Shown here: positions 1-64,000 of the stretch, piece after piece | How the letters are laid out: every line of letters starts with the position of its first letter | Numbering within the stretch: the stretch's first letter is position 1 | NCBI RefSeq assembly: GCF_004137855.1 | Contig: NZ_QBKB01000002.1 | Span: 615,327 to 679,326, forward strand | DNA length: 64,000 nucleotides | Direction: 5' to 3' | Source: Methanohalophilus profundi | GTDB lineage: Archaea > Halobacteriota > Methanosarcinia > Methanosarcinales > Methanosarcinaceae | The notes under the pieces: model-generated | Told to the model about the DNA's origin: nothing | The model's database searches: none | Seen by the model: only the letters and a program-made list of their open reading frames with translations | Program-made: the position numbers and the translations under genes

Positions 1-542
<542 letters not shown>

Positions 543-630
543 TCATCTTCTTAGCAACGCTAAGATTCCAAATATACTTCTAAATACCTAGTACCAATCT
601 AAATAGCGACTATTGTGATTTAGACAAAAA

Positions 631-1830
631 TCATTTCACTACGTTGAGATTGAATTTTCCTTTGAGGCTATCCACCTTGTCAAGTTGTTCCCATGGGAAA
701 ATATTCCTGCCAAAATGACCATAAGAAGATGCCTGCCTGTATGACCAACCTTTAGGATGCAGTAAATTCAGATCTTCTATCAAGGCTGCCGGTCTGAAAT
801 CAAATATTTCACCGGATTCAAGTACATCCTGAATTTCCTGGTCTTCTATTACACCTGTACCATAGGTATCAACATTGATACTGAGAGGCTTTGAGACACC
901 AATAGCATAAGCTACCTGGATTTCACATTTATCGGCAAGACCTGCTGCAACTATGTTTTTGGCGACATATCTTGCATAGTATGCTGCTGAACGGTCAACC
1001 TTGGAAGGATCTTTACCCGAGAAAGCTCCCCCACCATGGCTGCCTACTCCTCCATAGGTATCCACGATGATCTTACGTCCGGTAAGTCCTGCATCTGCAT
1101 AGGGACCTCCTAGAACGAATCCTCCTGTTGGGTTTATGTAATACTCGGTATCTGACCTCAACATGCCGGTTGGCTCAAGGACTTCATTGATAAATCCTAC
1201 CATGTCATTACGAACTGTTTCAAGTGGGATGTCGTCAGTCTGCTGTGATATAACTACAGCTGTTATGTGGTCAGGTTTTCCATTTACATATTTCACTGAG
1301 ACCTGTGATTTGGCATCCGGTCTTAAGTAGGACACCCTACCTTCCTGACGGATAGAGTCCAGGTACCGGAGTAGCCTGTGACTAAACGCAATTGGAGCAG
1401 GCATGTACTCATCTGTTTCATTGGTAGCATAACCAAACATCATACCCTGGTCCCCTGCACCCTGCTCTTCATATAACCCTGTACCCTCGGTAACTCCCAT
1501 AGATATGTCAGGGGATTGTTCATGGATTTTTGATATGTATTCAAAGGATTTGTCCCAGAAAAGAAGGTCCTTATGATCATACCCTATATCACGAATAACT
1601 TCACGTGCTATATTCTCTGTATCAATCTGTTCCATACCTTTACAGGTAATTTCACCTGCATTTACCACAAGGTCATGGGCTACAAGTGTTTCACATGCCA
1701 CACGACTGTCAGAATCAGCTTCCAGACATGCATCCAGAACTGCATCAGATACCTGATCACATATCTTATCTGGATGTCCTGCACCGACCGCTTCTGAAGT
1801 AAATACGTGGTCATATTTGAGTTTACTCAT
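631..1830 (-). CDS. metK: S-adenosylmethionine synthetase, bacterial type
   Basis: Makes SAM from methionine and ATP. It is about 399 residues, the usual length of the bacterial family, with the N-terminal [19 protein letters not shown]-site signature, [12 protein letters not shown] in the middle and [19 protein letters not shown] towards the C-terminus. Most archaea instead carry the unrelated-looking archaeal MAT, so this gene was probably acquired from bacteria, as reported for some methanogens (inference). I chose the ATG at 1830 because GGAG lies seven to eight bases upstream; a GTG six bases earlier is the alternative. Its leader holds four tandem hairpin repeats. ahcY follows and a SAH/MTA deaminase gene lies upstream. 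Confidence 0.96.
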
Positions 1831-1855
1831 TTTCACACTCCTGTTTTATCTTAAA

Positions 1856-1953
1856 GGTCCGATTGAACGGATACGCTAGAGGTCCGATTGAACGGATACG
1901 TTATAAGGTCCGATTGAACGGATACGTTAAAGGCCCGGATGAACGGACATACA
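1856..1953 (-). repeat. Four tandem ~25-base repeats in the metK leader
   Basis: Three near-identical units start at 1856, 1881 and 1907, each beginning GGTCCGATTGAACGGATACG. A degenerate fourth starts at 1932 (GGCCCGGATGAACGGACAT). On the transcribed (minus) strand each unit can fold as a small hairpin, TCCG-TTCAAT-CGGA. They sit immediately upstream of the metK ribosome binding site. A TATA-like sequence near 2020-2035 on the minus strand would place the start upstream of all four, so they would be in the mRNA leader. Function unknown; a regulatory leader is an inference. Confidence 0.8.
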
Positions 1954-2318
1954 TTTGGATCTGAATTCGCAATCAAATGTCAAGAATGGATAATTCCACA
2001 CTGAAACATTCCTATAACATAATATAGTGGACATTTCTGGAATCAATGATAATCATTGATTACCACGAACATACCCTTCCACTATAATCGTAACTGATTG
2101 CCATCACATAATACGCCATACTATATATGTGTTTTCAAATTAAAGGATTTCAAATTATTTTTACAGTATATAAGAAAGTAAATATATATTCCATTTCAAA
2201 AATAATAAATCAAACCTACTATTATGGCTTTCTGGCCAAACATTACAAATGTATTTTGAAGGATTTTCATGAATGTATCTACAGATAGCCACCATTAAAA
2301 TCTATGTCGTGTCCAAAA
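1954..2318. other. AT-rich intergenic region, metK promoter side
   Basis: No credible gene. It contains the probable metK promoter: read on the minus strand, CACTATATTATG near 2022-2033 resembles an archaeal TATA box. The rest is AT-rich sequence downstream of the amidohydrolase gene, with nothing else I can identify. Confidence 0.5.
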
Positions 2319-3653
2319 TTATTTGTCAACTAAAGACCCCTGCAAACCCAGAACATCAATCAGATGCTGACTGTCAGTTTTTTTTGCAGCTTTAGAAGCT
2401 TCTGCCATTATCTCATATTCATCCATACATAGAACCTGGCCGTTTTCCATTAGCACTTTCCCGTCTACCAACACTGTTGTGACATCACTACCAAGAGCCG
2501 AATAGACTAGATGCGAATCGACATCATACAATGGAGTAAGATGCGGACGTTTCATGTCCACAATAATTAAGTCGCCATAGTAGCCTTCTTTGATCATACC
2601 GGCCTCAATTCCAAGTGCCTTTGCCCCGTTTACAGTGGCCATCTCAAGCACTTTCCGGGCATCAATGACAGTTAGGTCCATACTGTTTACCTTATGGAGC
2701 AGTGCAGTCATTTTCATTACCCCGAACATATCAAGATTATTGTTTGAAGCACATCCATCGGTACTCAGGGACACATTCACACCCTTTTCAAGCAGTTGTG
2801 GCACCGGTGCTATACCTGCTGCCGTTTTCATATTACTCACAGGATCATGGCTCACATGAACCCCGGTTTCAGCCAAAATATCCATATCCCCCTCTGAAAG
2901 CCAGATACAATGAGCAGCAAGTACATCACTGTCAAAAAAACCAATGTCATGAAGCATGTTAACCGAACACTTGCCATACTTCTCTTTCATCTGGTTCAGT
3001 TCAGCTTCGGTTTCAAGCACATGGATGTGAACTTTTACATCATCCTTGCGAGCCTGCTTACGCACATCCTGCAGGAATTGCTGAGAGCAAGTATGAGGAG
3101 CATGAGGGCCATACATGGCAGATATGCGCCCATTGGCTGCACCATTGAAATCCTTTACAAAGTTCCTGCCTTTTAATAGGGAAGATTCTGCCCTTTCTGG
3201 ATCTCCAAAATCAATCATACCATAGGAAAGGGCTGCACGCATACCACAATCCTCAACTGCACGGGCAGCTGCCTGCTCATGAATATACATGTCAGCAAAG
3301 GTGGTTGTTCCGGATTTTATCATCTCCAGGCATGCCAGCCTGACCCCTGCATAGATTTCTTCCGGACCCAATTTTTCTTCCACGGGCCAGATATAATCCT
3401 CAAGCCATTCTGCAAGTGGCAGATCATCGGCATAACCCCTTAAGAGTGTCATACCTGCATGATTATGGGTATTTACCAGTCCAGGCATGACAACCGAACC
3501 ACTTGCATCTATTATTTTGTCTGCCTTGCCATTATAAGAAAGACCCACATAGACAATCCTGCCATTTTCAATGGCAACCTCCCCTTTTTTGAGATCTCCG
3601 GTATCAGGATCCATAGTAAGGACGTAACCGTTCTTGATCAAAACATCAGCCAT
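2319..3653 (-). CDS. dadD: 5'-methylthioadenosine/S-adenosylhomocysteine deaminase family amidohydrolase
   Basis: A 444-residue metal-dependent amidohydrolase that probably deaminates SAH, MTA or 5'-deoxyadenosine (the DadD/MtaD family of methanogens). Visible metal ligands are HNHAGMTLLRG near residue 64, HVLETEAE near 210, HCIWL near 245 and STDGCASNNNLDM near 297, in the family order. An ATG at 3653 is preceded by GGAGAGG. Its position beside metK and ahcY suggests recycling of SAM by-products. A guanine deaminase or chlorohydrolase role cannot be excluded from sequence alone, but the neighbourhood favours the SAM-linked role. Confidence 0.88.
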   Translation of the reverse strand: MADVLIKNGYVLTMDPDTGDLKKGEVAIENGRIVYVGLSYNGKADKIIDASGSVVMPGLVNTHNHAGMTLLRGYADDLPLAEWLEDYIWPVEEKLGPEEIYAGVRLACLEMIKSGTTTFADMYIHEQAAARAVEDCGMRAALSYGMIDFGDPERAESSLLKGRNFVKDFNGAANGRISAMYGPHAPHTCSQQFLQDVRKQARKDDVKVHIHVLETEAELNQMKEKYGKCSVNMLHDIGFFDSDVLAAHCIWLSEGDMDILAETGVHVSHDPVSNMKTAAGIAPVPQLLEKGVNVSLSTDGCASNNNLDMFGVMKMTALLHKVNSMDLTVIDARKVLEMATVNGAKALGIEAGMIKEGYYGDLIIVDMKRPHLTPLYDVDSHLVYSALGSDVTTVLVDGKVLMENGQVLCMDEYEIMAEASKAAKKTDSQHLIDVLGLQGSLVDK

Positions 3654-3668
3654 AAAACCTCTCCAATA

Positions 3669-4316
3669 TCAATAAACTTCCTTTCTGAGCTGTTCAAGAA
3701 AAGCTTCCATAATTTTCAGCCTCTCTGTTGCAATATCCCTGGAAGTATGTGTGTTCAGACGATCCATTATCTTAAAAGGCTTCCTTTCCATATATTCTTC
3801 AAAACCTTCAAAAGGGTTTTGCGCATAGGCATTCATGGAACTTTCCTTCACAGTACCATTGGCATGTTTTAAGCCTCGCAAAGCCCCCATTGAAAGCAGT
3901 GACCTGAAAATCCCCACCGCACCCAGGGCATCAATCCTATCCGCATCCTGTAAAATTTGCCCTTCGATTGATTCAGGAACCATACCCCGGCTGAACCTGT
4001 GAGTACGTATGCAGGATACAATATGTTCAATGGTTTTTTCATCAACTTCTTTATCAGCCAGAAAAGAACCTGCGATTTCAGCACCATACAATGCATGATC
4101 ACCGCCTTCCTGATGTTCGCGAACAAACCCCACATCATGCAATAGGGCAGCAAGCCTCAATACATCAGGATTTCCCCCTTCCTTTTTCCCTATATACATG
4201 CAAAGGGATTCGACCCGCTCCACGTGACCCATATCGTGGCTACTGGGTTCATCGAAGAGTACATCTGACACATAATCTCTTGTGCTTTCAATAATATCCA
4301 GAATGATCACCTTCAC
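3669..4316 (-). CDS. HD-domain phosphohydrolase, uncharacterised
   Basis: A 215-residue HD-superfamily protein. The metal-binding signature is visible: HDMGHVERV near residue 28, LLHDVGF near residue 58, and DADRIDALGAVG near residue 130, in the spacing of the YedJ-like HD hydrolases. The start is a GTG at 4316 that overlaps the end of the phosphopantoate ligase gene by four bases, so the two are translationally coupled. The DadD gene follows 16 bases downstream. The substrate is unknown, possibly a nucleotide. Confidence 0.85.
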   Translation of the reverse strand: MKVIILDIIESTRDYVSDVLFDEPSSHDMGHVERVESLCMYIGKKEGGNPDVLRLAALLHDVGFVREHQEGGDHALYGAEIAGSFLADKEVDEKTIEHIVSCIRTHRFSRGMVPESIEGQILQDADRIDALGAVGIFRSLLSMGALRGLKHANGTVKESSMNAYAQNPFEGFEEYMERKPFKIMDRLNTHTSRDIATERLKIMEAFLEQLRKEVY

Positions 4317-5056
4317 TGATTCTTAAGATTCTCCATTAGTTCTCCAACAGCTTCTCTGAGAAATGTAGCGTTATCAAAATCCCCTGCAATTTCCTCAAGC
4401 TCTCCATGGCTACAGTTTCCAAGTTGCCGGGAATAGCTGATCATATTTGCCATCGCACGGTTCACATTGTCTACAATCGTAAGTGTGGCTGTCTTTGATG
4501 TGCGTGAGAATGGATTCAAATCGATTGCAATAACAGTTTTACCCATCTCCACCAATTTCTGGCATCTATCCCCGTCCTCCAGGGGAACAAGAACCACATC
4601 TGCACTGTAGATTCCTTCCTGATCCACAATAGCCCGGGCATGTTCAAGACCAAGCCTGCCATCCCCTCGTGCCCCAAGCACACGGGTCGCACCAAAGGAT
4701 TCCAGATGAGAGATGATACGAGAAACTCTCTCCTCGGTACGGTGAAAAAGATTGACTTCAAGGGATGCCCCTGTGACAGATGCAAGTTCAACCATTTTTT
4801 CAGGGACAAGGGCCGATGTATTGCCGTTTACCGAAATGACCGGCCTATCTGCCAGAAGAAGCAATGCAGAAGCTATCTTTTCTGCAAGTAAGGCCGAAGG
4901 GACAGTCCTTTCACCAAGCAGGTAGTCAAAGCATTCACCTCTGCCCTGAGCCACAAGACCCTGCATACTAGTAATACCTTTATTCACACCTTCAACAATA
5001 TTTTCCCTTGCAATCAGGGAATGATAACGAGGATGTGTTTGTGGAATGCCAGTCAA
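4313..5056 (-). CDS. 4-phosphopantoate--beta-alanine ligase (archaeal phosphopantothenate synthetase)
   Basis: Joins 4-phosphopantoate and beta-alanine, the archaeal route to phosphopantothenate for CoA. The sequence TGIPQTHPRYHSL at the N-terminus, SVNGNTSALVP near residue 80 and VIAIDLNPFSRTSKTA near residue 195 are typical of the family (formerly DUF137). I start at a TTG at 5056 because GAGGTG sits seven bases upstream and the N-terminus then matches the family; a TTG fifteen bases earlier lacks this. It pairs functionally with the pantoate kinase and CoaBC genes about 2 kb upstream. Confidence 0.9.
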   Translation of the reverse strand: MTGIPQTHPRYHSLIARENIVEGVNKGITSMQGLVAQGRGECFDYLLGERTVPSALLAEKIASALLLLADRPVISVNGNTSALVPEKMVELASVTGASLEVNLFHRTEERVSRIISHLESFGATRVLGARGDGRLGLEHARAIVDQEGIYSADVVLVPLEDGDRCQKLVEMGKTVIAIDLNPFSRTSKTATLTIVDNVNRAMANMISYSRQLGNCSHGELEEIAGDFDNATFLREAVGELMENLKNQ

Positions 5057-5139
5057 ATTTTTACACCTCAATAATCAGAACAAAAATAAATCGATCAATT
5101 AATTGTTGCTTCAAAAGAAAAACAGGTATTTGTACCTTC

Positions 5140-6179
5140 TTATAACTCGGGATTTAGACCCTTATAGTACTCGTCCCTTGCTTCCACAAAAGCCTTCAGG
5201 TTCTCAAGCGAAGTATATGGCGCAAGTCCACAGCCTGGAGCAAGAATATCCACACCATCTTCAATACACATCTTAGCCTGTCTTTTCACTTCTTCCGCAG
5301 GAGTCGAAAGGAGGATATCTACAGGCGAAACGTTGCCTATCAAACAAGCCCTGTCCCCAATTATCCTTTTGGCATATTTGGCATCCACTTTTTCTTCAAT
5401 ACTTAATCCCTCAAATCCTGAACAAGCCATCGGTTCGAGGATTGCGGTGGCATCTCCGCACATGTGCAATATCATAGGCCCATCAGTGCCGGAACAGATT
5501 TTGTCATATTCCGGAAGAACGAGGGATTCAAACATATCTGGAGGTAGCAAGTCCGGTCCGGCTTCGGAATCAGGCATACAAATGCATCCACACCCCTTTC
5601 GAAAAGGGCATTGGAATATTCCACACATATTTCTACACCCATACCGAGCAGTTTACGCATAGTTTCCGGCTCTGTGAGAGACCACATAAGGTAATTTTTT
5701 GCACCCACAAGGGAGATCGTAATTGCAGCAGGACCAAGCATACCTGCAACAACAGGAATATCTTCCCCAACCCTTTCCCGGACAATTTCCGTGGCATCCA
5801 GTATAGTGGATATACGTTCGCTTTCCAGGAAATTATCCGGGAGATTGAACTTCCCGACATCCTCCTTATTACTACATGGGTTGTCAAGAACAGATGGCTG
5901 CGAATCAAAAGTTCCTTCCTTTATCGTGCATCCCAGAGTCTGGGCTATGACCGTACCGTCAAAAGGATAACGTACGGCTTCCAGACCGGCCACCTCATAC
6001 CCGCCTATAGCCAGTGCAGCCATTTTTTCAGCATCATAATGTGCCTCTGGCCAATGGCTGCCGGTGGCTTCCATCAATTCAATTGTACCTGTCTGGGTTA
6101 CCGAACAGACCGGTACCTTATCAACATCTTTTCCTGCAAGGGAATCCAAAAATCTTTGTTTTAGTGTGATGCCTGTCAT
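5140..6179 (-). CDS. MtaA/MtbA-type methylcobamide:coenzyme M methyltransferase (UroD family), frameshifted
   Basis: Transfers the methyl group from a corrinoid protein to coenzyme M in methylotrophic methanogenesis. The ATG at 6179 follows GGAGG by six bases. The first frame covers residues up to about 202 (MTGITLKQRF to ERGVDAFVC). The C-terminal half (MPDSEAGPDLLPPDMF to YYKGLNPEL) is in another frame, with the break near 5574-5580. The HMCGD and later APGCG residues fit the zinc-binding His and Cys ligands. A lost copy of a short ATGC direct repeat would explain the shift; whether it is real is unknown. Methanol and methylamine versions cannot be separated here. Confidence 0.82.
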
Positions 6180-6397
6180 TAAATGCCTCCGGATAGAAAA
6201 TATCAAATTGCAATCCTGCAAGGAAATCCAGATATGAGATTCAGACGTGGGTATCTGCAGCTAATTTTATGAAATAATCTCACCTGAAGACTACTTCAAT
6301 CTATCGACTAAAGCACAGATTTAACATCAAATACACCAATCAGCCAATGAGAATCACAATATGAACCGGAGAATCCAAAATAATCCCTGTTGAACTT

Positions 6398-7229
6398 ATG
6401 GCAATCTTTTTTGGCCTTGCATCTGCCGTTTCCTGGGGAGCGGGTGATTTTACCGGCGGCTGTGCTTCAAGACGCACTAACGTATATTCAGTAGTTCTGG
6501 TTACCCAGATTGTAGGAGTTGTACTTTTTCCAATACTCGCATTTGTTTTCTCAGAAAACCTGCCCCCATTAAGTAAATTGTTATGGGGATGTCTGGCAGG
6601 TTTTTGGAACATCCGGATTGTTAGCCCTCTATCAGGGATTGGTTGAAGGAAAAATGGGTATAGTTGCCCCGGTTGCTGCAGTGATATCGGCCATTGTCCC
6701 GGTAATTTACTCTGCGTTTTATGAAGGATTTCCTGAAATCCTGCGAATTGCAGGATTCATTTTTGCTTTTATAGCAGTGTGGCTTATTGTCAGTATGGAT
6801 AACGGGCCAAAAGTCAAAATAAACGACCTGAAGTATCCTTTTCTAGCAGGAATGGGCTTTGGACTCTTTTTTATATCCATAGATAATTTCAGTGAAACTG
6901 CCATATTCTGGCCACTGGCTTTTGCCAGAGGAACAGCCCTATTGATGTTTGTAGGTTTTGTCACACTGACAGGATCAGTAAAAGTGAAACCCCCTTCCAT
7001 TGACGTACTGCCTGTAATTGTTCTTGCAGGACTTTTCAATACCGGAGGAGGTACATTCTTTACCCTGGCTTCAGAAGCAGGCAGACTGGATATTACCACA
7101 ATTCTATCCTCATTAAGCCCGGGTGTCACGGTACTGCTTGCATATTTTATACTAAAAGAAAAACTTGTCCCCAGGCAGTGGTTAGGAGTGGTATCCGCCC
7201 TTTTTGCAATAATTCTTATGTCAATATGA
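6398..7229 (+). CDS. EamA/DMT-family membrane transporter, frameshifted
   Basis: A roughly 277-residue integral membrane protein with the look of the drug/metabolite transporter superfamily: about ten hydrophobic segments and two repeated halves, the second ending in GVTVLLAYFILKEKLVPRQWLGV, typical of EamA domains. A run of five T at 6601-6605 breaks the frame. With four T the protein reads smoothly from CLAGFGTSG into LLALYQGLVEGKMG. Substrate unknown. It lies between convergent and divergent CoA and methyltransferase genes and shows no operon link. Confidence 0.8.
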
Positions 7230-7256
7230 AAGAAAAAGATAGGATTTGCAGAGATA

Positions 7257-8132
7257 TCAATAAGTACCTGCAATTGTACTGCTAAATACTGTTCCGAATT
7301 CACTCATCGTATCCCTGATGACAGCATCAGTACACCCCGGGCCAGCAACCGCAAAAACCGCATCTCCAAGCATAGCCTGTGAAGCAAATCCACCAACATT
7401 TTCCACAGCCTCGATGATGTCTTTTGCCCCCTTGCTCAAAAGGTCCAGTTCAAAACTAAAACTGCGGGATTGACGCATAAATTCTTCAATGGTCGGACTC
7501 TGTAGCAAATTTTTCATGGCGGTTTTGCCTGCAATATTGATCTTTCCAGTCACAGAGGAATCGGCAAGGGTCGTTTTTGTAGACAACTTACCCAGAGCCA
7601 CGCAGTGTACACTAAATGAAGGAGAAACGATACGATCCAGCAGGCCTCCTTTTGTAACCGGAGCCGGTCTTTTCCTGATAACAATCCCGCCTTGTGCCTG
7701 GGCTTCCACATCACCCAGTCCACCTCCCCCCACAACTTCGGCAATATGAGCGGCTTCCACGACTTCATTCTGCGTCAGGCCCAGTGAGAAAAGATCATTT
7801 AAGCAATAGGAAGTTGCCAGTGCACCTGCACCGGAAGCACCAAAACCACAGCCTACGGGGATATCAGCATGGGATTCTATCCTTACAGGTTCACTGGCTA
7901 GGGAGGCAACCAGATGGGAAGTTACAGGTGCTTGGTTTTTTGAACCATTCAGGAATATCTCTGTCTCTTTAATATCGGGCCCCACACCTACTTTTGCAGT
8001 GACCCCTCTGTTAAGAACTATACCACACCCCGTAGTGCCCTTCAGGGCCGGATCATCGTTTTCATGGATTGTGAAAAAACCTGTGATATGGCCAGGAGCA
8101 AAGCATGTTACACATTCTTGTTTTGGATCCAT
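7257..8132 (-). CDS. Pantoate kinase (archaeal GHMP kinase)
   Basis: Phosphorylates pantoate in the archaeal CoA pathway. It is about 291 residues with a GHMP-kinase layout: CFAPGHITGFF at the N-terminus, the glycine-rich ATP loop PVGCGFGASGAGALATS near residue 95, and GGGGLGDVEAQAQGG near residue 135. I chose the ATG at 8132, four bases after GAGGGT; a GTG at 8144 would overlap the CoaBC stop. It directly follows coaBC on the same strand, so three consecutive CoA-pathway activities are encoded nearby. Confidence 0.88.
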   Translation of the reverse strand: MDPKQECVTCFAPGHITGFFTIHENDDPALKGTTGCGIVLNRGVTAKVGVGPDIKETEIFLNGSKNQAPVTSHLVASLASEPVRIESHADIPVGCGFGASGAGALATSYCLNDLFSLGLTQNEVVEAAHIAEVVGGGGLGDVEAQAQGGIVIRKRPAPVTKGGLLDRIVSPSFSVHCVALGKLSTKTTLADSSVTGKINIAGKTAMKNLLQSPTIEEFMRQSRSFSFELDLLSKGAKDIIEAVENVGGFASQAMLGDAVFAVAGPGCTDAVIRDTMSEFGTVFSSTIAGTY

Positions 8133-8140
8133 AGAAACCC

Positions 8141-9349
8141 TCACAACAGGATTTGCTCAAGCCGATCCATTATTACAGATGCGAGGTAACGTTTGGAACC
8201 ACTATAATGAGATGCTGAAAGCCCATCCTGCAGGATATATACGGAATTGTCAGAGGTGCCTATTCCCCCTTCCCCCACATCATTGGCAACAACCATCTCA
8301 AGGCCGTATTCTTCAAGCATACGTGTCGCACTTCCCACAAGCTCTTTTTCACCAACACCGGTTTCGGCTTTAAATCCCACAATCACTACGTCGGGATGAT
8401 TGTCTCGTACCTGTGGCAATATCTTTTCAGTGGGATGCATTTCAAGAATAAGATTCTGGCCTGATTTTATTTTGGATCCTGAAGAATCAAGTGTATAATC
8501 CGAAATCGCAGCCGAACTTATGAATACATCACACCCCCGGTCTATTTCTTCCATGCAGCTATCCAGCATACTGGCTGCACTTTCTGCATAAACCTCATTT
8601 ATACCATCCACATCCAGTTCATTCCTGTGGATTATTGTAACATCCCCGCCCCGCCGGAAAGCCTCCCTGGCTAATTCCTGACCTGTTTTGCCTGAAGCCC
8701 GATTGGTGAGTATACGGATAGGATCAATGGCTTCAGCAGTTGCACCGGATGTCAGCACTATTTTCTTGCCTGCAAGTTTTTTCCCCATAAGTTGCCGCTC
8801 AACTGCCAGGACAATATCATCATTGGGAGATATCTTGGCAATCCCTTCCTCTACACGGGGGCCAACCAAACTGATGCCATAATCCCCAAGTTTTTCGAGA
8901 TTGGAATGCACCGCAGGATGATCATACATGGACTGGTGCATTGCAGGTACAACTATTGTGGCCATCCCACTACCAATGGCAGTGGTTGCAAAGGTTGTTA
9001 CAGGCGTATCATCAATTCCCATTGCGATTTTGCTTATAGTATTCGCAGTTGCCGGAGCTATCAATAAGAGGTCTGCCATACCCTGTATCCCGCACAGCCC
9101 CACATGCTCCACTCCCCCGGTTATATCCGTAATCACTTCATGACCGGTAGCATAATGTAATGCATCCGGATGGAGAATACGCGTGGCCGCTTCACTCATG
9201 ACAGCATAGACATTTGCACCGTTGCGTATTAGTTCACGTGCCAGTTCCACAACCCTTACGGCTGCAATACTACCAGTAACTGCCAGCACAACGGTCTTTC
9301 CCTCAAGGGATTTACTTTTAGTTCCTTTGATCCATAGTGTAGAATGCAT
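8141..9349 (-). CDS. coaBC: Bifunctional phosphopantothenoylcysteine decarboxylase/phosphopantothenate-cysteine ligase
   Basis: Condenses phosphopantothenate with cysteine and decarboxylates the product to phosphopantetheine. It is 402 residues: an N-terminal flavoprotein decarboxylase domain (VLAVTGSIAAVRVVELAREL, then LLIAPATANTISKIA and VVPAMHQSMYDHP) and a C-terminal ligase domain (VLTSGATAEAIDPIRILTNRASGKTG, then ISSAAISDYTLD and IVGFKAETG). Pantoate kinase begins at its stop codon, which implies one transcript. The reading frame is intact. Confidence 0.94.
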   Translation of the reverse strand: MHSTLWIKGTKSKSLEGKTVVLAVTGSIAAVRVVELARELIRNGANVYAVMSEAATRILHPDALHYATGHEVITDITGGVEHVGLCGIQGMADLLLIAPATANTISKIAMGIDDTPVTTFATTAIGSGMATIVVPAMHQSMYDHPAVHSNLEKLGDYGISLVGPRVEEGIAKISPNDDIVLAVERQLMGKKLAGKKIVLTSGATAEAIDPIRILTNRASGKTGQELAREAFRRGGDVTIIHRNELDVDGINEVYAESAASMLDSCMEEIDRGCDVFISSAAISDYTLDSSGSKIKSGQNLILEMHPTEKILPQVRDNHPDVVIVGFKAETGVGEKELVGSATRMLEEYGLEMVVANDVGEGGIGTSDNSVYILQDGLSASHYSGSKRYLASVIMDRLEQILL

Positions 9350-9466
9350 GATTTTCGCCTGTGTTATGGAAGAGTGTAAGCCTCTAATTATTTAAAAATA
9401 GCCTGGTAGCACATTGAGTTTCGCGGGCATGACATTATTAAGCCATAAAATGATACAGAAGTAATC

Positions 9467-10022
9467 ATGATTTCAATCGAAGAACTTCCGGGATAATTGA
9501 TGTACTGGGAGCAGCCACAGTACACGAGATTACCTGCACTGCCCAGGAAATCACCTATGCAAGGGATGATGAACCCCCTACAGAGGAAGATATACTCAAG
9601 ATGTGTGAAAAGGCCTGTTCCAGACATTTTCTGGAAAACATAACCTGTGAAGAAATAATAGGGATGGAAAACACAGAGAGGGCAGAATATTTTATTCTGG
9701 GACCAGATGCGTTTCCTGAATATCCACAGGAATTGAGTGATGCACTTGATATGGTAGGTTACGAAAAAAGAGAACTGGACATGGGAAAAGTAGCAACACG
9801 CTTTAAAAGAAGATTGAAGATGCGGACCACACATCTGGAGAACATGATCAATGAAGTGCAGACCCCTGCAGAACCTGAATACATACAGGATCTGGAGCAA
9901 AAATACATGGACCTTGTAAATATTTACTATGATTTGATACATGGGTTCCTGATGCACTCACCGAGATAGAGGAAAATATATTCTCATTGAGTGCGCGGAT
10001 AGAGGAACTTAAAGAGGCATAA
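9467..10022 (+). CDS. Conserved archaeal hypothetical protein, two apparent frameshifts
   Basis: I do not recognise a named function. The pieces join into one acidic protein of about 185 residues. It starts MISIEEL at the ATG 9467, shifts near 9486 into SGIIDVLGAATVHEIT, and runs through FILGPDAFPEYPQELSDALDMVGY. It shifts again at GGG 9943-9945 into VPDALTEIEENIFSLSARIEEL, which looks like a coiled coil and ends at 10022. Adding one base at each point restores a single frame. It lies 35 bases upstream of rlmE on the same strand and is probably co-transcribed. Confidence 0.65.
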
Positions 10023-10056
10023 CCTTTTATACTTACATAATGAAGGAAGCAATCCA

Positions 10057-10860
10057 ATGGCAAGGCATAGAAGAGATACATATTACTGGCGTGCAAAAGC
10101 CGAAGGTTATCGCTCAAGAGCAGCCTACAAACTCCAGCAGATTAACAAGAAATTTAATGTCATCAGAGAAGACAGTGATGTTGTAGATCTCGGAGCCGCT
10201 CCGGGTGGGTGGCTTGAAGTCGCAAGGGAACTGACGAAAAGGAAAGTTGTCGGTGTAGACATATTGCGCATCAAGCCAATGGACAGAATAACCATAATTC
10301 GCGGTGATATTACCCGGGAAGAGACTGCAAATCAGATCAAGGAAGCAGTAGGAGAAGAAGGAGCTGATACTGTTATCTGTGACGCTGCACCCAATCTTTC
10401 AGGAAACTGGAACCTGGATCATGCACGCTCTATCGCTTTGGCCGAATCAGCACTTGAATGTGCAACCCGCATCCTTAAACCCCAGGGAAATTTTGTTGTA
10501 AAAGTATTCCAGGGAGATATGTTCAAGGAATACCTGGATAAAGTAAGAGGTGAATTTACATATGTCCGGGCCCATTCACCAGAGGCTTCAAGGTCAGAAA
10601 GTGCCGAAATATACGTGGTGGGCAAAAAATTCCTTACCGCACCAATCAGGAAAGGGGAGGAATATGACGTTGTTATCGAAAGAATAGGATCCGGCGGCGA
10701 CGGTACTGCTTTTGTGGAAGGATTTGTAGTATTCATCTGTGACACTGAAAAAGGAGAAAGAGTGCGCATAAAGGTAAGAGACGTAAAACCCAATTTTGCT
10801 TTTGCAGATGTTATACAGAGACTGGAAAGTCCTGAAGAAAAAGAAGAAGAAGAAAAATGA
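10057..10860 (+). CDS. rlmE: 23S rRNA (uridine-2'-O-) methyltransferase RlmE with C-terminal TRAM domain
   Basis: An FtsJ-family SAM-dependent RNA methyltransferase of 267 residues. The N-terminal YYWRAKAEGYRSRAAYKL segment, the SAM motif VVDLGAAPGGWLEVA near residue 42, VICDAAPNLSGNW near residue 108 and NFVVKVFQGD near residue 148 define the family, with the catalytic K-D-K-E tetrad visible. The archaeal C-terminal extension (residues about 200-255) resembles a TRAM RNA-binding domain, followed by an acidic lysine-rich tail. Confidence 0.93.
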   Translation: MARHRRDTYYWRAKAEGYRSRAAYKLQQINKKFNVIREDSDVVDLGAAPGGWLEVARELTKRKVVGVDILRIKPMDRITIIRGDITREETANQIKEAVGEEGADTVICDAAPNLSGNWNLDHARSIALAESALECATRILKPQGNFVVKVFQGDMFKEYLDKVRGEFTYVRAHSPEASRSESAEIYVVGKKFLTAPIRKGEEYDVVIERIGSGGDGTAFVEGFVVFICDTEKGERVRIKVRDVKPNFAFADVIQRLESPEEKEEEEK

Positions 10861-10863
10861 GAA

Positions 10864-11166
10864 TCACCTATCCTGGTGAGTCTCCACTTCTTCGATGATT
10901 TTTTTACCGGCTGCAATCTCATCTACGCTGTGGACCACCGCACCCATATTCTCTATTTCCTGACGGATAAGTTCATAGTCAAGATCAAGCCCTTCAAGGG
11001 TAATTTTTACATTTTCGGTCTTCTGATCCATTTCATAAAGACTGAGATTGACACCATCAACTCCTTCCACATCACCCAACACACCTGCAAGTTCAACTAT
11101 GGAAGGATTATGTGGCTTCAGAACATCCAGAACCAACCTGCGAATCCCTGACTTATTATTCATCAT
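10864..11166 (-). CDS. DUF211 family protein
   Basis: A 100-residue archaeal protein of the DUF211 family, small ferredoxin-like-fold proteins of unknown role. The family pattern is [21 protein letters not shown] at the start, [25 protein letters not shown] in the middle and [17 protein letters not shown] near the end. It converges on rlmE, with stops only four bases apart. Two adjacent ATG codons make the exact start uncertain by one residue. Confidence 0.88.
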
Positions 11167-11299
11167 TCATTATCTCCAATATGAAGAATTATTTAGATAT
11201 CCATTCCATGCATATGATATAAAAATATGGACATCTAGCACAGAAGATATTATCAATACAAACAATAAATACTTTGTACAAAACACAACAGGAATTATC

Positions 11300-11934
11300 A
11301 TGATAGATCTACATACACATACAATATTCAGCGATGGAGAACTTATTCCAAGTGAGCAGGTCCGCAGGGCAAAAACTCTCGGATATGAGGCAATCGGCCT
11401 AACAGACCATGCCGATTTCACCAACGTAGAACACATACTCAACTGTGTTACCAAGGCAAAATACCTGGAAGAGCTAATGGACATAAAGGTGCTTCCCGGC
11501 ATTGAGATAACACATGTACCCCCTGAAAAAATAGCAGCACTTGCAAAACTTGCAAGAGAACTGGGGGCCGAAATTGTTGTTGTACACGGGGAAAGTCCGG
11601 TAGAACCTGTTTTACCCGGCACAAACCGTGCAGCTGCACAATGTCCGGACGTAGATATCCTAGCACACCCCGGATTTATCACTGAAGAAGAAGCTAAAAT
11701 TGCAGCGGACAACAATGTATGTCTGGAAATTACCTCGAGGGGGGGCATAACCGTACCAATGGGCATGTTGCCAAAATCGCAAAACTTAGCGGTGCGATAA
11801 TGGTCGTGGACACCGATTCACACCATCCTTCTGACCTGATAACAACAAGCACTGCATTGAAAGTGGCAATGGGGGCAGGTCTTGAAAAGGATGAAGCAAA
11901 GCAGGTGCTGGAAAATTCAAGGGTCTTTATCTGA
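11300..11934 (+). CDS. PHP-domain phosphoesterase (histidinol phosphatase-like), frameshifted
   Basis: A PHP-superfamily metal-dependent phosphoesterase of about 210 residues. Metal ligands are visible in DLHTHTIFSDGEL at the N-terminus, LTDHADF near residue 33, VVHGESP near residue 97, ILAHPGFI near residue 122 and DTDSHHPSD near the C-terminus. The frame breaks in the run of seven G at 11739-11745; eight G would give EITSRGGHNRTNGHVAKIAKL. The cyclase gene begins three bases after its stop, so the two are probably coupled. The substrate is not determined. Confidence 0.83.
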
Positions 11935-11936
11935 AA

Positions 11937-12548
11937 ATGACATAGGAAATTATTGATATTACACAATCCATCGGACCTGAAACCAGGGTTTATCCGGGAG
12001 ATCCAAAAGTTACTGTCAGGCGGATCACTTCTATAGAATCCTGCGGATACAGTGTCTCAGAACTCGAAATGGGAAGTCACACTGCAACCCATATCGATGC
12101 CCCTGCCCATATATTTGAGGACGGGCGCACAGTGGATGAACTGGAATTGTCCTCTCTTGTGGGCAGGGCTTACTTGGTCGACCTTTCCGGGAAAACCGAA
12201 ATCGGAAACGACGAAATGGAAGAAGCCTTTCCCTCCAAAGACAAAAACAGATGTGAAATCGTATTGCTGAAAACTGAATCATCAGACCAAAAATTTGCAA
12301 GAATACTTCCCGATACCGCAGAATGGATTGCCCAAAATGGCTTCCTGACAGTAGGAGTCGATTCGGAGTCAGTGGATTCCGGAGAAGGACTGGACAACCA
12401 CATGATGTTGCTTGGAAAAGGGATCAATATAATTGAGAATCTGGATCTTAAAAAGGTTGCACCGGGTTATTATGGATTTGTCTGTCTGCCACTAAAAATA
12501 AAAGGGTGTGACGGGGCACCGGCACGAGCAATACTTCTCCGGTCATAA
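11937..12548 (+). CDS. Cyclase/kynurenine formamidase-like metal hydrolase with in-frame amber codon 3
   Basis: Belongs to the cyclase (arylformamidase-like) family: the metal motif HTATHIDAPAH sits near residue 45 and GCDGAPARAILL ends the protein. The only in-frame initiator before this motif is the ATG at 11937, followed by ACA and then TAG at 11943-11945. After the TAG the frame continues with EIIDITQSIGPETRVYPGDPKV, the conserved family N-terminus. Either UAG is read through, perhaps as pyrrolysine, or the gene has suffered a nonsense change (AAG to TAG would be one base). Starting at the next ATG (12069) would delete the conserved N-terminal strand. Confidence 0.8.
11943..11945 (+). other. 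In-frame amber codon, cyclase gene
   Basis: This TAG is the third codon of the cyclase-family gene. Family sequence follows in the same frame without any indel. It is one of four in-frame amber codons in this window. Confidence 0.75.
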
Positions 12549-13097
12549 GTTTGAGTCAACCCATTCCACAAACTTGCCCACAGCACGCTTTCTGTGGGAT
12601 ACCTTATTCTTTTCCTCATCTCCCATTTCACCAAATGTCCGGTCACCATACAGGAATATAGGATCATAGCCAAAACCGCCTTCCCCCTTTTCCTCATAGG
12701 CGATGTTGCCTTCAACAGTACCGGTAAACGTCAGGGGTTCTTTTCCCGGCTCACAGTAGCCAATAACAGATTTGAAATAAGCACTGCGATTTTCTTCATC
12801 CTCCATCAGTTTCAGGACTTTGGGATTGCCAAGATTATCCTCCACAAAGGCAGAATAAGGACCTGGAAATCCATTTAAGGAGTTTATGAAAAGTCCGGAA
12901 TCGTCCACCATAACTGGAAGGCCAAGTCTTTCACATGTCCAACGTGCCCCATAGGCTGCAATCGGCTCCAAGTCATCCTCCTGTAACTCAGGGTAACCAT
13001 CAGTATTCTGGATAACCTCAATTCCTTTGGCCTCAAGAATTGCCTTTATTTCCTTAAACTTTCCAATGTTGCCGGTAACAAATACTATTTTGCGCAT
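12543..13097 (-). CDS. rdgB: XTP/dITP pyrophosphatase (Ham1/RdgB family)
   Basis: Removes deaminated purine nucleoside triphosphates from the pool. It is 184 residues with the full set of family motifs: VTGNIGKFKEI at the N-terminus, MVDDSGLFI near residue 65, GEGGFGYDPIFLY near residue 140 and VSHRKRAVGKF near residue 165. The gene converges with the cyclase gene and their stop codons overlap by a few bases. Confidence 0.93.
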   Translation of the reverse strand: MRKIVFVTGNIGKFKEIKAILEAKGIEVIQNTDGYPELQEDDLEPIAAYGARWTCERLGLPVMVDDSGLFINSLNGFPGPYSAFVEDNLGNPKVLKLMEDEENRSAYFKSVIGYCEPGKEPLTFTGTVEGNIAYEEKGEGGFGYDPIFLYGDRTFGEMGDEEKNKVSHRKRAVGKFVEWVDSNL

Positions 13098-13281
13098 GAT
13101 ATCACATAATCGGATGGATACAGATAATACCTGTTTCTAAAGAGGAAAAATATGTGATAAATATAACTCCGTAACTACTGGACAAATCACAATAATTCAT
13201 TTAGAGGAATATTTTTACAAATAGAGTTATAATTGTTTGTAACATACAATATATTGTTTTCTAGATATTGCCATATCAATA

Positions 13282-13884
13282 ATGTATATGGGGAGGAAAC
13301 GGGGGGAATTTGGAATCTACATCAAGATATCTAGTACACTAGTATTACTATTCCTGATAATTATTGGGATCAATCCTGCAGGTCATTTATATTATGACAT
13401 GATGGCAGGAGAATATGTAGAAAAATATACGGGTTTTACCAATACCAACCATGGCCTTGAATTACTCCATAACTATCACAACGCAACCAATCCTTCCCAT
13501 TCTGAACTGTTAGTTTTCCTTAAATCAGATACTACTGATGAGATACCCTATGACCCGGATGAGTTCGAGTGTGCGGACTATGCTGTAACCCTGCATAACA
13601 ATGCCGAACGCGCTGGGATAAGGGCAGGTGTGGTGACGGTAGATTTTGATGATAAGAGATGGAACAACAATGGTCATGCTTTGAATGTTTTCCGGACTAC
13701 CGACAGGGGCATGATCTATATTGACTGCACCAGTTCCAGCCAGGAACACACAGAAGAATGCTTAAATGACAAAATCATAGACAAACTGGAAGTTGGTGTC
13801 CAATATAAGCCAGAACCCCTTTTCAGGAAAAATTATGACTATGAAGAACTGGGGATTGTGAAACGAATAAATATATACTGGTGA
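13282..13884 (+). CDS. Membrane-anchored transglutaminase-like protein, uncharacterised
   Basis: A 200-residue protein with one N-terminal hydrophobic segment (residues about 14-30), so probably anchored and facing outward. A possible papain-like or transglutaminase-like triad is visible: Cys in FECADYAVTLHNNAE near residue 93, His in NNNGHALNVF near residue 130 and Asp in MIYIDCTSS near residue 145. No family name can be given with confidence, and the substrate is unknown. Confidence 0.7.
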   Translation: MYMGRKRGEFGIYIKISSTLVLLFLIIIGINPAGHLYYDMMAGEYVEKYTGFTNTNHGLELLHNYHNATNPSHSELLVFLKSDTTDEIPYDPDEFECADYAVTLHNNAERAGIRAGVVTVDFDDKRWNNNGHALNVFRTTDRGMIYIDCTSSSQEHTEECLNDKIIDKLEVGVQYKPEPLFRKNYDYEELGIVKRINIYW

Positions 13885-13901
13885 TACCTGAGGGAGATTT
13901 C

Positions 13902-14492
13902 TCAGGCGTACCTGCCTCTTTTTTCTATTTCTATTACTCTGTCCAGTACTTCGTCTGCACTGGAAAGTGTAAGACGGTAGCCACGGCAGAAGGCATCTAT
14001 GAGCACCTCGTGGTTGGGATGGGAGCTTTCAAGGGTCTGGAAGAGCACATGAATATCTACACCGCGGGATTCAAGGTCCCCTGCGCTGAAAGCAAGCCCA
14101 AAATCGATAAGCCACATCTTGTTTCCATCCCAGATGATATTCGAGGTCGTAAGGTCGCCGTGAATTATACCTGCTGCATGGAGCCTGCCCACAAGTTCCC
14201 CGAGGATTTCACACAAATCTTCAGAAATGACATATTTTAATGGCTTACCCTCAATGTAATCCATTTCAATGGTGGAATTATAAATATCATAGATAACGGG
14301 TGTCGCCACCCCGGCCCTGCGGGCTTCTGAGATCAGCCGGGCCTCTGCACGGGTGCGTTCCCTGCGTATACGCTCATCCAGTTCCCGCACACGATAACGT
14401 TTAGGGACACGACTCTTGACCAGACGGTTATTCCTCCGGATGACCTTTGCCTCTGCGCCATCCCTGATCATTTCATTTACTCCTTCAGCCAT
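13902..14492 (-). CDS. bud32: KEOPS complex kinase/ATPase Bud32
   Basis: A small atypical kinase of the KEOPS complex, which makes the t6A modification of tRNA with Kae1. It is 196 residues. The ATP-site lysine region GAEAKVIRRNN, the catalytic IIHGDLTTSNIIW near residue 122 and the metal-binding WLIDFGLAF near residue 140 are all present. It overlaps the kae1 gene by 16 bases in a different frame. In related methanosarcinal genomes the two are usually one fused gene, so either a natural split or a one-base indel is possible. Confidence 0.9.
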   Translation of the reverse strand: MAEGVNEMIRDGAEAKVIRRNNRLVKSRVPKRYRVRELDERIRRERTRAEARLISEARRAGVATPVIYDIYNSTIEMDYIEGKPLKYVISEDLCEILGELVGRLHAAGIIHGDLTTSNIIWDGNKMWLIDFGLAFSAGDLESRGVDIHVLFQTLESSHPNHEVLIDAFCRGYRLTLSSADEVLDRVIEIEKRGRYA

Positions 14493-15469
14493 GTCACATC
14501 CACCATGTCAGGACGATAATTTGGATTTACATGAGAATCTTCGACCTCTATTGTATCGCCTGCCTTATACATAAGAAGACCGAGCCAGGCGATCATAGCA
14601 CCATTATCTCCCATGAAACGTTTTTCAGGAACATAAAAGGATGCACCACGGTCATCACACATAATATCAAGCATCTCCCGCAGGCGCATGTTCGCACCGA
14701 CACCACCACCTAGCAACACCTCAGTCTTACCGGTATGTGCCAGTGCCCGCTCGGTCACCTCCACAAGCATTGCAAAAGCATTCTCCTGCAGGGAATAACA
14801 CACATCCTCCAGCGTATGTTTTTGCAGGGCATCGGTGGCTGCAGTTGAAAGCCCGGAAAAAGAGAAATCCATACCCTTCACCACATAGGGCAGGTTTACG
14901 TAATTCATCGAATCCTTTGCATACATCTCGATCTGCGGCCCGCCCGGATGAGACAGGCCTGCACTGCGGGCAAACTTATCAAGGGCGTTCCCGATACCTA
15001 TATCTAGGGTTTCTCCGAATACGCGGTATTTTCCTCGCCTGTAGGCCAGTACCTGGGTATTGGCACCGCTTGCATAGAGCACCACAGGGTCCTTTGCAGG
15101 TGTTTTCCACCTACCGATCTCCACGTGGGCCACACAATGGTTTACCCCTACAAGAGGAATTTCAAGGGAAAGGGAAAGGGCCCTGGCAGCAGTTGCCACG
15201 GTCCTCAAACAGGCACCCAGACCCGGGCCCTGTGAAAAAGAGATCGCATCAATATCATTGGGACTTATGTTTTTCTCTGCCATTTCATCGAAAAGATTGG
15301 AAATCACCCAAGAAGCAAACTGGGCATGATGTTGAGCCGCTTCTCGAGGATGAATGCCCCCAGTTGCCGGTTTGTATGTATGCGTCACCTCACAAACCAC
15401 TTCATCTTCGTTTACAACAGCCGCACTCAGATTCCATGCGGTGCCCTCTATGCCAAGAACCAGCGTCAC
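14477..15469 (-). CDS. kae1: tRNA N6-threonylcarbamoyladenosine synthase Kae1 (TsaD family)
   Basis: The catalytic ASKHA-fold subunit of KEOPS, transferring threonylcarbamoyl to A37 of ANN-decoding tRNAs. The metal ligands appear in GVNHCVAHVEIGR near residue 105; GQGPGL-like SQGPGLGACLRTV, YASGANTQVLAY and GGGVGANMRLREM are family motifs. I prefer the GTG at 15469, with GGAG nine bases upstream, over a TTG six bases earlier. The protein ends DVTWLKE at 14477, inside the start of bud32. Confidence 0.92.
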   Translation of the reverse strand: MTLVLGIEGTAWNLSAAVVNEDEVVCEVTHTYKPATGGIHPREAAQHHAQFASWVISNLFDEMAEKNISPNDIDAISFSQGPGLGACLRTVATAARALSLSLEIPLVGVNHCVAHVEIGRWKTPAKDPVVLYASGANTQVLAYRRGKYRVFGETLDIGIGNALDKFARSAGLSHPGGPQIEMYAKDSMNYVNLPYVVKGMDFSFSGLSTAATDALQKHTLEDVCYSLQENAFAMLVEVTERALAHTGKTEVLLGGGVGANMRLREMLDIMCDDRGASFYVPEKRFMGDNGAMIAWLGLLMYKAGDTIEVEDSHVNPNYRPDMVDVTWLKE

Positions 15470-15569
15470 TTGCAATAACTCCTTTGCGCTAATGGGAAGA
15501 GGGGGATATTAAGTTTACTGATGCAAACCCAGGTAAGTTATATATTCAGGGAAATGCAAAAGGGATGCC

Positions 15570-15818
15570 ATGTCAGAAGAGAAAAACGAGCAAACAAAAA
15601 CAGAGGCACAGGCATCCGTAAAAGAATGGAAAGTAGGGGAAATGGGATTTTCCGGTCGTCTGGCCACACCCGATGAAGGGATTAATTATGTCCCCCACAA
15701 AACAAGCGGCCTTCAGAGTGCGGCCGATATGTGGATTGACAGGGACAGAATGCTGGAAGGCCTCCACACAAAAAAGAGTGTTGACGACCTGCTGCAACGC
15801 ACAAAATTCTTTGAATGA
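15570..15818 (+). CDS. Small hydrophilic protein, unknown function
   Basis: An 82-residue charged protein that I do not recognise. The first 20 residues are rich in Glu, Lys and Thr and probably disordered; the rest (GEMGFSGRLATPDEGINYVPHK and so on) has no visible catalytic motif or membrane segment. Coding is supported by an ATG about 10 bases after AAAGGG and by ordinary codon use. It lies alone, divergent from kae1 and convergent with top6A, whose stop is five bases away. Confidence 0.6.
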   Translation: MSEEKNEQTKTEAQASVKEWKVGEMGFSGRLATPDEGINYVPHKTSGLQSAADMWIDRDRMLEGLHTKKSVDDLLQRTKFFE

Positions 15819-15822
15819 TTTT

Positions 15823-16926
15823 TTAAATTATACCCATATCTGAAAGCCTGTCGGGCAGGTATGTCTTTGTGACAAAGTCCAGACCCTTGCCCGCAAAGGC
15901 CTGCTGTTCTGCCTTTTTCCCTATATCAAGCTGCAGGTTAATCTGTTCTTTCCAGTAATCGGTTTCAAACCTCGGATCTGTAAGTTCACTGCGCAGGGCA
16001 TCGACATCCTTATCTGTCAATTTATCGGTGGACAATTCATACTCCACGATATCCGAAGGCTGCACTCCGACAAACTTGGCCGCAGGAGTTGCCATGAACT
16101 CGGAAAGGTGGGCACTCTTGATAGCACCGTATGCAACTGAGGCATATATACGATAGGACCAGGGATCACCGTCAGTAAACACCACAACCGGAATACCCAG
16201 TTCCTCATTCATACGCTTGATCATACGCCGGGTTGAGCGGGCGGGTTGACCCTTGAGGTGCACGAGTATGGCGTCATTGCGCTCATCAAAACCATTCTCA
16301 ATCAGCCGGGCATACATACCACCGGTCTCAATGGCTATTATGAATTTGGCATCATGGTCTATAAAATCAATGTTCTCCACATTGAAAGGAATCTGGTAGC
16401 CGCTTTCACCCACATCCTCCTGGCAATGGATATCACGATCCCCTCGCTTTGTTTCTTCCCTAAGCCGCAATGGGCCAAAAAGTGTAGCACCGTCTTCTTC
16501 GGGACGCATATGGAAATATTCCCTCTGGAGACTGGAAATTATTTCAAGGTCCTCAACCAGGCGATCACTTTCGGGTTGTTCCTTGAATTTGGCAATATCC
16601 CAGTTCTCTGAAATGTAGTATAATTCCCTCAAGGTTGAACCACGGTTATTCCCTATATGATTATTTAAAAGAAAATCCAGCACATGAGAGGTTTTCAATA
16701 ACTGGAATGCACCTTTGACGGTCTTGGCACTTCTTTCACTTTCCCGGGCACCATAAACCCATACATCACTGTTTTCATTAAATTCAATATTGTTCTTGGT
16801 TCTGCTGGGCATATTCACATAAGGGATCTTTCCATCCACAAAATGCGAATACAACTCCGATGCAAGACCCGTTAACCTTTGCTCTGCAAGCCTGTCATGC
16901 TCTTTACGGTGTTCATTCTTAGCCAT
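15823..16926 (-). CDS. top6A: DNA topoisomerase VI subunit A (Spo11-like)
   Basis: The DNA-cutting subunit of the archaeal type IIB topoisomerase. It is 367 residues. The catalytic tyrosine lies in [13 protein letters not shown] near residue 103, and the TOPRIM acidic residues include [13 protein letters not shown] near residue 200 and [21 protein letters not shown] near residue 248. The gene starts at the stop codon of top6B (shared TAATG), so the two subunits are translationally coupled. Confidence 0.96.
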
Positions 16927-18779
16927 TATACAACCCCTTTTATCGCTCTGGCACCTGTAACAATCTCTTCCTCAACCCCTTCAACAATAGGCGGCTCTTT
17001 TATAGAATCCAAATCCGATGGGTCAGGTAACTGGTAATTCACGGCAAAAGCCTCACCTGGCTTGAGAACAATTTTCCATATGTAATCATAATCATTGCCC
17101 ATACTGACCACTTTGGGTGACGGGGTTGCCTCGATCTGGAAAGGCAACATCTCATGTAATTTGAATTCTACTTTCTTACTTCCAAAATTCTTTGTCCTGA
17201 TTGATACATTGGTATTACCATCATCAAATTGCCTGTCAACGAGCAGGTTGCCCATTACCCTGGCAACAACAGGATTGATATCCGGTACTTCCCTGTCAAG
17301 TGTTTCTGCCAGTTTTTCAGCCATGCGGGGCAATACCTTGTTAATAATAACTTCCTTTTCCTTGCGTTTTTTAAGGGAACCCTTCTTTTTAAGGAAGCGG
17401 TTTAGTTTCCTTCCCGCCTCTTTGAGGGCCAGTTCCACCTCATCCTGAATCTCGGGGATATCCGCAATGGCATCCTTGGATTCAGATGTAAAAGGCACAT
17501 TTGTGGATGCAACATGTATAAGCAATACCAAAGGCCCAATCGGCAGCCCCCCACCCGGCTGGTTAATACCATATTGCTTCCATTTGATACCTTCCACGCC
17601 ATGTGTGGTCACACAGCCTCCCTGCTGATACAGAAGAGGGACCCTGTTGGCAAACCGCATTATATTGACCCTGTCATCCTTTTGCAGATTGCCTCCGTAA
17701 GCAATACCAACTTCCACAACAAAGGGATTACCGGAATAAACGGAGGGAGTACGCGTGGTAGTTGCAATAAAATCTACTTTGAATTCTTTCTCCAGACCTT
17801 TATAGATCAATTCTTCACCTATTGGGGACAGACAATCTGTAGGAGGGGACATGATTTTTACTTTCTGGAAGGCATCAAGAAGGCGTTTCGCATCTTCCCT
17901 TTCAATGGTGTGCGGGTCCATATCCACATCAAGTCCACTGGCACTACAGATTTCTTCTGCTGTGAGCAAACCTATCTTGGAAAAAGAATATCTCAGAAAA
18001 GGAGCAAGTCGCTGCCTGCCGGTATAACGCAGCATTTTCATAAGAGTACCCAGCTCGATACCATGGGGATGCGGCAAAATCTCGCTTGCAGGTTCGGGTA
18101 TTTTATCGGTGGCCCTGTCAAATATCCTCTCATCACCTTCAGGATCAATGAGTTTTATGCGGGCATGGGGATTTACAATGGCTGTGGCCTTGAGATATTC
18201 CTCTACCGATTGGCGGCGCCCCTTTACATAGGTGGCCTCCATTTCCATCTCCACCCGGGTTCCATGAGGACGATCCCATTCGGTTATTTCATCTTTCAAT
18301 ATCTCGGGATCATTGGTACGAGTATTGATCATCAGTTCATAATAGTGAGCCGGGGACTGGGGACCTATCTTAGAGATAATTCTGGTAGCATGGCCTGCTG
18401 TCAGCTGGGAATAGAGGACCGCTGCAGAGATACCGATACCCTGCTGACCCCTGCTCTGTTTGAGAGCATGAAAGCGGGAACCGTAAAGCAATTTGGCAAA
18501 AACCCGCGGGATCTGATCTTTCACAATACCCGGACCATTGTCCTCAATAATCACAACGACCCCGCTTTTACCCGTGCGTTTAATATGAAGCATAATATCA
18601 GGTAGTATCCCCGATTCCTCACAGGCATCCAGGGAGTTATCCACAGCTTCCTTTATCGTAGTAATAAGACTTCTGGGGGCCGAATCAAAACCCAGTATCT
18701 GTCTGTTCTTTTCAAAAAATTCGGCTATGCTTATTGATTGTTGTTTTTTTGCAAGTTCTTCTGCAATTGGTGCTGGCAT
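16926..18779 (-). CDS. top6B: DNA topoisomerase VI subunit B
   Basis: The ATPase subunit of topoisomerase VI, 617 residues. GHKL ATP-site motifs are clear: [16 protein letters not shown] near residue 40, [12 protein letters not shown] near residue 75, and [18 protein letters not shown] near residue 108, with the switch lysine region [12 protein letters not shown] near residue 435. The transducer domain follows. It is directly upstream of top6A. No anomalies seen. Confidence 0.96.
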
Positions 18780-18868
18780 TGAACCTTCATCCCCTTAAAA
18801 ACAAATTTCCTGCAAAATTAAGACCACAGGAAACGATACAATATAGTCAGCATATATTTATATATTTG

Positions 18869-19120
18869 TTAGTATGGAACACTTTCCCCTATATCCTCAT
18901 TCCAGAGCTCAGGGTATTCCCGAATAAATTCCTTCATCAACATTTTACATTCAGATATATCCAGGTCAACCACCTCAACTCCTTTGCTACGCAGGAAATC
19001 CTGTGCTCCTTCAAAGGTTTCTGACTCCCCGGCAACCACTTTCTTAATACCAAACTGCACCACAGCACCGGCACACAGGTAGCAGGGCACAAGGGTGGAA
19101 TACAGCAAGCCCCACATCCA
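18869..19120 (-). pseudogene. Cytosine deaminase-like protein, C-terminal half only
   Basis: The frame encodes about 80 residues that match the C-terminal half of yeast-type cytosine deaminases: LYSTLVPCYLCAGAVVQFGIKKVV contains the PCxxC zinc motif, followed by SETFEGAQDFL and a tail ending ELWNEDIGESVPY. The N-terminal half, with the catalytic HAE motif, is missing. Upstream the sequence runs straight into the C-terminal domain of the U32 peptidase in another frame, near 19110-19120. A deletion spanning the two gene ends is the simplest explanation. Enzyme activity is not expected. Confidence 0.7.
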
Positions 19121-20257
19121 TACCTTTTTCAGCTAATTTAATATTATTACCTGCCACCTGCATGGAAGATACATGCTGTTCAAGATGGGTATTTTCCCCT
19201 TCAATCAGAATCGTATCACCGATACTAAGGCCAGAATCTGTAAGCTTCACATATGCAGCACTCTGATTTTTATAATAATTTACAACTTCACCTACAAGTT
19301 GTTTGAGGGTTTGCGATGCATTCATGTCTTTTTCCACAATGAAACCTTCACGGGAGGGAATACCGAAATAAAAACCTGTGGAAAACCTCTGTTATAAACA
19401 GCATAAAGCTGTTGATTCCATTCAAGTACCCTGTTGTTTTCAAATTCTCCACTCCTGCAGGCCTCCAGAGCTTCTGAATAACACCGGGATACAGTGGAGA
19501 TATATCTTGAGTCACGTAATCGTCCCTCAATCTTGAAGGCATCTATCCCGGCTTCTACGAGTTGGGGAATATGTTCAATCATGCACAGGTCCCTGGCACT
19601 TAGCAGGTATTTTCCACCCACTTGCACCTGCGAACCATCATCCGCATTGAGTGTCCATTCCCATCTACACGGCTGGGTACATTGACCACAGTTACCGGAT
19701 TTACCCAGAAGATATGCCGAAAGATAGCATCTGCCGGAAATAGCCTGACACATAGCCCCGTGAACGAAAACCTCCAGTTCAATATCAGTATGCTGTCTGA
19801 TTTGTTTTATTTGAGAAAGACTTAGCTCCCGCGATAGAATAATACGGCTTGCACCAAGAGAACCATAAAAATCTGCCGTCTTTGCATTGGAAACATTGGC
19901 CTGTGTAGAAATATGTATATCAAGTCCCATTGAAGATGCCTGTAATATCACAGCAGGATCCCAGGCTACGATTGCATCGACTTTTGCCCTCCTGGCAGCG
20001 TTTAGGATAATCGACAGATCATAAGTGTCTTCAGGATGTATGACAGAATTGGCAACAAGATAAGCTTTCAACTCTTTTTTTCTTACCGATTTTACAAAGT
20101 CGGAAAGATTATCCACAGTAATAGCCTTTGCGCGGGATCGCAGGCTCAGCCGATCTACGGAAAAATACACAGCATCTGCATACTGTGAACATGCGGAAAG
20201 GGTACCTTCATCCCTTACACCTACTACAAGTTCAGGCACAGGGTAATTAGAATCCAT
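19117..20257 (-). CDS. U32 family peptidase with C-terminal beta-barrel domain, frameshifted and 3'-truncated
   Basis: Resembles the collagenase-like U32 proteins that act with radical-SAM or tRNA/ubiquinone hydroxylation systems. The catalytic-type core is visible as DIELEVFVHGAMCQAISGRCYLS, then GNCGQCTQPCRWEW and FKIEGRLRDSRY. A missing T in the run at 19382-19385 ends the first frame. With it the protein continues through GFYFGIPSREGFIVEKDMNASQ into the EF-Tu-like barrel (SIGDTILIEGENTHLEQ). The barrel then stops abruptly at GMDVGL, where the deaminase fragment begins. Its in vivo substrate is unknown. Confidence 0.75.
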
Positions 20258-20302
20258 GGGTAGAAAAGATATTAGGCATAATATAGAGATTTTGTCTTTA
20301 TA

Positions 20303-20482
20303 TCAGGGATTCCGCAGGAAATTGTTATAACCGGTTGCTACAAAAACAAGAACCGTTCCCATCATTACCTCTTCCATCCGTGGAATATAAAGTTCCGAAC
20401 CGGATGTTACAAGATAGAGGCCAAGTGCAACTGTGAAACTTGTGAGAAGTAGCCCGATAATCATATCCTCAATGTCTGGCAT
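20303..20482 (-). CDS. Small two-helix membrane protein
   Basis: A 59-residue open frame from the ATG at 20482 to the TGA at 20303. It has two hydrophobic segments (about residues 8-26 and 40-55) and an N-terminal MPDIEDM. I do not recognise it. The hydrophobic pattern and the clean start and stop between two genes support coding, but no ribosome binding site is obvious. Confidence 0.5.
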   Translation of the reverse strand: MPDIEDMIIGLLLTSFTVALGLYLVTSGSELYIPRMEEVMMGTVLVFVATGYNNFLRNP

Positions 20483-20640
20483 GTTTTCCGCTCTGATTCA
20501 GTTTTGGTATGAATGCAAAGTGAAAACGATATGATATGTATATGTATTTTTGCAGGAGAAAATAAATATAAAATTGTATATAAAAATAAATAAAAATTTA
20601 AAGGAATGGGATTTCAGACAACTAGAAAATATAGGAGTGA

Positions 20641-20671
20641 GCATTTCCGGTTAGGAGAAACCCGGAAATGC
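20641..20671 (-). terminator. Hairpin downstream of the methylamine permease gene
   Basis: A perfect 10-base inverted repeat, GCATTTCCGG at 20641-20650 and CCGGAAATGC at 20662-20671, with an 11-base loop. It lies 17 bases after the permease stop codon and is a probable transcript end for the mtbC-mtbB-permease unit or an mRNA-stabilising stem. Confidence 0.6.
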
Positions 20672-20687
20672 TTTAGACAAATCCCAC

Positions 20688-22205
20688 TCACTTCTTTTTA
20701 CTGGAGGAGATACTTGAAACCAGGCTGACAGCACTGATTGTTTCTTTTTCCTTATATGCCTCGTTTCTAGAGTAGAACCACATTGGCAGATAAGATGCCA
20801 GTACTATGAATCCTATCCAGGTTGAAGTCCATCCGACTTCAAGACTGTTAAGATAAACAACACCCACAAGACATAGGGGGATGTTGAATATACCAAAGAG
20901 CAATGCAATGTTCTTCCAACCTGTAGGTGCCTTGAAAGGCCTGTCTAGTGCGGCCATTTCAGGATTAAGCTTGGCTTTCACATAGGCAAACAGACTGATA
21001 CCGTTTGCACATGTGTAACCAATAGCAGATGCTGCAAGGATTGCAGTAGGTGTGCCCATGGATATCAACAGCAGGTTGAAAAGACCGATTACTACCATTG
21101 CCACAATGGGGGTACCGGAGGAATTTAGTTTACCGAAAATTTTTGGCAGGTTTCCTTCAGTTGCCATTGAGTGCATTGCCCTGGCAGAACCAAGGTAAGC
21201 AGTCTGAATGATAAGCACCATTGCTGCTATCAACATGACAATTGCAACCACTGCACCGGCAGATCCAAACGCAGCCTGTGCTACAGGGATCATTGGGGAT
21301 ATTGGTTGTGCAATTGTACCTTCAACACCGAGAACTCCTATTACTGCTGCCTGTACAAGTACGAAAGAGAAGAAACATACTACACCACAGACAAACAGAG
21401 CTTTTGGTACGTCAGATCCCGGATTCTTGTATTCAGGGCCATAGATAGCCGCTGTTTCCCAGGCACAAGCACTCCACTGGGCCATTGCAAACAGACCTAA
21501 GAGTATCAAGATATGATGAGCATCCCATGCCCAATCTGCTGGAAGCCACTGGCTTGTGATATTAGACATTACCACATCACCGGTTGCAAAGGGTGCCAGA
21601 GTTATGACAATAAGGGGCAACAATGAGAGGGCCGCCAGAATATAACCTACAAGTGCTCCACCTTCAAGACCACGATAGTTTGCAAGGATGAGTCCACCAA
21701 AAATCACAACACCGGCTATCAGAGAAAGCTGATATTGAGTAAACATTTCCGCCATTATGGGGAAGAGATTATAAATGTAACCACCTACAAGGATGGCAAA
21801 TATCGCAAGTACAGGGTTCCATGCAAACCAGTAACTCCAGGCACTGAAACCGCCTATCAGTTTACTTTTGTCGTATTTACCTTTATAGTCTTTTGTCTTA
21901 AACACATTTTGTGCAAATCCGGGTAGACCCGATGCATGGGGAAAAGCTGTTGCAAGTTCACCATAAGCAAGGTTTTGCATGAAACCCTGGAATACAGAAA
22001 GACCCCAAACAATTATTGCAGCTGATGATACCCACATAGGGAAATATCCCAGAGAAGGCAGGATCAACAGCGGGACACCAAGTGCGATGGCAAGTCCCTG
22101 TTTCCAGTTAATAGTACGTTCCAGTTCACTGGCATCGCACACGACTTTACTACATTGTTCCGCATGATGCAGGTCGATTCCTGCACCACCTTTTTCTTCA
22201 CTCAT
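20688..22205 (-). CDS. APC-family permease, probable dimethylamine transporter
   Basis: A roughly 505-residue amino acid/polyamine/organocation permease with about twelve hydrophobic segments. Family features include the TM1 region LAIALGVPLLILPSLGYF and the conserved ACAWETAAIYGPEYKNPGSDVPKAL stretch. It is immediately downstream of mtbB on the same strand, and methanogen methylamine operons often contain such permeases, so dimethylamine uptake is a reasonable inference but unproven. I start at the ATG 22205; an in-frame GTG lies 12 bases upstream. Confidence 0.85.
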   Translation of the reverse strand: MSEEKGGAGIDLHHAEQCSKVVCDASELERTINWKQGLAIALGVPLLILPSLGYFPMWVSSAAIIVWGLSVFQGFMQNLAYGELATAFPHASGLPGFAQNVFKTKDYKGKYDKSKLIGGFSAWSYWFAWNPVLAIFAILVGGYIYNLFPIMAEMFTQYQLSLIAGVVIFGGLILANYRGLEGGALVGYILAALSLLPLIVITLAPFATGDVVMSNITSQWLPADWAWDAHHILILLGLFAMAQWSACAWETAAIYGPEYKNPGSDVPKALFVCGVVCFFSFVLVQAAVIGVLGVEGTIAQPISPMIPVAQAAFGSAGAVVAIVMLIAAMVLIIQTAYLGSARAMHSMATEGNLPKIFGKLNSSGTPIVAMVVIGLFNLLLISMGTPTAILAASAIGYTCANGISLFAYVKAKLNPEMAALDRPFKAPTGWKNIALLFGIFNIPLCLVGVVYLNSLEVGWTSTWIGFIVLASYLPMWFYSRNEAYKEKETISAVSLVSSISSSKKK

Positions 22206-22285
22206 AAGAAACACCACACTCCTTTTTATTGAAATGTATTATAAAGATAATAAATTAAAACCGGGAAACTCCCCGGCCTTTAAAT

Positions 22286-23669
22286 TTAGCCTGTGATTTC
22301 CCTGAATCTGTCACAGCAATTGATATTGACATCCAGAAGTTTCTCAATATTCATCTTGGATGCGAACGGATGTAAGTACACCAATATCAAGTTCCTCACG
22401 GATTTCCCTCATGACATATTCGTCACCCAGGTCAATTGCTTCAACACCGAGTTTCCTGGCAACATAGTCCTTGGCTTCATTTATGCGCATGTTCTCGGAG
22501 AACTCCATTCTTGCAACAAGGTCACCTGCTGCACGCATACCTGTAAGACCGGATGCCATAATGTGTGAGATTGGCATACCGACTGGGTCGCCAACTCCTA
22601 TCTAAACACCATCTACACCTGCAACTTCTACCATTGCCTTGCTGGCACGGGTTACTGCATCGATTGGTGGAGTCTCGAACATTGGGATACCGCCGACACC
22701 CATACCCATATTTACATGGCAGGGAATGTTTGAAGCTGAAACAGTTGCTTTGGTGAAAGTTACTGAACGAGCAAGGTTCCATGCGGAGGATTTGCTGGTG
22801 TTGGTGTTGCAGACCGGACCGAACACATTTGCACCGGCTTCCTCTGCAAGAGGTACCTGCTCATGTGGCCAGAGGCCTGCAAGAACATTACCTTCGAACT
22901 CAAGTTCGCCGTGCATACCAAGAGTACATTCTCCGGCCATTCCTGCTTCGATGTAGATATCGGGGAATTCTTCCCTGAGCGCCTTGATAGAATAAAGGGA
23001 AGCATAAAAATCACCATCTCCAGCTGCACCGATAGTATCAAAGTTGACACCGTCACAGCCTACTTTCTGCAGGTGCTGCATGATCCAGGTCATGTCACGG
23101 GTTGCATGGTCACCGGCATGCTCGATGGATTCACGGGCCTCATTGATCTTGAAAGCCTTCAGGAGGTCACCAGGGTTTTCGAATGGACCATCTGGTGTAT
23201 AATAGAGACCCAGGTTTGGCATTGCACCATAGAGAAGGGGGATAGTCATGTTTTCCTGACAGACTTCCATAGCCTGCTGTTCCTGAGCAATGACCGGTTT
23301 GACTGGTTTAAAACTGTAATCGATATGACCCAGTTCCATTGTGTCAGCACCAAAGCCTCTCTCGTGCATCATACAGCCAGTAAGACGACTTGCAGGAATT
23401 CCGACACCACTGTTACCCTGATCACCATCGATCCTGAGGGTACCAATGTCGTGGGTAACCGGCACTTGCATACCTGGTTCGACACTTACAATGCGGTTGG
23501 AATCCATAATGATATCTGCGAGTTTGTCAAGTTCATCCCCGGAAAGTTCAGGAATGTCACCAAGGTCTGCTGCATCTGCACTACCTTCACGGAGGTCTGC
23601 AATGATCTGCTCCCTGGTCATGGAGATACGCTCGCCATCTCCCATTCTTAAGATATATTCATTTGCCAT
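22286..23669 (-). CDS. mtbB: Dimethylamine:corrinoid methyltransferase MtbB with pyrrolysine; 3'-end lesion
   Basis: Moves a methyl group from dimethylamine to the corrinoid protein MtbC. Residues 1-355 match MtbB ([62 protein letters not shown]). Codon 356 is TAG (22604-22602), the pyrrolysine position, and the frame goes on with [17 protein letters not shown] to GVLTSV. There the frame breaks near 22362-22368. The expected family end, [15 protein letters not shown] to the TAA at 22286, is in another frame, and by comparison with the remembered family a short segment seems to be missing. The gene may be damaged or the sequence wrong. Confidence 0.93.
22602..22604 (-). other. Pyrrolysine (amber) codon of mtbB
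   Basis: TAG on the minus strand between GVDGV and IGVGDP. This is the known pyrrolysine site context of dimethylamine methyltransferases and directly shows that the organism decodes UAG as pyrrolysine. Confidence 0.92.
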
Positions 23670-23680
23670 AAATAATCACC

Positions 23681-24319
23681 TTATAAGAGAAGTTCCTTTG
23701 CTTTGCTTACAGCTTCAGTTGCATTTTCTGCATAGCAGTCTGCACCGATCTTTTTGGCCCATGAGTTGGTTGCAGGGGCACCGCCTACCATAACTTTTAC
23801 CTTGTCACGGAGACCTTCTTCTTCGAGGGCTTCGATTACTTCCTTCTGGCCCGGGAGAGTGGTGGTCATAAGTGCGGAAACACCGACCATATTTGCGTCT
23901 GTTTCCTTGATCTTGGCAATGAAATCTGCTACAGGTGCATCACGACCAATGTCATGAACTTCGAATCCTGCTGTCTGGAGCATGGTAGATACAATGGTTT
24001 TGCCAATGTCATGGACATCTCCTTCTACGGTACCATTGACAATTACACTGGCAGCCTTATCGGATGATTCAGGCATATCGCCTTTAAGTTCATCCACACC
24101 GGCCTGCATGGCTTCTGCAGCCATCATGACATGTGGAAGGAATAATTTACCCCTTTCAAAAAGGGTACCGACTTCGTTCATACCTGCTGCAAGACCATTC
24201 TCAATGATGTCGGGAGCCTCGAGTTCACCACGGGCTTTTTCGACAGCAGCAAGAACCTGGTCTTTCTTGCAACTTACAATAGCGTCAGACAATTCTTTGT
24301 ATAATTCTTCTTTTGTCGT
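23681..24319 (-). CDS. mtbC: Dimethylamine corrinoid protein MtbC
   Basis: The cobalamin-carrying protein methylated by MtbB. An N-terminal helical cap (IIENGLAAGMNEVGTLFERGKLFLPHVMMAAEAM) is followed by the B12 domain with the cobalt-ligand motif GDVHDIGKTIV and GVSALMTTTLPG, ending VMVGGAPATNSWAKKIGADCYAEN. The start is odd. A strong GGAGG (24328-24332) is eight bases before an ACG at 24319, giving TKEELYKELSDAIV; there is no ATG or GTG there. The first TTG (24292) is far from the GGAGG. ACG initiation, or an ATG misread, is likely. mtbB follows 11 bases after the stop. Confidence 0.92.
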   Translation of the reverse strand, partial: TTKEELYKELSDAIVSCKKDQVLAAVEKARGELEAPDIIENGLAAGMNEVGTLFERGKLFLPHVMMAAEAMQAGVDELKGDMPESSDKAASVIVNGTVEGDVHDIGKTIVSTMLQTAGFEVHDIGRDAPVADFIAKIKETDANMVGVSALMTTTLPGQKEVIEALEEEGLRDKVKVMVGGAPATNSWAKKIGADCYAENATEAVSKAKELLL

Positions 24320-24355
24320 TGTTACAACCTCCTTTCCATAGAGATCCTGAGACCA

Positions 24356-24408
24356 CCGATTTGATCGGTTTACTCACATGAAAAATAAGATATGAATTGT
24401 ATATAGCC
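24356..24408 (-). promoter_or_regulatory. Probable mtbC promoter and leader palindrome
   Basis: On the minus strand GGCTATATAC (24408-24399) resembles an archaeal TATA box about 80 bases before mtbC. Downstream, CCGAT-TTG-ATCGG (24356-24368) is a perfect 5-base inverted repeat that could be an operator or leader hairpin. The divergent regulator gene starts 240 bases away and has its own TATA-like GGTATAAATA near 24551-24560 on the plus strand. Confidence 0.5.
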
Positions 24409-24606
24409 TAAATTGCATCGAATTTGCGAAAGATAAATGAATGAGCAAACTCTATGAGGTTTGTCAAGAGACACAAGTAATTACCAGTGATATGGGAAAT
24501 TATAACGGTTTTAAAATACATAACCTCGTTTTAATAGACCTTGTTCTGAAATGGTATAAATAATATAAAAAAAGAAGTTTAAACCCCTTAACTAAAAGGT
24601 GAATGT

Positions 24607-25386
24607 ATGCAATCATCATTGAGTGATACTATCTGGCTCTCTGAAAAAAGGAAAAGACTTCTTTTACTGCTAATGGAAGGACCCAGAAATATAGACCAGA
24701 TCAAAACATCCCTTAATGTTACATCCAAAGCAATGATGCCCCAGATAAAAATACTCAGGGAACAAAACCTAATCATTGAAGAGGACAGGGTTTATCAGCT
24801 TTCGGATATAGGAGAAATTATAGTAAAAAATATGGTCCCACTGCTGAGAACCCTGGGAGTCATAGAGGAAAATAATGACTACTGGGCAACCCGGGATCTA
24901 AGCTCAATTCCGGAAGAACTTGATTCACGGCTGGGTGATATAGGGGAATGTATGGTAATAGAGCCGGATATGAACCATCTTTTTGACCTGCCCGAAGAAT
25001 TCAGCAAGAATCTGATCAAGTCCAAAAAAGTAATGACAATAATGGCCTATTTCCATCCTCTTTATCCCGATTTATATTATGAACTGGCAAAAGACGGGGT
25101 TCAAATAGACCTTATACTTACTGAGCCAATTTACAAACGGATGAAAGAAGAACATACTGATAAATTCCGCCACATTGTTGAAAGGGAACATACCAATCTA
25201 TATATTTGCAACGAAGTCAATCTAACATCCGTTGTAACAGATAGGTTCATTTATCTCTGCCTCTTCAATAAGAATGATATGTACGATCACAAGAAAATAA
25301 TGAGTTTTGATGCAAGTGCACTACAATGGGGGACTGAATTATATGAACACTTCCGCCGGAAATCAACTCTGATAGAATGGGATTGA
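24607..25386 (+). CDS. Msr-type transcriptional regulator (winged helix plus DUF1724)
   Basis: A 259-residue archaeal regulator. The N-terminal winged helix (residues about 10-75: LLLLLMEGPRNIDQIKTSL, then VTSKAMMPQIKILREQNLI) is followed by a C-terminal domain of the DUF1724 type (VMTIMAYFHPLYPDLYYEL, then DRFIYLCLFNKNDMYDH), the architecture of the methanol-specific regulators Msr in Methanosarcina. It is divergent from mtbC, so control of the dimethylamine operon is a natural inference. What it senses is unknown. Confidence 0.85.
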   Translation: MQSSLSDTIWLSEKRKRLLLLLMEGPRNIDQIKTSLNVTSKAMMPQIKILREQNLIIEEDRVYQLSDIGEIIVKNMVPLLRTLGVIEENNDYWATRDLSSIPEELDSRLGDIGECMVIEPDMNHLFDLPEEFSKNLIKSKKVMTIMAYFHPLYPDLYYELAKDGVQIDLILTEPIYKRMKEEHTDKFRHIVEREHTNLYICNEVNLTSVVTDRFIYLCLFNKNDMYDHKKIMSFDASALQWGTELYEHFRRKSTLIEWD

Positions 25387-25405
25387 CCAGGACTGACTGA
25401 TTGAA

Positions 25406-27665
25406 ATGACATGGAGAGATGTACCACTAAAATTCAAACTTATGTTTTTTATCCTGACGGGGATACTTGTGGTACTGATTACATCCACTGCAGTGATTAT
25501 TTCAACAGTGACAACCCAGGAAGAGGAACTTGCATACGATCAATCAATACAGAAGGCGAAAAACTATGCCAATATGTTTGATATTGAAATGCGATCAAAT
25601 CAGGCTACTGGACAGGCAATCGCCCATTCCCTTACACAGTACCATTCAGAAAACCGTACCGAAATAAACAATATTTTGTTAAAACTGCTGGAAGAAAATC
25701 CTGACTTGCTGGGAACCTATGTCTGTTATGAACCTAATACATTTGATGGGATGGATAGTAGTTATGTAAACACAACCGGCCATGATGAAACCGGGAGATT
25801 TATTCCCTACTGGAACAGGATACCGGGAAATATAACACTTGACCCATTACTTGATTATGAAACGTCCGGATACTACCAGCTGCCAAAGAAACTAAAGCGG
25901 GATATCGTTACTGAACCCTATTACTATGAAGGTGTATTCATTGTAAGTTATGTCACACCCATAATAAGAGAGGGCGAGTTTATTGGCATTGGGGGTGTCG
26001 ATGTCTCCCTGAATCATCTGAATGATGTAGTAAACAAGGTAAAATCCTTTGATACCGGCCATGCAATTATGACCGGAAATACCGGGATTCTCATCTCCCA
26101 CCCTACAAATGAAGAACTGGTGGGAGAAAAAACCCTCTATGACTACGATGTGCCAGAAATTACACGCATGGCTGATGAAATAAAACTCGGCAAAAGCGGC
26201 TATATAGAAACAATAGATCCCATCACCGGCAAAGATGTGGTTATGTTCTATGAACCAATAAAAACTTCAAATTTTGCATTTATCCTGGTAGTACCAAAGG
26301 ATGAAATGCTTGCAGGAGTAACAGACCTCAGGAATAGGTTACTTTTGATTTCCTCAATATCATTGATATTCATGGGAGCTGTTGCAATCCTGATTACCAG
26401 ATCGGTGACAGGCCCGATAAATGAAATAGTGAACGACTTTAAGAATATATCTGATGCTGCGATCGGAGGTAAACTTGATGAAAGGGCCGAAACAGACGTG
26501 GATATTGATTTCCGGGAAATACCTGAAGGATTGAATGATATACTCAATGCTCTTGAGAATGCCAGTCAGTTACGAGAAGAGATGGAAAAGGTTGTCAACA
26601 ACAGCCCGGTAATTGTTTTTAAATGGAAAGCAGAAAAGAACTGGCCTGTTGAAGTTGTATCAAAGAATATATCCCAGTTTGGATATTCTCCGGAAGATTT
26701 CGGACCGAATGGCCTTGGTTATGGAGATATTATACATCCGGATGACCTGCCCGAGGTTGAGGCAAAACTGGGAGAAATATGCTCCGGTCAGGAAACCCAA
26801 TTCAATATAGAGTACAGGATACTGACAAAAGACGGTGAAACCCGATGGGTTGATGAGCGTACCTTCATTCAGAGGGAGCAACGCGAAATCATACATCATA
26901 TGATTAATAAAGATAATGACATCAACAGCCATGTTTCTGACCTGGAAGGTAAATGCCACGATGTGAAATATCTCCAGGGCGTAATCGTGAATATCGATGA
27001 AAGGAAACAAGCTGAAGAAGCCCTTCTTAAAATTGAAGATATACGAAAAAAAGAAATACACCACAGGATAAAGAATAATCTTCAGGTTATATCCACACTA
27101 TTGTACCTTGAATCTGAAAAATTCAGGGACGAGGACGTGCTGGATGCTTTCAACAATAGCAGGGACAGAGTTCGCACAATGGCTCTTGTACATGAGAAAC
27201 TTTACCAGTCAAAGGACATGGAGAGCATCGATTTTGCAGACTATAGCAAAAATCTTATCAATTATCTATCCCAATCCTATGTACTGGAAAAAAAGTGAAG
27301 TCGATATAAAAATTAATGTGGAAAACATATTTTTGGGAATGGATACAGCCGTTCCACTCGGAATAATTATTAATGAACTTGTATCCAATTCATTAAAGTA
27401 TGCTTTTGATAAAGGTAAAGGCACCATAACAATCGAGCTTCAAAAAATAAATGATCATCACAAACTGGTTGTCAGTGACGATGGTATCGGAATGAAGGGT
27501 GAAATTGATTTTGAAGATACAGATTCCCTTGGCCTTTTGCTTGTCCATACACTCGCAGAACAGATAAATGCAACAATCGAAATAGACACATCAAAAGGCA
27601 CAAGATTTGAAATTGTTTTCCAGGAAAAAAATAAAGAAATAACAGAGGGTGAAGATGTCAGGTGA
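25406..27665 (+). CDS. Membrane sensor histidine kinase (dCache-HAMP-PAS-HisKA_2), frameshifted
   Basis: A roughly 750-residue sensor. It has a first membrane helix at residues 12-35, a large extracellular Cache domain (GTYVCYEPNTFDGMDSSY, then IGIGGVDVSLNHLND), a second helix near 300-325 and a HAMP region. A PAS domain follows (NNSPVIVFKWKAEKNWPVE), then HHRIKNNLQVISTLLYLES, which carries the phospho-accepting His. Seven A at 27288-27294 break the frame; six give YVLEKSEVDIKIN and the ATPase domain (NELVSNSLKYAF, DDGIGM). The partner response regulator overlaps its end. It is downstream of the Msr-type regulator. Confidence 0.85.
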
Positions 27666-28050
27666 AAAAATTCTCGTGGTAGAAGATGAAAATATAGTAG
27701 CCCTTGGCATAAAAAAAATGCTTAAAGGTATGGGTTTCAGGGTGCCCAGCATAGCGGCTTCAGGTGAAGAAGCTATACAAAAAGCTGAAATAACTTTTCC
27801 GGACCTTGTACTTATGGATATAATGCTGAAAGGTAAAATTGATGGAATTGAAGCGGCTGAAAAGATATATGGAACCATGGACATCCCTGTTGTATACCTT
27901 ACAGCTTATTCGGATGATAAAATACTTGAAAGGGCAAAAAGAACAAAAACCTACGGCTATCTTATAAAGCCCTTTGAGGAAAACACCCTGCAAAATACTA
28001 TAAAATTAGCTCTGGACAACTACAGGAAAGAAAAAGAAAAAAAAGAGTGA
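27655..28050 (+). CDS. Single-domain response regulator (CheY-like)
   Basis: A 131-residue receiver domain without an output domain. It has the acidic pocket VVEDENIV, the phospho-acceptor Asp in PDLVLMDIML, and the switch residues VVYLTAYSDD and YGYLIKPFEE. A lysine-rich tail follows. The ATG at 27655 overlaps the histidine kinase stop by 11 bases, so the pair is co-translated. An upstream in-frame GTG at 27649 is a weaker start. Confidence 0.92.
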   Translation: MSGEKILVVEDENIVALGIKKMLKGMGFRVPSIAASGEEAIQKAEITFPDLVLMDIMLKGKIDGIEAAEKIYGTMDIPVVYLTAYSDDKILERAKRTKTYGYLIKPFEENTLQNTIKLALDNYRKEKEKKE

Positions 28051-28056
28051 AAATAT

Positions 28057-28203
28057 TTATTTGAATTCAGTATAGCCACACTTTCCACAGGTCAACCTGT
28101 CCTTATGTTCGGCAAGGAATACACCTTCACCACAGCGAGGACAGAACTGCCTGGTACGTTCGATATTATCGCCGTCTACTTTATAATACTCTTTTACAGC
28201 CAT
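28057..28203 (-). CDS. rps27ae: Small ribosomal subunit protein eS31 (S27ae)
   Basis: A 48-residue zinc-ribbon ribosomal protein with two CxxC pairs, [10 protein letters not shown] and [11 protein letters not shown], preceded by a lysine/tyrosine-rich N-terminus ([11 protein letters not shown]). The ATG is at 28203 and the TAA at 28057. It lies nine bases downstream of rps24e in the classic archaeal order. Confidence 0.93.
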
Positions 28204-28212
28204 ATAACCACC

Positions 28213-28512
28213 TTATTCTTCACTTGCTTCAGGTTCTGGGAGCTCATTTCTTTTGAGGCTATATTCCTTTTCAACTTCTTTCATGCGGGACGCATCTTCA
28301 TAGATCCTGGCATAACCGGATAATTCCTGTTTACCGAACATGTTTCTCATGTCCTGGACTATAATAAGTTCAATAGGCACATTCAGCATGGCTGCAAGTT
28401 TTGATTTTACATCATTCCTTGCAGGTGTTGGTCCCTCAAAAGTCACATTGAACTTCAGTTCCTTTCTGTTTAGAAGAGTGTTGTTCTTCTCTTCAATTAT
28501 GCTGATATCCAT
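28213..28512 (-). CDS. rps24e: Small ribosomal subunit protein eS24
   Basis: A ribosomal protein of 99 residues. MDISIIEEKNNTLLNRKEL at the start, then FEGPTPARNDVKSKLAAMLN and GYARIYEDASRMKEVEKEY, are family hallmarks. I chose the ATG at 28512, which has GGAGG just upstream; the longer frame to 28575 would overlap the upstream gene deeply. It overlaps the end of the dephospho-CoA kinase gene by 20 bases. Confidence 0.94.
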   Translation of the reverse strand: MDISIIEEKNNTLLNRKELKFNVTFEGPTPARNDVKSKLAAMLNVPIELIIVQDMRNMFGKQELSGYARIYEDASRMKEVEKEYSLKRNELPEPEASEE

Positions 28513-29083
28513 ACAACTTCCTCCACATAGTGTATAATTGTTCTTTACAATGCTGTTGATCAATGATCTTGTCAATTAGTTCTGTCATCTCTTCCTTTTT
28601 GGAAGCAGTAATTCGGACAAACATCATACCTTCACCAGGTTGTCCATAGAGAACGACGGATCCTACAGGGGCCATCATTATTGCAGGAAGAGATGCAAGA
28701 TCCTCTTCTCCCTGCACAAATATCCTGACTCGCCGATTTGAATCTAGTGCTTCCGCAAGTGCATCCACCAGTTCTTCTGTAATTGAACCGGCGGGATTAT
28801 TTACAACCAGTTCCTTGAAACCTGATTGTTTTGTACCTGTGATCATCTGCTCACAAGCAGGTTGGCGATGAGTTTTGTCATCGATTACAAGTATATCTGG
28901 AATAATATTCGATTTGAGCAAGTGGAACGTAGTAACATCACCTACAGATATAAGTTTTATGGGGTCATCAAGATCCCTTGATACTTTTCCAATGTTTTCT
29001 TCGGCGGATCCTTTATAGAGGACTCCAAATTTCTTACGCAACAAAGGACGCAGGGATGCGGGTATCGAAATCGTTCCACCCAA
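28493..29083 (-). CDS. GTP-dependent dephospho-CoA kinase (DUF359)
   Basis: The last step of CoA synthesis in archaea: phosphorylation of dephospho-CoA with GTP. It is 196 residues of the former DUF359 family, with LISVGDVTTFHLL, DILVIDDKTHRQPA, VNNPAGSITEEL and FVQGEEDLASLPAI as recognisable blocks. It starts with TTG at 29083, overlapping the spt4 stop. With the ligase, kinase and CoaBC genes near 4-9 kb, the window encodes most of the archaeal CoA pathway. Confidence 0.92.
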   Translation of the reverse strand: MGGTISIPASLRPLLRKKFGVLYKGSAEENIGKVSRDLDDPIKLISVGDVTTFHLLKSNIIPDILVIDDKTHRQPACEQMITGTKQSGFKELVVNNPAGSITEELVDALAEALDSNRRVRIFVQGEEDLASLPAIMMAPVGSVVLYGQPGEGMMFVRITASKKEEMTELIDKIIDQQHCKEQLYTMWRKLYGYQHN

Positions 29084-29084
29084 A

Positions 29085-29270
29085 TTACCGCACCTTCAAA
29101 GCATATTTGTCAGGAATCGTAACCCCTATCTTTTTTGCGATTTCGGACTTTTCAGGGTCCACTATAACCAAAAGTCCGCTCCAATCGTTACTAAGGTTAG
29201 TGGTGCCACAAACAGGACATTCCTGACCTGCAACAAGCCTGTGACAATCCATGCAAACAGATTCAACCAT
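29085..29270 (-). CDS. spt4: Transcription elongation factor Spt4 (RpoE'')
   Basis: A 61-residue zinc-ribbon protein with the CxxC pairs ESVCMDCHRLV and QECPVCGTTNLS, then SNDWSGLLVIVDPEKSEIAKKI, which is diagnostic of Spt4. It forms the processivity factor with Spt5. It sits 15 bases after rpoE1 on the same strand. Confidence 0.95.
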   Translation of the reverse strand: MVESVCMDCHRLVAGQECPVCGTTNLSNDWSGLLVIVDPEKSEIAKKIGVTIPDKYALKVR

Positions 29271-29285
29271 AACTAGAACTCCTGA

Positions 29286-29849
29286 TTATTTATTTGCTAC
29301 AGTGGGTTTTCTCTGTTCATCGAGCCATTCCAGCTTGCCCAGAGCAGGTTGTCGCATTGTCAGACCGATCTTACTGTCACGTGGCTCCCTTTCATTAATA
29401 CTAACAGCCACTATACGAGCCCTTACGCGATCGCCTTCAGAAAGAGCTTTACTTACGTTCTTACTGACCAGCCTTCCATTCTTTCCATCATAGGACATGA
29501 AATCGTCTGTGATCTGGCTAACATGCAGAAGACCGTCCATTGCCCCTATGCTGACAAAAGCTCCAAATTCAACGGTTTCAACAACTTCACCTTCGATTAC
29601 TTCCTGCAGCGTCGGTATGAACATGATCGCTTCAAAAGTAACATCATAATAGACTGCGCCATCTCCTACAAGAATATGACCTTCACCTATCTCATCAATA
29701 TCAGTGATAGCTACAACAGAGCCGATCTTTTTATCAACTCGCCCTTCAAGTTTATTCTTGAGAGCATTTTTGACACTGACCCTTACATCATCGGCAAGGA
29801 GACTGGGAGCGACCCGAACTGTATCAACAAGCTTCATCCTCTTGTACAT
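29286..29849 (-). CDS. rpo7: RNA polymerase subunit Rpo7 (RpoE')
   Basis: The stalk subunit E' of archaeal RNA polymerase, 187 residues. The N-terminal RNP-like domain (MYKRMKLVDTVRVAPSL) is followed by an S1 RNA-binding domain (GEVVETVEFGAFVSIGAMDGLLHVS). It is co-directional with aif2g, the PIN gene and spt4, in an order widely conserved in archaea. Confidence 0.95.
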   Translation of the reverse strand: MYKRMKLVDTVRVAPSLLADDVRVSVKNALKNKLEGRVDKKIGSVVAITDIDEIGEGHILVGDGAVYYDVTFEAIMFIPTLQEVIEGEVVETVEFGAFVSIGAMDGLLHVSQITDDFMSYDGKNGRLVSKNVSKALSEGDRVRARIVAVSINEREPRDSKIGLTMRQPALGKLEWLDEQRKPTVANK

Positions 29850-29927
29850 ATAATTATCTCCGCAATATCATTATATAAGAATACCAGAACTTCTCATCCC
29901 TTATAAACCATTGTGCTATTATCCAGA

Positions 29928-30293
29928 TTACAGGAAATCAAGTTTGTTCTTTTGCCTCAGCCTTACAATCGGTATTTCCTTTTCTTTCAATCTTTGCTGT
30001 AATCCAATATCATTGGTCAATACAGCTGCATCATAAACGGGTGCAAGGCGGACAATAACATCATCCGCAAATCCCTCTCCTTCTATAATATCACATCTTT
30101 CAGATAATGAAATAGCTAATTTCGCAGCCATTTTATCCTTACCCCGACAACGTCTTACAAGGCCATCAAGTTCGTGCAGGATCGCTGTGGGAAGAAGGAA
30201 TTGATCAAAACCCAGTCTCCTGAGTTCTGCGAATATGTCCACACCAAATTGTGCTGGAAGCATTATCCCGTTTGTGTCAATGATAACTTTCAA
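29928..30293 (-). CDS. PIN-domain nuclease-like protein (Fcf1/rRNA-processing type)
   Basis: A 121-residue PIN domain. The acidic active-site residues are visible in [26 protein letters not shown], and [14 protein letters not shown]. It overlaps the aif2g stop by four bases and precedes rpo7. This linkage to translation genes suggests an RNA-processing role rather than a toxin, and no antitoxin gene is present. Confidence 0.88.
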
Positions 30294-31516
30294 TCCTCAA
30301 TTACCCCGATACCGATCAATCTCCATCGGGAACCAATCCTGCGGCTTATGGCAACCATTGAACCAATGTCTGCACAAACAGGTCTTTTAAGATTGACCTC
30401 GGCAACATCTTCCCTGGCACTTGTAACAATCCCCACAGTTGTGGCTGTGCCGGCGTTTAACATCAGGGGCTCACTTGTCTTGATCTGACCAATTTCCCCT
30501 TCATCATCCACTCCAACAACACGATCAAGAAGTTTTAACCTGAGGGTGAAGGAATGATTGGTACTGGGTAATGTCCCGGGTTTACCTGCTACCTGACCGG
30601 TAAGAGTATCACTTTTTGTCAGGTCCGGATCAAGCTCTGTACCCACTGCCAGCAGACCGCCGGGAGTTGCTTCATCAACGGAAGTCGTACCTGCTATAAT
30701 GCCAGTTACCCTGGTATGAATAGGATCCCAGTGAATGGCACCTTCACTTTCAACTTTCCTTCCTGGTTTTATTTCCAGCTCATCACCAGCTTTCAATGTG
30801 CCCTCCGTAAGGGTACCACCGATAACACCACCTGATATCTGGTCAATAGGAATACCTGGCCGGTTTATATCAAAAGACCTTGCAATGAGCATTCGTGCAT
30901 CCTTATCAAGTTTATATGTAGGAATCGGAATTACTTTTTCCATTGCATCTATAAGTGCATCGATATTGATATCCTGCTGGGCAGAAATAGGGATTATGGG
31001 AGCGTTCTCTGCAACCGTGCCTTTGACGAAATCCTTTATCTGTTTATAGTTCTCTATGACATCTTTCCTGTTTACAAGATCAATCTTGTTCTGGACTATG
31101 ACAACGTTTTTGATACCAATGATGTCAAGAGCCATGAGATGTTCCTTTGTCTGGGGCTGGGGGCATTCCTCATTAGCAGCAATGACAAGAATAGCACCGT
31201 CCATAATGGCTGCACCTGAAAGCATCGTAGCCATCAGTGTTTCGTGCCCGGGAGAATCTACAAAGGATATGGTCCTGACCTGTTCTGTTTTTGCACCACA
31301 GTGAGGACATTCGTTCTTTACTGAATAACACTGTGGTACAGGGCAGGTGGGGCATTTCATCAAAGTTGTATCTGCATAACCCAGACGGATAGAGATACCT
31401 CTTTTCAGTTCTTCACTATGCTTATCAGTCCATACACCGGATAATGAACGTACAAGAGTGGTTTTTCCATGATCGACATGACCTACCATGCCGATATTAA
31501 CACAAGGCTGACTCAA
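30290..31516 (-). CDS. aif2g: Translation initiation factor aIF2 subunit gamma
   Basis: The GTPase subunit that brings initiator tRNA to the ribosome, 408 residues. The G1 motif is [19 protein letters not shown], followed by a zinc-knuckle insertion ([20 protein letters not shown]), [13 protein letters not shown] and the NKID-type VQNKIDLV. The two beta-barrel domains follow. It is the first gene of the operon down to rps27ae. Confidence 0.96.
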
Positions 31517-31664
31517 TTTTTAATTTCCCTCCCTTTTGGGACTAAAGTAGAAATGTAGTTGATATAAGATGAATTGAACGTGAAACACTTAATAATTCTA
31601 ATTACGTAAAAATGTTGCTGTCAAAACCGGATTGACAAGAATAAGGAGAGGAGTGATAAAAACA

Positions 31665-32762
31665 TCACTCTTCTGGTTTTTGACCTGGTTTACGCCTTAT
31701 ATACAACACAATAGCACCTATAACCAATGCTGCAATCCCAAAACCCATAGGTAACATCAATCCGCCTGTATAGGTGTTGGATGAAGCCGATACCTGTGTT
31801 TTTATTTTCACATTATCTGAAACCCTGTCATGACCTTTAGTGTCCTCATACTTGATTTCACTGTTTATGGCATATGGTTTTTCAATCGCAGTATCCCCTA
31901 CTTTAAGCTTAAATACCGCAACGGCACTTTCCCCGGCATCCATATCCCCGAGATATGCCTGGTCATCCGTGGTACTGAAAGGATCAGCTGCACTTATACG
32001 AACAATGGCATCCTTTACAGGTTCATTACCCGTATTGGTATAGGTAGCATGCAGCATACCTTCCTCACCTATATCCAGCTGCCCGGAAACATTGGTAACC
32101 TCAAATTGTGCTTCCTTTTTCACATTTACAGGAATGGTAACATTCTGGGAGCCCACATCATACCAGAGTCCCACATCCATATTTGTGACACCAAGACTTG
32201 TTTCATTATCACCGGAAACCTGGACATTTTTCTGGTAGCCGTAATAAAGACTGAGAATCAGAGGATAATCCCCTGAGGGTGCATTCTCTGAAAACTCCAC
32301 ATTGAACATAACAGGGGATGAAGTCTGCTCACCGGCAGCCAGTGAACCGGCTTCCTGTGGACCGGATTTCACTTCTACATTGGGATCAGGAGAAGTAAGA
32401 ATTGCCACAATCCCAATCGCAGTTGTCCGTTGTGATTCATAGGACATTTCCTGTTGCTGTAGTTTCTGATCAAGTTCATCTATAGGGTCATCATCCTCCT
32501 CTGACCTGAAGCCTGTAATCAACCCCTTGTTCATAAGATTAATATTCAGCGTGACACTATCCCCACGATAAAATTCATTATCACCAACGATGTTTGCACT
32601 TACATCGGGACCTCCATATACAGTGTAGTAGTTGTCACTAAAATCAAAATTATCAGGCAAGGCATTATTCTGCGGGGTGAAACCGGCAGCTGAGGCCGGA
32701 ATCAGACACATCAGGGATATTCCCAGTGCAATTATTCCTATCATTAAATTTCTTGTATTCAT
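31665..32762 (-). CDS. Secreted, membrane-anchored COG1361-like surface protein (paralog A)
   Basis: A roughly 365-residue exported protein. It has a signal peptide (MIGIIALGISLMCLIPASAAG), a body of beta-rich CARDB/COG1361-like repeats (NAPSGDYPLILSLYYGY; AQFEVTNVSGQLDIGEEGMLHATYTN) and a C-terminal helix followed by RRKPGQKPEE, so the bulk is outside the cell. It is a paralog of the next upstream gene and both follow the RND transporter in one apparent operon. The start is the ATG 32762, with GGAG five bases upstream. Probably an accessory subunit of the exporter; the exact role is unknown. Confidence 0.82.
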   Translation of the reverse strand: MNTRNLMIGIIALGISLMCLIPASAAGFTPQNNALPDNFDFSDNYYTVYGGPDVSANIVGDNEFYRGDSVTLNINLMNKGLITGFRSEEDDDPIDELDQKLQQQEMSYESQRTTAIGIVAILTSPDPNVEVKSGPQEAGSLAAGEQTSSPVMFNVEFSENAPSGDYPLILSLYYGYQKNVQVSGDNETSLGVTNMDVGLWYDVGSQNVTIPVNVKKEAQFEVTNVSGQLDIGEEGMLHATYTNTGNEPVKDAIVRISAADPFSTTDDQAYLGDMDAGESAVAVFKLKVGDTAIEKPYAINSEIKYEDTKGHDRVSDNVKIKTQVSASSNTYTGGLMLPMGFGIAALVIGAIVLYIRRKPGQKPEE

Positions 32763-32785
32763 GGTCACTCCTCTCCTTTCCAGAA

Positions 32786-33886
32786 TTACTTTTTCTTTTT
32801 ACGGATACTGTCAATTACCAGATATATGGTTATCAAAAGAGTCAATAAAAGTGAAATCTGGGTGATATTAATCCATTCATCTGATGATTGCATTGGCACA
32901 TTAATTTTCATATTATCAGAAAATGCGTAATCCCCATCCTCATCGATATAACGTATCTCACTATCTATTGCATATTCCTTGACAACAGCCATAACATCTG
33001 AGTTCACATTAAATGAAACAGTGTGTTCTTCGCCCGGTTCAAGAGTACCCAGCAATGCCGTAGAACTGCCGGTACTGAGAGGGTCCATGACGACCACCCT
33101 GGCAAGAGCACTCTCCGCGGTCAATTCACCGACATTGCGATACGTCACCTGTATTACGCTTTCTTCACCGGCAACCAGCTCTCCATCAACATCAACTATT
33201 TCGAATTCCGCTGCTTTTTCTATGTGGATAGGTATTTGCAGAGTTTTATTCGAATTATTATAGTAGGTAGCACGATCCATGTCAGGCAACCCTAGCTGAA
33301 TAGTCCGGCCACCTGTCATGCGGACATCCTCCTGATACTCATAACTTACCGGAAGGAAAAGTACATAGTCCCCTGCTGGAGCATTCTCCGAAATTTCAAT
33401 AGTGAATGTCATAGGACGTGAGGGTAGATCTCCGGGAACCAATTTTTCCAGGATCTGGCCATTGGTCGAAGAATCGATCTCTATATAATCAGTGGGGGAA
33501 ACAAGACTGGTCTTTATACCGTAAGCAGTTGTGCGTTTTGTTTCATATTCCAGCTCTTTCATGGCAAGAGCTTGTTCGGCCTCATCGCCCTCCACGTCTG
33601 TGACAGATTTAAAGCCATGCAAAATACCCCTGTTAGAGAGAATAATATTTACATTGGCTATTTCGCCCCGATCAAAATGAGTGTCCCCTACCACTGAAGC
33701 ATGAATATCCGGCATACCATAACCCCGGTAATAATTTGTAGTATATTCGTAAGTCGGGGGTATGTACTCTTTTGATTGGGCTGTGGACACACCAATAAAT
33801 AGAGTTGCAAGCAGTATTACTGAGATCAGGGACAGAAAGACCATTTGTCTTCTGAAATTATTTGTATTGTGTTGGGTTCTACTCAT
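32786..33886 (-). CDS. Secreted, membrane-anchored COG1361-like surface protein (paralog B)
   Basis: A 366-residue protein with the same plan as its downstream neighbour: an N-terminal hydrophobic segment (residues 15-33), the shared pattern YYRGYGMPDIHASVVGDTHFDRGEIANVNI, ENAPAGDYVLFLPVSYEYQ and AEFEIVDVDGELVAGEESVIQVTYRN, then a C-terminal helix and a lysine tail. It overlaps the RND gene stop by four bases (ATGA), so translation is coupled. Duplication within the operon is evident. Confidence 0.82.
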   Translation of the reverse strand: MSRTQHNTNNFRRQMVFLSLISVILLATLFIGVSTAQSKEYIPPTYEYTTNYYRGYGMPDIHASVVGDTHFDRGEIANVNIILSNRGILHGFKSVTDVEGDEAEQALAMKELEYETKRTTAYGIKTSLVSPTDYIEIDSSTNGQILEKLVPGDLPSRPMTFTIEISENAPAGDYVLFLPVSYEYQEDVRMTGGRTIQLGLPDMDRATYYNNSNKTLQIPIHIEKAAEFEIVDVDGELVAGEESVIQVTYRNVGELTAESALARVVVMDPLSTGSSTALLGTLEPGEEHTVSFNVNSDVMAVVKEYAIDSEIRYIDEDGDYAFSDNMKINVPMQSSDEWINITQISLLLTLLITIYLVIDSIRKKKK

Positions 33887-36261
33887 GTGATATCAGCCCC
33901 TGTTTGAAGATTATTTGCAGATGAATCCAGATTATGCCCTGCTTTTTTTGCTCTGTGTTTATCCCTCCATTTGTCCAGGGTTACAATTACTGGAGGGAAT
34001 ATGACAAATGTAGCAATCAGAGCAAGGGCAACATCGATTACAGTAATGATGCCAAAACTGCTTATCATACCAAAAGCAGAAGCAACCAGTGCCAGGAAAC
34101 CAAATAATGTGGTCAAACCGGAAGTAACGATAGCCTTGCCGATCTTAACACTGGCTTCACACATAGCTGCTTCCGGTAGAGCACCCTTTTCCCTCTCCTC
34201 AAAGTAGCGCTCCATCATAAGTACAGCATATTCCGAACCAACCCCCAATATCAGAGCTCCAAGGGTCGCGGTCATCGGCGTATATTCCATATTCAGATAG
34301 TACATAAGCCCTCCAGTCCACCCAATAACCATAAACATAGTTATGACGGGTACAAAGGCTTTCAGGAAATCTCTATATATTACAAGCAGACCGGCGAAAA
34401 CCATTCCAAGACCCAGATAGGTCATGAAAATCCTTCCAGATGTAAGGGCACCTATGACCTCGATAAACACAAAGGAATGACCCGTTATTGTCACACTTAC
34501 ATCTGGTGGAGGAGCAAGCCACTGAATGTCGTTTTCAATAACGTTGGCAAGAGTTTCGATACCTTCCAGTCCCAGACCGCTCATAGCATCACCAATGTTG
34601 AGGTTGACGACCATTATATTCTGGCCACTGATGTATCGCTCCTTTGCTGAATCAGGAATCTTTGAAAGAACATGCCTCACCCCTTCCTCTGAATCCGGAA
34701 GCACTCCACCATTATTCGATTTGACAAGGGTAGCCAGACTTGTGGCTCCATAGATATTCTCACGATTATCAACTTCATGCCGGCTGAATTTATCAACCCA
34801 ATCTAAAAGGTCCGGATCTGCAATATTTGAAGTCTTTATGATTATGTTGAGCTCATCATCCCCCCCTGTAATATCTCCTAGATGCTGAAGATCTATCAGG
34901 GCAGGCATATCCTCCGGCACAAAGGTTTCAGTGTCTGTCTGAATTGGCACAAAGGTATCTGCGTAGAGACCGTTTATACAGATTAAACCTGCAATGATGA
35001 GTACAGGCACGGGATGTTTCATTGTAAAAGTCGCAACCGAACGCAGGGTATTGTCAATAAAGCCGTCTGAATCTGTAGTGGTTTTCTTTTTACCAGATTT
35101 TTTGAACCTGCGTGTGATAAGCCTGTGGCGCAGGGAGTCGACATGGTGCTTCTTTGCCCTTTCCTGTCTTTTTTTTGCAAAGGTATCAAGCCCGTATATA
35201 ACAGTCACACCTACAAAAAGAGAGGACAGGAAACACATAAACACACCAATAAGAAGAAGTTTTGCAAAATCCTGTACCATAGGTACTGTAGAAGTCGCAA
35301 GAGAAACAAAGCCAAGTGATGTGATTGTAAGCGCAATCATCACAGCCGGACCGACATGTTTGATCGTGTCAATAACCGCTTCTTTGGGGGATTCACCCCT
35401 CTCCAGTTCTTCCTCAATACGGTTATGGAACTGTATGGCATAATCGATCCCCAACCCAATAAGTACCGGAAACGCTGCCATGGAAATCATTGTCATGGGT
35501 ATACCAAGATAACCCATTGCACCGAATGTATAGATTATTCCCAGAAGCACAATTGCAAGCGGCATCAATCTCCATCTTACGTGTCTGAATACAAGATAGA
35601 GAACAATGACCATCAAAAAGGCAGAGAGCAAGAGTAAGACACCCATACTTGACATCATTTCCTTATTCATCCCTATCTCAAAGGCAGGATCACCGGTGAC
35701 GATGAAATTGTACCCGGGAGGGAACTCTGCCAGATCTACCGAGGTTTCAACTTCACGAAGAATTTCCTGTTTTCGGATCTCGCTGGTATCCCCTGCCATT
35801 TCAATATAAACAAGTGTATGGGTTTTATCCGGAGAAAGGGACGATGGAACACAAGGAATTAATTCGGACAACTGTTCATCCTTTTGCGGGATCTCAAATC
35901 TTCCGTTTTCCAGATTGTTGGCTTCCTTTACAACCGAAGAAGCACTTTGCGTACTCAGCACACCCGGTATTGAAGACGACATACTATCCAGGCGGTCAAT
36001 CGCTTCCAGTAGAGCCCTGTCCTGTACATCACCCCCTTCCACCATAACAACAATGGCTTCCTTACTGAAAAGGCTCAGATAAAGGTGATCATAATTCTGG
36101 TACAGCTGCGAATCTTTATCTACAAATGTTTCTGTACCCGATTCCATCTTGATCAGCTGAGCACCTTCAAATGAAACAAGAACAAGTAACATTGCAATTA
36201 TCAGAATGGCAATCGCATGATCCTCTATGAAAATACCCAGTTTCTCAAAGATGTTTTTAAT
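33883..36261 (-). CDS. RND superfamily exporter (MMPL/HAE3-like)
   Basis: A roughly 792-residue resistance-nodulation-division transporter: two halves, each with one helix, a large external loop and five helices. Conserved pieces are FPVLIGLGIDYAIQFHNR and the matching ATLGALILGVGSEYAVLMMERY in the second half. The frame up to an ATG at 36192 would cut the first helix. The natural start appears to be ATT at 36261, nine bases after AGGAG (36271-36275), giving KNIFEKLGIFIEDHAIA. ATT is a rare initiator or a misread ATG. Substrate unknown, possibly lipids or hydrophobic compounds. Confidence 0.9.
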   Translation of the reverse strand: MKNIFEKLGIFIEDHAIAILIIAMLLVLVSFEGAQLIKMESGTETFVDKDSQLYQNYDHLYLSLFSKEAIVVMVEGGDVQDRALLEAIDRLDSMSSSIPGVLSTQSASSVVKEANNLENGRFEIPQKDEQLSELIPCVPSSLSPDKTHTLVYIEMAGDTSEIRKQEILREVETSVDLAEFPPGYNFIVTGDPAFEIGMNKEMMSSMGVLLLLSAFLMVIVLYLVFRHVRWRLMPLAIVLLGIIYTFGAMGYLGIPMTMISMAAFPVLIGLGIDYAIQFHNRIEEELERGESPKEAVIDTIKHVGPAVMIALTITSLGFVSLATSTVPMVQDFAKLLLIGVFMCFLSSLFVGVTVIYGLDTFAKKRQERAKKHHVDSLRHRLITRRFKKSGKKKTTTDSDGFIDNTLRSVATFTMKHPVPVLIIAGLICINGLYADTFVPIQTDTETFVPEDMPALIDLQHLGDITGGDDELNIIIKTSNIADPDLLDWVDKFSRHEVDNRENIYGATSLATLVKSNNGGVLPDSEEGVRHVLSKIPDSAKERYISGQNIMVVNLNIGDAMSGLGLEGIETLANVIENDIQWLAPPPDVSVTITGHSFVFIEVIGALTSGRIFMTYLGLGMVFAGLLVIYRDFLKAFVPVITMFMVIGWTGGLMYYLNMEYTPMTATLGALILGVGSEYAVLMMERYFEEREKGALPEAAMCEASVKIGKAIVTSGLTTLFGFLALVASAFGMISSFGIITVIDVALALIATFVIFPPVIVTLDKWRDKHRAKKAGHNLDSSANNLQTGADIT

Positions 36262-36426
36262 AGGGAATCGCTCCTTTTAATATATAGAGATATATTTTTA
36301 TACGCAAATATGCTGAATTTCTTGTATACGAGTACTTGACTATATATCGGGGATTTGGTCCATGCAATTCTGCTATATATAATTTTTTCATTACCAACAA
36401 AAAAAATTCACTTTTTACCAATTATA

Positions 36427-36910
36427 TTAAGTATTTAAAACATTGTCAGCTATTTTTCGTTCCAGCTTTACTACCGAACGCATACTTTGCAACATTTCAT
36501 CAATTTCATCCTGTTCAAGCCCTTCAAGCATGACGTTAATGAATTTCTCCATACAGCCTTCAAGCACATCCATATACCTGTAACCCGAGGAGGTTAGTGA
36601 GACCCATATTTTTCTCCGGTCCATAGGATCTGCTGTCCTTTTTACCAGGCCGTCCTTCTCAAGAGAATCAATAATGCTTGTCACACTGCTTTTTTTTCAG
36701 ATCCAGGAACCTGGCAAGAGTGAAAGGCATCATCTCTTTTTCCCGGCCAAGGATAAGGATTGCATGGTTGCGGTTTTTTAAGTTTGGCAACGGCTCAGAT
36801 TTGTTATCAAAAACTTTTTCCACAACATCATAAAGAACTTTTCTGGACAAGATATCATATTCCAGTTTCAGTTCTGCAAGTTCCTTCATAGATGAATGAG
36901 CATCTTCCAA
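36427..36910 (-). CDS. MarR-family transcriptional regulator, frameshifted
   Basis: A winged-helix MarR regulator of about 160 residues. The first part (ELKLEYDILSRKVLYDVVEKV) and the recognition helix region are separated by a run of eight T at 36690-36697 (A on the coding strand). With seven A the frame reads MPFTLARFLDLKKSSVTSIIDSLEKDGLVKR and on through the wing DPMDRRKIWVSLT. It is upstream of the RND operon on the same strand and probably controls it. Confidence 0.82.
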
Positions 36911-37294
36911 TTAACAACAACTCCACAGAATATTACATATCCCAAATAGTCAATTTATCGAACAATTAGAATAATGAAATATAAATTTAACCCTGGATAA
37001 TTAACAGAATAGAAAATGATTTGACAGAAGTATAAAATGATGGAAAATCTGTAAATGAACTGGGGGAGGGATACAAGCAGAATCCCTCCCGTTTGGAGCG
37101 AGTGCTACAGATCAATTTTGATATATATATATACTTGTCGCGCAGAAGAACTCCAAAGTAAAGTAATTAAAACTGAAAGTAAAATAGAGCCTGTTGATAG
37201 ATTAAAAAATAGACTATTATACGAAATATATAAATATTATAGATCATATGTGCCAGCACAGTGACACCATATAACCTGAAGAAACAGTTCCCTT
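36911..37294. other. Intergenic region with one strong hairpin
   Basis: AT-rich sequence with no credible gene. A 69-codon plus-strand frame here covers the hairpin and has no family resemblance. The only structure I see is the GGGAGGGAT/ATCCCTCCC stem at 37064-37090. Confidence 0.5.
37064..37090. repeat. Perfect 9-base inverted repeat
   Basis: GGGAGGGAT (37064-37072) pairs exactly with ATCCCTCCC (37082-37090) around a nine-base loop. It stands between the MarR gene and the aminomutase gene, about 200 bases from the latter's stop. It could be a terminator or the core of a small RNA; no T-run follows. Confidence 0.55.
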
Positions 37295-38371
37295 TTACTC
37301 GGGTATATTCGGGATTTCCGTTAATTCACCCCGATGGTTCCTGAGAACATATTTTTCCTCATCTTTATCTACCATATAGTAATCCGGCATCAAAGGAATT
37401 TTACCAACATTGGTTGCAATTACATACATTGGCTGAGCAAGTCCTGTTGTGTGCCCCCGCAGCCCATCGCGTATCAATTCCGCACCTTTTTCTACCGGAG
37501 TACGGAAATGATCGATGCCCGGTGCAGGTTCACAGTAGAACAGATAATATGGTCTGATTCTTGCAGTCAATAATTTCTGATGCAAATCCCTTATGGTTTG
37601 CACATCATCATTTATGCCTTTCAACAATACTGCCTGATTACCTACATTAACACCTGCAGACACAAGATCATAGACCGCCCGTTTTGTTTTATCAGTAATC
37701 TCTTTGGGATGATTACACTGGGTATTCAGCCAAATTGGTACATCATGATATCCACCCAGTATCCTTTTCAGATTATCAGTAATCCTTTGAGGCAAAACAA
37801 TAGGCAAACGTGAGCCAATACGGATCATCTCAACATGAGGAATATCCCGAAGACTTCCAATAATATATTCAATCTTTTCATCCGATAAAAGAAGAGGGTC
37901 CCCTCCCGTTATCAGAACGTCCCGGACCTCAGGATGCTGGCGAATCCATTCAATACCATCATCCACATTAAAATCCAGTTTCAGATCATGACTCACAACC
38001 AGTTCTTTCCTGAAACAATGGCGACAATAGATACCGCATTTCTGGAAAACCGTGAATGCGACCCTGTCCTTATACTGCCTGGCAATACTATCAGGCCGTA
38101 CTTCTTCGGTGGCCCTGTTTTCTTTCCAGACAAGGTAATCATTCATCCCATACCTGTTATGAGTTTCCTGAAGGGATGGAACAACCTGTTTCCTGATTGG
38201 ACACTCCGGATCATCCTTGTCCATAAGGGAAGCAAAATAAGGTGTAGTACCCCAGTGTGTATCAAGGGTTTTTATGGCTTCCCTTTCAGATTCAGTTAGA
38301 TTGATTATTTCTTCGAGCTTTTCAAGAGAATTAATTTGATTAGTAATTTGATCTTTCCATTCTTCACTCAT
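37295..38371 (-). CDS. Lysine 2,3-aminomutase family radical SAM protein
   Basis: A 358-residue KamA-family enzyme. The radical SAM cluster motif CGIYCRHCFRKE is near residue 112, the SAM/PLP region DVLITGGDPLLL near 150, and GNQAVLLKGINDD near 245. The family makes beta-lysine, either as the precursor of the osmolyte N-epsilon-acetyl-beta-lysine (AblA) or for protein modification. No acetyltransferase (ablB) gene is adjacent, so the osmolyte role cannot be assigned from context. The protein is shorter than typical AblA. Confidence 0.85.
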   Translation of the reverse strand: MSEEWKDQITNQINSLEKLEEIINLTESEREAIKTLDTHWGTTPYFASLMDKDDPECPIRKQVVPSLQETHNRYGMNDYLVWKENRATEEVRPDSIARQYKDRVAFTVFQKCGIYCRHCFRKELVVSHDLKLDFNVDDGIEWIRQHPEVRDVLITGGDPLLLSDEKIEYIIGSLRDIPHVEMIRIGSRLPIVLPQRITDNLKRILGGYHDVPIWLNTQCNHPKEITDKTKRAVYDLVSAGVNVGNQAVLLKGINDDVQTIRDLHQKLLTARIRPYYLFYCEPAPGIDHFRTPVEKGAELIRDGLRGHTTGLAQPMYVIATNVGKIPLMPDYYMVDKDEEKYVLRNHRGELTEIPNIPE

Positions 38372-38571
38372 TATAGTGAATACTCCTTATCAAGAGATAA
38401 AAGTCATAAAATATATTGTTTATGGTAGATATTTGTAAATAGAACAAAGTTGTATAACTCAAACCCAGACAAAAAAGCACAGCCAGACAAGCCTAAAATG
38501 GTGTCTAATTAAAAACTGATTGCGTGAATGGATGGAAAAAAACTCCATCCCTGCAACACATTAAGTGAAAA

Positions 38572-38880
38572 TTATTTCAGATAACCTTTTTTCTGAAGCC
38601 AGGCGACTTCCTGTCTTCTGTACTTCCAGACGACATCGGCTTTCGAATCCTGAATGTCCCAGGGTACTGCAAGGACCACGTCACCTTCCCTTATTCTCAT
38701 ACGTCTTTTACGGGAACCGGGAATTCTTCCCATTCTTACAACGCCATCCATACATTGAAGGTCAAGCCTTTTGCCTCCAAGCATTCTGGATACCGTAGCA
38801 ACAATTTCATTCCTGTCCTTACGCGGAGTCCGGACTTTAGTAATTGTGCACCCTCGCTCTGTTGTTTATTCTTATTCTTT
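38572..38880 (-). CDS. eif1a: Translation initiation factor aIF1A, 5' end frameshifted
   Basis: An OB-fold initiation factor. The body is unmistakable: [24 protein letters not shown], then [44 protein letters not shown] and [12 protein letters not shown]. The lysine/glutamine-rich N-terminus ([12 protein letters not shown]) is in another frame and joins near 38847-38852 if one base is added. The exact initiator is not visible; a run of nine T at 38878-38886 lies there and may hide a further error. As an essential gene it is almost certainly intact in the cell. Confidence 0.85.
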
Positions 38881-39336
38881 TTTTTTATTATAGTTGTTAT
38901 AAGCCAGATTGATACCTCATTTAGATTTTATGAAGGAATTTTATTTTAGTGATCAGAAGACGGAATTAATACAAATTATCCTCAAAACAAACCCAATTCC
39001 TGATAATAAATTATGCAATCACAACGTTGCTCTATATGCATTCAACATATTTAAATCCAATTGAACAGAGTAAAATAAAAATTGAAATATATTAATTAGT
39101 TGTAATTGAAAATAAGTAACAAAACAAGAACTATCAAGCCACATTCAGCCTACAGTTGTAATATATTTATTGCATTTGAATCACTGTTTACTGGTTAACA
39201 AAAAGTACAGATAAAGATCAATCCTGTTTTCCACAATCCTGTCTGATCTGCTCCAATAGTATACATAACTGTACATTCTAAAACCGACATCTGTTATTAA
39301 CCAGAAGTACAATGTTATTTGGTGGGAGGGATTTCC
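38881..39336. other. AT-rich intergenic region
   Basis: About 450 bases between aIF1A and the CoA-binding protein gene. No open frame with family resemblance and no clear repeat. It probably holds the two divergent promoters; AT-rich TATA-like stretches are too common here to choose one. Confidence 0.4.
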
Positions 39337-39762
39337 ATGGACAACGATAGGGAAAATTTCTGGGAAAAACAATCCTTTGTAGTAATAACTGACAATACCA
39401 AGCCGGCAATGAAGTACACCATAGATGAACTCAATAAAAGAGGTAAAGAAGTGTATGTTTTTGATTTGTCAGCTAACCCCGATAAAGGAGACATAAAAAG
39501 TGTTGATGATATACCGGACAATGTAGAAAATACTGTACTGGGAATCACAACCTCTGATTCGGCAGACTTTGTGCAAGCCCTCAAAAACAGAGGATTTTCT
39601 AATTTCTGGATACACTGGCGTACCGAAACTCCAGGAATCGAGGAGATGAGGGATCCTGATATACAGATAATCAAGGGAAAATGTCCTATGATGTACCTGG
39701 GGAAGGATTTCAGCATCCATGGCCTGCACAGATCAATTGCTAAATTTACAGGAAAGTACTGA
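39337..39762 (+). CDS. CoA-binding domain protein
   Basis: A 141-residue Rossmann-type CoA-binding protein of the YccU-like family: FVVITDNTKPAMKYTIDELNKRGKEVYVFDLSA, then VLGITTSDSADFVQAL and FWIHWRTETPG, ending IIKGKCPMMYLG, which resembles the family's conserved cysteine strand. The start at ATG 39337 is six bases after GGGAGGG; an upstream frame to 39319 is less likely. Function in the cell is unknown. Confidence 0.75.
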   Translation: MDNDRENFWEKQSFVVITDNTKPAMKYTIDELNKRGKEVYVFDLSANPDKGDIKSVDDIPDNVENTVLGITTSDSADFVQALKNRGFSNFWIHWRTETPGIEEMRDPDIQIIKGKCPMMYLGKDFSIHGLHRSIAKFTGKY

Positions 39763-39834
39763 ATAAAACAGAGAATTAATTCGCAATAATTACTTAAGTT
39801 ATTCAGGACAAAAGTCTATGCAAGGGGAATGTCA

Positions 39835-40473
39835 ATGGATAAAGAAGACAAAACCATTATAAAAGTATCAAAAGACGGGCCATACATTGTAAGCAATCTC
39901 AACACCCTGCGTAATTCAAAAGGAGTATTTATTGAAACAAAGCCCACCATTGAAATGTGCAGATGTGGAGGATCCGGGAACAAGCCTTTTTGCGATGGCA
40001 CTCACATGAAGAACGGTTTTTCAGGAGAAAAAAAAGCAGACCGCGTTCCTGACAAAATAGATACTTACAAAGGAAAAGCAATCACAATCCATGACAACCG
40101 TGGGGTATGTTCCCATATGGGCCACTGTACCGACAATTTGCCTTCGGTTTTCAGGATGGGCGTTTAACCCTGGATCGATCCTGATGGCGCTGACCCGGAA
40201 GAAATCGCAAGGGTTATAAGGATGTGCCCATCCGGAGCATTGAGCTACACCATGGATGGCCAATTGCACAAAGATTATCCGCATGATGCGGAAGTATTTG
40301 TCGGGAAGGACCGTTCCTATAATGTTGTGGGAGATATTGAACTTGATGATCCGGATGGATCTAAGCCTGAGACTCAGGACCACTATTGTTTGTGCAGATG
40401 CAGTGGCTCCAAAAACAAACCATTCTGCGATGGCAGTCACTGGTACATTGAATTCGAGGATGAGAAAAACTGA
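39835..40473 (+). pseudogene. CDGSH iron-sulfur protein with ferredoxin-like domain, internal TAA
   Basis: Encodes two CDGSH-type 2Fe-2S motifs, CRCGGSGNKPFCDGTH near residue 43 and CRCSGSKNKPFCDGSH near residue 195. Between them is a Fer4_19-like segment (RGVCSHMGHCTDN and IRMCPSGALSY). A TAA at 40165-40167 interrupts the frame after FRMGV and the same frame continues with PWIDPDGADPEEIA. GAA to TAA would be one base. Unlike the amber cases this cannot be explained by pyrrolysine. The start is ATG 39835, seven bases after AAGGGG. Confidence 0.78.
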
Positions 40474-40589
40474 ATTCATGTACATCTGGTGAAAAAGCCT
40501 AATATGAAATCGGTTGGTCTTGCAGGAAATCACCGATTATAAGTTCTTATTTTTGGAAAACTACCATTATCGATGTGACCTAATAGTGG

Positions 40590-40826
40590 TTCGAGATTGC
40601 CGAGAAGATAGAGGGGGCCGCATATGAAGAATATGTGCAAAATAGGGGTAAACCTATATATCCGAATGTAGATTTTTATTCCGGTGTCGTTTACAAATAT
40701 CTTGACATCCCTCCCAAACTTGCAACGGCAGTTTTTGCCACTGGCAGGATATCGGGCTGGATTGCACATTGTCTCGAACAATATTCAGATAACAGATTGA
40801 TAAGACCACGTGCAAAATTCGTTTAA
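40590..40826 (+). pseudogene. gltA: Citrate synthase, C-terminal remnant
   Basis: About 78 codons match the end of citrate synthase: [16 protein letters not shown], then [35 protein letters not shown] and [10 protein letters not shown]. The preceding 80% of the gene, with the catalytic histidines, is absent; upstream lies a short unrelated stretch and the CDGSH gene. The fragment ends 26 bases before aconitase, so a gltA-acnA operon probably existed before a deletion. Confidence 0.82.
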
Positions 40827-40852
40827 CGGATTTATATTTACAGGTGCCAATT

Positions 40853-43630
40853 ATGGATAATAATTCAGTTTCTTTTAAAACAAGAGATACTCTTGATACC
40901 AAGGGTAAGAAGAGTACCATATACCGTCTGGATACACTTGAGGAAAATGGCCTTTGCAAAATTTCTTCTCTTCCCTATTCCATCCGGGTATTACTGGAAA
41001 ATCTGGTAAGGAATACAGATGGCAAGGTTGTAACCGAAGAGGATGTAAAAAACCTTGCAGGCTGGAAACCCGGCAATGTACCAAAAACGGATATCCCATA
41101 TATCCCTTCAAGGGTAATCCTGCAGGATTTTACAGGCGTACCTGCGGTTGTGGATATTGCCGCAATCAGGTCTGCAATGAAAAGACTTGGTGGAAATCCG
41201 GAGGAGATTAATCCTGTAATTCCTGCAGATCTTATTATAGACCACTCAGTACAGGTCGATTGTTACGGCACTTCCTATGCAAGAAACTGTAATGAGAAAC
41301 TTGAGTTCCAGAGAAACGGGGAGCGTTATGAACTGCTGCACTGGGCACAGAATGCCTTTGACAATTTCAACGTAGTACCTCCGGGAAGCGGCATAATCCA
41401 CCAGGTAAACCTTGAACACCTGGCAAATGTGGTACATCTGCGGGAAGAAAACGGCGAAACTGTCGCCTATCCCGATACTCTTGTAGGAACCGATTCCCAT
41501 ACCACAATGATCAATGGCCTGGGTGTCCTAGGATGGGGCGTTGGGGGCATAGAGGCTGAAGCAGTTATGCTTGGGCAACCTTACTATATGCCAATACCTG
41601 AAGTTGTGGGTTTTGAATTAAGAGGAGAACTGAAAGATGGAATCACAGCCACAGATCTTGTACTCACAGTAACCCAGATGCTCAGGGAACACGGTGTTGT
41701 AGGTAAATTCGTGGAATTCTATGGTCCCGGTTACAGGAAACTTTCCCTGCCTGACAGGGCAATCCTTGCCAACATGGGTCCGGAATACGGCGCAACAATG
41801 GGATTTTGCCCTGTTGACGAAGTTACACTGGATTACATGCTCATGACCGGACGCAGTGAAGAACATGTGAATATGGTTCGCCAATATTGCAAGGAACAGG
41901 GTCTGTTTGCAGAAAGTGATGCACCGGTTCCGGAATATACCTCTACTCTTGGACTTGATATGGGTACGGTGCAGCCCTCCCTTGCAGGTCCGAAAAGACC
42001 ACAGGACCGCATTGTGCTCAGTGATATGTCCGCAGCTTTCCACAGGACAATAAAAGATGTATACTCCCTGAAGAAAGGAAGTGAAGACTTCGAGACTGAT
42101 CCGGATTACAGCCGCTGGCTTGAAGAGGGCGGTTATGATGTTGTGGAAAAAACACATCCCGACCACAGCGGGATCATGAAGATCAAATGTGAAGGAGAAG
42201 ACGTCGACCTAAACCACGGTTCTGTTGCCATTGCTTCCATCACATCCTGTACCAATACCTCAAATCCTTCGGTACTTATCGGTGCCGGTCTTGTTGCGAA
42301 AAAGGCAGTTGAAAGAGGACTTAAGGTCAAACCCTTTGTGAAAACCAGTCTTGGACCCGGATCAAAGGCGGTAATGGACTATCTGGAAGCAGCCGGTCTT
42401 GTACCTTATTTGGAAGCCCTGGGATTCCACCTTGTGGGCTACGGCTGTCTCACATGCATTGGAAACAGTGGACCCCTGCACGAAGCGGTAGTAAAAGAAA
42501 TAGAGGACCGTGACCTGACTGTTACATCGGTACTCAGCGGAAACAGGAATTTCGAAGGCAGGATCAGCCCCCATGTAAAAGCCAATTACCTGGCATCCCC
42601 TATGCTTGTGGTCGCCTTTGCCCTGGCAGGCACAGTAGATATTGATCTCACAAAAGAATCTATTGCATGTGACCCTAACGGTGAACCAGTCTACCTGAAG
42701 GACATCTGGCCTGCAAACGGTGAGATAGAACAGTATTGTGGTAAATATGTACAGCCCGAAATGTTCGAGAAGGAATATGCCAATGTATTCCAGGGAACTG
42801 ATCGCTGGCAGGAACTCGATGCGCCGGAAGGATTGCTTTATGACTGGAACAATGAATCTACCTATATCCAGGAACCCCCTTTTTTCCAGGATTTCCCCCT
42901 TGATATCGAAAATATGGAAGACATAAAGGATGCAAGGGCGCTTGTAGTTGTGGACGATAGTATAACCACCGACCACATTTCGCCTGCGGGGTCCATACCC
43001 GCCGATTATCCAGCAGGCAGGTACCTGATGGAACACGGCGTGACGGAAGAGGAATTCAATTCATATGGTTCCAGGAGGGGTAACCACGAAGTAATGATGC
43101 GTGGAACCTTCGGTAACGTGCGCCTGAAAAACAAACTTGTGCCTGGTAAGGAAGGTTCATGGACAGTTTACCTCCCTGACGGAGAGGAAATGCCAATCTA
43201 TGATGCTGCCATGAAATACATGGAAAATGATATCCCTCTGGTGGTAATCGCGGGCAAGGAATACGGGACAGGCAGTTCCCGTGATTGGGCAGCCAAGGGT
43301 ACACAACTGCTTGGTGTGAGAGCGGTAATCGCACAGTCCTACGAAAGGATTCACCGCAGCAATCTTGTAGGAATGGGGGTAATCCCCCTGCAATTCAGAG
43401 AAGGTGAAAGTAAAGAAGAACTGGGACTTAAAGGCGATGAAACCTACACCATCAAGGGCATCTCGGAAATGAAACCCCGGGGTGAACTCGAGGTTGTAGC
43501 CCGTGACCCAGATGGAAATGAAGTCACATTCAATGTAACTGTAAACCTCAATTCCGATATAGAGGTAGACTACTGCAAAAACGGTGGAATTCTGCACAAG
43601 TTCCTGAGAGATAAGGCAAAGGAGGAATAA
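40853..43630 (+). CDS. acnA: Aconitate hydratase, AcnA type
   Basis: Interconverts citrate and isocitrate. It is 925 residues, the length of bacterial AcnA/IRP-type enzymes. The 4Fe-4S ligands appear in ITSCTNTSNPSV near residue 470 and GYGCLTCIGNSGPL near residue 535. Substrate residues are in GTDSHTTMINGLGVLGWGVGG and, in the swivelling domain, GKEYGTGSSRDWAAKG. The start is ATG 40853, six bases after AGGTG; a GTG at 40844 is less likely. It is intact although its upstream citrate synthase is a remnant. Confidence 0.95.
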   Translation: MDNNSVSFKTRDTLDTKGKKSTIYRLDTLEENGLCKISSLPYSIRVLLENLVRNTDGKVVTEEDVKNLAGWKPGNVPKTDIPYIPSRVILQDFTGVPAVVDIAAIRSAMKRLGGNPEEINPVIPADLIIDHSVQVDCYGTSYARNCNEKLEFQRNGERYELLHWAQNAFDNFNVVPPGSGIIHQVNLEHLANVVHLREENGETVAYPDTLVGTDSHTTMINGLGVLGWGVGGIEAEAVMLGQPYYMPIPEVVGFELRGELKDGITATDLVLTVTQMLREHGVVGKFVEFYGPGYRKLSLPDRAILANMGPEYGATMGFCPVDEVTLDYMLMTGRSEEHVNMVRQYCKEQGLFAESDAPVPEYTSTLGLDMGTVQPSLAGPKRPQDRIVLSDMSAAFHRTIKDVYSLKKGSEDFETDPDYSRWLEEGGYDVVEKTHPDHSGIMKIKCEGEDVDLNHGSVAIASITSCTNTSNPSVLIGAGLVAKKAVERGLKVKPFVKTSLGPGSKAVMDYLEAAGLVPYLEALGFHLVGYGCLTCIGNSGPLHEAVVKEIEDRDLTVTSVLSGNRNFEGRISPHVKANYLASPMLVVAFALAGTVDIDLTKESIACDPNGEPVYLKDIWPANGEIEQYCGKYVQPEMFEKEYANVFQGTDRWQELDAPEGLLYDWNNESTYIQEPPFFQDFPLDIENMEDIKDARALVVVDDSITTDHISPAGSIPADYPAGRYLMEHGVTEEEFNSYGSRRGNHEVMMRGTFGNVRLKNKLVPGKEGSWTVYLPDGEEMPIYDAAMKYMENDIPLVVIAGKEYGTGSSRDWAAKGTQLLGVRAVIAQSYERIHRSNLVGMGVIPLQFREGESKEELGLKGDETYTIKGISEMKPRGELEVVARDPDGNEVTFNVTVNLNSDIEVDYCKNGGILHKFLRDKAKEE

Positions 43631-43814
43631 TTCCCCATCCTCCTTTTTTCATATTTTTCCAGAAAATTACACCTATATTTGATTCACATACTATTTTGCT
43701 ACCTAAACGATACATTTCCAGAGCCTTCGCTGGGTAAAACATATCGATAAAAAACGTTAATCAGGCAGCAGTAATTTCAGTAAAGGAATGTGAAAATTAG
43801 ATGAAAAAGAGATA

Positions 43815-44246
43815 TCAGGATGATATCTCTTTGACTTTTATGTTAAAATTCAATGCTTTACCGGCGAGGGGATGATTCATATCGAGTATGACTTCCTCAT
43901 CGCCCACTTCAACAATCTTTGCAGGAAGCTCTTGCCCATCGGGTGTTTTTACCAGCAACATCATTCCAACTTCAACATCAATATCTGACTGAATGTTGTC
44001 TTTAGGTACTGGTTGGGAAAGACCATCGTTGTATTCACCGTAGGCTTCAGAAGGTTCAAGCCTGAACTCTTTATCTCCACCTTCTTCCATATCTCTGACA
44101 GCATCGTCAAATCCCTGAATAACCTGACCTGCCCCTACAGTAAATTCAAGAGGCTCCTCATGATTTTCGGAACTGTCGAAAACTGTGCCATCATCCAGAG
44201 TACCTGTATAATCGATCTTTATTGTGTCGCCATCTTTTATTGACAA
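43815..44246 (-). CDS. FKBP-type peptidyl-prolyl isomerase (SlyD-like)
   Basis: A prolyl isomerase/chaperone of about 143 residues. The FKBP core reads IKIDYTGTLDDGTVFDSS, then FTVGAGQVIQGFDDAVRDM, and the inserted IF domain ends DMNHPLAGKALNFNIKV, typical of archaeal short FKBPs. I prefer the TTG at 44246 (SIKDGDTIKIDY follows, as in the family) over a GTG at 44282, which would add twelve atypical residues. No histidine-rich SlyD tail is present. Confidence 0.88.
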   Translation of the reverse strand: MSIKDGDTIKIDYTGTLDDGTVFDSSENHEEPLEFTVGAGQVIQGFDDAVRDMEEGGDKEFRLEPSEAYGEYNDGLSQPVPKDNIQSDIDVEVGMMLLVKTPDGQELPAKIVEVGDEEVILDMNHPLAGKALNFNIKVKEISS

Positions 44247-44414
44247 TATATCAACTCGGTGTTGTATAAAAACGAGTTTCACTCATCTCATAGCCAACCG
44301 AGGTTGTCTACCTTACTTAGGTGTTTTGGGTGAATTTCACATTAGCGAGGTTATAAGTAGATAACCTTCACAATTATAAATTAGGTAATTAACCAGAACA
44401 AAGGGGAGTGAAAA

Positions 44415-45638
44415 TTGAAACATTTGACAGTAAAATCGTGCATGGAAACCGACGACTCACTGGGAGAGGAGTCCCTCCAATTACACGAAAAACATCATGG
44501 TGTTCTTGAAGTGGCAAGCAAAGTCCGTCTGGACAATACCCGGGACTTAAGCACTGCCTATACTCCCGGTGTTGCCGAACCCTGCAAACGGATCGCTGAA
44601 AACAATGATGATGTGTATAAATATACACTGAAAGAAAATACCGTCGCAATCATAACAGACGGGTCGGCTATCCTGGGGCTGGGAAACATCGGTGCATCTG
44701 CAGGTTTACCTGTGATGGAAGGTAAAGCTATCATATTCAAGGAACTTGCAGGAATTAATGCATTCCCGATATGCCTTGATACCCAGGACACCGAAGAAAT
44801 TATAAAAACTGTCAAAAACATCGCCCCGGTTTTCGGAGGGATCAATCTCGAAGACATAAGTGCACCCCGCTGCTTTGAGATTGAAGAGCGGCTCAAAAAG
44901 GAATTGCCAATACCCGTGACACATGACGACCAGCATGGAACCGCGATTGTTACAATAGCAGGTTTACTGAATTCACTTAAACTTACCGGCAAAAAAATCA
45001 ACGGGATTTAGGTCGTCATATCGGGGGCCGGTGCTGCCGGCATGGCCATTGCCAAAAAACTCCTTCATACAGGAGTGAGACCTGAAAACCTGCTTGTATG
45101 TGACAGACATGGAATCATCAACCGAAAACGTACCGAAGGGATGAATCCAGAAAAAGAGAAAATCGCTGAATTTTCAAATCCTGAAGAAATAAAGGGAAGT
45201 CTTGCTGACGCTGTCGCTGGATCTGATGTATTTATAGGCGTATCTGTTCCCGAAATCCTTACAGAAGATATGGTTGCTTCCATGAACAATGACGCCATTA
45301 TCTTTGCTATGGCAAATCCCATACCTGAAATCATGCCCCTTAAAGCCTTTGCAGCAGGCGCTCGTATAGTGGCAACCGGAAGATCTGATTGTCCCAACCA
45401 GATCAACAATTGTTTGGGATTTCCGGGGATCTTCAAAGGTGCACTGGACACCAGGGCCACCCTGATCAATCTGGAGATGGAACTTGCAGCCGCCAATGCC
45501 CTTGCTGCAATTGTAGAGGAGGACGGTATTGAAGAAGATTACATAATACCCAATCCCCTTGACAGCAGAGTTGTCCCTGCTGTGGCAAAGGCTGTTGCAG
45601 ATGCGGCTATAAAGAGTGGTGTCGCCCGTAAAAAATGA
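44415..45638 (+). CDS. maeB: NAD(P)-dependent malic enzyme with in-frame amber codon 199
   Basis: Oxidatively decarboxylates malate to pyruvate. It is about 407 residues including codon 199. The malic domain shows TAYTPGVAEPCKRIAEN, ITDGSAILGLGNIGA and THDDQHGTAIVTIAGLL. Then KKINGI is followed by TAG (45009-45011), and the same frame goes on with VVISGAGAAGMAIAKKLL, the NAD-binding loop. No indel is involved. Readthrough (for example as pyrrolysine where relatives have a basic residue) or a nonsense change are the options. Translation starts at TTG 44415, after GGGGAG. Termination at the TAG would remove the whole NAD domain. Confidence 0.9.
45009..45011 (+). other. In-frame amber codon, malic enzyme gene
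   Basis: TAG between NGI and VVISGAG at the boundary of the malic and NAD-binding domains. The reading frame on both sides matches the family without shift. Confidence 0.85.
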
Positions 45639-45643
45639 TGGAA

Positions 45644-45787
45644 TTAAAGGACTGCATCTCTGTATTCAGCAAAACCCCGCCTGTCAAGCAGGTAACCAAA
45701 ACGTTCTCCATCCTGTCCGTATTCCCTGTAATAGGCAAGCGTCTTTTCGAAAATAGAGAATAGACGCTGTCCATCGGTAAATTCAAA
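45644..45787 (-). pseudogene. Nitrite/sulfite reductase-like protein, C-terminal remnant
   Basis: A 47-codon stretch reads FTDGQRLFSIFEKTLAYY, then GERFGYLLDRRGFAEYRDAVL, which resembles the C-terminus of sulfite/nitrite reductase-like 4Fe-4S proteins of methanogens. Nothing upstream extends it; stops in all frames follow. It ends a few bases after the convergent malic enzyme stop. Recognition is from memory of the family, so it is tentative. Confidence 0.45.
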
Positions 45788-45881
45788 CTAAGCTTAAACC
45801 TTGTATTCTACCCACACAATTGAAATTTTCATCCTGATTAAACACATTCAAATAATTTGACTGCAAATTTACAAAATTGGA

Positions 45882-46396
45882 TTATTGTATCCTTATCCAA
45901 TTCAAATTCTTTTCTATTACCAAGATAATTTCTTGATTGGGGACTATTTCTTTCCCTGCCTTCAATTCCTGATAGGTTATGCATTTAATATGTTTTTTAG
46001 AGACAACTATGAAAAAGCAGTTTTCATAAGGGTAGTCTTCACCTGCATCTTTTAGTTTAAATGATTCACTTTTCCTGAATTTTACTTCAACAAATGATAC
46101 TTCATATGTTTTTGGATTCTGTACAACAAAATCAGGCATTCTTCTGATGTTAATTGCAACATCACTGCGTACACCCTTTAGGAGATTCATTACGCAAGGG
46201 ATTGTATTTTCCATCCCATACCTGAATACGGAAAACCCAATTGTAAAAATAATTCTTCAATAAGAGTTTCGGCAATTCTGCCTTTGATCATATTTTCGGC
46301 ATGAAAATCTTTTTTCGAAACGCATAAGGAATTATTTTCAGTACTGTTGTTGTCCTGACTGATTTTTTCCTTGTTTTTTGAGTCGGAGGAGATCAT
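45882..46396 (-). CDS. PD-(D/E)XK nuclease-like protein, frameshifted
   Basis: A roughly 170-residue protein. After a charged N-terminus it reads GRIAETLIEELFLQLGF, then breaks in the A run at 46232-46235; one more base joins it to SVFRYGMENTIPCVMNLLKGVRSD. A nuclease-like motif follows: MPDFVVQNPKTYEVSFVEVKFRKSE has the PD...EVK arrangement. No methylase or partner gene is adjacent. It may be an orphan restriction-like or repair nuclease. Confidence 0.65.
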
Positions 46397-46645
46397 AGAA
46401 TCATATATAGAAGATGTTTATTGATGCTTTCTGCATAAAGCACGACCAAACTTATTCATTGAATAATTATATTCCGCAGAAGTAATAGTAGTATTACATT
46501 CCAAACAAAAATAGCTCATACATTATCATCTGGAATCTAAACCACATCATTATTTTTAAAAGTTACTGAATAATTCATACAAATTAATAAGCAATTGAAC
46601 TAAGTAACCGCAACATATTCAATCACAAAACACAAACATCTTTCC

Positions 46646-47680
46646 ATGGGGGAACCAAAGTTTTTAAATCGTTATTTTCAGGTGGAAAAGAATCAGTTAC
46701 CTGCCCTGATCCGTATTGTGAAAAGCATACCTTCAGAGTTTGACATATCGAAATCCCTAGATGAACTCTGGGAAATACATGACAGGGGAATTGAAAAATA
46801 CCGGCGACTACTGAAAAATATCGATACGGGAGAGAATAATACAGAGCTGTCCCAAGCATCTCCTTCCCTGCTGGACCTAAAAATAACGATTGCAGACAGG
46901 TTACTCGAAAAGTGCTGCCTGTGCGAGCGCAGGTGTGGTATCAATAGAAAAGAAGGGCAGAAAGGATTTTGCAAGTTGACAGAAACCTCCAGATATGCCT
47001 CAGAATTCCTGCATATGGGAGAAGAGGCCGAACTGGTACCCTCACATACGATATTCTTCACCGGCTGCGTGTTTGCCTGCGTATACTGCCAAAATTGGGA
47101 CATATCCGCTTATCCCGAAAAAGGCATCCCGGTCAATCCCACCAGCCTGGCTGCAATAATCGGGGAAAAAAGGCATTCTGGCGCCCGGAACGTAAATTTT
47201 GTCACCCCTACCCCTCATGCCCACAATATCCTGAAATCCCTCAGAGAGGTTTCCGTGAATATACCCGTTATCTGGAATTCCAACATGTACCATTCCAGGG
47301 AAATCGCAAAATTACTGGAAGGAGTGATCGATGTATACCTTACCGATTTCAAATATGGCAGCGACAGATGCGCAAAAAAGTACTCCAAGGTGCAGAATTA
47401 TCTGGAAATCGTCAAATGCAATCATGAAATAGCCTACCGACAGGCAGAGGTTATCATAAGGCACCTTGTCCTGCCAGGACATCTGGAATGTTGCACAAAG
47501 CCGGTTGCCAGGTGGATAGCAAAACATATTCCAGAAGTAAGGTTTAACCTCATGTTTCAATACACACCACATTACAGAGCCAGGGAGTATCCGGAAATAT
47601 CCCGGCGACTACTGCCGGAAGAGAAAGAGAAGGCAATCGCTATCGTAAAAGAATCAGGCATTGAGGATCTACTGATCTGA
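46646..47680 (+). CDS. Radical SAM protein, PflA-like/AmmeMemoRadiSam type
   Basis: A 344-residue radical SAM enzyme. It has an N-terminal cysteine-rich segment (CCLCERRCGINRKEGQKGFC) and then the cluster motif TGCVFACVYCQNWDIS. NFVTPTPHAHNILKSL and VYLTDFKYGSDRCAKKYS are typical of the family annotated as pyruvate formate-lyase activating-like. The first about 70 residues are an extra N-terminal region. The substrate is unknown. Confidence 0.85.
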   Translation: MGEPKFLNRYFQVEKNQLPALIRIVKSIPSEFDISKSLDELWEIHDRGIEKYRRLLKNIDTGENNTELSQASPSLLDLKITIADRLLEKCCLCERRCGINRKEGQKGFCKLTETSRYASEFLHMGEEAELVPSHTIFFTGCVFACVYCQNWDISAYPEKGIPVNPTSLAAIIGEKRHSGARNVNFVTPTPHAHNILKSLREVSVNIPVIWNSNMYHSREIAKLLEGVIDVYLTDFKYGSDRCAKKYSKVQNYLEIVKCNHEIAYRQAEVIIRHLVLPGHLECCTKPVARWIAKHIPEVRFNLMFQYTPHYRAREYPEISRRLLPEEKEKAIAIVKESGIEDLLI

Positions 47681-47736
47681 TTATTTCAGAAAAAATAAAT
47701 ATATTATGGGTCCGGGAAGATCCCGGAAAGCATACT

Positions 47737-48240
47737 TCATCCTTTAATCAAACCAAGCAACTCACGTCCAAAGGCGAAAAGGTCACCCGGATGGCGTGAA
47801 GTGACCAGATTGTCATCAACTACCACTTCACTATCACGATAATCTGCACCTGCTACGATCAGGTCATCCCTGATGCCGGGCCAACAGGTGGCCTTGCAAC
47901 CATCCAGAACACGGGCGGAAATCAGAAGTTGTGGGCCGTGACAGATAGCAGCTACAGGTTTTTCTTCATTCATGAAATGCTTCACTATATCCAGCGCATA
48001 TTCATTAAGCCGCATTATCTCAGGCCCCTTGCCACCGGAAATTACCAGTGCATCGTATTCATCGGGCTCGATTTCATCAAAGGATAGGTCCGCTTCAACA
48101 TGATAGCCGTGTTTACCTTCAATGGTACCACGGGAAACAGATGCCACCCTGGCATCGATGCCTTCCTCTTTCAACCTGTGTAAAGGATAAAACAACTCGA
48201 GATCTTCAAAACCATCGGCTCCAAAAACCAAAACTTTCAT
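47737..48240 (-). CDS. DJ-1/PfpI family protein
   Basis: A 167-residue class I glutamine amidotransferase-like protein. The nucleophile elbow is AAICHGPQLLISA with Cys near residue 103; DALVISGGKGPEIMRLN precedes it and NLVTSRHPGDLFAF ends the domain. Such proteins act as stress-related hydrolases or deglycases. It precedes an AhpD-like gene on the same strand, and both may belong to a stress cluster. Confidence 0.9.
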   Translation of the reverse strand: MKVLVFGADGFEDLELFYPLHRLKEEGIDARVASVSRGTIEGKHGYHVEADLSFDEIEPDEYDALVISGGKGPEIMRLNEYALDIVKHFMNEEKPVAAICHGPQLLISARVLDGCKATCWPGIRDDLIVAGADYRDSEVVVDDNLVTSRHPGDLFAFGRELLGLIKG

Positions 48241-48285
48241 TCAAATGTACCCCCATAAAAATTGAAAAACCGGAATGATCCGGGA

Positions 48286-48651
48286 TTATTCCTTGAGAAG
48301 TTTCAACGCATCCCTGCAGGCAGCTACAGCAGGTGCACCCGAGGTTATGGAAATGACTTCCATGGTTTCCATAATCTCTTCAGCCGTAGCTCCATTTTTC
48401 AAGGCACTCTGCATCTGTACAACCGTGCATCTTTCACATTGCTTGGATGCCACCACGGCAAGTGCCATGAGAATCTTCATCTTTGCAGGCAGCGCACCAT
48501 CGGACAGGAGTTTCTGATTGCAATGATTGTATTTTTTCAGGAAATGCGGGTCGATCTCACCCAATGTTTTCAGGATTTGCGGAGTGAAACCCAGTTTGTT
48601 ACTCATACTATCCAGTAATTCTTCATGTTCAAGTTCTTCATGTTTAGACAT
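48286..48651 (-). CDS. Carboxymuconolactone decarboxylase/AhpD-like protein
   Basis: A 121-residue helical protein with the AhpD active site: [18 protein letters not shown] has the CxxC pair near residue 72, and the preceding [15 protein letters not shown] and following [17 protein letters not shown] fit the family. It is likely a thiol-disulfide or peroxide-related enzyme. The PfpI gene follows 45 bases downstream, and a TATA-like ATTTATATAG lies about 45 bases upstream of the start. Confidence 0.88.
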
Positions 48652-48868
48652 GTAATACCCCCATTTGGTACATGCGTTTCTGGTTGCATGCTATATAAAT
48701 ACATTTGGTGAAGAATAATTCTCCACAGAAGCAGTTTACGCTATAATTAATATTATATTTTTTGTGACTTCATTTTGGCTATCAAAAATCTAAAAGTTAA
48801 TTAGTCTATTATATTGTAGTTGAAATTTTTTAATTGCATAAAAAAATCCTCACACTACAGAAATTCTA

Positions 48869-49024
48869 TTCCCATTTAGGTTATATGGGAAAATATCCTA
48901 TTAGGGGTTGCACCCGGGAACTTTTGCAGCAAGTTCCTGACTGGATACAGCCGAAGGGGGTTCGGCTTTAAAATGGGAGTGGTGGTACGATTGAGAGCAG
49001 TGGATGGGGGTCCTATGCTCTCAA
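48869..49024. ncRNA. Four consecutive stem-loops, candidate structured RNA or IS end
   Basis: Four perfect inverted repeats follow one another. They are TTCCCAT/ATGGGAA (48869-48891), GGAACTT/AAGTTCC (48917-48937), AGCCGAA/TTCGGCT with a GGGGG loop (48949-48967), and TTGAGAGCA/TGCTCTCAA (48991-49024). No credible protein frame covers them. The density of stems suggests a structured RNA, or the palindromic end and guide-RNA region of a lost IS200/IS605-type element. The strand is unknown. The match to either class has not been tested. Confidence 0.4.
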
Positions 49025-49121
49025 TTCTCCTGTGTTTTACAATGAGAAATGGATCCATAAGCTGCAAATATGATTTTACAACAAAAAACAGATATAATCA
49101 ATATGGGAGAGGGTGGTTTAT

Positions 49122-49223
49122 GTGATTAACTTTTGGGAATTATTCATGATATCTTTAATTTATGTAATGGTTACAAGCGCTGGATTTTATTTATTCGACA
49201 TTTTGGGTAAGATAGAATTCTAA
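49122..49223 (+). CDS. Possible 33-residue membrane peptide
   Basis: An open frame from GTG 49122 to TAA 49223 encodes a single hydrophobic helix (ELFMISLIYVMVTSAGFYLF) with a short charged end (GKIEF). GGGTGG lies about five bases upstream. It follows the stem-loop region. There is no family resemblance I can name; coding is plausible but unproven. Confidence 0.35.
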   Translation: MINFWELFMISLIYVMVTSAGFYLFDILGKIEF

Positions 49224-49524
49224 ATTCTTTTGAAATCAAGCCCGGTTTAACTTGCCATTACCTGTAAACTATCTGGATATATTACAGATAACTTACACAT
49301 AATCATAGTGCCAAGGTTTTACTATTTTCAAGATACTGTTCTGCTGACCATGTGTCTGCAAAAGCCCTGTATATCCATCATTAATGGAATATACGGGCTG
49401 CATGGGTTGCGTCATGTATCTAATTGTACCATAGGCAATAATATTTTGTTGATTGGAATGGAAATACAGTAATAGGACCATTTATATACTGATACATATA
49501 GATTTTATTCAGGGAGATTGGGAT
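49224..49524. other. Intergenic region with an imperfect hairpin
   Basis: No gene. An imperfect inverted repeat at about 49363-49399 (AGCCCTGTATATCCAT against ATGGAATATACGGGCT) could form a long stem with small bulges. The promoter of the CBS-domain gene is probably near 49480-49500, where ATTTATATAC occurs. Confidence 0.4.
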
Positions 49525-50028
49525 ATGCCATTCGATGCACCGGATAAATCCAAAAATCCAGATTATAGAGATAGATTCCAGATCTCAAAACAGTGTGCCA
49601 CTAAAAAAATCACCGAAATTATGACCAGGGAATTGGTAGGAATCGATGAGAGTACTTCTATTGAAGACACACTCGAATTAATAGGAAAATATCGGTTCCA
49701 TAATTTTCCTGTTGTTGATAAGGACTACAGGCTCAAAGGTGTAATCGATCAGAACATTGTCCTGGAATTGCTTTTCCATGACAGGTTACCCAGTTCCAGC
49801 CATACCCATCTGAATGCGGTGAGGTCACTGGGTGAAGATGCAAAAAGTATCATGATCCCACACCCCCTGACAGTATCTAATGACACCAGCTTATGTGAAA
49901 CTGTGGATATGATGCTAAAACACAACATAAATCATGTGTGGGTAATGGACAACAAAGATAAACTGATAGGAGTTGTCACAAAACACGATATCATTAATGA
50001 AGCGTACAGAACAAGGAGAAAGGAATGA
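49525..50028 (+). CDS. CBS-domain pair protein
   Basis: A 167-residue protein made of two CBS domains. KKITEIMTRELVGIDESTSIEDTLELI with FPVVDKDYRLKGVI is the first. AKSIMIPHPLTVSNDTSL with WVMDNKDKLIGVVTKHDII is the second. Such pairs bind adenine nucleotides or similar ligands and act as sensors. I start at ATG 49525, just after GGGAGATTGGG; an upstream extension is unlikely. No partner enzyme is adjacent. Confidence 0.88.
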   Translation: MPFDAPDKSKNPDYRDRFQISKQCATKKITEIMTRELVGIDESTSIEDTLELIGKYRFHNFPVVDKDYRLKGVIDQNIVLELLFHDRLPSSSHTHLNAVRSLGEDAKSIMIPHPLTVSNDTSLCETVDMMLKHNINHVWVMDNKDKLIGVVTKHDIINEAYRTRRKE

Positions 50029-50315
50029 TGGAAGAAATTTTTCAGCATTCTGGAAAGCGTATTCACCGGTGTTGCTTTGATCCCCACAGCTAACGGGTTT
50101 GTGGTTTATTCCCTTATCAAGTGTAATTTTACCTGTCCAGCCGCCCGAGTCCACTGACGCTTACTTCTGCCATATTCAATGACATCAGAGGGGATTTTTT
50201 ATTGAACATTATGACCAGTAGTCAACCTATGACAGGTTGTCTTCGGTGATCCATGATTGTTGTAAAATAAAATCTATATGCATAAAGGAACATACCCATT
50301 ATCGGGGATAAATCC

Positions 50316-50840
50316 ATGAAGCCGAAAATAGACAGTACAAAATTCGGTTCGATTACAATTGAAGGGGAAGAGTATGAAAAAGATGTCCTTATTCGACTGA
50401 ACGGAAATATCAAAAAAAGGAAAAAGAAACTTTCAAAAGCGATATACGGTACGTCCCACAAGATCTCTCTCGATGAAGCAGAACATGTTTATGAAAATGG
50501 TGCTGAGAAAATCATTATCGGCTCCGGACAGAACGGGATGGTGCAATTATCACATGAGGTACGTGATTTTTTCAAAGAGAAAGATTGCAAGGTCAAACTA
50601 TGTCCTACCCCTGAGGCCATAGACAAGTGGAACTCTGCAAAAGGAAAGGTTATTGGTTTGTTCCATCTCACCTGCCAAAACAAGCTGATTTTTGAGGCAC
50701 CTCTGGAGAGGATGTACTTAATTGTCAGTGTAGATTATTGTAAGAATTTACTTGAATTTACTGCCCATATACTGAATGGAAGAAGATGGGTTTTCCTAAG
50801 GAATTTTGCATTACATGAAACAGAACGCCAGGAGGGATAA
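50316..50840 (+). CDS. MTH938-domain protein with unusual C-terminal extension
   Basis: The first about 120 residues form an MTH938/NDUFAF3-like domain: FGSITIEGEEYEKDVLIRLNG, then GAEKIIIGSGQNGMVQLS, CPTPEAIDKWNSAKG and VIGLFHLTC, where the family normally ends. Here the next codon is CAA rather than a stop, and the frame runs about 54 more residues with no family resemblance, into sequence that in another frame resembles a cas1 3' end. Loss of the natural stop is likely. Function unknown. Confidence 0.78.
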   Translation: MKPKIDSTKFGSITIEGEEYEKDVLIRLNGNIKKRKKKLSKAIYGTSHKISLDEAEHVYENGAEKIIIGSGQNGMVQLSHEVRDFFKEKDCKVKLCPTPEAIDKWNSAKGKVIGLFHLTCQNKLIFEAPLERMYLIVSVDYCKNLLEFTAHILNGRRWVFLRNFALHETERQEG

Positions 50841-50899
50841 GCCGCTTACTTTCAATGCTCATGTTAATGAAAGGTTGGAGAAATTCAAATGGAAAAATC
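50755..50899 (+). pseudogene. Cas1-like 3' remnant A
   Basis: Translated across one frame change near 50800-50812, this reads YTEWKKMGFPK, then LHYMKQNARRDKPLTFNAH and NERLEKFKW. The pattern resembles the C-terminus of one group of archaeal Cas1 proteins and is clearly homologous to remnant B at 51533-51823. Nothing of the catalytic part remains. The assignment to Cas1 is from memory of the family. Confidence 0.45.
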
Positions 50900-50911
50900 A
50901 GAAATATCCAG

Positions 50912-51409
50912 TCACTGGACCTTTGCCTGAATCTCTTTTGCGAATTCCCTTGCCTTCTGTACACGAGATTCATCAGGCTGTCCCTTAGTGGAAGGGCCCA
51001 TCTCACCAAACTCTTTCATTTGTGGATCATCGGATTCCAGCAACATGTCGATTACAGGTTGTGCCAACTCACCCTGACATTCAAATGTACCAAGATAATT
51101 TCCACTGGCTGCAATATCCTTGCAGGAGCCGGTCCATGAATGAATGGCTTCGAATCCCTCGGGAACAGCATGAGTCATGAAAAATGCTATGTTCTTACCA
51201 GCTACATTCTCTTTTACAAATTTTGAAACATTTTCTGGAATGTTGAATTGCAGGACCGGAAAGCCCACAAACACAAGATCATAACCTTCAAGGTTGCTTA
51301 CATCTTCGATGTCTTTGATATTCTTCTCCCCGGTAATTTCCCCATAAATTGCTTCAGCTATTTTCTTTGTATTTCCTGTCTGTGTCATATATGTTACTAA
51401 TGTTTTCAT
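50912..51409 (-). CDS. Flavodoxin family protein
   Basis: A 165-residue flavodoxin-like protein. The FMN phosphate loop is TYMTQTGNTKKIAEAIY at the N-terminus, followed by YDLVFVGFPVLQFNIPENV and IAFFMTHAVPEGFEAIHSW. It is probably an electron carrier or a regulator of redox enzymes in the cytoplasm. The gene sits on the opposite strand between two cas1-like remnants. Confidence 0.9.
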   Translation of the reverse strand: MKTLVTYMTQTGNTKKIAEAIYGEITGEKNIKDIEDVSNLEGYDLVFVGFPVLQFNIPENVSKFVKENVAGKNIAFFMTHAVPEGFEAIHSWTGSCKDIAASGNYLGTFECQGELAQPVIDMLLESDDPQMKEFGEMGPSTKGQPDESRVQKAREFAKEIQAKVQ

Positions 51410-51532
51410 ATAGTTCCCCCAATCATTATTAAAAAATTACTTGCTGCTAGTTTATATAGATACGGGTTAGTAAGGTGTCTTTTCCTTTTCGGTACAGAAT
51501 AGCAACTCAAGCATAGATGAAAATGTAGATTT

Positions 51533-51823
51533 ATGAAATCAGGTACAATTAGAGGCCTTATGGGGATTGAGACAAGAGAACTGGCATTTTATCTTACTGG
51601 CAGAAGGAAGAACTTGGAGTTCATCAATCCTGTCTATAAAGTTGAAAGGGATGATTCAGAGGATTTTAGACAAAAGGTCATTGATATATCTTATTCTGAG
51701 TGGAAGAATATGGGATTTTCTAAGAGAACTTTGCATTATATTAAGCAGAATGCTAAGTCTGGTAAATGTTTTAGTTTGAATTGTCATGTGAGGGGGAGGT
51801 TGGAGATGTGGAATTTTTCTTAA
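51533..51823 (+). pseudogene. Cas1-like 3' remnant B
   Basis: A 96-residue frame reads MGIETRELAFYLTGRRKNLEF, then DDSEDFRQKVIDISYSEWKNMGFSKRTLHYIKQN and LNCHVRGRLEMW. This resembles the last about 95 residues of archaeal Cas1 integrases (from ARELAHYL-type helix to the C-terminus). The N-terminal 230 residues and metal ligands are missing. No other cas gene and no CRISPR array are in the window. Either a decayed locus or a transposed fragment; the family call needs a search. Confidence 0.5.
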
Positions 51824-51863
51824 ATATTAGTTCACCTCCAATCTGACCTCCCAGTGATTATTT

Positions 51864-53327
51864 TTAGCTAATTTTTTTCAATGATTTCTTTGCCGCAACC
51901 TGCACTTTTTTGTGTTTATCATTCAAGCATACTTTAAGTGGCTCAATAGATAAAGGGTCACCTAATACTCCTAGTGCAAGACAAGCAGATTCTTTAACAT
52001 ACATATCATTAATTGAAAGGGTTTTTATAAGTGGATACACAATTTTTGGACTTTTGATGAAACCTAAAGCCTTTGCAGTTGCTCTTATTAGTCTTTTTTT
52101 ATTGAAATTATTTTCATCATCCAAAATTTGAACTAAGGGTTCTATAGCATCTTCTCCAATGTCTCCTAGTGCTTGAGATGCATAATTCCGAACACGAATA
52201 TCGTCATCGCTTAAAACGTGAATAAGTGGTTTTATTGCTCTTTCATCTGCAATTACGAGAAGACCCATGCTTGCATATTTTCGAACTGTAACATCTTCAT
52301 TTTCTAGAGCTTCTATCACAAAATCAATGTTTTGTTGATCGTATAAGCGATTCGAACACTAGAGGGCATTTGCAGCAGACAATCGAACATTTTTATCTTC
52401 ATCATTCAATGTTTTGAAAATTATTTTAGTTACAAATTCACTTTTAGATTCATGTAATCCCCAAACAGCGCTTTTTCTGATTTTGGCATTTTCACTTTTT
52501 AAACTTTGGAATAAGCCTTCTAATGATTTTTGAGTGTCTACCTTTCCAAGTGAACATGCAGCGTTTTTCTGAACAATACTAGATGTGTCATTAAGTGATT
52601 GAATAAGGGCTTCTACAGAACGTTCATCATTTAGCTCATTAAAACATTTTGAAGCATATTCCCTTACATCAACATCATCATTATTCAAATATTCTAAAAA
52701 TGGTTCTATAGGCATTGATTTTTCGAATTTTCTGAATGCGTTAGTAACATTTTTAAGGTTTCTTGGAATTTGGTTATCATAATATTTGTTTAATTCTTCT
52801 ACCGCTTTGCCATCATCAAATTCTTTAAGAGCCTCTTCCGCATAATATCGAACTTCTTCATTTTTATCATTCAAAAGTTCTAATAATGAATCAATTGCTT
52901 TTGAATCACCGATACATCCAAGAGACCATGCTGCTGAAGTGCGAGCTGCCCAATATTTATGGGATAATACCTTTAGAAGTGGCTCAACAGCTCTTTTATC
53001 ATTTAATCCTCCAAGAGACGATGCAGCATAATCTACCACACATTCATCTTCATCATTCAAAGATTGAATAAGAGGTTCTACAGCCCGAACGTCTCCACAT
53101 TCACCAAGCACCCTTGAAACAAATCTTCTTATGTTCTTATCCTCATTACACAAATTTTCTATAAGAAGTTCAATTTCATTAAAGTTTGCCACTTCAAAAA
53201 AGCTTTCTTCTGCTTGATGTCTAATTTTTGCATTCTTATGAGTTAGAGCATTAAGCAACCCATTAAGATCTTTATCATCTATTAAAGATTGTACATTATG
53301 GTCTGCATTTTTATCAATTGAATTCAT
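51864..53327 (-). CDS. HEAT-repeat protein with in-frame amber codon
   Basis: An array of about 13 HEAT/PBS-lyase repeats in about 487 residues (motifs such as DVRAVEPLIQSLNDEDECV, KRAVEPLLKVLSHKYWAAR, ERAIKPLIHVLSDDDIRVR). The frame from ATG 53327 meets TAG at 52361-52359 after NVRLSAANAL and continues without shift into CSNRLYDQQNIDFVIEALENED, with the repeat spacing preserved. The natural TAA is at 51864. It is probably a protein-binding scaffold. It is AT-richer than its neighbours, suggesting transfer. Separate annotation as two proteins would be misleading if UAG is read. Confidence 0.88.
52359..52361 (-). other. In-frame amber codon, HEAT-repeat gene
   Basis: TAG on the minus strand at codon 323. 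HEAT-repeat periodicity is retained across it and there is no indel. Confidence 0.85.
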
Positions 53328-53498
53328 TGGTTGATTTCTATCTATTTATTAGATATTAAAAGTTATGATTGAGCAAAAAAGACCAAAAATAAAAAATTAT
53401 TCTTTTGTCTATAATAATGCGCTTAAAAGCAAGGACATATAAGAAATATTTGGCAGTTCACTTTTTTAAGAGATAACTATATCCCAAAAAAAAACAGA

Positions 53499-53583
53499 TG
53501 CGGGGAGTGGGATTCGAACCCACGAACTTCTACAAGACAGGGTCCTAAGCCCTGCGCCTTTGACCTGGCTGGGCAACCCCCGC
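53499..53583 (-). tRNA. tRNA-Leu (UAG)
   Basis: A type II tRNA of 85 bases. The acceptor GCGGGGG pairs with TCCCCGC, the anticodon loop CTTAGGA gives anticodon UAG (codon CUA, Leu), the T-arm is GTGGGTTCGAATCCCAC, and a long variable arm is present. CCA is not encoded. Confidence 0.93.
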
Positions 53584-53699
53584 AAAAAGATTGAAAGGAA
53601 CTTCACGTATTTCCGTATCTACAACCTGGACTTATCGTCCGGGTGTGTGGAAAGTGGTCTTACATGGGCACACATAGATATTAATGTTGCGCAAAAATG

Positions 53700-54199
53700 T
53701 CATTCAATCCTTGTGGCAATCTCATGACGTTTCAGGAAATCCGGTACCCAGGGCGGGCCATAGCTCAGCCGGAAGAAAGTGCCTTTGCGGATGTAATCAT
53801 GGGAATTCAGGAATTGTTCCAGATAACTGCGTTTATGAGAAATGATGGCATCGGAAATACTGCCCCTGAACTTAACCACTGCAATCCTGCGAGGAGACAG
53901 TGTTTGCAGGACCACATCCTCTGAGAGAGGGGCAGGTGGTTTTGTAGAAGTAAATTCTTCGGGTAGCACAAAAGCCATCTCCATCCCCTCTTCCTGAGGA
54001 TAACAAGTAATCACAGGAGTAGTCATTGAAATCTTCAGCCGTTTTTCATTGGAGCCGAAGATGTATCCGCTATTTTCCTGAAAGGCTCATTCGAACTCGA
54101 TGCATTCGTCCTGGCAATCACCATTTCCGAATAATAACGAATTTCGATACCATCGGCAGGCTTCTCCAATATGTCATATTCAGCAGTAGGAACCCCCAT
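53700..54199 (-). CDS. SOUL-family heme-binding protein, frameshifted
   Basis: A roughly 165-residue SOUL protein. It starts MGVPTAEYDILEKPADGIEIRYYSE at the ATG 54199, then shifts near 54068-54070 into GYIFGSNEKRLKISMTTPVI. It continues as MEMAFVLPEEFTSTKPPAP and ends LSYGPPWVPDFLKRHE, all typical of the family. One added base near IA-GYIF restores the frame. The cellular role is unknown. Confidence 0.8.
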
Positions 54200-54252
54200 A
54201 ATCAAACCCCATTATACATAAGCACCAAACACTAATCAATATTTCGAACTGA

Positions 54253-54461
54253 TCAGTGATTCCTGGCAACCTTGCGGTTAAGTCTCTCCAGAACCTTTTC
54301 ACTGCGAAGTTCTCTCAAAGCATCCTTTGCAATGCTACGCAGAATCGGTATTGAAACTCCCCAGACTTCAGATGGTGTGATACCATACTTTTCATACCAT
54401 CCACAGCAGTTGGATTGGCATTCTCATGCAACTTTTCAAGAATAGTATCGGTTGTAGTCAT
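54253..54461 (-). pseudogene. AlkD-like DNA alkylation repair protein remnant
   Basis: From ATG 54461 the frame reads MTTTDTILEKLHENANP. After a missing A in the T run at 54389-54392 it reads KYGITPSEVWGVSIPILRSIAK, which resembles the N-terminus of AlkD-type DNA glycosylases. It then passes directly to a C-terminal-looking stretch, RSEKVLERLNRKVARN, ending at 54253. The HEAT-like catalytic core is missing, so an internal deletion is likely. The family call is moderate. Confidence 0.5.
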
Positions 54462-54527
54462 GAAAAAACATCAAATAATTACGCATAAATATCTTTGTCC
54501 AAAAAAAGGATTGTAAGAAAAAGAGAA

Positions 54528-54599
54528 TGCGTCGACCGGGATTCGAACCCGGGTTTAGGGCTTGGAAGGCCCCAGTCATAGCCACTAGACCATCAACGC
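54528..54599 (-). tRNA. tRNA-Gly (UCC)
   Basis: A 72-base tRNA. The acceptor GCGTTGA pairs with TCGACGC (one G-U), the anticodon loop CTTCCAA gives UCC, and the T-arm is CCGGGTTCGAATCCCGG. No CCA encoded. It lies 85 bases from the uvrB stop. Confidence 0.93.
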
Positions 54600-54684
54600 T
54601 CACTGCAACCTCTTGATAGTATTTTTCAGATATAACCCTTTCGGCCATGCCACAATACATGGTTTTGCCAGCAACAGAATACAA

Positions 54685-56661
54685 TTACAGGGAATAGGTT
54701 TCCCTCATTTCTCTGATAGCATCCCTCAGCCGGGCTGCTTCCTCGAATTCCAGGTTGCGGGCAGCCTCATGCATCTCCGCCTCCATATCAATAAGCATGC
54801 TGTTGGCCTCCATTTTGGAAAGCCCCATGTCAACTCCGGCAGCAGGAGTGGATACCTCTTCAGCCTCCACAATTTCACGCTGAATTTCCTTCATGATACT
54901 GGTCGGTGTAATGTTATGCTTGCGATTGAATTCCAGTTGCAGATTACGCCTCCTTTCCATCTCACTCATTGCACGGGACATTGAACCGGTAATCCTGTCC
55001 GCATACATAATAGCATAAGCATCCACATTCCGCGAAGCCCGGCCAATCGTCTGGATAAGAGAGCGTTCCGAACGCAGGAAACCTTCCTTATCTGCATCGA
55101 GTATTGCCACAAGAGCGACCTCGGGAATGTCCAATCCTTCACGTAACAGGTTAATCCCCACAAGCACATCAAAGGTACCCTTACGCAACTCCCGCACGAT
55201 CTCGGCCCTCTCCAGGGTATCGATATCCGAATGCATATAGCGCACCCTGATACCCATCTCCAGCAGGTAGTCGGTCAGATCCTCAGCCATTTTCTTTGTC
55301 AGGGTTGTCACAAGAGTCCTGTAACCGTTTTCCGATACCTTCCGGACTTCTTCCATCAGGTCATCGATTTGATTTGCCACTGGCCTGACCTGAACCGGTG
55401 GATCAACCAGCCCTGTAGGACGAATTATCTGCTCCACTACCTGATCACTCAATCCCAGCTCATAATCCGCAGGTGTGGCGGAAACATAAACAGCCTTATT
55501 GATCCTCTCCTCGAATTCCCTGTAATTCAGAGGGCGGTTGTCATAAGCAGAAGGCAAACGGAACCCATATTCAATGAGAGATTTTTTGCGTGCCCGATCC
55601 CCGTTATGCATCCCTCCTATCTGCGGGATAGTCACATGGGATTCATCGATGATGAGCAAATAATCATCCGGGAAGAAATCCAGCAATGAAGAAGGAGCCT
55701 CACCTGGTTTGCGGCCGTCAAAATGACGGGAATAATTTTCAATACCACTGCAATACCCAAGCTCTTCTATCATTTCGATATCAAACCTTGTGCGTTGCAT
55801 GATACGCTGGGCTTCCAGTAATTGACCCTGTTTTTCAAATTCGGCAACTGTATCCTTCAATTCCTCTTCAATAGCTACAAGGGCGCGATCAATCTGTGAC
55901 TGGGGCATAACAAAATGCTTGGCAGGATATATTACAACCTGCATATCATCTTCCACTTCACGTACAACCTTGCCGGTCAGGGGTTCAAAATAGGAAATCC
56001 TGTCAATCTCATCCCCGAACATCTCTACCCGCACTGCTACATTATCCTGCGCCGGGAATATCTCAACAGTGTCCCCACGGGCACGGAAAGTACCCTGGGT
56101 GAATTCCACATCATTCCTTTCATACTGAATATCTACAAGTTTACTGAATATCCAGCTCCTGTCAACCTCATCTCCCGGTTTCATGAAAAGGGACATTTCC
56201 TGCCATTCCCTGGGTGAACCCAGGTTATAGATGCATGACACACTGGATACAACAATTACATCCCTGCGCTCCATAAGTGACTTGGTGGCAGACAGTCTCA
56301 ACCTGTCTATCTCTTCATTGATGGAAGAATCTTTTTCAATGTAGGTATCAGTTGTGGGGAGATAGGCCTCTGGCTGGTAATAATCGTAATAACTAACAAA
56401 ATATTCTACTGCGTTGTCCGGGAAAAAGTCGCGAAATTCTGAAAACAACTGGGCTGCAAGGGTTTTGTTATGAGCAATTACAAGAGTAGGCCTCTGCACA
56501 TTTTGAATGACATTTGCTATTGTGAAGGTTTTACCTGAACCGGTCACACCCAGCAGTGTCTGGTGCCTGAAACCACCATTTATACCATAAGAGAGATTTT
56601 CGATTGCCTGTGGCTGGTCACCACGAGGACTATAGTTTGATACAAGTTCAAACTCCGGCAT
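54685..56661 (-). CDS. uvrB: Excinuclease ABC subunit B
   Basis: The helicase-like damage-verification subunit of nucleotide excision repair, 658 residues. Walker A is [14 protein letters not shown] near residue 38; the beta-hairpin region is [12 protein letters not shown]; the DEAD-type box is [14 protein letters not shown]; motif VI is [15 protein letters not shown]. The C-terminal UVR motif (residues about 615-650) for UvrC contact is present. In archaea uvrABC is of bacterial origin. uvrA and uvrC are not in this window. Confidence 0.97.
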
Positions 56662-56695
56662 ACTAACATCCTATCTGTTGTGAAAACGTATATAA

Positions 56696-57007
56696 TTATA
56701 CCAGGATTACCATCAGCAGGTAAATCAGCATCAGAATGATGGCAAGCACCATCGCCTTTTTAGAAGTATTGCTGTCTGAGCCAAAAATTATCGGCAGGGG
56801 GCCGATCATGATCACTCCTCCACTTTTGACATCGGTACGTGAAGAATCGCCTTCATCACCTGTATGGATTCCATTCACATGACCATGTGTCTGTGATGAC
56901 GACTGTTTTTTGTGAAATACATTTTGTTCATAGACACCGCGTATTATCAGGAAAATACCAATTCCAATAAAGGCCATTCCTCCGTAAACGAGTATATTCC
57001 CGATCAA
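56696..57007 (-). CDS. TIGR00304/DUF131 family membrane protein (copy 1)
   Basis: A 103-residue protein with an N-terminal helix (GNILVYGGMAFIGIGIFLIIRGVY), a hydrophilic middle and the family strand GGVIMIGPLPIIFGSDS, then a C-terminal helix (MVLAIILMLIYLLMVIL). It overlaps its paralog upstream by four bases. The family is common in methanogens and haloarchaea and has no known function. Confidence 0.85.
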   Translation of the reverse strand: MIGNILVYGGMAFIGIGIFLIIRGVYEQNVFHKKQSSSQTHGHVNGIHTGDEGDSSRTDVKSGGVIMIGPLPIIFGSDSNTSKKAMVLAIILMLIYLLMVILV

Positions 57008-57252
57008 CGGTTAATCCTCCATAACAAAATGTAAATCGCAAATATTAAAAGTCCTAATAAAAGCATTGAATAGGAAACACCTTCAGAAGAACCTATCACA
57101 ATGGGAATAGGACCAATCAGTACAAGCCCGCCAAATTCGGGTTGGCCTCCATTTTCATAAATCGCTTTTGTAATAAAACCTAAAAACAGTAGAAAAAAGC
57201 CGATTACAGTCAGCACGAAACCCTTTATTATAGAATTTTCTGCTGAATTCAT
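57004..57252 (-). CDS. TIGR00304/DUF131 family membrane protein (copy 2)
   Basis: An 82-residue paralog of the next gene with the same plan: a helix (FVLTVIGFFLLFLGFITKAIYE), the conserved GGLVLIGPIPIVIGSS and a second helix (MLLLGLLIFAIYILLW). The tandem arrangement with overlapping ATGA suggests the two form a heteromer. Function unknown. Confidence 0.85.
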   Translation of the reverse strand: MNSAENSIIKGFVLTVIGFFLLFLGFITKAIYENGGQPEFGGLVLIGPIPIVIGSSEGVSYSMLLLGLLIFAIYILLWRINR

Positions 57253-57282
57253 GAGAAAAGATAAGATTTCAGATATTAAATA

Positions 57283-58026
57283 TCATGTCCTCTGGATGTA
57301 ACCCGGAGAAAAGGACTGATGAACTGAAGATTGCTCTTCCATATCGCCCACATAAAGATACTCCCGATTGGTGCGATTGCCCCGCCTCTGGAGGAGATCT
57401 TTACGATACATCCGGGAAAGGTATGTGGACACAGTGCTCAGTTTGATTGGGCCATATACCTGCTCATACTGATGCTGTATTTCCTGTGAAGTACCCCACA
57501 TACGTGGAAACTCGTATTTCAGGAACAATTCAAGTCTTTCACTTATTGTCAACGAGGGATCTGATTTTGATTTATTCACCTGTTGAGAAGGAAAGGACCG
57601 GTTTACACTACCACCTTGCTGTCCTTGCTGGACATGAGGTGGCTGGGACATCGATGGTGCCTGGGTGGTGGGTTGCATGGGAGGTAGTTGTTGTGGCATC
57701 ATCGACGGGTAGTAAACCGGTGGGTAATACATTGGATTATAGTAATGTTGTGCTGGCATAGGCGGATAATTTGGAGGAACCATCTGTGGCGGAACCTGTT
57801 GATGCTGTGGTGGATATTGAACACCGGAATGTGAAGGAGCATTTACTTCATTACTGTTTTGTGATTGTGAAGAAAGGTTAAAAGATGAAGATTCTTCCGA
57901 TGGAGGTTGCGCCTCACCGAACATGTTGATAAACTGGATCGAGCGATTCTGCCAGGAATCTCCTTCAAATTGGACTCTGGCAACCTCGTTGTCATCATCA
58001 TCGAATAACTCGAGTCGAATTTTCAT
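57283..58026 (-). CDS. Proline/glutamine-rich protein with C-terminal winged helix
   Basis: A 247-residue protein of unusual composition. The N-terminus (MKIRLELFDDDDNEVARVQFEG) looks like a small beta domain. Residues about 40-155 are low-complexity Pro, Gln, Met and Tyr (for example PPNYPPMPAQHYYNPMYYPP), like eukaryotic disordered linkers. The C-terminus (LELFLKYEFPRMWGTSQEI to LSRMYRKDLLQRRGN) looks like a winged-helix DNA-binding domain. Function not known; a regulator is inferred. Two copies of an 18-base repeat lie in its leader. Confidence 0.75.
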   Translation of the reverse strand: MKIRLELFDDDDNEVARVQFEGDSWQNRSIQFINMFGEAQPPSEESSSFNLSSQSQNSNEVNAPSHSGVQYPPQHQQVPPQMVPPNYPPMPAQHYYNPMYYPPVYYPSMMPQQLPPMQPTTQAPSMSQPPHVQQGQQGGSVNRSFPSQQVNKSKSDPSLTISERLELFLKYEFPRMWGTSQEIQHQYEQVYGPIKLSTVSTYLSRMYRKDLLQRRGNRTNREYLYVGDMEEQSSVHQSFSPGYIQRT

Positions 58027-58046
58027 CTTTTAGCCTCTGCATAAGT

Positions 58047-58098
58047 CCATTCATCCCCTCAGATGCAATGGAGTGCAAAGCCATTCATCCCCTCAGAT
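58047..58098 (-). repeat. Direct repeat pair in the winged-helix gene leader
   Basis: CCATTCATCCCCTCAGAT occurs exactly at 58047-58064 and 58081-58098, 34 bases apart. On the transcribed strand each copy reads ATCTGAGGGGATGAATGG, which contains a strong ribosome-binding-like GAGGGGAT. They lie 20-72 bases upstream of the start codon. A regulatory or duplicated initiation region is possible. Confidence 0.7.
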
Positions 58099-58532
58099 TT
58101 ATGGTTTGCATTGTTTAGATTGATTTGTGAAGCGATATTACAGTTTCACACACATCTATTATATGCAATATTTGATATGATAAGATTATATATAAGTCTT
58201 TTGTCATATATTTGTTTTAAATTTGTTTTTTACTTGTGAAAAACAATAATATAAAATTAAACAATTTAAAAACCCATATTTCATCTTATTCCCAACAAGC
58301 AAGAGAACAATGTGATATAAATATTATCATATCTCGCCTTTTGCTCCAATGGAAATGAAGGGGTTGTTTTTATCTGTATAGAAGTGTGAAACAAGACATA
58401 TAGGAGAGCAATATGCGCAAAAATACAGATCAGAACCATAAAAACAGAGATAAAACTACACATAAAACACGCCCAGATAATACCTGAAAACAGGAGTGGA
58501 TTTATATTCGATGATATGCATAGGGACGCATT
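58099..58532. other. AT-rich intergenic region upstream of pan
   Basis: About 430 bases with long A/T runs between divergent genes. No coding frame is credible. The pan promoter is probably here (TTTATATTCG at 58500-58509 is TATA-like, about 25 bases before the ATG). Confidence 0.45.
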
Positions 58533-59758
58533 ATGTCCGATGCAACTGCAAATACTCCTATTGAAAATACCAATAACACTGTTGATACTGCAGAGGAGAT
58601 GGACTCTGAGATCGAATCACTCAAAAAGGAAAATGAGGAACTACGAGTCCAGAGTGAATCTATGAGAGCAAAGCTTCTTGAAGCCAATATGCTGGCAAAC
58701 AACTACCTCGAGGAAATGGAAAAACTCAAGGAACAACTCGAGCGTATTACATCACCCCCCTTTTCATTGCAACTGTCATGGAAACCGAAGATGACATGGC
58801 ACTTATCCGCCAGCATGGTAACAATCAGGAAGTCGTCACACAGATCCCCGCAGAATTCAAGGATGAAATCGAACCTGGTGTGAGAGTATCCATCAATGCT
58901 GCATTTTCCATTGTATCAATAATGCGTAAAGCAACCGACATGCGCGCCCAGATAATGGAAGTCATCAATTCCCCTGATGTAGATTATGATATGATAGGCG
59001 GGCTGGATGATGTCCTCAACGAGGTTATCGAATCCGTAGAGATGCCCCTTACCGAACCCGAACTGTTCGATAAGATCGGCATCGAACCCCCATCCGGCGT
59101 TCTTATGTACGGGGACCCCGGAACAGGAAAAACACTGATTGCCAAAGCAGTGGCATCCCGTGCACATGCAAGTTTCATACGTATGTCCGGTTCGGACCTG
59201 GTCCAGAAATTCATCGGAGAAGGAGCAAGGCTTGTAAAAGATGTATTCCAGATGGCCCGGGACAAATCCCCATGCATCCTCTTTATTGATGAAATCGACG
59301 CCGTGGGTGGAATGCGTACCCACGACGGCACCACAGGTTCTGCAGAAGTGAATCGTACAATGCTGCAACTGTTGTCCGAGATGGATGGTTTTGAGCCAAG
59401 CGGCCAGGTCAAGATCATAGCGGCCACAAACCGTATTGACCTGCTTGACCCCGCACTTCTTCGCCCAGGAAGGTTTGACAGGGTTATTGAAATACCAATA
59501 CCCGATGAGAAAGCGCGCGAGGATATCCTCAAGATACACACTCGACACATGAATCTTGCAGATGATGTAGATATGACCAAACTTGCCAGGATGGCCGACG
59601 GCCTGAGTGGAGCAGACCTCAAGATCATTGTCAAGGAGGCAGGGATGTTTGTCCTGCGTCGCAGGGGTGAACAGATTACCATGAAGGATATGACTGAAGC
59701 CTTCAACAAAGTGACAACTGAAGAAGAACAGAACATAGCAAGCGGGATGTTTGCCTAA
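58533..59758 (+). CDS. pan: Proteasome-activating nucleotidase PAN, frameshifted
   Basis: The AAA+ unfoldase feeding the archaeal 20S proteasome, about 408 residues. The N-terminal coiled coil (EIESLKKENEELRVQSES) is followed by an OB domain and the ATPase: Walker A GDPGTGKTLIAKAVA, Walker B CILFIDEIDAVGG, and the arginine-finger region LLRPGRFDR. A run of six C at 58755-58760 breaks the frame; seven C gives ITSPPLFIATVMETEDDMALIRQ, as in the family. The last residues are MFA rather than the usual HbYX tail (hydrophobic-Tyr-any). Such an essential gene is unlikely to be truly broken. Confidence 0.93.
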
Positions 59759-59830
59759 ACCCCGCTTCTTGTTTTTACAAAAACTTAATATAACATAAAT
59801 TGCTTTAGAATTGTGCCCTCATGGCAATGC

Positions 59831-59905
59831 GCTCCGATAGTGTAGCACGGCCAATCATACAGGACTCTCACTCCTGTGACTCGGGTTCGAATCCCGATCG
59901 GAGCA
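59831..59905 (+). tRNA. tRNA-Glu (CUC)
   Basis: A 75-base tRNA starting GCTCCGATAGTG, with anticodon loop CTCTCAC giving CUC, T-arm ACTCGGGTTCGAATCCCGA and acceptor 3' side ATCGGAGC plus A. No CCA encoded. Confidence 0.92.
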
Positions 59906-60049
59906 TCTGTTCACATTATTCTACAAAATTACCCCTACTCTTTTATTCCGTATTTTTATACTTACATTCAACTATTGTGAACATTTTTCAGGACTGCTTA
60001 CAATATTTTGGATGGGGCATCCGTTGTGATATGGTACAGCACAGAAACA

Positions 60050-60934
60050 TCAATGGTTAGAATTAATCGGGCCAACTTCTTCCAGGGTATCAACTTCTGG
60101 AGAATAATGCACATTATCCCCTGCAACAACCCGTTTTGATATTTCAATTTCCATCTGCCTCATGAACTCATCCACGGTATTACCCATAAGGATTACAGGC
60201 AGCCCCACCCTGACCATTTCATCGAGCACTTCTCCTGCATCCGCGTCAGCACGGAATTGGCGGATAGGTGCCCTGATATTCCTAGCAAACGCCTTTGTAG
60301 TGCGGCCACCCATGAAAACCTCATCAATGTATCCTTTCTCAAAAAGGTGGTTGAGATATTTCACAAATGAATATGACCTGCCCCTTCTTTCATCCCCCAG
60401 GTAAACAAAGGGTAAAATTTTCTCCTTACCTGCAAGCTGTTGACGTATCATTTCCGTACTTTCCACATCATTCACCTCAGCAGCATTAAAAAGTACACCC
60501 GATTCAAGTTCCAGCCAATGGGGTTGCATTGACTGCAGATTGGAATCCAACTCATCCTCAGGGATAGGATCACTGCCCATTTCATCAAGCACATAATTCA
60601 ATCCATAAACAGTTTCAGCACCAAGCAGTCCCCTGTGCACCTCCGGAATTTCTACATTTATTGCAGTAGCTCCACGTTTTTCAATTTCTTTTTCCATATA
60701 ATCCTGCAATACGGGATTCTGTTCACAGTTAATAACCACAGTATTTTCAGGAACTGAGCGGGCAAAGGACCTTGCTATCTCACGCTTATCCCTGCCCAGC
60801 GTGGGAAGATGGTCCTGTCGTACATTGGTGATCACGATAATACGCGGTTTCACGAAAATCTCATTAACCAACCTTGTGGTGTATTCAGTTATAGCCTGGT
60901 TTTCAATGATGGCAACATTAAGAAATTTTTGCAT
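60050..60934 (-). pseudogene. Mur-ligase/PgsB-like protein, N-terminally truncated
   Basis: About 290 residues of a Mur ligase-type ATP-dependent amide ligase, as in poly-gamma-glutamate synthase PgsB: VITNVRQDHLPTLGRDKREIA, then NTVVINCEQNPVLQDYM and PFVYLGDERRGRSYSFVKYLN. The N-terminal ATP-binding P-loop domain is absent. The sequence upstream instead belongs to a PgsC-like membrane protein. So the fragment probably results from a deletion, although use of the ATG at 60934 as a start cannot be formally excluded. Confidence 0.7.
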
Positions 60935-61050
60935 GTATAGATGGCAAGCACAGGAACAACAATCACCCCTCCTAGACGGTAACCAAACAACTGGGTCAAT
61001 ATGATTACTTCCAGAATTCCAATTATCGCCAATATTACCGCAATGAGCAT
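60889..61050 (-). pseudogene. PgsC/CapC-like membrane protein, N-terminal remnant
   Basis: From ATG 61050 the frame gives MLIAVILAIIGILEVIILTQ, then GYRLGGVIVVPVLAIYT, which resembles the first about 40 residues of PgsC-type polyglutamate biosynthesis proteins. It then enters the Mur-ligase fragment out of frame and stops at 60889. A deletion joining the start of one gene to the middle of another explains both. The family call is moderate. Confidence 0.45.
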
Positions 61051-61248
61051 AGATAATAGATTGCGTTAATATATATTAGTTTTATCAGGCGATTAATATA
61101 GACAGTTGTCTGCTTTACCAAATGTACATTAATCACAACACAACGCAATCACTATAGAAAATAAATATAAAAAAGCAAGAAAAAAGCCAACCATAAAACA
61201 CCCATGCAATATGCATGGGAAGTATGTCAGTTTTTACCCTACAAATTA

Positions 61249-62543
61249 TCAAACAAAATTAGAATACATTTGATCGAAATCTTTGTCTGAAACCGATTCT
61301 ATTATTGAAATATGACCAGAAGTATTCACCTTACCGGCAGCCAGCAACTTCCTGTTGGCAATTTGCATTCTTTCAAAACCAACTTTTTCATAAATATCCG
61401 ATACGAAAACGAAAGATTTACTGTAACCATAGCCAATCTTTTCTGAGCTGGAAGAATTATACTCATCCGGAATCGACCAGCCATCAAGAGCCTGTGCAAA
61501 CTGGTGTTCTTTTTTGTCATAATCCTCCTCAAGTTCGGATTTCATAGCCAGGGCCTTTTTAGGATTTGTTTGTTGTAACACCAGAAAAGTATACAGGTTG
61601 GCATAACCTTCATGCATCCAGAGTTGCTCAAAATTGCATGCATGAGTCCAGCTGTGAGAAAGTTCATGTATCAACACATGGTCCTCTGCTGAATGTAGAA
61701 GGGATATTGTACCATTACCATAATTGAAACCATCGTAACCCTTAGTTTCTGCAATTGAAGATTCCCTGATAATGAGATTTGAATTGCCCGGAAAAGGGAC
61801 GCCCCAGACATCCTCCAGCAAGGGAAGATAGGTAGCCGTTTTGTCCAGCACATCCTGTGCCCATTCATAATTTCCTTTCCGGTATTCCACACTGATGTTG
61901 ACATTACTGCCCCCCAGGGAAACTACTTTACTGGCAACCATTAGGTCCACTGTTTTTACACAATCAATCCTCAAGGGAAATTCCTGGAAACTTGCGGTGC
62001 CAAACGTATAAACTGCACGATCGTGTAGATTTTCTTTTCCATAACCCACATCTTCTAGGTATGCTTCATAATTATCAGGGACAATGAGTTCCACAGTTCC
62101 AGAATCTGATTGTTCCGTAATTGTGAAGTTGTATAGATGGGATCTTTCCGGACATCGTATTCCATTGTGAAAGTGTAACTATCCCCATACCACAAATCCT
62201 CATTGAATGTGAAAATGTAATAGTCTCCGCCATCTTCAGCTCTTTTGAACCTCACTTTAGAGGAATCGTCATAGGAACAAAGATTCGAATGATCCGGTGG
62301 AACAGGATAATTTAATGAAGAGTAAAATCCCTGCCAGTAGCGGGTATTTTCATCCTTGTTGGTGAAAGTGATCTCTTTTGTGACATGGACAAAACCTGAG
62401 CCGACTTCATATACAGAATTCACTTCTACTTCATTCTGTTCCCATTCAGCGCAAGCCGTAGAAGTTGCCAGCACACAAAACAAAACTACCGCAATAATAG
62501 AATAAAATACAACGCTGGTAAACGAATAATGCCCAGATTCCAT
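61249..62543 (-). CDS. Secreted gluzincin-type metallopeptidase, frameshifted
   Basis: A roughly 430-residue surface peptidase. The signal-anchor (VVFYSIIAVVLFCVLATSTACA) is followed by an immunoglobulin-like N-terminal domain (VHVTKEITFTNKDENTRYW). After a break at GGG 62139-62141 (four C on the coding strand restores it) come HLYNFTITEQSDSGTVELIVPDN and the catalytic domain, with zinc motif LIHELSHSW and the downstream glutamate in WMHEGYANLY. This is the HExxH...E arrangement of M1-like enzymes. I start at ATG 62543. Substrate unknown. Confidence 0.8.
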
Positions 62544-62713
62544 TAACCGTATTGTTCCATGACCATAGGGATAATAAATATGGCAATGAATATACAATTA
62601 GTGTACATAAAACGTTGTATATTAATTAGAACAAATAAAATGACAGCACCTAAACCAACAGGTAGCAGCAATAAATAAAAAATAAGAGAATATGTCCTAA
62701 TCAACAGGACACT

Positions 62714-63205
62714 TTAATCAATTTTCTTGAACTTAGAAGCTGGGGCACCACAAATCGGACATACGTCCGGTGCACCGTTTTCCACAGTATTACCACAAAC
62801 TTCACATACGTAATACTCAACCTCTTCATTGTTGCCTGCATTATCAAGGGCTTTCTTGTAGAGTTCGGCATGAATTGCTTCTACCTGATTGGCAACATCA
62901 AAACTCCAGGCAGCTTTACCGTTACCTTCCTCTTTTGCCTGTGTTATGAATTCAGGATACATTGTTTCGAATTCATAGGTTTCCCCTTCAATAGCTTCTT
63001 TGAGGTTTTCCTCTGTGCTCTTAATGCCATTCATAATTCCCAGATGGTTGTGAGCATGAACAGTCTCAGCTGCTGCAGCTGCCCTGAACAATTTTGCAAT
63101 CTGAGGGTGGCCTTCGTCATCAGCTTTTTTTGCAAAGGCCAGATACTTCCTGTTTGCCATGGATTCACCGGCAAATGCTCCTTCAAGGTTTTCAAGCGTA
63201 CTCAT
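62714..63205 (-). CDS. Rubrerythrin
   Basis: A peroxide-reducing di-iron protein, 163 residues. The ferritin-like domain has the ligands in LEGAFAGESMANRKYLAFA, AAAAETVHAHNH and YEFETMYPEF; the C-terminal rubredoxin domain has YVCEVCGNTV and PDVCPICGAPASKFKKI. It protects the anaerobe from oxidants. An intact single gene with its own leader. Confidence 0.96.
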   Translation of the reverse strand: MSTLENLEGAFAGESMANRKYLAFAKKADDEGHPQIAKLFRAAAAAETVHAHNHLGIMNGIKSTEENLKEAIEGETYEFETMYPEFITQAKEEGNGKAAWSFDVANQVEAIHAELYKKALDNAGNNEEVEYYVCEVCGNTVENGAPDVCPICGAPASKFKKID

Positions 63206-63308
63206 ACAATATACTCCTTATTTTGTAACCATACCACATTATACCTGATACTATGTAAAAATGTGCTCCATCCACAAATATAAATAACACCCTACCATCC
63301 CAGTAATC

Positions 63309-63671
63309 ATGGAAAAAAGACCTGATGATACACAAATAGCTGCTTTTGAGGCAGGGATCAAAATGGGAGCCCTCTATCATCAGTTCACGGGTTCACCCCT
63401 TAACCTGCAAAATGTGGATAGCCTGGAAAAAGCCATTGCTGAAAGTATTTCTGTACAGCCCTTTGTTGAAGAGATCAATGTAGATATAGACAGGGAAATG
63501 ATAGCCGCAAAATTAAATGGTGAATTCGGATACTGCGAACTTGAAGGAAAAATGTTGTCAGTGGCCCTGCAAGTAATCCATGGAGATACCAGAATCCGGG
63601 CATCTATGACCTACAACAAAGAACTGGATTACCCACTTATGGAAATAAATGAGGTCGAAAGCCTCTCATAA
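63309..63671 (+). CDS. mptD: Archaeal dihydroneopterin aldolase MptD
   Basis: Makes 6-hydroxymethyl-7,8-dihydropterin for tetrahydromethanopterin. It is 120 residues of the archaeal MptD family (formerly DUF372): [21 protein letters not shown] at the N-terminus, then [19 protein letters not shown] and YPLMEINEV. It overlaps the hisC stop region by six bases on the opposite strand. Confidence 0.9.
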
Positions 63672-64000
63672 ATAGGTCGAAAAGCCTTCCACAACTCTTT
63701 CATTTTGTTCTTTTGTACCTACAGTGACTCTGATAAAGGAATCACCTGCATCACGGAAAGAAGTGCAATCCCTGACAATAACCCCCCTGCGCAACAAGTG
63801 GTCGCATACATCCTTTGCATTATGGGGCGCAACATCCACAAGCATAAAATTAGCCTGTGATTCATATACTTTGAAAGGCAGGTTTGCCTGCAAATATTTA
63901 CGACCCTCGATTACCATCTGTTGGCTGGCCTCCAGATGCTCTTTGTCAGAAAGGGCAGCAATACCTGCTGCAACAGCCGGTGCACTTACATTGAAGGGAG
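63666..64000 (-). CDS. hisC: Histidinol-phosphate aminotransferase, C-terminal part (runs off the window)
   Basis: The last about 110 residues of a class I/II PLP aminotransferase: [26 protein letters not shown], then [29 protein letters not shown] and [19 protein letters not shown]. The LP(F/Y)N(V/L)S motif and the RV(T/S)xG arginine strand are typical of HisC. The lysine-containing part lies beyond base 64000. Confidence 0.9.

Follow-up and report, generated by a model that had tools for sequence, protein, structure and literature searches.

Background

In the TRAP-controlled trp leader and in the CsrA/RsmA-controlled leaders of bacteria, several short and near-identical RNA sites located in the 5' leader, near the ribosome-binding site, are read by one multivalent protein. 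Leaders of metK or ahcY genes can also carry SAM and SAH riboswitches, whose families are collected in Rfam. At the DNA level, the NrpR operators of methanogens (GGAA-N6-TTCC) are dyads made of 4-bp half sites separated by a 6-bp gap, and they precede many genes (PMC2723118).

Glycine betaine is a main organic salt protectant synthesised by methanogens, and the switching on of its synthesis is known at the level of the enzymes, not of the genes. The corresponding cluster of M. portucalensis, sams-sahh-gsmt-sdmt, was described by Lai and Lai in 2011 (PMC3176816). Its gsmt and sdmt genes are cotranscribed and their transcript falls when betaine is added; heat and cold, as well as betaine, elicit a response of the betaine cluster of Methanohalophilus, and the GSMT enzyme is itself activated by potassium (PMC3176816). 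An extra promoter was predicted before gsmt. The promoter elements treated in that study were those before sahh, gsmt and sdmt, and sams was cloned in part only, its leader lying outside the study (PMC3176816). We analysed this leader in a stretch of 64,000 nucleotides of Methanohalophilus DNA, hereafter called the window, following a preliminary description made from the sequence alone.

An array of small hairpins upstream of metK

In the 64-kb window, Tandem Repeats Finder reported two tandem repeats only. The one with the higher score lies at 1851-1947 and comprises 3.8 copies of a 25-base unit; no comparable array was present elsewhere in the window. The 17-mer GTCCGATTGAACGGATA of the plus strand occurs exactly at 1857, 1882 and 1908, with no other site in the window at up to 3 mismatches. 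Three such matches were reached in 0 of 100 shuffles, so that the array is not expected by chance. The fourth unit, at 1934-1947, has diverged from these three. The units are 25-26 bases long and lie directly upstream of the metK ribosome-binding site, their hairpins spanning 1858-1947 on the minus strand with steps of 25, 26 and 25. Copy 1 (1934-1947, minus strand; TCCGTTCATCCGGG) is transcribed first, reads TCCG-TTCATC-CGGG on the metK strand and has an additional G-C pair at its base. Copies 2 (1909-1922), 3 (1883-1896) and 4 (1858-1871), all on the minus strand, share the sequence TCCGTTCAATCGGA, organised as TCCG-TTCAAT-CGGA; copy 4 is the nearest to the start codon and ends 27 nt before the metK ATG.

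Folded alone, each hairpin forms a stem of 4 or 5 bp with a loop of 6 nt, at -3.5 to -6.1 kcal/mol, and the loops are predicted as unpaired at 0.87-1.0. The 130-nt end of the leader did not fold better than its dinucleotide shuffles (z +0.56), and the evidence for structure is therefore comparative and not energetic. The four near-identical hairpin units of the preliminary description were thus borne out by Tandem Repeats Finder, by the shuffles and by the folding of single units.

Other elements of the metK leader

As had also been proposed, the array is placed between a probable promoter and the metK ribosome-binding site. The probable TATA box AACACATATATA (2122-2133, minus strand) is kept in 9/9 of the metK leaders compared below, and the Shine-Dalgarno region CAGGAGTGTG (1834-1843, minus strand) is kept in the leader alignment. 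Using TATA spacing, for which a TATA-to-start distance of 19-22 nt was measured in Methanolobus psychrophilus (PMC5378194), a transcription start was predicted near 2101. The leader would thus be about 270 nt long, and the array would follow this start at a distance of about 150-240 nt; UTRs of more than 150 nt are common in M. psychrophilus (PMC5378194).

Just upstream of the array, the leader alignment revealed a conserved segment, TTGATTGCGAATTCA (1962-1976, minus strand), which is near-invariant in Methanohalophilus and is complementary, apart from a bulge, to the hairpin loop (GAUUG..AA versus UUCAAUC). The stem-loop P1 (2023-2086, minus strand), also upstream of the array, is made of 8-bp arms (2079-2086 and 2023-2030) and an inner hairpin. 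Across seven genomes, 96% of its cells are paired, with no two-sided change in those seven sequences. A covariance model of P1 matched the same seven leaders only, among 112 genomes of the family, and did not recognise P1 in the two genomes having a single hairpin. A possible open reading frame of 9 codons is located inside P1 (2043-2072, minus strand), behind a GGTGG-like ribosome site, and extends to 30 codons in two relatives. Its coding is not supported: we rejected a conserved leader peptide (MFVVINDYH and variants), its substitutions mostly altering residues and its stop not being conserved. Likewise discarded was the idea that the UUCA loop pairs with a UGAA preceding the start codon, which the window's own leader allows and L016, L017 and L128 do not.

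At the gathering score, the leader matched no Rfam family, those of SAM and SAH riboswitches included, and relaxing the threshold to E-values up to 5 yielded two snoRNA chance matches only. Consistently, the preliminary description had seen no likeness to a known SAM or SAH riboswitch.

The metK gene heads a glycine betaine operon

The metK gene (631-1830, minus strand; TIGR01034; PF00438/PF02772/PF02773) encodes a bacterial-type SAM synthetase and is the first gene of the betaine operon. It is followed by ahcY, whose 5' part lies in the window (1-525, minus strand) and whose 468 codons continue outside (locus L145). At the same locus, downstream of ahcY and outside the window, we found gsmt (NF051855, 488 bits, passing the cut-off of 350), sdmt (NF041675, 489 bits, under the cut-off of 550 yet aligned over the full length of the model) and a PfkB-family kinase gene, which may encode an adenosine kinase. 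The metK-ahcY-gsmt-sdmt genes are the published glycine betaine cluster of M. portucalensis, with the same gene order, a 468-codon ahcY and a 278-codon sdmt (PMC3176816). Their close spacing suggests that metK, ahcY, gsmt and sdmt form one transcript. In Methanohalophilus, the betaine operon is followed by a second ahcY, which belongs to another subfamily (415 aa; L145:5999-7246, minus strand).

The genome also carries a separate archaeal SAM synthetase gene (PF01941), and the bacterial-type metK is therefore probably dedicated to betaine production. This bears on the earlier guess of a leader that binds a protein or senses a SAM-cycle metabolite: the guess is still plausible, but its SAM-cycle framing was incomplete, metK heading a glycine betaine operon. 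Given this operon and the separate SAM synthetase, osmotic state or betaine would be a likelier signal than the housekeeping SAM level. No obvious candidate for a regulator adjoins the operon in the four neighbourhoods inspected. Elsewhere in the window, a PYLIS_2 pyrrolysine insertion element was detected at 22505-22604 (minus strand), as expected for a methylamine-using methanogen.

Distribution and copy number of the hairpins

A bacterial-type metK with at least 87% identity was identified in six Methanohalophilus genomes, in one genome of another genus (G078) and in two genomes of a further genus (G005 and G019). The metK of G078 has the same neighbours (L147) and was probably acquired by transfer. 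The hairpin is present in 9/9 of these metK leaders, in 4, 6, 6, 8, 5, 4, 4, 1 and 1 copies. The six Methanohalophilus genomes and G078 exhibit arrays whose copy number varies from 4 to 8 across these seven genomes, as had been anticipated, and G005 and G019 a single copy at the same place. The ancestral state was probably one hairpin beside the ribosome-binding site, from which slippage would have produced the 4-8 copies of Methanohalophilus. At L016 and L017, the sequence ACG-TTCTAA-CGT stands 21-22 nt before the single hairpin and may represent one more unit, degenerate and altered in its stem.

A tandem pattern search over 393 genomes of the phylum recovered the motif in 7, each time at metK. 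Of the six Methanohalophilus genomes searched for the looser core CCGTTCANNCGG, five have it in the metK leader only; the sixth has in addition one stray match inside a gene. The other single-hairpin matches whose sequence was read fall almost all inside genes; with no site outside the operon worth following, a genome-wide regulon was rejected. The copies are not scattered in the genome as those of a dispersed (REP/MITE-like) repeat would be, and viral contigs and plasmids gave no match. Absence from relatives, or scattering in the genome, had been named in advance as the outcome that would speak against the finding; it survived this search of related genomes, the array being confined to metK leaders.

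The leader, the bacterial-type metK and gsmt co-occur in 8 genomes. Among the 9 genomes with this metK, 8 have gsmt; none was found in G019, a fragmented assembly in which the contig ends downstream of metK. Two Methanohalophilus genomes, G049 and G065, are without bacterial metK, gsmt and leader alike, and in G049 the sole match to the single-hairpin pattern falls inside a gene. In G005, a second and solitary gsmt lies beside a transposase-like gene, without a hairpin leader (L156).

Close bacterial relatives of the metK gene (Desulfocarbo, Kiritimatiellae, Spirochaetia) were rejected as donors of the leader, as the region upstream of their metK lacks a hairpin array of this kind. Two Kiritimatiellae genomes exhibit a hairpin upstream of metK (L020:4900-4960 and L021:3610-3670) whose arms differ yet are self-complementary (AAATTATG/CATAATTT and AAGTATGC/GCATACTT) and which is followed in both cases by the identical string TTTGCGGGGACGGAGTCT. 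These hairpins have no match in Rfam and are possibly an unlisted metK leader RNA.

Conservation of the hairpin

Over 39 copies, the hairpin UCCG-UUCAnY-CGGR either does not vary or varies with wobble pairing preserved. Among the 37 array copies, 10 of the 14 columns are invariant (T1, C3, G4, T5, T6, C7, A8, C11, G12 and G13) and C2 varies once; variation is otherwise found at positions 9, 10 and 14 and in the spacer. The distance from the end of the last hairpin to the ATG is exactly 27 nt in 7/7 arrays; in the two leaders with one copy, it amounts to 30-32 nt. Between the window's own leader and those of G005 and G019, the hairpin keeps 13/14 bases, against an identity of 57-58% at the four-fold sites of metK. 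The chance of keeping 13/14 hairpin bases at that four-fold-site rate is about 0.005.

Within the four core pairs, all substitutions keep the pairing of the mRNA strand through G-U (U-A to U-G, C-G to U-G), with counts among distinct units of 17 U-A and 4 U-G for the one pair and of 20 C-G and 1 U-G for the other; these changes are few and one-sided. The fifth, outermost pair is G-C in the first copies, U-A in G005 and G019, which makes a two-sided change, and A-C in most internal copies. The stem covariation put forward in the preliminary description as a check thus turned out to be weak, consisting mostly of G-U changes and one two-sided change at the outermost pair. The antisense strand closes the fifth pair by G-U and has a mean fold of -5.1 kcal/mol versus -4.6 kcal/mol for the sense strand, but antisense folding fails in some copies and sense folding never does. 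In 10/37 copies, A14 is replaced by G, which breaks the DNA symmetry and retains the RNA pair. This tolerance, together with the invariance of TTCA on one side of the dyad, argues against a symmetric DNA operator, and these comparisons favour, short of proof, an action as RNA. A T-loop reading of the loop (tRNA-like UUCRANY) was discarded, the loop having 6 nt and its fifth base not being conserved.

Interpretation of the array

The explanation that we prefer, with a probability of about 0.42, is that the leader array is a multi-site platform for a cooperatively bound regulator, most likely an RNA-binding protein, tuning the betaine operon. The repeats would act in cis, as RNA, within the 5' leader (about 270 nt) of the metK-ahcY-gsmt-sdmt-kinase operon of Methanohalophilus. 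Each unit would form a small hairpin exposing its UUCA loop, and the row of hairpins, whose spacing from the metK ribosome-binding site is fixed, would be occupied cooperatively by the regulator. Once bound, the latter would control ribosome loading on metK or the lifetime of the operon mRNA, so as to match betaine production to the osmotic state. The identical hairpins, their exposed invariant loop, their arrangement in a row and their fixed distance to the ribosome-binding site are best explained by such binding to the leader RNA. Several exposed copies of the motif near the ribosome-binding site are also what is expected of a multivalent RNA-protein leader, the transcription start being a predicted one. 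As betaine has been published to repress the operon, the bound state may be the repressed one. Against the platform, the motif is found on no second target, whereas more than one would usually be expected of a regulon controlled by an RNA-binding protein. More tentatively, we would see here an archaeal control of translation or mRNA stability: the row of UUCA hairpins would be read by an RNA-binding regulator of its own, or directly by the osmolyte and ionic state, and the number of hairpins would serve as an evolving dial of the osmotic response.

The TCCG-N6-CGGA dyads could instead bind a dimeric transcription factor cooperatively as DNA, downstream of the promoter, and thereby block transcription or slow it down, in the manner of NrpR at its own operators. 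Their layout is that of the NrpR operator (PMC2723118), and betaine control of gsmt-sdmt was seen at the transcript level (PMC3176816). We nevertheless consider this unlikely, given the distance of about 150-240 nt that separates the array from the predicted start upstream of it, a 25-bp step that is not a whole number of helical turns, and the A14-to-G changes described above. Moreover, an operator should have constrained, symmetric half sites and a free centre; here TTCA is invariant on one side of the dyad only, and variation affects the rest of the centre as well as the final A. An operator would also be expected at further promoters or at the gene of the regulator itself, but the motif is confined to the metK leader, with no second copy near other genes of the genome. 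A structural role is less probable still: hairpins without a dedicated regulator would protect the mRNA or hold the ribosome-binding site open, and copy number would merely tune expression. The fixed spacing to the Shine-Dalgarno sequence agrees with such a role, as does the contribution of long 5' UTRs to mRNA stability in a related methanogen (PMC5378194), but a purely structural element needs no loop as conserved as its stem, which UUCA is.

Direct sensing by the leader, P1 and hairpins together responding to a small molecule, potassium, ionic strength or temperature in the absence of protein, is quite improbable. The limitation of the element to one operon and the presence of P1 as a second conserved stem-loop would suit a sensor, and so would the published responses to heat, cold and betaine and the activation of GSMT by potassium (PMC3176816). 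The hairpins are however tiny and identical, no conserved junction or pseudoknot was seen, the leader has no Rfam match, and P1 lacks two-sided changes in its seven sequences and is unrecognised by its model in the two single-copy genomes. Lastly, we regard as likewise improbable that the array is a functionless product of chance tandem duplication. Slippage would account for the 4-8 copies and for the spacer variants that neighbouring copies have in common, but not for a hairpin that survives at the same place in a genus where the four-fold sites of metK are near saturation, nor for 10/14 core columns staying invariant in 37 copies while the spacer varies; and the window contains no comparable array elsewhere.

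Comparison with known systems

An element confined to one operon, kept across genera and variable in copy number provides a concrete place to test the control of betaine synthesis, and the series of 1, 4, 5, 6 and 8 copies is a ready-made natural experiment. No mention of a metK-leader array was found in the literature searched, and it is probably an undescribed control element. It differs from the SAM and SAH riboswitches, which also occur in metK or ahcY leaders, no family matching it even at a relaxed threshold. With the NrpR operators it shares the dyad, the 4-bp half sites, the 6-bp gap and a methanogen host; in contrast, its half sites are TCCG and CGGA and not GGAA and TTCC, its central bases are fixed and asymmetric, and it precedes one gene where NrpR sites precede many (PMC2723118).

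In organisation the array resembles the TRAP and CsrA leaders, which also consist of short near-identical sites repeated in the 5' leader near the ribosome-binding site. The array differs from them by presenting UUCA in a 6-nt loop, where they present GAG/UAG triplets or GGA loops (the loop is UUCAnY, without GGA, in 39/39 copies) and by its archaeal host; its own regulator is a putative one. It would work like known multi-site RNA leaders. If a protein does recognise the hairpins, the array would be an archaeal equivalent, rare of its kind, of the TRAP and CsrA targets and similar leaders.
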